A DNA stretch of 26,671 bases, taken from the IMG/VR virus record IMGVR_UViG_3300025438_000117, positions 1 through 26,671 of that record. The stretch is one strand, 5' to 3'. This document shows positions 1 to 26,671 of the stretch, in pieces. Every line of letters begins with the position of its first letter. Within the stretch, counting starts at the first letter, position 1. The stretch comes from a virus. The notes under the pieces are model-generated. The model had not been told where the DNA came from and searched no databases. It saw only the letters and a program-made list of their open reading frames with translations. The position numbers were made by a program, and so were the translations under genes.

Positions 1-1529
1 CAGATTTGGGACACGGCTTCAATAGTTCCTGCAATTTTCATAAAGAATTTCATCACTCCTCCTACTGGTGTAATACCATCCCACGCTGCCCAAGCTGCTC
101 TTACTTTTTTTACACCCTCGACTATCTTAACAATGGCATAAGTAACTGCTACTATCGCTGCTCCTATCAAAACAAAGGGCAACAGGGCAGTCCAAGTAAC
201 TGCTCCCAGTAATCCCATAGCCAAAGTAAAGGCAGAAGTTACAGCGGTAGCCAGTCCAATGGCGAGTGCCAATAAAGAGAAAGAAAGGACTAAACTTAAA
301 ACAAATTTACCTATCCAAGTGTTTAAAAATTGACCTATAAGGGAGAGCAGCCAGTCCAGTCCTGCTATTAGCCAACTGAAAGGACCATCCGCCAGTTCGC
401 CTATGCTTATTTTTATATTATCCCATTTTTTTCCCATTTTATCTAAAGAGGCAGCTAAAGTATTATTTTTAATATTATACTCTTCTAGTAGTGATGTTCC
501 TTTGTTAAATTCTAAATTAGAAAGCATTTGCTTTTTTCTTACTAAATCAGTATTATTAGCTATCTGTGCGAAAGTAGTAGATAATCCTACTCCTGTTAGT
601 CCTAGTCCTTTTAGGGCTACTTTTAAATCACTTCCGCTTCCGTGCATTTCTACCATTCTCTCTGCAAACAGTAGCATAGCAGCGTTACCATCCTCATTTA
701 CTAATTTTTTGAAATTATCAGAACTTTCTCCTATTGCCGATGCCATTTGTGGGATGCTCGTTTGTAACTTGCCTAAAAACCTTTGTATAGAAGATGCAGC
801 TGCTTCTGGGGATGCTCCTAATTGTTCTAGGGCTGCACCCAGTCCTAGAACTTGGGATGCAGTAATTCCAGCGTCCACAGCCACAGGACCGAGCCTTTTG
901 GCAAAATCAGACAAAAAGGGAGCAGTAGCCAGTCCTGCTGCTCCTAGTGCATTGATAGCACTACCTATATTAGTAAGACCCTGCGCGACCCCGTACTGTT
1001 TATCTACTCCAAAAATACTGTTTATTTTACCTAATTCAGAGGCTACTTGTTCTGCTCCTCCAGAGAACTCGTCTCCCAAGGCAACTACTGCTTGATCTAT
1101 GGCTATGGTAAATCCTAGAAGCTCTTTCTTGGCTACTCCTATTTGTCCTCCTATTTTACCTATTAATAATAAATCATCTAAAGAGGTTCTAGTATCTATT
1201 TTTTGTAGTTCTTTTCTATATGAGGTCAGCTCCTTAGTGGCTAGTCCAGTAGTTTTCTGCACATCCGCCATATTGTCTGACAGGGCTATCATTCTTTTTA
1301 TAGGGGAGACAAATACCGCAGCCAGTACCGCTGCACCTATTCCCGCCATAATTAAACCAGATTTTAAGCGCTTCATAGAGCGTGCTATACTGTTCACGCT
1401 CTGTGTAGTTACTCCGTCTAACTTTTTAAATTTTAAGGCTATTTTATCGGACACCGAACTGAATCTATCTACAAGAGTAAACGCCACTCCCATACCTAAA
1501 CCTCCTCCAGAAAATGTGCCTAATGCCAT
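1..1529 (-). CDS. Phage tail tape measure protein (N-terminal 509 residues, truncated by window edge)
   Basis: The minus-strand frame from the ATG at 1529 stays open to the window edge. The product would set tail length by spanning the tube lumen during assembly. The N-terminus is Gly-rich (MALGTFSGGGLGMG), followed by a basic segment and a hydrophobic stretch at about residues 58-74. A long Ala/Gly/Leu-rich helical region follows, with a second cluster of hydrophobic segments at about residues 400-490, where consecutive membrane-like helices (for example LLPFVLIGAAIVAVTYAIV) appear. This pattern and the position directly after the tail assembly chaperone pair are typical of tape measures. 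The start lies 2 nt after the stop of the frameshifted chaperone extension, suggesting coupled translation. The C-terminus, and any peptidase domain, lies outside the window. Confidence 0.9.
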   Translation of the reverse strand, partial: MALGTFSGGGLGMGVAFTLVDRFSSVSDKIALKFKKLDGVTTQSVNSIARSMKRLKSGLIMAGIGAAVLAAVFVSPIKRMIALSDNMADVQKTTGLATKELTSYRKELQKIDTRTSLDDLLLIGKIGGQIGVAKKELLGFTIAIDQAVVALGDEFSGGAEQVASELGKINSIFGVDKQYGVAQGLTNIGSAINALGAAGLATAPFLSDFAKRLGPVAVDAGITASQVLGLGAALEQLGASPEAAASSIQRFLGKLQTSIPQMASAIGESSDNFKKLVNEDGNAAMLLFAERMVEMHGSGSDLKVALKGLGLTGVGLSTTFAQIANNTDLVRKKQMLSNLEFNKGTSLLEEYNIKNNTLAASLDKMGKKWDNIKISIGELADGPFSWLIAGLDWLLSLIGQFLNTWIGKFVLSLVLSFSLLALAIGLATAVTSAFTLAMGLLGAVTWTALLPFVLIGAAIVAVTYAIVKIVEGVKKVRAAWAAWDGITPVGGVMKFFMKIAGTIEAVSQI

Positions 1530-1531
1530 AA

Positions 1532-1753
1532 CTAACTATTCTTTTGTTGTTCTCGTTGTTTTTCTTCTAGTTTCTTCTGTCCCCTCATCCATTTTAAAAA
1601 CTTACTACGTTTTCTATATGAGAAGTTCTCGAACTCTTCTAATGTAATTGGAAGCCCATTGTCGTAAGTCAAAAAACACCAATCGTAATCTATGTCTCCA
1701 TAGAGATACCCCTCTGTATCTATTACATCGTCTAAATCGCTTCGGAGGGGAAG
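1532..1753 (-). CDS. T-like extension of the tail assembly chaperone, reached by -1 frameshift
   Basis: This is a 73-codon open frame in the -1 register relative to the upstream chaperone. It has no usable start of its own: the only Met is deep inside (KFLKWMRGQ), and an in-frame stop closes the frame 15 nt upstream of the slip site. Entry at 1753 gives a charged protein rich in D/E then K/R/Q, beginning LPLRSDLDDVIDTEG and ending KQREQQKNS. A ribosome slipping at 1753-1759 would make a 324-aa fusion (251 + 73). It stops 2 nt before the tape measure ATG. This matches the lambda gpG/gpGT arrangement, in which the T part bridges chaperone and tail tube subunits on the tape measure. Confidence 0.8.
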   Translation of the reverse strand, partial: LPLRSDLDDVIDTEGYLYGDIDYDWCFLTYDNGLPITLEEFENFSYRKRSKFLKWMRGQKKLEEKQREQQKNS

Positions 1754-2505
1754 AAAAAAGCCACCGTACTAATTACATCTAGTATTTCTTGCTTATCTTC
1801 TACTGGGTGGTCGAACATAATTTCTGTATCAACTCTACCCTCAAATTCTTTAATTTTTTTTCTTAAAAATTCAATATCCTTAATTCCTAAATTATCTAAA
1901 TTCAAAGAAACTGGTATTACATCTTTTTTACCTTGCTCAAAATAAACTGGATTACGCATTTTAATAGGCGTATGAGAACTTCTTTTAGTTTTCGATGTAG
2001 ATACACCAATCTTTTCTCCAGAGCCGTCAAGTAACGTAAAACGTACCTTTTTCTTGCTTCTAGGAAGTTCTATAAGAATATCTTTCTCAATTTCTTCATA
2101 TTCTGAATAGTTTGCAGGCTCATACTCTTTTTTAGCATTCAGTTTTTTAACTGGAGTACTAGGAAAACGCCCCTCTGGAACTTTCTCTGAAATTTCAACT
2201 GTATGTTTCTGACCGTCTGCTCCTTTGTAAGTGTGCATAAAAACAAATTCATCTTCAAAATCTAAAGAGAATTGTCTAGCTTCTACTAACGCAGCATTCC
2301 TGTCGCAAGTAAGCATTTTTTCTTTAATGAATTTCTCATCAATATCAGTTTTACTTCCTACTCTCACTAAAATAGATGCTAACATTTCTGCTAACTTCTC
2401 ATTGTGAGGTTTCTTGTTCTGTTCGGTAAGAATACGTTGTTGTTTTCCTGTTAATTCGGAAAGTTCGCACTCTACGCCACTCGGTAACTTAAATGTGTGT
2501 GTCAT
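1732..2505 (-). CDS. Tail assembly chaperone (gpG-like, zero-frame product)
   Basis: This 257-aa protein probably coats the tape measure during tail tube polymerisation. It begins MTHTFKLPSGVECELSELT, and the region at about residues 65-100 (MLTCDRNAALVEARQFSLDF) resembles the L-R-D-R-x-x-L-x-x-x-R-x-x-S signature of phage tail assembly chaperones. The usual zinc-ligand Cys pairs that follow in many relatives are not seen. I chose ATG 2505 over the GTG one codon upstream. The gene has its own promoter (2531-2561) just after a terminator, so chaperone and tape measure form a separate transcription unit. Its 3' end carries the slippery site that yields the longer GT form. Function rests mainly on position (tube, then chaperone, then tape measure) plus the frameshift. 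Confidence 0.75.
   Translation of the reverse strand: MTHTFKLPSGVECELSELTGKQQRILTEQNKKPHNEKLAEMLASILVRVGSKTDIDEKFIKEKMLTCDRNAALVEARQFSLDFEDEFVFMHTYKGADGQKHTVEISEKVPEGRFPSTPVKKLNAKKEYEPANYSEYEEIEKDILIELPRSKKKVRFTLLDGSGEKIGVSTSKTKRSSHTPIKMRNPVYFEQGKKDVIPVSLNLDNLGIKDIEFLRKKIKEFEGRVDTEIMFDHPVEDKQEILDVISTVAFFFPSEAI
1753..1759 (-). promoter_or_regulatory. -1 programmed ribosomal frameshift slippery heptamer (T TTT TTC)
   Basis: Read on the minus strand, the zero frame is GCT TTT TTC TTC CCC. The heptamer T TTT TTC is in the canonical X XXY YYZ register for tandem -1 slippage. It sits 19 nt before the zero-frame stop (1732-1734). The -1 frame is closed by TAG at 1769-1771 upstream but open for 73 codons downstream. 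A short CTTC/GAAG pairing follows immediately; I found no strong stimulatory hairpin. Confidence 0.8.
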
Positions 2506-2530
2506 CACTTTTGTTTTTAATTAATAAGAA

Positions 2531-2561
2531 CAAAAGTAGTCTTTTTTATAGTCTGCACAAA
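2531..2561 (-). promoter_or_regulatory. Bacteroidetes-type promoter for chaperone/tape measure unit
   Basis: TTTG at 2558-2561, 19-nt spacer, then TACTTTTG (TAnnTTTG) at 2531-2538, about 25 nt before the ATG at 2505. It lies immediately downstream of a terminator, so it looks like the start of a new unit. Confidence 0.75.
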
Positions 2562-2564
2562 ACG

Positions 2565-2596
2565 AAAAAAGCGCAACAACCTAATGTTACGCTTTT
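2565..2596 (-). terminator. Intrinsic terminator after tail tube gene
   Basis: On the minus strand AAAAGCGTAAC pairs with GTTGCGCTTTT (11 bp with one G-U) across an 8-nt loop, and the 3' arm runs into six T residues. It lies 26 nt after the tail tube stop. Confidence 0.85.
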
Positions 2597-2621
2597 AATC
2601 TTTCTAAAGAATTAATGATTT

Positions 2622-3053
2622 TTACTTTATCGGAGTAACGTCATCTACAGATAAACTAACTGTTTCAATTACGTTTTCGTTTTGATTACCTCTTTTGTAA
2701 TTACTATCGTCTGTTTTGAAAACCCAAACGCCCTCCCATAACCAACGGGTTAGAGTTGTAATTCCATCTGGAGCATATTCTTTGAATACTGCATCAAATT
2801 TATAATCAGCAGGCAATCCTTGTGCTGCTTTCTCCATTAAATCCCAAGCCCAAGTATCAGATACATCAGCAGGCTTAATTTTTTGAAGTTCTCCATCAGA
2901 TATAGTTTGACCTCCTGCGGTCTTTATTTCTTTTCCATTTTCTCCACCGTGAACAACTTTACCAATTTCTTTAACTGGTTTCTTCACATCTTGAATTAAT
3001 AGTTGATCCACTCCGTCAATTTCGAGAGCAAACCTAAATACTTTTCTTGCCAT
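2622..3053 (-). CDS. Tail tube protein (T4 gp19-like)
   Basis: This 143-aa protein would form the stacked hexameric rings of the inner tail tube. It starts MARKVFRFALEIDGVD and contains a central region (DTWAWDLMEKAAQGLPADYK, with LTRWLWEGVWVFK near residues 100-112) consistent with the phage tail-region/gp19 family, whose members are about 140-170 aa. It lies 21 nt downstream of the sheath gene and is the last gene before a strong terminator, as expected for the sheath-tube pair of contractile-tailed phages. The tail chaperone and tape measure follow as a separate unit. Confidence 0.85.
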   Translation of the reverse strand: MARKVFRFALEIDGVDQLLIQDVKKPVKEIGKVVHGGENGKEIKTAGGQTISDGELQKIKPADVSDTWAWDLMEKAAQGLPADYKFDAVFKEYAPDGITTLTRWLWEGVWVFKTDDSNYKRGNQNENVIETVSLSVDDVTPIK

Positions 3054-3074
3054 TGTTTCTAGTTTTTTAAATTA

Positions 3075-4625
3075 TTAATTAGGTTGCCCAGATACCTCCT
3101 CGAAACTTGTACCAGAGTTAGTAACCGTTACTTTTACACCAACATATTTTAATCCTACTTTTGGCTTAATCCAAAGAATAAAAGTGTATTTACCTTTGTC
3201 AATGTCCTCTGTAGAATTAACTACTGCTTGTTCTATCTTATCAATGTTTTGGTCTCCTTGATACAAGTAATCCCAAATACCTCTTTTCTTTTTAACTTCT
3301 TTCAACAATGGATTAACTTTTCTCCAAATTGATTTCCAAGTTGCAATATCATTTGGCTCGAATAATTCAGATTTTGCTAAAGGCTTAACGGCTCTTAAAA
3401 TGAAGATTAATAAATCTGCTACGTTTTCGTGCTTCAATAAAGTATCTTCTTTTTGTAGAGTACTGTTACCCCAGTAAACTAAACCATAATCTGCATCGTC
3501 TATAACTGGATTGATACCGTGAGTATCAACGTTATTAGCTTCTGTAATTCTGGCAGCGCTACCAAGATTATATCCGATACCTAATGCACCGTAAATCTTA
3601 CCTCTTTTAGGGCCTGCTGCTGTGAACCATTCGTAATTAGTATTATCTTTATTACTGTAGTTTCCTGCTACAGATGATAATGCAGGAACTTCTGTTTCTA
3701 ACCCTGTTACTGGGTGCGAAATTAAAAGACCCCCATAAACCATAGATGCTAACCAAGAATTAATAGCGGTATGAGACCAAGCCCCAGTTCCCTCTCTATA
3801 TTCTATTGCAGTTGCTCCTGTAATTCCTGTAGGAGTTCTCAAAATTACTCTACAATCTTGTCTTGTATTTACATACGCTACTAATTTAATATCCAATGCA
3901 GGAATTGCTTTAGCAGGAATTGAAATACGAGTGAAGTCTGTAGCATTATCAAATACGTGTACTCCAGTTTCTGCTCCACTATCTCCAGTATAATCTGCAT
4001 CTACTAAAGTGCCTGTATTAGTTCCTAAAGTTAGAGTGAAACTGGTATCTACGATAGTAGAAATATTAAATCCTGTTAAAGTTGCAGATTTACAATTTAA
4101 CAGATTAGATTTAGTGTTTATATTGTGAGCCTCTAATTGAGCCTGTTCCGCAGTCAAAACTCCAGAAGCAGAAACTAATTCAAACTCCTCTTCTTCTGTA
4201 ACCGCTCCACTATTGTCTATCCAAGCAGTAAGTACATACTTTCCTAAACTATTAGCAACAATTTTAAATTTCACTTTATTTCCCCAAGTACCGATACTTT
4301 TAGCCTCTATGAAACTATTAGTAGCTTCTTGCGAAGCAACTCCAGTTATAGTACTTTTATCAGTAACATCAGTATAATGCAAAACTCTACCAACTCGAAG
4401 TTTACATCCTGCATCCAATGCTCTTTTACATAATAAAGGAAAATCATTACCAATAACTAAACCTCCAAAATGTTTTTTATATTCAGCCCAAGTTCCCACA
4501 AGTTTATTTCCAAAACCTCTTTCGGTTTCTCCTAAAAAAGCGTGGATGCCTTTAAGCCCTGTGTTGATTAGAACAGAAATATCTACAACTTCTGCGCCTA
4601 CTTTGGCTAAACCATTTGCATTCAT
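3075..4625 (-). CDS. Contractile tail sheath protein
   Basis: This 516-aa protein would form the contractile sheath around the tail tube, the defining myovirus component. The N-terminal domain (GIHAFLGETERGFGNKLVGT, then LCKRALDAGCKLRVGRVLHY) has the sheath-like pattern of a self-assembly arm followed by a domain in which each ring subunit is described by a Gly-x-Lys motif. A variable Thr/Ser-rich insertion occupies about residues 130-240. The C-terminal part has the typical conserved stretch AGPKRGKIYGALGIGYNLG followed by LVYWGNSTLQK and an IWRKVNPLLKEVKKKRGI helix region. An in-frame TTG 14 codons upstream extends the frame to 4667, but MNANGLAKVGAEVVD at ATG 4625 is the natural sheath start. 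The tube gene follows after 21 nt. Confidence 0.88.
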   Translation of the reverse strand: MNANGLAKVGAEVVDISVLINTGLKGIHAFLGETERGFGNKLVGTWAEYKKHFGGLVIGNDFPLLCKRALDAGCKLRVGRVLHYTDVTDKSTITGVASQEATNSFIEAKSIGTWGNKVKFKIVANSLGKYVLTAWIDNSGAVTEEEEFELVSASGVLTAEQAQLEAHNINTKSNLLNCKSATLTGFNISTIVDTSFTLTLGTNTGTLVDADYTGDSGAETGVHVFDNATDFTRISIPAKAIPALDIKLVAYVNTRQDCRVILRTPTGITGATAIEYREGTGAWSHTAINSWLASMVYGGLLISHPVTGLETEVPALSSVAGNYSNKDNTNYEWFTAAGPKRGKIYGALGIGYNLGSAARITEANNVDTHGINPVIDDADYGLVYWGNSTLQKEDTLLKHENVADLLIFILRAVKPLAKSELFEPNDIATWKSIWRKVNPLLKEVKKKRGIWDYLYQGDQNIDKIEQAVVNSTEDIDKGKYTFILWIKPKVGLKYVGVKVTVTNSGTSFEEVSGQPN

Positions 4626-4700
4626 AATTTTATTTGTTTTAAAATTTTCATTAATTCTATACTGCAATATTAAGAAATATTTTTATCTCTACCTAACTGA

Positions 4701-5402
4701 CTACGGTATCACTTCTCCTATACCAATTTCAGTTATGTCATCTCCAGACGGTAGTTCTTTTACCTTGATGTCGATATGTTTAAGTACTGGAATTGTACCC
4801 TCATATACTTCTGCTGTGCTGTCTAACCAAACCTCTTTTAAGGTGTAATTATATATTTTTTCTATGAAGTCTGTACTGGTAACATTTACGTCTCCAGTAA
4901 AAACACATTGAACAGTTTTTGTATCTAAATTATGGCTTCCATCTACTATTGTAGCAATATTTTTAGACCAACCTAATGCTTTAAATATAACGTCAGTAAT
5001 AATTCTATCTACTTTTACAGTATTAGTTATAATTCTTACTTCATATCCGACATCGGCAGACCTCTCTGGGTACTTTCTTTTAGTGTAACTTTCGATTACT
5101 TCTCCATTTTTATTAGGAGTAAAATATTCTGTGCCTCCTCCAAGTTCGCTAGGAACTATTGGCTTTCTGTTTATGATAATGCTATGAGATTGTTTTTTGT
5201 CTCTGCTTTCAGATGCACCCAAACCAAAAATTTCAATAAGGTACTTGCCTGTAGTTCCTTTTATAGTGTTTTTAGCCGTTTTATACGTCTCTTTTGAATT
5301 AAAAGTAGTAATGTCTGGTAGATGTCCTCTTTTTACAAGTTCTCTTCTTAAATGCTCGTAAATGGTTCTATCTAATGTTTCTAATGATATAATGTTTATC
5401 AT
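4701..5402 (-). CDS. Probable tail terminator / tail completion protein
   Basis: This 233-aa protein has no motif I recognise with certainty. It starts MINIISLETLDRTIYEHLRRELVKRG, a short helical start typical of small neck or tail-terminator proteins, followed by a beta-rich body (for example YEVRIITNTVKVDRIITDVIF). In gene order it sits between a gp10-like neck protein and the sheath, the usual place of the tail terminator that caps tube and sheath before head joining. Its start overlaps the upstream stop by ATGA at 5399-5402, so it is probably translationally coupled. It is longer than many tail terminators (about 130-160 aa). The name is inferred from position. Confidence 0.5.
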   Translation of the reverse strand: MINIISLETLDRTIYEHLRRELVKRGHLPDITTFNSKETYKTAKNTIKGTTGKYLIEIFGLGASESRDKKQSHSIIINRKPIVPSELGGGTEYFTPNKNGEVIESYTKRKYPERSADVGYEVRIITNTVKVDRIITDVIFKALGWSKNIATIVDGSHNLDTKTVQCVFTGDVNVTSTDFIEKIYNYTLKEVWLDSTAEVYEGTIPVLKHIDIKVKELPSGDDITEIGIGEVIP

Positions 5403-5899
5403 AATCCGTATTTTTTAATATTCTTACTAAATATGATAGCAGGACGGCTATTAGAGTTCATAAACCATTCCATAGTTTCTTTGAAAGTAGGATGCCATAA
5501 TTCTCTTTTGGGAATGTTTCCTGCAACGCTACCAAATTCGTGAACCGCAGCAATGTCCGCAATCACATTACCATCTGCATCTTTTGCAGTTTTCTTAACT
5601 CCTGCGTAAGATTTCATTTCAGATTTATCTACCCAACTTGTAATTGATTGAAAATAACTACTGGTAGCAACTAAAATATTCTCACTATGTCCTGCTCTTA
5701 TCTTGGTAGCAATAGTGGATGGTTTTAAAGGTTTCCATCCTAAATCTTGCATAGAAATATGTTTCTTGGCAAGACCCTCTGCTTTCAGTCCCCAATGTTT
5801 TAAAGCAGTAATTTGAGCCTTTTCTAATTCCATAGGTAGATTGTTGATTAGTAAACCAATCTTGCTCCAATCTCCTACTTTGTCCATTCCTCCTGCCAT
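5399..5899 (-). CDS. HK97 gp10-like / virion morphogenesis neck protein
   Basis: This 166-aa protein is probably a head-tail joining (neck) component. The N-terminal half has helical content (LEKAQITALKHWGLKAEGLAK) followed by MQDLGWKPLKPSTIATKIRAG, resembling the 'W-x-x-L-x-x-x-T' segment of virion morphogenesis proteins. The C-terminal half has AAVHEFGSVAGNIPKRELWHPT, matching the 'H-x-x-G ... I-P-x-R-x-f' signature of HK97 gp10/Mu gpG-like families. It begins 2 nt after the upstream stop and overlaps the next gene by 4 nt (ATGA), consistent with one connector operon. Confidence 0.65.
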   Translation of the reverse strand: MAGGMDKVGDWSKIGLLINNLPMELEKAQITALKHWGLKAEGLAKKHISMQDLGWKPLKPSTIATKIRAGHSENILVATSSYFQSITSWVDKSEMKSYAGVKKTAKDADGNVIADIAAVHEFGSVAGNIPKRELWHPTFKETMEWFMNSNSRPAIIFSKNIKKYGL

Positions 5900-5901
5900 T
5901 T

Positions 5902-6336
5902 TTACATAACTTTATCCGATAGCTTTCCTGTGATAATTAGTAGAACTGGTTTATCAGATAAAGGCCCATCGTAGTAAATATCCGTAACTCTATAAAGTTG
6001 TCCTTTCAATTCAAAATAATCTGCTTCTGCCGTGAATTTATGTTTATAGTTTGCCTCTATTAAATCTAATGCTTCTAAATCTTCTACATTTAAAGTTAGT
6101 TTTACATCATTCAAATCAAGATTTCCCTCCAGTCCCTCTTTTACATCTTCTGGCTTATACTCTTCAAGAGCCAACAAATTTATATCTGTGAACTCTTCTG
6201 CTTCTTTATCTTCTTCCCACTCATCTAATGCTCCACCAGATTTTTTATAAGTAACTGGAGACACCATAAATGTATCTGTAGTCAATTTGACTGCATCTCT
6301 AATGGCTCTATCGTCTGCCTCGCTTAATAAACTCAT
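5902..6336 (-). CDS. Putative head closure / connector protein
   Basis: This 144-aa acidic protein starts MSLLSEADDRAIRDAVKLTTDTFM. The body is predicted beta-rich, ending FELKGQLYRVTDIYYDGPLSDKPVLLIITGKL, a pattern seen in head-closure (stopper) proteins of tailed phages: an N-terminal helix then a small beta-barrel. It lies between the adaptor-like gene at 6945 and the gp10-like gene at 5899, with gaps of 2-3 nt, which is the standard adaptor, stopper, neck, terminator order. No diagnostic residue motif was found; the call rests on synteny. Confidence 0.5.
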   Translation of the reverse strand: MSLLSEADDRAIRDAVKLTTDTFMVSPVTYKKSGGALDEWEEDKEAEEFTDINLLALEEYKPEDVKEGLEGNLDLNDVKLTLNVEDLEALDLIEANYKHKFTAEADYFELKGQLYRVTDIYYDGPLSDKPVLLIITGKLSDKVM

Positions 6337-6339
6337 ATC

Positions 6340-6945
6340 TTAAATTCTTTCGGCAGGAGAAAAGTTTTGAATGCTTCCTCCATCGTTACAACCACAATCA
6401 CTAACTACAATAAAAGGCATTTCAATATTGCGTTCTCTATCAACTATCATATCTGCATTATCCCAACTAATCATACATCCTATCAAGGATGCTTTTCTTC
6501 TGGCGGATGCTTGGTACATTTCTAAAAGACCGTCTACAGAAGAACTCATACCTCCTTTTTTACTGTCAATTTGATCCCACTCCACTTCTACCGAGCCTGC
6601 TTTAGTTTTCTTCAAGTATTTACCCTCCGCAGTACCATCTTTAGTGCCGTCAGAAACTCCTCCAGTTTCTGCAATCATTCTATACAATAAAAGATAAACC
6701 GCAACTACATCAGCAACTACAACTCTTTGTTCTAATAAGTACTTTTCTTCATATCCTACCCAACTGTCAGTTTCTCCCTCTGGTCTTAATGTATTAATCA
6801 TAAAACAAACTTCAAGTTCGCTCATAACTTCCAAAATAACCTCCCCAAGTTTGGTAAGATTTCCTGTATTATTAGTTAGGAATGGTAATCTATTGAACAC
6901 CATTGTCGCTATGTCTAAATCTTTTCTATAATCTGTTACTGCCAT
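6340..6945 (-). CDS. Putative head-tail connector (adaptor) protein
   Basis: This 201-aa protein is mainly helical. It starts MAVTDYRKDLDIATMVFNRLP, continues with a central helix region (EQRVVVADVVAVYLLLYRM), and contains a patch GKYLKKTKAGSVEVEWDQID resembling the 'K-x-x-x-G-x-v-e-v-e-y' strand of gp6/gp15-like head-tail adaptors. The C-terminus has a short Cys motif, VSDCGCNDGG. It is the first gene after a terminator (6958-6994) and is followed at 3 nt by the closure-like gene. The adaptor call is supported by position; the Cys motif is unusual for the family. Confidence 0.5.
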   Translation of the reverse strand: MAVTDYRKDLDIATMVFNRLPFLTNNTGNLTKLGEVILEVMSELEVCFMINTLRPEGETDSWVGYEEKYLLEQRVVVADVVAVYLLLYRMIAETGGVSDGTKDGTAEGKYLKKTKAGSVEVEWDQIDSKKGGMSSSVDGLLEMYQASARRKASLIGCMISWDNADMIVDRERNIEMPFIVVSDCGCNDGGSIQNFSPAERI

Positions 6946-6957
6946 TGTATTATATTT

Positions 6958-6994
6958 AAAAAGCCACTTACGGATAACTCCAGAAGTGGCTTTT
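6958..6994 (-). terminator. Intrinsic terminator after coiled-coil protein gene
   Basis: On the minus strand AAAAGCCACTT pairs perfectly with AAGTGGCTTTT around a 14-nt loop, ending in five T residues. It lies 34 nt after the stop of the gene at 7029. Its symmetry means it could also act on the other strand, but nothing is transcribed toward it there. Confidence 0.85.
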
Positions 6995-7028
6995 GTTGTT
7001 TAATTCAAATAAATAAGTTATACCCTTA

Positions 7029-7514
7029 TTATTTAGATTTTTTATTAGCCTCTGCTAACGCTTTTTTAGTATCAGCTAGTGCTGTCTTTGAAGCCTCTAA
7101 ATCTTTGGCTAATTTCGTGTTAGATTTGTTCAAAGCCTCAATTTCTTTATTAGCTTGTCCTATTTCATCTCCTGCTTTCTTTGCATCTGCAATGGTAGTT
7201 TCTAACTCAACTATCTTTGCATCCTTTTCAGTAATGCTAGTGTTAGCTTCATTTAATTTACCTTGTACTTCCGCAACTTTTGCATCGCTTTCTTTGTTCA
7301 ATTCTTTAGCAACCTCTTCTTTATTGCCTTGTGCTTCTGCAATGGCTAATTTTGCTTCATTTTCCTTAACCTCAATCAAGATGCCTCCTTTTATAGCTGC
7401 ATTCACTTTTTTAGTGGTATTGAGTAATGTAGGAACACTCCCAGTAACTGAAATGTCCTGTGAAGCATCGTGGAAGATTGTACCAGCATCTCTTAACTTA
7501 ACGTATTTTTTCAT
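7029..7514 (-). CDS. Coiled-coil virion-region protein following major capsid gene
   Basis: This 161-aa protein has two parts. Residues 1-50 (MKKYVKLRDAGTIFHDASQD, then TKKVNAAIKGGILIEV) look like a compact conserved N-terminal domain. From about residue 52 to the end it is a continuous, highly charged coiled coil rich in A, E, K and L (for example DAKIVELETTIADAKKAGDE). Heptad-like spacing of L/I/A is obvious. It lies between the capsid gene and the connector genes, flanked by hairpins on both sides. I do not recognise a named family. It could be a minor head protein or a late scaffold-like factor; the position does not decide. Confidence 0.7.
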   Translation of the reverse strand: MKKYVKLRDAGTIFHDASQDISVTGSVPTLLNTTKKVNAAIKGGILIEVKENEAKLAIAEAQGNKEEVAKELNKESDAKVAEVQGKLNEANTSITEKDAKIVELETTIADAKKAGDEIGQANKEIEALNKSNTKLAKDLEASKTALADTKKALAEANKKSK

Positions 7515-7543
7515 TGTGAAAAATTTTAATGGTTATACAAATA

Positions 7544-7574
7544 ATCCAGTAAATCTTATTAGGACTTACTGGAT
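7544..7574 (-). terminator. Hairpin, probable terminator after major capsid gene
   Basis: ATCCAGTAA and TTACTGGAT form a perfect 9-bp stem around a 13-nt loop, 9 nt after the capsid stop. The following sequence is only TATTTG, so termination may be leaky; this would allow read-through into the next gene, for which I see no strong promoter. Confidence 0.6.
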
Positions 7575-7583
7575 AAACTTTTA

Positions 7584-8810
7584 CTACTTGATGATAACAT
7601 TCTCGGCAGCACTCACATCCATAAATGTAGGGAAACCTGCGAAGCTCTGCGTACCGTCCAAGATTAAACAAGCATCTCTGAACAATTTAGCATAACCAGT
7701 TGTTACAGTTGCATAAGTACCGCTCATCTGACGTTGAGCAATTCTCTCACTCTCTACTTGTAACGAAGTTGCGTTTAATTTGATTAAAGCAGCTTTGTTA
7801 TCAATCAACATTAATTTAGGACCAGATGGCATAGCACCGTGTAGTAAATAATCCTGTGATTGAGGAATAGGAGTTTTAATGTTCAATGTCTTATGAGTTT
7901 GGTTACTGTTAGGAGACCATCCCTTGAACTCGTCAAGTAATAAGATTTCCAATGCAGCATCCTCCGCAGACAATAATCCACTAGGAGTTCTACCAATTCT
8001 ACCCATACGCAACCAAGCACGTAATAAATCTTTGTATGCAATAGAACTTCCATTTTCTGTACCGATAACTGGTGCAGAGAAGTTAGAACTACCATTATCG
8101 CCATTGATTAAGACATCAACCGCCATAGCATCCATCCCTAATCCTAACTTAACTCCTGCATCTTGAAGATACATTGATAAGATGTTTAAGGAAACATATT
8201 TTTGAACCTCATCAGAGATTTGTAAACCTGTACCTATTTTGTGCAGTTTTACGTCTTTCTCTCCAAAAGATACGCTACCCACTTGGATAGTTTCTCCCTC
8301 ATTGATAATCTCTGGAGTAGCATCACTCATATTAATATGAGGTAATGTAACTTTCTTTTGATCTACGGTTTCTTCCGATGCAATTAAAGACGGATAGATA
8401 GGATTTCTACGAAGTCCTAATCTAATTGCTTCTCTAATAACTTCTGGCTGTAACCAACGGAAGCCCTCATTAAAATCAGACATAGACGATAAACTGTCTA
8501 ATGTATGAGATGATGGGTTAATTCCTAGAGCCATATATAAAGCATCAGCAGAACCAAAACCGAAACGGTCTTTAGCAATGTCTGCCAATGAATAATCAAT
8601 GGTTCTTCTTTCTTTTGTACCTCCTCTTAAACTGTCAGCTTGTAATACAACTTGCTTGAAGTCTATAAGGATGTTTTCTCTAATTGCAGAGGCAGATAGC
8701 AAACCAGACCCCTCTTCTGGGGCGTTAGTTGGCACATTACCACCGTTTGCTAGAACGGATTTCTTAACCTGTCCTGCTCTTTTGTCAAATTCGCTTAATT
8801 GTTTAGGCAT
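7584..8810 (-). CDS. Major capsid protein (HK97 fold)
   Basis: This 408-aa protein is probably the shell subunit. It starts MPKQLSEFDKRAGQVKKSVL. Residues about 95-175 contain the E-loop/P-domain type sequence (EVIREAIRLGLRRNPIYPSL, then KVTLPHINMSDATPEIINEG). LHKIGTGLQISDEVQKYVS and the following long helix (LQDAGVKLGLGMDAMAVDVL) look like the spine helix and A-domain entry of HK97-type capsids. The C-terminus (AKLFRDACLILDG) is typical of the A-domain end. The order protease-scaffold, small decoration protein, capsid protein upstream supports the call. No N-terminal delta domain is obvious, in line with a scaffold supplied by the protease-fusion gene. Confidence 0.85.
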   Translation of the reverse strand: MPKQLSEFDKRAGQVKKSVLANGGNVPTNAPEEGSGLLSASAIRENILIDFKQVVLQADSLRGGTKERRTIDYSLADIAKDRFGFGSADALYMALGINPSSHTLDSLSSMSDFNEGFRWLQPEVIREAIRLGLRRNPIYPSLIASEETVDQKKVTLPHINMSDATPEIINEGETIQVGSVSFGEKDVKLHKIGTGLQISDEVQKYVSLNILSMYLQDAGVKLGLGMDAMAVDVLINGDNGSSNFSAPVIGTENGSSIAYKDLLRAWLRMGRIGRTPSGLLSAEDAALEILLLDEFKGWSPNSNQTHKTLNIKTPIPQSQDYLLHGAMPSGPKLMLIDNKAALIKLNATSLQVESERIAQRQMSGTYATVTTGYAKLFRDACLILDGTQSFAGFPTFMDVSAAENVIIK

Positions 8811-8837
8811 CTTCTTAAAAATTTATAGTGGTTATTA

Positions 8838-9269
8838 TTATGCTTTAACGGTACTTGTTCTGTAAATCCCTACCCAAACATTTTCGCCATCGGATGCATC
8901 AGATAAAGCCATTCCAGAGACAAAGTTAGTCGCTACTGCTTTTTTGTATTGTGTTAATTTCTCATTTGCATTATCAATGCCAGAAACTGCTAGTTCGTCT
9001 GCTGTAACTATATCCCCATCCGCAGTACAACGCACTAAAGCGTTAAACTCTGTTTGAACTGTTACCTCATCCCCTGCTGTTCTGCTTCCTGCTACTACTA
9101 AACCTAATGGTCTATCAGTTACCGCAGCAATAGGTGCAACCTCTCCAGTTGGAGTAAGTTTTACCATTGTACCCCTTTGTAATACAGTAGCAGATACGAA
9201 CCCTTTATTGATGCTGTATGCTTCTGCTATTTTACAAATCGTTTTGGGCGTATTCCCTAATGTATTCAT
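8838..9269 (-). CDS. Probable capsid decoration (cement) protein
   Basis: This 143-aa protein consists mostly of short beta segments with repeated Gly/Val/Thr (for example MVKLTPTGEVAPIAAVTDRP then LGLVVAGSRTAGDEVTVQTE), the pattern of DUF2190-like decoration proteins that bind the outer shell. It ends ENVWVGIYRTSTVKA. It lies between the prohead protease gene and the major capsid gene, the usual place for a decoration protein. It has no promoter of its own and is probably co-transcribed from the promoter at 10978-11008. Confidence 0.6.
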   Translation of the reverse strand: MNTLGNTPKTICKIAEAYSINKGFVSATVLQRGTMVKLTPTGEVAPIAAVTDRPLGLVVAGSRTAGDEVTVQTEFNALVRCTADGDIVTADELAVSGIDNANEKLTQYKKAVATNFVSGMALSDASDGENVWVGIYRTSTVKA

Positions 9270-9302
9270 ATTGTAAATATTTAAGATTAAAATTCTATTT
9301 AA

Positions 9303-10973
9303 TTATTCTTTGCCTCGAACTGCTCTACCTATAGACATACTTGAACCGCTATGTTTTGCGTAAATGTCCTCCGTAGTTAATGCTATTTGCTCTACAGTTT
9401 CTGGCTTCTCTTCTCCTGTAAAAGAAGAACGGAAGTTGAAATTTTCAGAGTTACAATCTGCACACGAGCCTGCAAATTTATGAGTAGCTGTTTTGGTGTA
9501 CTGTTTAAGTAATCCCTCTACTTCTTCGTTTCCTGCTTTTTCAAACATAGCAACAACACTTGCGACTACATTTTCAGTACCTACTGCTACTTTGTACAAT
9601 CTAACTGCTTCACTTCTCTTCATACCGATATATTTCTTACCGATTTCAGCATCTGCACTTAAACTTGTTACTTTAGTATCTAAAGACTTTTTGTCGTCTT
9701 TTAAAGTTACAATCTCTGCTTCTAAATTATGTATTGCTTCCAAACTAACAAAAGTATGGTCTGCAATAAATCTTCCTAAATCTACAGTAGTTGCATCTTT
9801 ATTGGCTTCATCTTCTGCTTTAAAAACTTCCAACGCTTTGCCTTTAACTATTGCTAATTGTGCAAGACCATCTTTAGTTGTCCGTGTTTGCTCCGGTGCT
9901 ACAAATGATAACTGTTTAGTATAGTTAATCATTTCCTCTGGTGTCGGTTTGTCTCCAACTTTTAAGTTGAATTGTCCTCCGAAAGCAGCAATAAATGCTA
10001 CAATAAACTTATCCATATCTTTCGTATTTGTTTTAAAATTATTTTTACTTCTACGCGCCAAAGATAGCACATTTTCGCTTAACGCAAAATTTACGCATAA
10101 ACTTCTAGCAGTCTCTGCATCTTCTGGCATCGCATCATTATCTTCAACATTGATTTTTGACATTTTGCCAAAAGACTGCTTTGCATAGTTGAAAACAGAA
10201 CTAATATCAATATTCTTATGATTTCCGTTTGCATCAATAGCTTTAGCGAATGGGTCAGCCCCTAACCATACCAAAGAACTTTCGTGATAATTGTGTATAG
10301 TCTTAACCATACGTCTAATCATTTTACCATCCGAACCAATAGTACCTAATTTGTTTAAGAAGTCCCATTCATTTTCAAATGTATGGCTCATTTCCCAATC
10401 AAATTCTACAGTAACTGAATTAGAATAAATTGCACCAGAAATAACTCCTCTAGCCAATTTAGGGTCAACTACTTTATCAATAGCGACAATTCCGTCAATT
10501 CCAGCAGGAACGTCAATTCCATCGTCTTGTGTAAATGCTTTAGTCCACTTCACGCCATTAACCAAACCGCTCCAGTTGTTTAAATCTGTTTCGTGGTCTT
10601 TGTATAAAGGTACTCCATCTAAAAGAGGAGTCGATTTTTTCAATACTTTGACATCAGAAAAATCAGTAGCTTTCCAAGAACCTCCTCCAACTACGGTTGC
10701 AGAAATAAGTCTAAATGGAACTTCTAAATAATCTTCTGGTCTTGGTACAATGTCGGCAACCGTACTACGCTCGTAGTATTGAGGGTCGTTACCTAGCATT
10801 CCAAAATTTAGGCTATCTCTTTGACGAGAAAAGTCTTTACGGTATTCCTGCAATGCCTCTTCCGATAACATAGGCATAGATATACCAGACATACCTAAAG
10901 CAACTCTACCAGTAATTTCTTCTTTACTGTAGTTTACTTTGCTTCTAAATATTTTTTTCTTTGGCTTGTGCAT
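9303..10973 (-). CDS. Prohead maturation protease fused to scaffold-like C-terminal region
   Basis: This 556-aa protein likely combines two assembly functions. Residues about 85-200 resemble a U35/S78-type prohead protease: a candidate catalytic His127 in VPLYKDHETD and a candidate Ser186 in AIYSNSVTVEF, the latter matching the conserved 'G-x-S-v-x-f' strand. The remainder is long, mostly helical and charged, with a coiled-coil stretch at about residues 425-455 (LEAEIVTLKDDKKSLDTKVT), as expected of an internal scaffold. A CADC motif precedes the C-terminus (SCADCNSENFNF). It lies upstream of decoration and capsid genes. A strong promoter ends only 4 nt before this ATG, so the mRNA may be nearly leaderless, or translation may begin at Met28. 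Protease identity is likely; scaffold role is inferred. Confidence 0.75.
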   Translation of the reverse strand: MHKPKKKIFRSKVNYSKEEITGRVALGMSGISMPMLSEEALQEYRKDFSRQRDSLNFGMLGNDPQYYERSTVADIVPRPEDYLEVPFRLISATVVGGGSWKATDFSDVKVLKKSTPLLDGVPLYKDHETDLNNWSGLVNGVKWTKAFTQDDGIDVPAGIDGIVAIDKVVDPKLARGVISGAIYSNSVTVEFDWEMSHTFENEWDFLNKLGTIGSDGKMIRRMVKTIHNYHESSLVWLGADPFAKAIDANGNHKNIDISSVFNYAKQSFGKMSKINVEDNDAMPEDAETARSLCVNFALSENVLSLARRSKNNFKTNTKDMDKFIVAFIAAFGGQFNLKVGDKPTPEEMINYTKQLSFVAPEQTRTTKDGLAQLAIVKGKALEVFKAEDEANKDATTVDLGRFIADHTFVSLEAIHNLEAEIVTLKDDKKSLDTKVTSLSADAEIGKKYIGMKRSEAVRLYKVAVGTENVVASVVAMFEKAGNEEVEGLLKQYTKTATHKFAGSCADCNSENFNFRSSFTGEEKPETVEQIALTTEDIYAKHSGSSMSIGRAVRGKE

Positions 10974-10977
10974 AATG

Positions 10978-11008
10978 CAAATCTACTTATTAATTTTATT
11001 ACTACAAA
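10978..11008 (-). promoter_or_regulatory. Bacteroidetes-type promoter for capsid operon
   Basis: TTTG at 11005-11008, exact 19-nt spacer, then TAGATTTG at 10978-10985. The -7 box ends 4 nt before the ATG at 10973, predicting a transcription start at or next to the start codon. Confidence 0.7.
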
Positions 11009-11026
11009 ATTCGTTGATTACTTGGA

Positions 11027-11233
11027 CTAATGTTTTTTATTAAAAACTCTGCGAAGCGCATAACTTCTTAGTATACTTACAAATGTAAAAAATATAGTTA
11101 TTCCTACGTTTTTTAGTAGTGTACTCTCTATTCCGAATAAAGGAAATATTAAAAACGTGCTGCTCAATGATATTATAAACCCTATTACCGTATTAGTTAC
11201 AGCCTCTACTAAACTTTGCTTTTTTGTCTGCAT
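11027..11233 (-). CDS. Small two-helix membrane protein (DUF7220-like)
   Basis: This 68-aa protein starts MQTKKQSLVEAVTNTVIGF and has two hydrophobic segments (about residues 13-31 and 42-57) followed by a basic tail, SYALRRVFNKKH. The pattern 'SLVEA-x-TN-x-x-x-G-F ... FPLFGI ... TxxSxxRSYxLRRxF' resembles DUF7220 proteins, common small inner-membrane proteins of phages and prophages with no known function. It starts 3 nt after the HNH gene stop. Confidence 0.75.
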   Translation of the reverse strand: MQTKKQSLVEAVTNTVIGFIISLSSTFLIFPLFGIESTLLKNVGITIFFTFVSILRSYALRRVFNKKH

Positions 11234-11236
11234 AAT

Positions 11237-11758
11237 CTATTGTTTAAATCTCCATTTGAATCCTCCTGCTGTTATTCTTCTTCCTTTACAAACAGAAGTA
11301 ATATTACTATTGTGTATTTTTAACTCCTGCTCTGCCTCTTTCATACTTCTCCATATTTTTAATACTGTTCCTTGTTTATTTAATTGCTCAATGCGCCTAG
11401 TGGGTAATAGACCAATTGAATAGGCGTGGAGCATATTAAACGACCTAGTACAATATTCTAAGTTACTAATATGGTTATTAGATTTGTTGCCATCTTTGTG
11501 GTTAACATAATTTTTACCTGCTTCTACCTCTAAGAATGTTTCTGCCATCAGTCTATGTAGATACTCAGTAAAATACTTATTATCTTTCCTTAGAGATATT
11601 ATAACATAACCATCTTTTCTTGTGCTAGTTTTCCTGCGTACCCTATTGAGTGTCCTAGTTCTTCCGAGGTTATCTTTAATTCTTCTTTTAATGGAGTTAA
11701 TCTTTCCTGTTTCTGTTATTCCGTAATTTGGAAATCTTTTTAATTTTGTATGTTTCAT
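11237..11758 (-). CDS. Free-standing HNH homing endonuclease (NUMOD4/HNH type)
   Basis: This 173-aa protein would nick or cut DNA at a specific site to spread its own gene. An N-terminal 'F-P-N-Y-x-I-T-x-x-G-x-I-x-S' start (residues 9-22) is NUMOD4-like. The HNH core includes YLHRLMAETF (His68), then YVNHKDGNKSNNHISNLEYC (residues 84-103), the classic N-H-x-D-G-N-x-x-N-N pattern. The C-terminal 45 residues (TRRIEQLNKQGTVLKIWRSM, then ITAGGFKWRF) look like a NUMOD1 DNA-binding repeat. It sits between the portal gene and the capsid operon with 50 nt of AT-rich DNA upstream (11759-11808), and looks like a mobile insertion. A TATATTTG box lies just before the ATG, but no good -33 element does. 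Confidence 0.9.
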   Translation of the reverse strand: MKHTKLKRFPNYGITETGKINSIKRRIKDNLGRTRTLNRVRRKTSTRKDGYVIISLRKDNKYFTEYLHRLMAETFLEVEAGKNYVNHKDGNKSNNHISNLEYCTRSFNMLHAYSIGLLPTRRIEQLNKQGTVLKIWRSMKEAEQELKIHNSNITSVCKGRRITAGGFKWRFKQ

Positions 11759-11808
11759 ACTACAAATATAATAAAATTACAATATAGTACATAATTAAAA
11801 TCAAAATA

Positions 11809-14403
11809 TCATAGCACAGCAATAATAGTTCCTCTACAATTTGCGTGCTGAGGAGGCAATCCTATGCCTTTGTCTTGTAATTCGTCAGATGTGAGTCCCT
11901 CCATATCTTCTGCTTTCTTAAATATAGAAGTTACAAAAGGCGCATCCACGCCAACATATTCTGGATCAGAGTTTACTGTTTCTTTAAGTCGTGTAACTTC
12001 CTTGGTTACTGAAAATATTTTACCATTTAAGGCTATACAATAAGGGCAACTCAATCTATCTCCTACCTCTACAATTTCAAACTGCTCTACATCGGCTTCT
12101 TGCATATAAGAAACGGCAGCCGTGTTTCTCATTTTATTTACAGTAGTATTTACAATTCGAGACAACTTCCATTCTTGTTCCTCCAATACGTTACCAAATT
12201 TACTTTTAAATTTTGCTATAGCTTCTTTGTTGTTTCCTATCGGTAAATCTCCATCTAAATATTCATCTTTTAGATACTGGGTAACTTTTTTCTTCAAGTC
12301 CACATCTGTAATGAATTTACCTAAATACAAATTATCAACTCGCTTATAGTAGTCAATGGCTCTCAAATCTAAAGTACCGAATGTTCCCTTTGGTATTCCG
12401 TCAGCATTTTTAAATATGCTCTTATCTTTTCTGAAATAGGTGTAGACGTTTTTAACAAACTTATTAACGGTCTTTTTCTGTGGGATTGTAAAATTAACTT
12501 TCCAGTTTTTGTAAAGAGTGTACATAATGCTATCGTAAACAACTTTTTCAGTTGCTCCCTCTCCTAACTGGGCTAAACTTATTGCAATTTCTTTTACTGC
12601 TTTCTCTACGGCTGTAGAATATCTACCTTTAGTCTCAATTAAGTACAACCTAATAAACTGCTCTAATTCGGTTTCATCTTTTTTGGCAAATGTAGAAACT
12701 TTATGGTCTCCGCAATTACAACCCTCACTTTCATATTCGTATTCGGTCAAATGCCCTCCTAGACCATTGACGTATCGCTGTGTTACGTCCTCCAGACTAA
12801 CGTTCTCTAGTTCCACGATAGAAGTTACATCTAAAACATCAAAAGTGTCTAAAAACTCGTTATTTAAGATTACTACGTTCTCTTTGGCTCTATCATTGTT
12901 AAAATATACATCTACAATTCTATATCCGCTACTGGTTGGAGAAAATTCACTTATAAGTGAAACTTGCCAAGGCAGTAATTTAGTATTCTCTTTTTTGTCT
13001 TTAGTCTTTGTTACGTCCTCTTTTCCTTTAGGTTCTTCTTCTTCTAAATCTACTGGTTTATTCGGATTAACTGCTAAAGCAGGAGCAGGACGAGGCTCTT
13101 CTTGGTCTGGGGCTTCTCTACCTAGTTCCTGTGCTACTACTTCTTGTGAAATAATACCTTGATTGTATTCTGTTTTAAGGTTTTCTATTAGGGCTTTACG
13201 TGCAACTTGTTTCTTTGTGCCATCCGTAATCATAGGAGGCTCAAATTCTATTTCTATGTTCTCAATAGCATATCCTGCTAATTGTAACTCCAATAAAAAA
13301 ACATCTTCTAAAAAGGTCTCTACAATCTTTTGATAGTTTCCTACTTGGGTAGTCATTTTAGCCAATATAACTTGTGCTAAAGTTTCTGTAGTAGAGAAGT
13401 TTCTACCGAACATCAAAGGGTCTTGTTTCAGTCCTGCAAATAACTTAACGTCATTCATCTCAACTAAATCTTTAGCACCTTGAACATTTCCAGTAGTAGG
13501 TTGCAAATTGAATTTATGGCTTCCCTCAAATCCAACTACATATCCTTTTGATAACCCTTTCTCAATTTGAGGAGTAACTGACTTTAAATAGTTTTGAGTT
13601 CGCTTGAAATAATCTTTATCACTTTCTCCATTTTTAGCCGATGGACCATTCACTAAAACTTCAAGGAAACCTAAAATACCTAGCTTCTTAACTACGTGTT
13701 TTAAGTTTTCTCCCATATCTCTACTAATTTGAATATTCTCTAAAGAAGAAATAAATGGAGGTATTCCGTAAGGTTTTTCAGTTACTCTTCTTAATGGGTA
13801 ATATTTGTAAGTAAAAGTGTTTAATTTAATTCCTGTAGGTGTTATTTTGCCTGCAATATGTTGGTAAGGAAAATAATCTTCTTGGTCTATGTCGTATTTA
13901 AAACGTATAGTTTTTGGAGATACTGTAACAATCTTACGAAGTCCATCTAAAGAGTTACTTGGTACAGCCTCCGCAGATAGTGTACCATTTACTGCTATTT
14001 GAGAAAGTAAATCGTTTACAAGAGAATTTAAACCTCCTTTGTACCATTGTTTAGATTTCTTCTTTAACAACGCTACCATCTCTTTGATTTGAGTGTCTGC
14101 CACTCCGTCATCAAAAGTAATGTTAGTTGGAAAAGAGCCTACGGTGTTCCCTAACTGCATAATGTTATCCACCGCATAAGAGACCTCCGCATTGTAAATA
14201 GAAAGGCTCTCCATTGCTCCCAGTAATTGAATATTGAAATCTGGAGTTATCATAGCCAATTCTGCCAATACGTTACCTATTGTAGAAGTTCCCTCTGCTG
14301 TAGTTTGACGACCTCCACTTACTGGCAAAGCATCCTCTTCTGTAGCTGTAGGTTTTTTCTTTTTTGCCAGTAAGTCGGCAAATGTGTTGCTATGTGTACC
14401 CAT
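11809..14403 (-). CDS. Portal protein fused to a MuF-like head morphogenesis domain
   Basis: This 864-aa protein is about twice the usual portal length. Residues 1-430 form the portal (DNA entry ring): an N-terminal extension, then FPYQHIAGKITPTGIKLNTF, a stretch with PLRRVTEKPYGIPPFISSL, and the long helix ending NYQKIVETFLEDVFLLELQL. A Pro/Glu/Lys linker (about 430-460) leads to a middle region with a Cys motif (EGCNCGDHK) and then a MuF-type C-terminal domain. The latter has CPYC (Cys786, Cys789) in SCPYCIALNGKIFSV and PPQHANCRG (His853, Cys856), the conserved C-x-x-C ... P-P-x-H-x-N-C-R motif of minor head proteins. Portal-MuF fusions are known. It begins 5 nt after the GroES-like gene stop and is probably co-transcribed with it. 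Confidence 0.85.
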   Translation of the reverse strand: MGTHSNTFADLLAKKKKPTATEEDALPVSGGRQTTAEGTSTIGNVLAELAMITPDFNIQLLGAMESLSIYNAEVSYAVDNIMQLGNTVGSFPTNITFDDGVADTQIKEMVALLKKKSKQWYKGGLNSLVNDLLSQIAVNGTLSAEAVPSNSLDGLRKIVTVSPKTIRFKYDIDQEDYFPYQHIAGKITPTGIKLNTFTYKYYPLRRVTEKPYGIPPFISSLENIQISRDMGENLKHVVKKLGILGFLEVLVNGPSAKNGESDKDYFKRTQNYLKSVTPQIEKGLSKGYVVGFEGSHKFNLQPTTGNVQGAKDLVEMNDVKLFAGLKQDPLMFGRNFSTTETLAQVILAKMTTQVGNYQKIVETFLEDVFLLELQLAGYAIENIEIEFEPPMITDGTKKQVARKALIENLKTEYNQGIISQEVVAQELGREAPDQEEPRPAPALAVNPNKPVDLEEEEPKGKEDVTKTKDKKENTKLLPWQVSLISEFSPTSSGYRIVDVYFNNDRAKENVVILNNEFLDTFDVLDVTSIVELENVSLEDVTQRYVNGLGGHLTEYEYESEGCNCGDHKVSTFAKKDETELEQFIRLYLIETKGRYSTAVEKAVKEIAISLAQLGEGATEKVVYDSIMYTLYKNWKVNFTIPQKKTVNKFVKNVYTYFRKDKSIFKNADGIPKGTFGTLDLRAIDYYKRVDNLYLGKFITDVDLKKKVTQYLKDEYLDGDLPIGNNKEAIAKFKSKFGNVLEEQEWKLSRIVNTTVNKMRNTAAVSYMQEADVEQFEIVEVGDRLSCPYCIALNGKIFSVTKEVTRLKETVNSDPEYVGVDAPFVTSIFKKAEDMEGLTSDELQDKGIGLPPQHANCRGTIIAVL

Positions 14404-14408
14404 AAATT

Positions 14409-14762
14409 TTAATTATCTTCTGGCTCTGTTATTGCAAATAAATCGGTAATTCTTAATATTTGGTATTCTCTTCCTTTGTAATTAATTTTAGAGCCTGCAA
14501 ATGATGAAAACAAAACAATGTCTCCCTCTTCTACTTTGTCCCATCCATCTACATTATCAGCCGTACCATCCAAGTTTTCTATTCTTTTTGATACCCTCAA
14601 TACTTCTCCTTGGTCTGTTTTAGCATCATTCCCTGCGGTTGCTACTAAAATAATTCCAGATTTAGTTTTCTGCTCCTCTGGAACTAATAACCTCACTAAA
14701 ACTCTATCGGCAAGAAGTCTTAAATTTGGTCTTTCTTTTACTTTGTTTTCGGTACTTTCCAT
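14409..14762 (-). CDS. Phage GroES-like co-chaperonin
   Basis: This 117-aa protein has the Cpn10 fold signature: residues 16-27 (RLLADRVLVRLL) match the conserved first strand, a mobile-loop region follows (PEEQKTKSGIIL, 28-39), then QGEVLRVSKR, EEGDIVLFSSFAGSKINYKG, and a final Y-x-I-L-R-I-T-D-L-F-A-I strand. It would cap host GroEL, most likely to fold the large head proteins as T4 gp31 does for its capsid protein. An extra loop at about 61-76 (IENLDGTADNVDGWDK) could enlarge the folding cage. It has its own promoter (14788-14818) and precedes the portal gene by 5 nt, so co-chaperonin and portal are expressed together. Confidence 0.9.
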   Translation of the reverse strand: MESTENKVKERPNLRLLADRVLVRLLVPEEQKTKSGIILVATAGNDAKTDQGEVLRVSKRIENLDGTADNVDGWDKVEEGDIVLFSSFAGSKINYKGREYQILRITDLFAITEPEDN

Positions 14763-14787
14763 AATATTGTGTCTTTTATTGTGTACG

Positions 14788-14818
14788 CAAATATAGGCAT
14801 CTTTTGGTTGATAACAAA
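14788..14818 (-). promoter_or_regulatory. Bacteroidetes-type promoter for co-chaperonin/portal unit
   Basis: TTTG at 14815-14818, 19-nt spacer, TATATTTG at 14788-14795, about 26 nt before ATG 14762. The -33 box overlaps the edge of the preceding terminator. Confidence 0.75.
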
Positions 14819-14851
14819 AAATGCCTTTGATACTATATCAAAGGCATTTTT
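14816..14851 (-). terminator. Strong intrinsic terminator
   Basis: AAAAATGCCTTTGATA pairs perfectly with its complement TATCAAAGGCATTTTT (16-bp stem, 3-nt loop), ending in a T run. It lies 22 nt after the stop of the secreted-protein gene at 14874 and abuts the next promoter. Confidence 0.9.
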
Positions 14852-14873
14852 ATATTTTTAGTAATTTTTCTTT

Positions 14874-15296
14874 CTAGTTGCAACTAAAGGAATTGAACTT
14901 AAATCGTTCCCTAATTGAAGTAAATGTATTGTTCTTATAATTATTTATCTGCATATCGGTTATTCGATGTCCTGTAAGTCTATAAAGAGTATCTGCATAG
15001 GTTAGCTGTTTTTCTCTATCAATACTATTAAGCCGTCCGACATCATCTACGAATAAAGCTGTTACAGAGTTTCCAGATTGAGCCGTTACAGATGTCATTG
15101 GAATAAATCCTAATTCTGTACCGATGCGTGTTTCAAAAGTAACAACGCTAACTTCTAAAGTAGCTTGAATAGAGACCGTTTCGGCATCTGCTACAATTTC
15201 AATTTTGTCTCCTACATCTTCACTATCAAAAGTGGTGGAAAATCCGCTAAAGGATAATAAGACGACCATCAAAAACATTAAATTTTTAGTCCTCAT
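14874..15296 (-). CDS. Secreted or periplasmic protein of unknown function
   Basis: This 140-aa protein has a clear signal peptide: MRTKNLMFLMVVLLSFSGFS (short basic start, hydrophobic core, small residues near 18-22). The mature part begins near TTFDSEDVGDKIEIV, is rich in Thr/Val/Ser strands, and ends in a more basic segment with one Cys (FKFNSFSCN). No lipobox or known lysis domain is visible. It is the last gene before a strong terminator. A signal peptide in a phage gene suggests envelope action (lysis, superinfection exclusion), but nothing more specific can be supported. Confidence 0.65.
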   Translation of the reverse strand: MRTKNLMFLMVVLLSFSGFSTTFDSEDVGDKIEIVADAETVSIQATLEVSVVTFETRIGTELGFIPMTSVTAQSGNSVTALFVDDVGRLNSIDREKQLTYADTLYRLTGHRITDMQINNYKNNTFTSIRERFKFNSFSCN

Positions 15297-15389
15297 TTTG
15301 ATTAAGTACTAAATTAGCCTACTCTTAAAGATTTTCGGCTTCCTCTAGTGATTGTAAAACTACAACCATTTTTTATAAATACAAAATGA

Positions 15390-15788
15390 TTAAAATAACC
15401 ATTTGATAAATTCTACAAATTTTACTGCTACTGTTATTAATCCTGCAATTATAAGAAAAGCTACAATCAATATAAACCAGATAGGAGGTCTCCCTTTTGC
15501 TTTTGCTTTGAAAGTTCGTAATTCCTCTTCTTTAGGAGCAGTACTTGGTCTTGGAGTGGTTGTGCTTTTAGATAGCCCGTTCTTAAAAGGTTTCTCTTCA
15601 TTACATCCGCAGTCCATATCAATTTCAACTTTGCCCAATCTTCTGCCCTCAACAAATTCTTCGGCAATTTTAAATGCTTTTGCTATTGATAAAGTGCCAC
15701 CATTTGTTGCTGTATCTGAAACCAATGTTAGTGCTAAGTTATCTCTCATTTGAGATGCTTCTAATGGTGTAAGTTTCTTAATATTCAT
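15390..15788 (-). CDS. C-terminally membrane-anchored protein, function unknown
   Basis: This 132-aa protein has a soluble N-terminal part (MNIKKLTPLEASQMRDNLAL), a Cys motif IDMDCGCNEEK, a Ser/Thr/Pro-rich linker (SKSTTTPRPSTAPKEEELR), and one strong transmembrane helix near the end (WFILIVAFLIIAGLITVAV) followed by KFVEFIKWLF. The layout suggests a cytoplasmic domain tethered to the inner membrane. It starts 1 nt after the upstream stop. I recognise no family; a holin-like or spanin-like role is conceivable but unsupported. Confidence 0.6.
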   Translation of the reverse strand: MNIKKLTPLEASQMRDNLALTLVSDTATNGGTLSIAKAFKIAEEFVEGRRLGKVEIDMDCGCNEEKPFKNGLSKSTTTPRPSTAPKEEELRTFKAKAKGRPPIWFILIVAFLIIAGLITVAVKFVEFIKWLF

Positions 15789-15789
15789 T

Positions 15790-16161
15790 TTATGATTTTA
15801 TTAGTTGTAATATTCTTTCTTCTATTGGTATTTGATTTATCTTATCTACTAATCTATCAAAATCCATTTTGTGATAGTCTTGGAGACGATTTAAGGAACT
15901 GTCGTCTAATCGGTCTATAACTCTGAACTGAACCTCCTCTAAATAGTCGTCAATGACCTCTTTTAAATCTAATACAAACTCTCTAGTTAATTTACTTCTT
16001 CTATTGGCAACAAATACTTCATCGTACTTTAGCATCAACTTCTCAATATAAGGAGGTACGCTATTCGCCAACTGTCTGAATAGGACGTATTTTTCAACGT
16101 TGTACCCCTCTCCATTGGTTGTCTCTGTATCTGCGTAATATTGTTGATAAAAGAGGCTCAA
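15790..16161 (-). CDS. Small helical protein, function unknown (TTG start)
   Basis: This 123-aa, mostly helical protein begins SLFYQQYYADTETTNGEGYN after the initiating codon and has repeated charged helices (LTREFVLDLKEVIDDYLEEV, LQDYHKMDFDRLVDKINQIP). No in-frame ATG exists between the promoter at 16185-16215 and residue 43, so the TTG at 16161, about 24 nt after the -7 box, is the best start. The stop is followed after 1 nt by the membrane-anchored protein gene. No family recognised. Confidence 0.55.
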   Translation of the reverse strand: MSLFYQQYYADTETTNGEGYNVEKYVLFRQLANSVPPYIEKLMLKYDEVFVANRRSKLTREFVLDLKEVIDDYLEEVQFRVIDRLDDSSLNRLQDYHKMDFDRLVDKINQIPIEERILQLIKS

Positions 16162-16184
16162 TCTATTGGTCTGTTTTGTTTTTT

Positions 16185-16215
16185 CAAATCTACTTCTTTT
16201 TTGGTTACAAACAAA
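16185..16215 (-). promoter_or_regulatory. Bacteroidetes-type promoter with TTGGTTACAAAC element
   Basis: TTTG at 16212-16215, exact 19-nt spacer, TAGATTTG at 16185-16192. A 15-nt sequence (plus strand TTTTGGTTACAAACA, 16199-16213) within it recurs at 24609-24623 before the terminase genes. Confidence 0.7.
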
Positions 16216-16217
16216 AT

Positions 16218-16400
16218 TTATTTATGAAATTTAGATTGACTTACTGGGTAATGCTTCAATTCTGACACTTTACCAAAGTCCTCGACTGCTTTTAATGTTT
16301 TAGATGAGGTGGTAGTCAATTTTTCTGTACATTGAGAAAATCGTTCCATTGCCATTGCCATTGCCATAGCTACTGCTATAATTCTATTTTTGTTTCTCAT
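16218..16400 (-). CDS. Short possible ORF with Ala-Met repeat
   Basis: A 60-aa frame starting MRNKNRIIAVAMAMAMAMER, then a polar tail with one Cys. The hydrophobic start is made by a tandem hexamer (16346-16369). It follows the structured noncoding region directly, with no promoter box in front, and ends just before the next promoter. It may be a real small membrane-associated protein, or an incidental frame within the tail of the RNA transcript. Confidence 0.4.
   Translation of the reverse strand: MRNKNRIIAVAMAMAMAMERFSQCTEKLTTTSSKTLKAVEDFGKVSELKHYPVSQSKFHK
16346..16369 (-). repeat. Tandem hexamer repeat (about 4 x CAATGG)
   Basis: On the plus strand CCATTG occurs three times in a row, then CCATAG. 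On the coding strand it encodes alternating Met-Ala and supplies several in-frame ATGs, so unit gain or loss would keep the frame. Confidence 0.8.
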
Positions 16401-16419
16401 AATTAAACTTACTTTTAGT

Positions 16420-17258
16420 GCCCCCCAGAGGTCTCGAACCCAATAATTCCATTAACGTCTTAATAACAGTTCTTGCGGTTCTGCTTTCCAATGCTAAATT
16501 CTTATTTTTATCTGTGTTCCCTGTCTAATTAAATTCGTAGTGCTTACGCAATCATCCTGCAAGATGGGACAACAATTTAACATCGACCGAACGAGGGGGC
16601 GTGTCGGAGCGGAAAGTTATAGGAATGGACTACCGATTACCAACGACTTAACATTTTACGGAAGATAGCTGTACCTAGTATAGATGTCTCTAATCTTTCG
16701 CGCTCCTGTTAGTAAGTACCCACGAGAACAATTCAAATTTCTTGCCGATGTAATCTTACTAACGTTTATTTTAAAAGAGCAGAGTACTAACCCCTATAGT
16801 CTAGTTGGCATCCCCCAATGTTTATAGACTTTTTAACTTTCGTCTGCTCTTTGTTTTTTGGTAGTAGGAGAAGTATCGAACCTCTCAATCATCCCCTTTA
16901 ATCGGTTCTGCATTAACCTTATGCTATCTACTACTTTTGAGAGTTTTAGAAATCTCCCAATCTCTCATATAAGTTTTAATTCCGTATTAACCAGAATACA
17001 CTCATTAACGATGGAATGCAGGACGTGAGAATGATTAACTTTAATTCCCAAGTAAATTATCGGTAACTCACACCGTATTAGAGCAAATTAATGGAATAGT
17101 GTTTAGCCCTATACCTGTGCATCCTTGTTGATAGACCACTTTACTGGTCGGCAGTTCAACTAATTGAAAAACTGGGTTGTAATTTTTGTCAAATGAGACG
17201 ACCTTATCTCATACCATTTAATATTTTGATTGATTGCTCATAATGGCTAAAGAGCAAT
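16420..17258 (-). ncRNA. Candidate large structured noncoding RNA (about 840 nt)
   Basis: Bases 16401-17263 hold no credible ORF on either strand, in a genome otherwise almost gapless. Instead the stretch is packed with perfect or near-perfect stems. Going down the minus strand: 17233-17258 (7 bp), 17193-17212 (6 bp), 17155-17168 (5 bp, 4-nt loop), 17134-17149, 17093-17115 (7 bp, one mismatch), 17061-17075, 16984-16999, 16938-16967 (6 bp), 16861-16934 (7-bp closing stem, tRNA-like), 16774-16852 (10-bp closing stem with 2 nested stems), 16708-16763 (9-bp closing stem) and 16420-16600 (GCCCCCT with GGGGGGC, enclosing a 7-bp helix at 16529-16580 and a GTAA tetraloop hairpin at 16541-16550). Minus-strand transcription is inferred from the neighbours and from the GNRA loop. 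No promoter lies within, so it is probably transcribed from 17864-17894. It resembles in size and setting the large phage-borne RNAs GOLLD and ROOL; identity is unproven. Confidence 0.6.
16861..16934 (-). ncRNA. tRNA-like module inside the structured region
   Basis: A 74-nt unit is closed by GTAGTAG/CTACTAC (7 bp). It has a D-arm-like GCAT-AAGGTTA-ATGC hairpin containing GG, and a T-arm-like 6-bp hairpin with loop TTCGATA. The middle section (GAACCGATTAAAGGGG) does not form a normal anticodon stem and no convincing anticodon can be read. GAACC can instead pair with GGTTC of the T-arm. I therefore treat it as a tRNA-derived or tRNA-mimicking module, not a functional tRNA. Confidence 0.45.
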
Positions 17259-17263
17259 AATCT

Positions 17264-17665
17264 TTATGTTATATCTTCAATTCCGTGTATTGCTACAAAA
17301 CTGCTATTAGAATTTAAGCGGTGCTTACTGCAACCCTCAAATAATTCTTTAGCTTTATCTAAATTGTCTGCCTCCACTTCTATCTCTCTACGGTACGTTA
17401 TTAGGTATTTTCTGCCCTCGTAAGCGACCATCGGCATATCTCCGCCATTCTCTTCAATCCAACTAGAGATGTATCGTCCAAACTCGTCTGCGGAGTTCTC
17501 ATCTTCCCATTCGGCTTGTGTTGTAGAAATTCTCCTAACAACTCCTATCTCTACTGCTCTTTCAATTATTGCAAGGCTTCTTTTGTCTCCATAGAAACCG
17601 CCCTTTAAGGACGGTCTATTTAATGCTTCTTGTACGGCTGTTACCGTTAATACTGCTAATAACAT
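17264..17665 (-). CDS. Small phage protein, function unknown
   Basis: This 133-aa protein starts MLLAVLTVTAVQEALNRPSL, continues GGFYGDKRSLAIIERAVEIG and an acidic helix (EWEDENSADEFGRYISSWIE), and ends with a beta/alpha segment YLITYRREIEVEADNLDKAK. The latter resembles the small 'y-x-v-x-v-x-A-x-s-x-e-e-A' fold of DpnD/PcfM-like domains, but I am not certain. The start overlaps the stop of the preceding small gene as TAATG (17663-17667), so translation is coupled. It is the last gene before the structured RNA region. Confidence 0.6.
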   Translation of the reverse strand: MLLAVLTVTAVQEALNRPSLKGGFYGDKRSLAIIERAVEIGVVRRISTTQAEWEDENSADEFGRYISSWIEENGGDMPMVAYEGRKYLITYRREIEVEADNLDKAKELFEGCSKHRLNSNSSFVAIHGIEDIT

Positions 17666-17811
17666 TATGCTACTGGTATTACGTTATAACCTAAAATCTT
17701 TGCAGTCCGCTCTACTCCATCGTCAGAAGATACGGCCTCTGTTGCTGTTTGAAGTGCCATTAAAGATAATATGCTAACTTCTTCTACTGTGTACGTTTTT
17801 AAATTTTTCAT
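17665..17811 (-). CDS. 48-aa protein, function unknown
   Basis: The frame can be extended to an ATG at 17862, but that ATG is only 1 nt from the -7 box of the promoter at 17864-17894 and would not be transcribed in full. ATG 17811 is preceded by the leader element (AAAATCCAGTCAG-ATG) shared with three other genes here, giving MKNLKTYTVEEVSILSLMAL and ending KILGYNVIPVA. It is a small acidic helical protein, coupled by TAATG to the next gene. Confidence 0.55.
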   Translation of the reverse strand: MKNLKTYTVEEVSILSLMALQTATEAVSSDDGVERTAKILGYNVIPVA

Positions 17812-17863
17812 CTGACTGGATTTTAATTTGTTTAAGTTGGTATGGTTCGTTCCTCCCAACATT

Positions 17864-17894
17864 CAAAGGTACAAAAATTTTGTTTATAAACAAA
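17864..17894 (-). promoter_or_regulatory. Promoter with palindromic operator (copy 3)
   Basis: TTTG (17891-17894), 19-nt spacer, TACCTTTG (17864-17871). The -33 box is the right arm of a perfect 16-bp palindrome TTTGTTTATAAACAAA (17879-17894), also found at 18923-18938 and 21267-21282. Confidence 0.8.
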
Positions 17895-17922
17895 ACAAAT
17901 TATAACTTTTTTTGAAAAAATT

Positions 17923-18438
17923 TTATTTTAGTGGTCTAACTTTCACACTAAACTCTAATATATCGTCTCCATCTATGTACTCCTGCAACGTTGGTACTAC
18001 TATGTATAAAGTATTATCTTCAATGTAATAATCGGTGTAGATGTCCTCTATAACCGTTCCTACTACTCTTTCAACTGCTTCATTGATTTGCTTCGACTGG
18101 TCTAACTTACCGTTACCGTCAATCTCTACTGCTTGGCTGTTAATCCCTCCTTTAATTGCTTCGTGCAGAAGTTCTTTTAAAGAGTACAATTTAGCGAAAT
18201 TACCGCACTCACAAGCTATCTCTAAATCATTTTCTTTAGCAAAAGCTATAACTTCCTGCTCTAGCACAAATTCAATGGCTCTCTGCTGTTCTCCAGTTAG
18301 CTTTTGGTTTTTAGGTAGCATCATTGATATTGATCCATTGTGCATCTGAATAATTCCAGTAATGTGGCTATCCTGTAGGAATTTATTTACTCTATGCTCT
18401 ATTTTAGCATTTAGTTGTTCTTGTTGTATGTGGTTCAT
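17923..18438 (-). CDS. Phage protein, function unknown
   Basis: This 171-aa protein starts MNHIQQEQLNAKIEHRVNKF, has a Cys pair in IACECGNFAKLYSLKELLHE, and an acidic C-terminal half with strands (YIEDNTLYIVVPTLQEYIDG). Its start overlaps the preceding stop as TAATG at 18436-18440. It is the second gene of the two-gene unit led by the promoter at 18907-18938. No family recognised. Confidence 0.6.
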   Translation of the reverse strand: MNHIQQEQLNAKIEHRVNKFLQDSHITGIIQMHNGSISMMLPKNQKLTGEQQRAIEFVLEQEVIAFAKENDLEIACECGNFAKLYSLKELLHEAIKGGINSQAVEIDGNGKLDQSKQINEAVERVVGTVIEDIYTDYYIEDNTLYIVVPTLQEYIDGDDILEFSVKVRPLK

Positions 18439-18878
18439 TACTTAAAGAATTGTTGGTTAGCATGAGTTACTGCAAAGCCTCTATTTATGAAACTGCAAAT
18501 AGAGTTTTCTACTTTCTCACAAAGCACCTCTTCTGATGGTACTATTTCAATTTTGTTCTCTGTCTTTACTACGTGATAATACATATCTAATATCTTTTTA
18601 ATTGGTAGAATGCACTTATATCTCTTATGGTCTTTAATTACATAGAACTCGTCTTTAGTAATCTCTTTAGAAGTTTTAAACTCTTCTTCTAATTGCTCTA
18701 CTGACATCGCTTGGTAATCGTCCCATCCTATAATAACTCGGACATCTGAAACACTCTTTTCAAATTTATACATATGAGCCACTTGGTCGTCATCGTTTTG
18801 TTCAGAGGCATATCTTCTGTTTACTATGTTGCATAATTTCTGTAATCTTTCTAAATTAGTGAATTTACTTTTACTCAT
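18438..18878 (-). CDS. Phage protein, function unknown
   Basis: The frame reaches an ATG at 18965, but the promoter at 18907-18938 lies inside that extension, so I take ATG 18878, preceded by the shared leader element ACCAGTCAAG-ATG. This gives a 146-aa protein: MSKSKFTNLERLQKLCNIVN, then an acidic middle (WDDYQAMSVEQLEEEFKTSK) and FYVIKDHKRYKCILPIKKIL. No family recognised. It is coupled to the next gene by TAATG. Confidence 0.6.
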   Translation of the reverse strand: MSKSKFTNLERLQKLCNIVNRRYASEQNDDDQVAHMYKFEKSVSDVRVIIGWDDYQAMSVEQLEEEFKTSKEITKDEFYVIKDHKRYKCILPIKKILDMYYHVVKTENKIEIVPSEEVLCEKVENSICSFINRGFAVTHANQQFFK

Positions 18879-18906
18879 CTTGACTGGTTTTAATTGTTTA
18901 ACAAAA

Positions 18907-18938
18907 CAAAGATATAAAAAATTTTGTTTATAAACAAA
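18907..18938 (-). promoter_or_regulatory. Promoter with palindromic operator (copy 2)
   Basis: TTTG (18935-18938), 20-nt spacer, TATCTTTG (18907-18914). It overlaps the perfect palindrome TTTGTTTATAAACAAA at 18923-18938. Upstream flank AATAAAAGTAAGTTTTT is shared with the copy at 21267-21282. Confidence 0.75.
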
Positions 18939-18951
18939 TAAAAACTTACTT

Positions 18952-19236
18952 TTATTCCGTTCCATCGTGTTTACGGTGGCACGGTCTGCCTCTCATAGTG
19001 ATATTACTTACATCGTAGGCTGATTCTGACATTCCTTGCTTTTGACATTGATCTACGGATATATCATGAGAACAGTCTATTGGTTTACAATCGTTCTGTT
19101 TGCAGTCCTCACAAAAGACGTAGCCGTGTTCATCTATCATCTGCTCAATCTTTTCAGCTTTGGCTTCTCTAACTCTGGCATCAATTACCGTCTTTAGGAT
19201 GCGCTCTCCGGATGAGGTTTGGTAACTATTTGCCAT
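18952..19236 (-). CDS. Small HNH-like zinc protein
   Basis: This 94-aa protein has an N-terminal helix region, then VFCEDCKQNDC (Cys42, Cys45), KPIDCSHDISVDQC (His57) and YDVSNITMRGRPCHRKHDG (Asn78, Cys86, His87). The order C-x2-C ... D-C-S-H ... N-I ... C-H is that of compact HNH (beta-beta-alpha metal) nucleases found in phage recombination or replication regions. The residue expected as the general base is His57. A non-catalytic zinc protein is possible. It overlaps the MutS-I-like gene by 11 nt. Confidence 0.65.
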   Translation of the reverse strand: MANSYQTSSGERILKTVIDARVREAKAEKIEQMIDEHGYVFCEDCKQNDCKPIDCSHDISVDQCQKQGMSESAYDVSNITMRGRPCHRKHDGTE

Positions 19237-19507
19237 TAGTTACATTTTCGCATACTGCTACTTTATCCTTTAATTTAACTAGATTTTCTAAATGTTCATC
19301 AAATCTAAACTCTTTAAATTTAGATATTAGTATAGATTTCGTAGAGCCTTTAGTAAGTACCCTAGAATAACAATCTACATCAAGTACCTGTGCGAGTAGT
19401 TTGGCATCATTGTCGAAAGTTATATAGTTATCTTCCGAGTGTAATAAAACTATAGCATCAGAATATTTAGGCTTAATTTTATTGTATTGATTAAATAGTG
19501 TCTCCAT
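19226..19507 (-). CDS. Stand-alone MutS domain-I-like protein
   Basis: This 93-aa protein starts METLFNQYNKIKPKYSDAIV (ATG 19507, overlapping the upstream stop as TAATG; a TTG three codons earlier is less likely). The stretch Y-N-K-I-K-x-K-Y-x-D-A-I-V-L-L ... D-N-Y-I-T-F-D-N-D-A-K-x-L-A-Q-V-L closely follows the MutS mismatch-binding domain I pattern (K-x-x-y-p-d-a-l-L-l-f-r-x-G-d-F-Y-e-x-f-x-x-D-A). The canonical G-D-F-Y-E is E-D-N-Y-I-T here, so the Phe-x-Glu mismatch wedge is absent. It ends VCENVTNGK. Single-domain MutS-I proteins occur in Bacteroidota mobile elements and phages; function unknown. Confidence 0.65.
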   Translation of the reverse strand: METLFNQYNKIKPKYSDAIVLLHSEDNYITFDNDAKLLAQVLDVDCYSRVLTKGSTKSILISKFKEFRFDEHLENLVKLKDKVAVCENVTNGK

Positions 19508-19689
19508 TATCTCCAAATATTAGCGTGGTTATTCTTTTGAGTTTTACGACTGTGCTTACTCACTTTGTTTTTATGTGAAAGACTTTTGGTGCAGTCATTT
19601 CGGTCATCAAATATCTTACAACCAGAGACCCTGTTATGCTTATCATATTCGGGACATTTATCTCCCGTTCCACATCTTTTACTTGCCAT
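19507..19689 (-). CDS. Small Cys-rich basic protein
   Basis: This 60-aa protein has four Cys in its first half (MASKRCGTGDKCPEYDKHNR, SGCKIFDDRNDC) and a basic His/Lys tail (HKNKVSKHSRKTQKNNH). The Cys spacing suggests a small metal-binding fold, perhaps nucleic acid binding. It starts 2 nt after the upstream stop and is coupled to the MutS-I-like gene. Confidence 0.5.
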   Translation of the reverse strand: MASKRCGTGDKCPEYDKHNRVSGCKIFDDRNDCTKSLSHKNKVSKHSRKTQKNNHANIWR

Positions 19690-19691
19690 AA

Positions 19692-19892
19692 TTAAGCGTT
19701 TATATCGGTTAAGTAGTATTGCGTAATAGTTTTAGATGAGGTATAATTTTTTACTATAATACCTTTCTGCTCATTTTCTTCATTGTAGTAAAAATGCTTT
19801 TTAGCACTCTCTAAATGTTCCGTATTTAGAAAATCTGCACTTGTATTAGTAAAGATTTTGTAAAACGTTTTGCTTGTTACTTCTATGTTCAT
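19692..19892 (-). CDS. 66-aa protein, function unknown
   Basis: Starts MNIEVTSKTFYKIFTNTSAD and ends YTSSKTITQYYLTDINA. It has no recognisable motif. The start overlaps the upstream stop (ATGA, 19889-19892). It is a member of the packed operon running from 21226 to 18952. Confidence 0.5.
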   Translation of the reverse strand: MNIEVTSKTFYKIFTNTSADFLNTEHLESAKKHFYYNEENEQKGIIVKNYTSSKTITQYYLTDINA

Positions 19893-20401
19893 TTATCTAA
19901 AATTTTTAGTGCTTCCTCATCCTTATCCTTATCTGACAATCTACCTAAAATGTCGCAGCCTCTATCATCACAAATTATAGAACCTTGTTGCCTATTTTCT
20001 TTAAACAGATTAGTCCCGAAAAAATGGGTTTTAGGTTCGTGATAATATGCACCTAATAATTTATGTGCAATTTTAGCCTCTACAATTTTAGTGTCTATTT
20101 CATTTAACTTTAAAATGCTCTTATCTTTTGCAGGAGTTGTGTAGGTTAAACTTCCATAATAGCCGTTCTGCACAACTACATATTCAAAAGTTTTAATATT
20201 AACATAGAAATCATAATGCCCAGCTAATTCAGAACCCTCTATAGGCAAGAAATTATATTCTCTAAACCCAAAAATATGTTCAGTTAGAACTGTAATGTTG
20301 CCACTACTGGCTCTTACTGTATCTAAAGATTTACCGTTCCATCCGCTTATTCTACTAAACGATTTAGATTGCAGGAACTCCATTGTTACTTCTGTTCCCA
20401 T
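19889..20401 (-). CDS. Phage protein, function unknown
   Basis: This 170-aa protein starts MGTEVTMEFLQSKSFSRISG. The middle is beta-rich (YDFYVNIKTFEYVVVQNGYY) and the end is acidic (SDKDKDEEALKILDK), with two Cys in SIICDDRGCDILG. No family recognised. It overlaps its neighbours by TAATG (20401) and ATGA (19889). Confidence 0.55.
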   Translation of the reverse strand: MGTEVTMEFLQSKSFSRISGWNGKSLDTVRASSGNITVLTEHIFGFREYNFLPIEGSELAGHYDFYVNIKTFEYVVVQNGYYGSLTYTTPAKDKSILKLNEIDTKIVEAKIAHKLLGAYYHEPKTHFFGTNLFKENRQQGSIICDDRGCDILGRLSDKDKDEEALKILDK

Positions 20402-20751
20402 TACATCAAAAGGTATTTAGCGTAAAGGTCTCCAAATTCGTGGATTAGTTTGCGTTCGTTACCATCATCTGCTCTACGTAGTGCTAAAGCCATAGCCTGT
20501 GCAAATGAGCCTCCATACTTTTGACAATTATTATAGATGAGGTTGATGTCATCTCTAGTTGGATTAATTTTAGCTTTCTCGCTATCGTCAATCTCTACAA
20601 TTAGGGTTTCTATACTTCTACCTAATCCTAAATCGGTCTTGTTTCCAACTGTAGTATCAACTAATTCAGTTCCCTTTAATTGGGGAACTCGTAGAAGATT
20701 TCTAACTTTAGTTCCTAGTTTCTGTACTTGGTCTGTGTTTAGTTCTCTCAT
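20401..20751 (-). CDS. Phage protein, function unknown
   Basis: This 116-aa protein starts MRELNTDQVQKLGTKVRNLL, has an acidic middle (TLIVEIDDSEKAKINPTRDD) and a C-terminal helix region (FAQAMALALRRADDGNERKL). It begins 1 nt after the upstream stop. No family recognised. Confidence 0.55.
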   Translation of the reverse strand: MRELNTDQVQKLGTKVRNLLRVPQLKGTELVDTTVGNKTDLGLGRSIETLIVEIDDSEKAKINPTRDDINLIYNNCQKYGGSFAQAMALALRRADDGNERKLIHEFGDLYAKYLLM

Positions 20752-20752
20752 C

Positions 20753-20950
20753 TTATAGTCCGCTTATAAAGTTATAATGTTTAGTGCAGTATGCACATAC
20801 TTCTCTACATTTAGCATCTACTGGCATATCTCCAATTATTGCTGCTATTATTTTGTGGCTTCTTTCTTGGGTAACTTCTTTGCCCATTACTAAATTGTAA
20901 CCGTGTAGTGTATCGTTTATAAATCCGATAATAGTTTTTGCTTCTTTCAT
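20753..20950 (-). CDS. 65-aa protein, function unknown
   Basis: Starts MKEAKTIIGFINDTLHGYNL and ends with CREVCAYCTKHYNFISGL, where three Cys and one His could bind a metal. The ATG is preceded by the shared leader AAAACCAGTCAAA, although it is the second gene of its operon. No family recognised. Confidence 0.5.
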   Translation of the reverse strand: MKEAKTIIGFINDTLHGYNLVMGKEVTQERSHKIIAAIIGDMPVDAKCREVCAYCTKHYNFISGL

Positions 20951-20962
20951 TTTGACTGGTTT

Positions 20963-21226
20963 TTATTGTTTAGTTGTAATAAAGCTATCTACTCGTAATC
21001 CAGATAACTTAAAAAGTTTTTGATTGTATCCTTTCACATCGCTAATGAAGTCATTATTACAAGTTCCTGTCATTAAAGTTGCAGCTTTATTTGCCTCCTC
21101 TAAAGTAGGGTAAGGTGTAAATCCATCATAAGGTTCTTGCCCCTCATTCTGGTAAGTAGTAAATACCGTTTTAGATTTGAAGTTCTCATTAATCTGTAAA
21201 GTAACGTCTGTAATTCGTGTTCTCAT
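20963..21226 (-). CDS. 87-aa protein, function unknown
   Basis: This is the first gene of the operon led by the promoter at 21252-21282. It starts MRTRITDVTLQINENFKSKT, with a middle QEPYDGFTPYPTLEEANKAA and an end GLRVDSFITTKQ. The predicted fold is small alpha/beta. The ATG follows the leader AAAACCAGTAAATT. No family recognised. Confidence 0.5.
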   Translation of the reverse strand: MRTRITDVTLQINENFKSKTVFTTYQNEGQEPYDGFTPYPTLEEANKAATLMTGTCNNDFISDVKGYNQKLFKLSGLRVDSFITTKQ

Positions 21227-21251
21227 AATTTACTGGTTTTGTTTAACAATT

Positions 21252-21282
21252 CAAAGGTACAAAAATTTTGTTTATAAACAAA
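21252..21282 (-). promoter_or_regulatory. Promoter with palindromic operator (copy 1)
   Basis: TTTG (21279-21282), exact 19-nt spacer, TACCTTTG (21252-21259), about 26 nt before ATG 21226. The palindrome TTTGTTTATAAACAAA occupies 21267-21282. The sequence from palindrome through -7 box is identical to copy 3. Bases 21283-21379, between this promoter and the terminase stop, hold nothing else I can name. Confidence 0.8.
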
Positions 21283-21379
21283 GAAAAACTTACTTTTATT
21301 TCATTTTAGCCTAAAATTACAATCCCAATGAGGGCGTGGGCTAGGTCTCCATTGCTTCTACGGTGGGTACAACTTTTTT

Positions 21380-24082
21380 CTAATCTAATCCCTCGCCTCC
21401 CAAGAAAGCAGCAAAACCTCTATTCTCTGCTCTATATCCTTTTCGTACCCAGTTCCAATATACAACTGCATCTGCTACGTTAGGAGATTTACCGCCTAGA
21501 CGTTTCTTAATATTCTCTTTTCCCTCTATGGTTATCATAGAATTAGATGCTTCAAACTTTGGTATGCAGAGTTCCTTACATAATTGGGCTAACATCACTT
21601 TATCATCTCCAAGGTCTATGTTAATAAAACCTCTACGGATGTCCTCACGAAGTTCCCAATACATTTGCCCTCTTAAATTCTGAAATCGGTACATTGGTGC
21701 AAGTATCTTTTTTCCTGCCTCCCAACGCTCCTCTTTGGGTATAACTTCTGTCCATTGTCCTCCAGATAATGATTGAACTCTAAAGTTGTCATCTACAAAA
21801 GCGTTTACTGTAGCCACTCCTACTCCTACACTATCCACGCCCACGAATTGAGCATTAATATTGTAGTCGTCTAATACTGGAACTTCATAATCACAATAAC
21901 CTTTAATTCCTAGTGCTGTACTGTCCATATATAGATTATAAGCAAGGTGGGTAGCGTTCTCACATTGGAACTCAAATACTGCTTTAATCGTGTTAAGTTC
22001 TCCAAATACAAGTGAGGCTTTATCTCCATTGGTAGAGTTTGCAACATCCACTCCTACTGCATTCTGACTACTGACTTTCGGATCATCTGTATTTTCTGTA
22101 TTAACACATTTTTCTATCCACTCCATCTTAATCAAACTATCCGTAGATTGTGCAGGACTGATGCCTCGTACCATTGCCTGCCATAGTGGGCTACTTTCTC
22201 CGTAGTTGTCGCTTCTTGAATTGATAGAAGATTGAGTAATAGCCCCTGCAAACATCTCATTTTGGTTTACTATGTTTGGGTGGTCAAGACTGGATGCCCT
22301 AATTGCAAAGCAGTCTTTTTGAATTGAGAACTGGTGTAAAGCATCGAACTCGTTGTTAGGGTTTCCTACTCCTATGATGAAGTTAGTGTTACCAGTACAA
22401 GTGTTTTGAAGGGCAGTTATAATTGATGGTGGAATACCTGTACACTCCTCCAGAATGATTAACATAAACTTCCTGTGGAAACCTCTGGCTTTATCTTCAC
22501 TCTCTTTGTTAGAAGATGTCCCTGTAATGAAACCAGTCGCCTGCCACGCATTAGACCTAGCGAGTGTTTTCTCCTCTTCGGTCATACTATCGTTAATGTT
22601 CCACTCCATCGCTAACTTTAGTTGCCACTTTTGAGAGTTTGGTCTCAATTTCTTAATCTTTGGATATAGCATACTAATTTCAGACCAAAGACCGCCTTTC
22701 AACTGGTTTTCTGACGGGCAAGTTGTTAGTACCAAAGAATTATCAAAGCAATCTAAAAACCATAATACGATACGAGCCAAGCAATATGTTTTACCTGTAT
22801 TGTGAGTAACAACAAAATTACTCATTAAATATAAATTATTCCCATCTAGTTCAAAACCGTAATAGTCTCCTACTTCCTTAACCTTTACATTAAATCCTGT
22901 AAATAGTACATTTTTATTGTGTATTCTTTTGGGTGTTTTCTTTCTAGGTACTAATACTGGTACTATATTACAATATCCGCTGATGTTGATTCTGTAGACC
23001 CCTTTGAAATCGTTTTCATAATACTGACTATTAGCCATAAAACCCAAACTTCTGCATAAGTATAAAATATCTTCTGAAAGTCCTTTTAATGCCGTAGAAT
23101 ACTCAAAGCCTTTCCCATCACGGATGCCGTCGCTATCTATAAGACCTGCTAGCAGTTTAAGTCTGTCTTTCCTGTTAGAAGTAAGATAATTTTTTGGTAT
23201 TCTTTTTTCCTTTTGTACTAAAGTTGTTTCTAAGTATCTCTTTAAGTTATTTCTGCCTCCTCCGTAGGTTATTAGATAATTAGGAGTTCTAGTACCTTGA
23301 CTGTCTCTTTTACTTACCCTAGCCCCTATGGTTTGTGCAAATTCATATATGTAAGCTACAATCTCTGCATCTATATTAGTTATTGCAGGAGAATTTGTAC
23401 TGCCATCTCCTAGCCATAACCCCATAAAGTAAGGACAATACGCTAGCTTCTTCTTTCTGAAACTTACTCCAGTACTGTGCTGCTTATAATTATGTTTTTT
23501 CCTGCTGCTCCAATTGAGGTAGTCTCTCACACTAACATTTTCTGTTAGTGGATAACTCCTACCTTTTATTTTTTTATCTCCTGTTAGTTTAAGATTTAGA
23601 ATGTGAGAAGCGTTTACAGTATATGGTTCTCCTTTGTTGGGTACTATTTTGTACATTAACTCTTTGCCTCTATGTAATTTAAGTACATTTCTAGGTTTAG
23701 AATCATCCCCCATAATCTTGTCTCCTATCTCTATGTCTTGAACCTTTTTAATGCTGCCGTTGTGCATTAAAATACCTTGTCCGTAAGCGTGGCATCCTGT
23801 ACCGCTCTCTACTGCTACATTCTTATAAGTTGGTAGTTTGCCCTCCGATACTTCTTTGTAAGATGCTCCAAGGATATTCCAAGCTGTAGCAAGTGGGTCT
23901 TTAGTTCCGTCCCATTCGTGAGTATCGTAGCCCTCATTTAGAGACCATAGAAAATCTTTTGGGTCTTCCCCTAAACGCTCTTCTAACCATAGCATAGGAT
24001 TTTTACGCCATCGTTCATTCTGCTTTATTTCAGCAAGCTGTTTTAATGCTCTTATTTGTCTCGGACTATACTTTTTAGCCAT
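21380..24082 (-). CDS. terL: Terminase large subunit interrupted by an intein
   Basis: The 900-aa precursor leaves a 568-aa terminase after intein removal. TerL is the ATPase-nuclease motor that cuts and pumps phage DNA into the prohead through the portal. The Walker A motif is split: ...NVAVESGTG ends before residue 97 and TGKTYCLARIV resumes at 429, giving SGTG-TGKT when joined. Walker B is MLIILEE (540-546). The RNase H-like nuclease has GVDVANSTNGDKAS (Asp679), FVGVDSVGVG (Asp750) and SPNVADAVVYWNW (Asp871), the three expected acidic positions. The ATG start gives MAKKYSPRQIRALKQLAEIK, a normal helical start. The small subunit gene lies upstream at 24171. A TACCTTTG box in the 88-nt gap could provide an extra promoter. 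Confidence 0.93.
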   Translation of the reverse strand: MAKKYSPRQIRALKQLAEIKQNERWRKNPMLWLEERLGEDPKDFLWSLNEGYDTHEWDGTKDPLATAWNILGASYKEVSEGKLPTYKNVAVESGTGCHAYGQGILMHNGSIKKVQDIEIGDKIMGDDSKPRNVLKLHRGKELMYKIVPNKGEPYTVNASHILNLKLTGDKKIKGRSYPLTENVSVRDYLNWSSRKKHNYKQHSTGVSFRKKKLAYCPYFMGLWLGDGSTNSPAITNIDAEIVAYIYEFAQTIGARVSKRDSQGTRTPNYLITYGGGRNNLKRYLETTLVQKEKRIPKNYLTSNRKDRLKLLAGLIDSDGIRDGKGFEYSTALKGLSEDILYLCRSLGFMANSQYYENDFKGVYRINISGYCNIVPVLVPRKKTPKRIHNKNVLFTGFNVKVKEVGDYYGFELDGNNLYLMSNFVVTHNTGKTYCLARIVLWFLDCFDNSLVLTTCPSENQLKGGLWSEISMLYPKIKKLRPNSQKWQLKLAMEWNINDSMTEEEKTLARSNAWQATGFITGTSSNKESEDKARGFHRKFMLIILEECTGIPPSIITALQNTCTGNTNFIIGVGNPNNEFDALHQFSIQKDCFAIRASSLDHPNIVNQNEMFAGAITQSSINSRSDNYGESSPLWQAMVRGISPAQSTDSLIKMEWIEKCVNTENTDDPKVSSQNAVGVDVANSTNGDKASLVFGELNTIKAVFEFQCENATHLAYNLYMDSTALGIKGYCDYEVPVLDDYNINAQFVGVDSVGVGVATVNAFVDDNFRVQSLSGGQWTEVIPKEERWEAGKKILAPMYRFQNLRGQMYWELREDIRRGFINIDLGDDKVMLAQLCKELCIPKFEASNSMITIEGKENIKKRLGGKSPNVADAVVYWNWVRKGYRAENRGFAAFLGGEGLD
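22799..23794 (-). other. Intein with LAGLIDADG homing endonuclease (332 aa) in the TerL Walker A motif
   Basis: Residues 97-428 of the TerL precursor. The first residue is Cys97 in block A (CHAYGQGILMHNGSIKKVQD). Block B is YTVNASHILNL with the catalytic His. The two endonuclease motifs are YFMGLWLGDGST (about 218-229) and KLLAGLIDSDGI (about 309-320). The end is block F/G (NNLYLMSNFVVTHN) with His-Asn, followed by Thr as the +1 extein nucleophile. All residues needed for standard class 1 splicing are present, so it looks active. Insertion inside the P-loop makes the unspliced protein inactive. Confidence 0.95.
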
Positions 24083-24119
24083 ATTCGTTTTTAAGCGTTT
24101 TAAGAGGTTATTTTTTACT

Positions 24120-24127
24120 CAAAGGTA
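24120..24127 (-). promoter_or_regulatory. Possible promoter -7 box before terL
   Basis: TACCTTTG lies 37 nt before ATG 24082. The matching -33 position has TTTA-like sequence at about the right distance rather than TTTG, so strength is uncertain. Confidence 0.4.
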
Positions 24128-24170
24128 TAAACACTCCAGAAAATATTTTAAATGAACTGTATATAGCTTT

Positions 24171-24569
24171 CTAATCGTCTCCCTCAATTATTCTTAATAA
24201 TTCCTCTACCGATTTCTCTTTCATATCATTTTTAGTAATTTCGGTGTTGAGGTTGTGCTGTGTTTCAATGTAGCCTCTATGCTTTCCTTTAGTTTTTAAG
24301 TGAAATATTATAGATGCCTCCTTTCCGTTCTGAATGTTCTTACGCAAAGCAGCCTCCGAGAAGTCCAAGTCAATTTCTACCGCCTCCTCACAAGCAAGCC
24401 TATATTTCTCATCCTGCTCCATCCATAAATAATGAGTTTTTCTGTCAATGCCTACAGCCCTTGTAGATGCAGTTACATTTCCAAGAGTTTGATGGATGGC
24501 TCGTACCATTGCTTTCTTCTTTTGTGCTTTACTTAGTTTAGCTATGGTAGGTTTTTTCTGTTCTGTCAT
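24171..24569 (-). CDS. terS: Terminase small subunit
   Basis: This 132-aa protein would recognise the packaging site and load TerL. The basic N-terminus (KAQKKKAMVRAIHQTLGN) leads into a helix-turn-helix with the TerS signature NVTASTRAVGIDRKTHYLWM (31-50), followed by the oligomerisation helices (YRLACEEAVEIDLDFSEAAL, then KEASIIFHLKTKG with the usual 'a-x-I-F-x-L-K' motif). The acidic C-terminus (EELLRIIEGDD) would contact TerL. Length is normal for the family, and it is immediately upstream of terL. Confidence 0.85.
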   Translation of the reverse strand: MTEQKKPTIAKLSKAQKKKAMVRAIHQTLGNVTASTRAVGIDRKTHYLWMEQDEKYRLACEEAVEIDLDFSEAALRKNIQNGKEASIIFHLKTKGKHRGYIETQHNLNTEITKNDMKEKSVEELLRIIEGDD

Positions 24570-24608
24570 TGTGTCTCCTTTTTTATGGGCGTGTATTTTT
24601 GTGGAAAA

Positions 24609-24625
24609 TTTTGGTTACAAACATA
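24609..24625 (-). promoter_or_regulatory. Candidate promoter/operator before terminase genes
   Basis: TATGTTTG (24618-24625) matches TAnnTTTG; the -33 region has only GTTG at about 20 nt. It overlaps a 15-nt sequence, TGTTTGTAACCAAAA on the minus strand, shared with the promoter at 16185-16215. Confidence 0.45.
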
Positions 24626-24668
24626 CAACTTTTTATACATATTTACAACAACCTCTTGTATTTAAAAG

Positions 24669-24714
24669 AAAATATGCGAACCTAGTAATTTTACCTACTT
24701 TGCTCACATATTTT
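24669..24714 (-). terminator. Large AT-rich hairpin, probable terminator
   Basis: AAAATATGTGAGC pairs with GTTCGCATATTTT (13 bp, two G-U) around a 20-nt loop that contains AGTA/TACT. It stands 20 nt after the stop of the gene at 24734 and before the terminase unit. The 3' side is T-rich, so it may terminate the accessory operon. Confidence 0.55.
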
Positions 24715-24733
24715 TAAATCTTTTATTTTTGTA

Positions 24734-24976
24734 CTACTTTGGTATCAATTCTTCTTTATTAGTGGATAAAGCTATCGGTTGCATAGGTCTGTTGCCTGTT
24801 AATTGTTTAAACCAAATCTCCCCAGTTGCATACATTCTGCTTATCTCTTCTTCTGTGAGTTTGAAACAAAACGTAACACTACCCTCTTCTTTGTTATGGA
24901 ATGCAGGCAAGGTAGCGTACTCTGGTTGATGCTCTGCTATTCGTAAATTTACCTCTGGAAACTCTGATGCTTCCAT
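24734..24976 (-). CDS. Conserved small phage protein, function unknown
   Basis: This 80-aa protein starts MEASEFPEVNLRIAEHQPEY and contains ATLPAFHNKEEGSVTFCFKL, TEEEISRMYATGEIWFKQL, and RPMQPIALSTNKEEL. The pattern 'L-P-x-x-x-x-x-e-G-x-v-x-x-C-x-x-L-t-x-x-E-x-x-x-x-x-x-t-G-x-i-W-x-x-x-x-x-x-x-x-P-x-Q-P' recurs in small phage proteins of unknown function. It starts 1 nt after the upstream stop. Confidence 0.65.
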   Translation of the reverse strand: MEASEFPEVNLRIAEHQPEYATLPAFHNKEEGSVTFCFKLTEEEISRMYATGEIWFKQLTGNRPMQPIALSTNKEELIPK

Positions 24977-24977
24977 A

Positions 24978-25265
24978 CTACTCTTTTGATTTATCTACAA
25001 TCATTCCATTTTCCATATCATCTGTAGTTTTCTCAACAACATTCTTTTCAGTTCTGTATTGAACACAAAGTCTGTTAGCAATATGGTTAAATCCTAAATT
25101 ATCTACTTGGTCTCCTGTTATTTTTCTGTAGATGTCTGATGGTGCTACTGTAGCCATTGCGTGGATGAAGTCTGTAAGTTCATCTTCTTCCATATTAATA
25201 TGATGCTCGCTATCTTCATTGAAAATAGTATCTGCTAACGCTTCTATGATTTGGTGGGCAAACAT
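24978..25265 (-). CDS. 95-aa acidic protein, function unknown
   Basis: Starts MFAHQIIEALADTIFNEDSE, with an acidic helix (HHINMEEDELTDFIHAMATV) and an end NVVEKTTDDMENGMIVDKSK. Mostly helical, with no recognised domain. It lies 29 nt after the acyl carrier protein gene. Confidence 0.55.
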   Translation of the reverse strand: MFAHQIIEALADTIFNEDSEHHINMEEDELTDFIHAMATVAPSDIYRKITGDQVDNLGFNHIANRLCVQYRTEKNVVEKTTDDMENGMIVDKSKE

Positions 25266-25294
25266 TGTCCAGTTAGGTGTATCTGTCTTTGCCG

Positions 25295-25537
25295 TTAGTT
25301 TCTATATTTAGCCGTGATTTCGTACAACTGACCTACTGTAACTACTGCTTCTGCCTCCTTATCTGGTAGATTACAATTAAAGTCTTTTTCAACTAACATT
25401 ATTACTTCTACTCTATCTAGGCTGTCTAATCCTAAATCGTTTTCTAAATGTGTCTCTTCTGTAATTGGAGCATCCAAATCTAGGTTGGTATAACCTATTA
25501 GCATTTCGTTAATTTGGTCTTGTAAACTTTTGTCCAT
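25295..25537 (-). CDS. Phage-encoded acyl carrier protein
   Basis: This 80-aa protein has the length and layout of bacterial ACPs. The phosphopantetheine attachment motif is intact: LENDLGLDSLDRVEVIMLVE with Ser39 in the invariant D-S-L. Helix II (VEVIMLVEKDFNCNLPDKEA) carries the acidic recognition surface, and TVGQLYEITAKY forms the last helix. It would need the host 4'-phosphopantetheinyl transferase to become active and might then compete with or supplement the host ACP in fatty acid or LPS metabolism. Neighbours are a possible HTH gene and small unknown genes; no other lipid enzyme is in the window. Confidence 0.9.
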   Translation of the reverse strand: MDKSLQDQINEMLIGYTNLDLDAPITEETHLENDLGLDSLDRVEVIMLVEKDFNCNLPDKEAEAVVTVGQLYEITAKYRN

Positions 25538-25564
25538 AATCTCGGTATTTATGTTAATATTAAT

Positions 25565-25729
25565 TTATCTTTTATTGCCAAAACTATCGTAACCTTTTTC
25601 TTCCCTCCAAAAATATCCTGCTTCTGCCCAAACTACAGATACATAAGCCTGTTGAGTGTTGCACATTTTAGCAGTTGATTTAGGATTTACAAAACCTATG
25701 CACGATAGTATTTTCTGTTTTTTATTCAT
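25565..25729 (-). CDS. 54-aa possible helix-turn-helix protein
   Basis: A short frame from ATG 25729 (overlapping the ParB-like stop by 8 nt) to TAA 25565. Sequence MNKKQKILSCIGFVNPKSTA, then KMCNTQQAYVSVVWAEAGYF, ends EKGYDSFGNKR. Residues 14-36 (NPKSTAKMCNTQQAYVSVV) have the spacing of an HTH: helix, turn, then a recognition helix with Q-x-Y. It fills an otherwise empty 157-nt gap. Overlap with the upstream stop favours a real coupled gene. Confidence 0.6.
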   Translation of the reverse strand: MNKKQKILSCIGFVNPKSTAKMCNTQQAYVSVVWAEAGYFWREEKGYDSFGNKR

Positions 25730-26249
25730 CTTCTATTGCAAATGGTATTCCAGAGTTCGCATCAAATTCGTGCAGGCAGTCTGGACATATACATTCTATG
25801 ATTATTGGGTCTTCATCTCCACTGGTTTTAGTCATAGCCTTAATTGGTTCTACTGGGGCAAAACTTGGAAACGCTAATTGCATTAACTCATCATCTTTAG
25901 TGTAGTCTGCAAGTGCTGCTCCTTTCATATCAAAATCAAGTTCAGAAAATTCTCCTACCTTGTTGTCTGCTATTCTGTATTCTCTTATCTTTAAATCTGG
26001 GAGGTCCAATACTACTACTGGTATCTCTTCTAAGTCTAAATTACGTGCTGCATTATATCTTGAATGTCCTGTAACAATTACATAATCTTTATCAACTGTG
26101 ATTGGAACTAAAAATCCGTAGCGTGTTATTGCCTCCTCCAGTAGTTTTATAGATTTAGCATTGAAACGTGGATTGTTTGAATACGGTCTAATTTTTAAAA
26201 GAGACACCATTTCAATTTCCATATTGGTTGTATCTATTTTATTCGCCAT
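25722..26249 (-). CDS. ParB/Srx-like nuclease-domain protein (first of a tandem pair)
   Basis: This 175-aa protein has the ParB N-terminal fold: MVSLLKIRPYSNNPRFN (residues 14-30, with N-N-P-R), AITRYGFLVPITVDKDYVIV, and the signature GHSRYNAARNL (61-71). It continues KIREYRIADNKVGE, typical of phage ParB-like/DUF1015-type nuclease proteins. The C-terminus carries a possible zinc site, CICPDCLHEF (Cys153-155-158, His160). No ParB centromere-binding HTH follows, so it is a single-domain phage version with a likely role in DNA binding, nucleotide hydrolysis or modification rather than partition. Its start lies within the last 11 nt of the preceding ParB-like gene. Confidence 0.75.
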   Translation of the reverse strand: MANKIDTTNMEIEMVSLLKIRPYSNNPRFNAKSIKLLEEAITRYGFLVPITVDKDYVIVTGHSRYNAARNLDLEEIPVVVLDLPDLKIREYRIADNKVGEFSELDFDMKGAALADYTKDDELMQLAFPSFAPVEPIKAMTKTSGDEDPIIIECICPDCLHEFDANSGIPFAIEDE

Positions 26250-26671
26250 ATACTCTTATTTCAAATTTAGAACCACATTTAGGACAAGTAACCTCTCTGT
26301 CTTTGTCATTAGTTCTAACTTTATTAAATTTATTATGCTCTGACTTCCCTGCTTTATCAAGGTCGTATTCAGTAATATCTTTAATCTTACCTCCCAAAGA
26401 TTGATTTAGAAGATTATCAAGTGCAGACCCCTCATCAAACATAGATGCAAAAGTGTCCCAAGTTGTGCTGTCTCCTAATTCCTTAATCATTCTCAACTCC
26501 TGCCCTAACTTTACATCGTGCCATTCGGCAGCCTGTGAGATAGCATTGTCAAGAAGTCTCATTTTATCTTTAGCAACTTCGTCCTGCTCCTGTACTTCCA
26601 TAACCAAGACCTCTTTAACTTTGAGTTGTAGAAGTGCTTGATGTCTTACGTGCCCTGCTATAATTACATTT
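26239..26671 (-). CDS. Second ParB/Srx-like protein, 5' end outside window
   Basis: The frame remains open to the right edge, so the TTG at 26607 that precedes VMEVQEQ is not the true start. The visible N-terminal part reads VIIAGHVRHQALLQLKVKEV, matching the G-H-x-R-x-x-A-x-x-x-L ParB motif, and continues DKMRLLDNAISQAAEWHDVK. The C-terminus has a zinc-ribbon-like C-P-K-C-G-S-K-F. The pairing GH-x-RYNAA in the downstream gene with GH-x-RHQAL here indicates two related ParB-domain genes in tandem with 11-nt overlap. About 130 residues plus the start are missing or unseen. Confidence 0.7.
   Translation of the reverse strand, partial: NVIIAGHVRHQALLQLKVKEVLVMEVQEQDEVAKDKMRLLDNAISQAAEWHDVKLGQELRMIKELGDSTTWDTFASMFDEGSALDNLLNQSLGGKIKDITEYDLDKAGKSEHNKFNKVRTNDKDREVTCPKCGSKFEIRVYGE

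Follow-up and report, generated by a model that had tools for sequence, protein, structure and literature searches.

GOLLD and ROOL are large RNAs that assemble into RNA-only cages of which the function is unknown, and GOLLD is characterized by a multimeric RNA cage and by induction during lysis. GOLLD RNAs are located in phages, are often longer than 800 nt and sometimes carry tRNAs in a linker (PMC12286853), and one mycobacterial GOLLD contains a pseudo-tRNA (PMC6582537). ROOL is an ornate RNA, likewise large, that occurs in phages and in prophages and often lies close to tRNA islands (PMC12286853). In vibriophage ICP1, a phage without intact tRNAs, an ORF-less RNA of ~800 nt is the top transcript (PMC7567579).

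The window analysed here is the whole of a 26.7-kb viral record (26,671 nt) that encodes a tail sheath, a major head protein, a portal and a terminase and has most of its genes on the minus strand; it is a myophage fragment, probably of a phage of Bacteroidota. Several of its genes were of separate interest. The terminase gene (21380-24082, minus strand) is interrupted at about residues 107-428 by an intein, some 320 residues long, that combines Hint and LAGLIDADG homing endonuclease domains and resembles inteins of enterobacterial phage helicases and terminases. A 96-aa protein (19226-19516, minus strand) consists of MutS domain I alone (E 3e-14), so that this phage encodes a mismatch-repair domain standing by itself, and a GroES-like (Cpn10) phage protein is encoded at 14409-14762 (minus strand, E 8e-16). 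Between the portal and protease genes lies an HNH endonuclease gene of the I-HmuI kind (11237-11758, minus strand), which is present in one related record (L003) and absent from a near-identical one (L002), and thus is a mobile insertion.

A preliminary description of this DNA had proposed a large structured RNA within the window. We favour, with evenly divided confidence, the reading that 16401-17263 is an undescribed large phage noncoding RNA of GOLLD-like architecture, not itself a member of GOLLD, that would form the 3' part of an operator-controlled operon.

Comparison with described large RNAs

Rfam scans of 16401-17263, at gathering as well as permissive thresholds, matched no family. 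The covariance-model search that had been proposed as a check (GOLLD, ROOL, OLE, HEARO, tmRNA and RNase P RNA) came out negative for every model, as it did for group I and group II introns. For GOLLD (RF02032), the best chance match reached 9.1 bits and lay outside the stretch, and for ROOL (RF03087) there was no match at E 10 in a single-family search that gave no positive-control signal either. The window holds no tRNA island.

The likeness to GOLLD is one of layout. Like GOLLD, the stretch is a phage locus of about 800 nt, free of ORFs and with an internal tRNA relative, as some GOLLD members have a tRNA or pseudo-tRNA inside (PMC6582537, PMC12286853), and the arrangement of a 5' part, a linker and a 3' part can also be proposed for it. 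Unlike GOLLD, it fails the RF02032 model and lies in a window lacking a tRNA island. With ROOL it would share the character of a large ornate phage RNA (PMC12286853), whereas no internal pseudo-tRNA is described for ROOL in the literature passages drawn on here. The ICP1 transcript likewise occupies an orphan ORF-less space of similar size in a phage without intact tRNAs (PMC7567579), but its expression has been shown, while the present stretch is known from sequence and was compared with ICP1 only through the search of the phage collection. The stretch is thus GOLLD-like in architecture and may work like these RNAs, without being shown to be a member: the earlier remark that it recalls GOLLD and ROOL is apt as an analogy (a phage setting, ~800 nt, a pseudo-tRNA inside), and membership found no backing in the Rfam models.

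Coding content and composition

The earlier observation of about 860 nt without a credible ORF proved exact. Read in the minus-strand sense, 16401-17263 comprises 863 nt devoid of ORFs and is the sole gap of 350 nt or more, the window being otherwise gap-poor, within a part of the virus genome tightly packed with genes, which we count in favour of a large RNA. Stop codons of all three kinds occur 13 to 28 times per frame in all frames, and G+C at the three codon positions is flat (36.8, 37.2 and 38.0%), compared to 47.8, 38.8 and 33.6% in the next gene. Because of these stops in every frame and this absence of codon periodicity, the stretch is noncoding. A protein-coding region with an unusual code, or a pseudogene, has coding-like G+C and nothing more to recommend it and, against the same stop codons and flat profile, is hardly credible.

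Overall G+C amounts to 37.3%, compared to 35.9% in coding DNA and 25.7% in the other intergenic DNA (1437 bases), so that the stretch does not look like ordinary spacer; high G+C without codon periodicity is what a structured RNA would be expected to show when the genome is AT-rich. The main competing explanation is decayed or neutral DNA, i.e. a former tRNA gene (tRNA-Lys-like), perhaps with a lost gene that has not yet been deleted, in which long stems arose by chance. We regard this as possible though doubtful. A former gene could have left the coding-like G+C, but codon periodicity has left no trace, and the scarcity of gaps in the rest of the window also speaks against decay.

A degenerate tRNA and the predicted fold around it

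The firmest new result is that the element at the middle of the stretch is a degenerate tRNA (Table 1). A tRNA covariance model built from 38 real tRNAs (model R1, filters off) gave it 24.2 bits (E 1.7e-5; match at 16860-16933, minus strand), and the runner-up within the window reached 11.1 bits. Applied to 459 kb of DNA from related phages and prophage regions, the model scored a tRNA-Met at 72.3 bits and a second match at 35.7 bits, with no other place exceeding 12 bits. ARAGORN did not report the element, and RF00005 had no match to it even at E 10. As in a phage tRNA gene or degenerate tRNA, all three arms (acceptor, D and T) are recognizable, with the conserved T8, A9, GG and TTCGA; the D-arm has a GCAT/ATGC stem with GG in its loop, and the T-arm reads AGAGG-TTCGATA-CTTCT. 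Unlike in such a gene, three of the five anticodon-stem pairs are broken and position 33 is an A, so that U33 is lost, and these two defects indicate that the element is not a normal decoding tRNA. The same defects would suit decayed DNA, but the loss is confined to the anticodon arm and has left the acceptor, D and T arms intact.

Table 1. Features of the stretch and its surroundings, ordered along the minus strand
Feature	Position	Strand	Details or evidence
Bacteroidota-type promoter TTTG-19-TACCTTTG with palindrome TTTGTTTATAAACAAA	17864..17898	-	Nearest promoter upstream of the stretch (at 17871)
Two small genes (17665-17862 and 17264-17665), no known family	17264..17862	-	Between promoter and stretch
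Candidate large noncoding RNA	16401..17263	-	ORF-free; G+C; flat codon-position G+C
5' part of candidate RNA	16935..17263	-	Hairpin and stem-loops, predicted fold
Pseudo-tRNA, acceptor GTAGTAG/CTACTAC	16860..16934	-	tRNA covariance model
Long hairpin domain, 10-bp closing helix AAAGAGCAGA/TCTGCTCTTT, inner 6-bp and 4-bp stems	16774..16852	-	Fold z -2.2
Domain, 9-bp closing helix GTTAGTAAG/CTTACTAAC	16708..16763	-	Fold z only -1.3
Domain, closing GGAGCG/CGCTCC and GAAAG/CTTTC, 11 bp with one bulged base	16606..16706	-	Predicted fold
Domain, closing GCCCCC(T)/(G)GGGGGC, 6 Watson-Crick pairs and one wobble	16420..16600	-	Predicted fold
60-aa ORF directly downstream of the stretch	16218..16400	-	Ahead of next promoter at 16192

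A scan for T-arms with an acceptor strand behind them gave three places in the whole window, two of which lie in the stretch. Two such composites in one stretch occurred in 4 of 20000 shuffles; a compact acceptor combined with a complete T-stem occurred in 2 of 20000. Restricted to the compact form, the scan matched only true tRNAs when run on 774 kb of other DNA. The second, weaker composite closes the domain nearest the 3' end, with a T-arm-like TTCGAGA hairpin immediately ahead of the 3' strand and a T-stem of which three of five positions pair. It had no match with the tRNA model and is a possible second tRNA-like element; its presence is a further point against decay. The tRNA-like parts mentioned in the preliminary description thus come down to one real degenerate tRNA and this weaker acceptor and T-arm pair. 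An array of decayed tRNAs was also considered and rejected, a single place in the stretch standing above noise with the tRNA model.

Positions 16420-16446 bear on a different reading, in which the stretch is a DNA site, namely an origin, a packaging site or a phage attachment site bearing the 3' end of a host tRNA. The resemblance of GGGTTCGAGACCTCTGGGGGGCAC to a tRNA 3' end speaks for attachment, but the 21-base core had no match at up to one mismatch, and one match at two mismatches, in 395 Bacteroidota genomes (among which the phage's own host may not be), and a tyrosine integrase is absent both from the fragment, which is an incomplete genome, and from the 73.7-kb closest relative. We consider a DNA site very improbable.

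In the predicted fold, 16934-16420 is filled by five consecutive domains with short linkers and closing helices of 6-11 pairs. The closing helices named earlier do exist, including that of 7 bp at 16861-16934 next to the 10-bp, 9-bp and six-pair-plus-wobble helices of Table 1, and the GTAA tetraloop hairpin was recovered as a GTAA loop on a TGC/GCA stem near 16541-16550. The last domain has an inner 11-pair helix (16574-16584/16490-16500), and the 5' part is predicted to form a 7-bp hairpin directly after the upstream stop codon (17233-17258) and stem-loops at 17134-17149, 17080-17110 and 16971-17003.

The assertion that stems are denser than in neutral DNA was borne out only in part. Folding energy of the whole stretch departs weakly from that of shuffled sequence (minus strand z -1.4, plus strand z -1.8, 20 shuffles each), and among 60 more shuffles 2 equal it. 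The plus strand thus does about as well as the minus strand, and these results count against a large RNA. Windows of 100 nt are ordinary in folding energy across the stretch, except at about 16761-16950, where it is clearly low. Helices of at least 8 bp show no excess (2, compared to 1.4 in shuffles) and those of at least 9 bp a slight one (2, compared to 0.37). However, the stretch has 6 well-defined helices of 6 bp or more that enclose 50-200 nt, compared to 1.7 +/- 1.3 in shuffles (6 was reached in 1 of 110) and at most 3 in 26 other tiles of the window; because this measure was picked after the fold had been seen, the excess is no more than suggestive of a structured RNA. Near-chance energy of the whole region and near-chance total helix density speak for decay, and the excess of domain-closing helices speaks against it.

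The region of low local energy brings in a further alternative, namely that function is confined to the tRNA-like element with the hairpin beside it (16770-16938), which would act as a processing signal for RNase P or another RNase in a polycistronic transcript, and that the rest is untranslated spacer. The low energy is found in no other part, and tRNA-like folds are classic RNase P substrates. Nevertheless, about 690 nt of high-G+C noncoding DNA would be left unexplained and the closing helices go on to 16420, and we judge this alternative unlikely.

Relatives, promoters and the proposed operon

Searches of phages, plasmids, viral contigs (by pattern), the records of relatives, the closest relative phage and 395 Bacteroidota genomes yielded no DNA homologue of the stretch; they returned only matches of ~14-40 bases, which we read as chance. 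Exact copies of two motifs of the stretch were absent from viral contigs, and searches with the flanking genes found no relatives. This lack of homologues in the collections searched favours decay and counts against a large RNA. The records of near-identical strains (L002, L003, L006 and L007) all stop short of the stretch. Around the terminase-portal junction, the closest relative (L064-L067, a 73.7-kb record with gene order in common; terminase 55%, portal 42%) carries a series of small genes of its own, and it has no gap of at least 350 nt, which likewise counts against a large RNA. A single-sequence model of 16770-16938 matched a coding gene in the relative phage (L066) and a host tRNA-Lys, and both were rejected as not homologous to the stretch, although the tRNA-Lys match counts as evidence for the tRNA-like nature of 16860-16934. 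Gut phages with a related portal carry ORF-free, AAGGCC-repeat-rich regions of about 500-640 nt (L004 970-1573, L005 1043-1536 and L047 755-1393) that are 70-83% identical to one another in aligned parts. These were rejected as relatives of the stretch, their sequence being unrelated to 16401-17263, and had no Rfam match.

Bacteroidota-type promoters (TTTG, 19 bases, TANNTTTG) occur at 21259, 18914, 17871, 16192 and 14795, from which the host is probably a Bacteroidota bacterium. In the minus-strand block 14770-21290, the palindrome of Table 1 sits between the -33 and -7 elements of all five, perfect at the first three and imperfect at 16192 and 14795, and the sharing of this operator-like sequence suggests that one repressor controls the block. 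The relative phage carries similar TTTTGGTATATATCAAAA elements at its promoters. That the stretch shares its strand with the genes and lies behind a controlled promoter counts for a large RNA, whereas the fact that neither a promoter of its own nor a terminator was found for it counts against. The regulated expression suggested earlier is plausible through the promoter at 17871, no further promoter of this type lying between it and 16192, and would not come from a promoter proper to the stretch.

In our favoured reading of a large phage RNA, the minus strand would be read out as the 3' part of an operon starting at 17871. The RNA would consist of a ~330-nt 5' part, the observed pseudo-tRNA in the middle and a predicted ~460-nt 3' part, of modest statistical support, in which four consecutive domains would each be closed by one long helix. 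Since its broken anticodon arm bars normal codon reading, the pseudo-tRNA would most likely serve as a tRNA-shaped module. It may be an RNase P processing point, where a cut at about 16934/16935 would free the RNA from the upstream mRNA, or else a linker insert as in GOLLD RNAs. Its function would resemble that of GOLLD, ROOL and the ~800-nt RNA of ICP1, all large phage RNAs of which the role is unknown.

More tentatively, and with some doubt, the stretch could represent a new class of large ornate Bacteroidota-phage RNA, unrelated in sequence to GOLLD and ROOL and possibly a self-assembling RNA complex. Such a class would have arrived at the same plan, tentatively drawn as a linker with a pseudo-tRNA between a 5' domain and a 3' part of several domains. 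Should 16401-17263 be merely decayed DNA, it would be an ordinary remnant. If it is an independent phage RNA with the plan of GOLLD and ROOL and a pseudo-tRNA within, this plan would recur among phages and the tRNA-shaped module would be marked as important.
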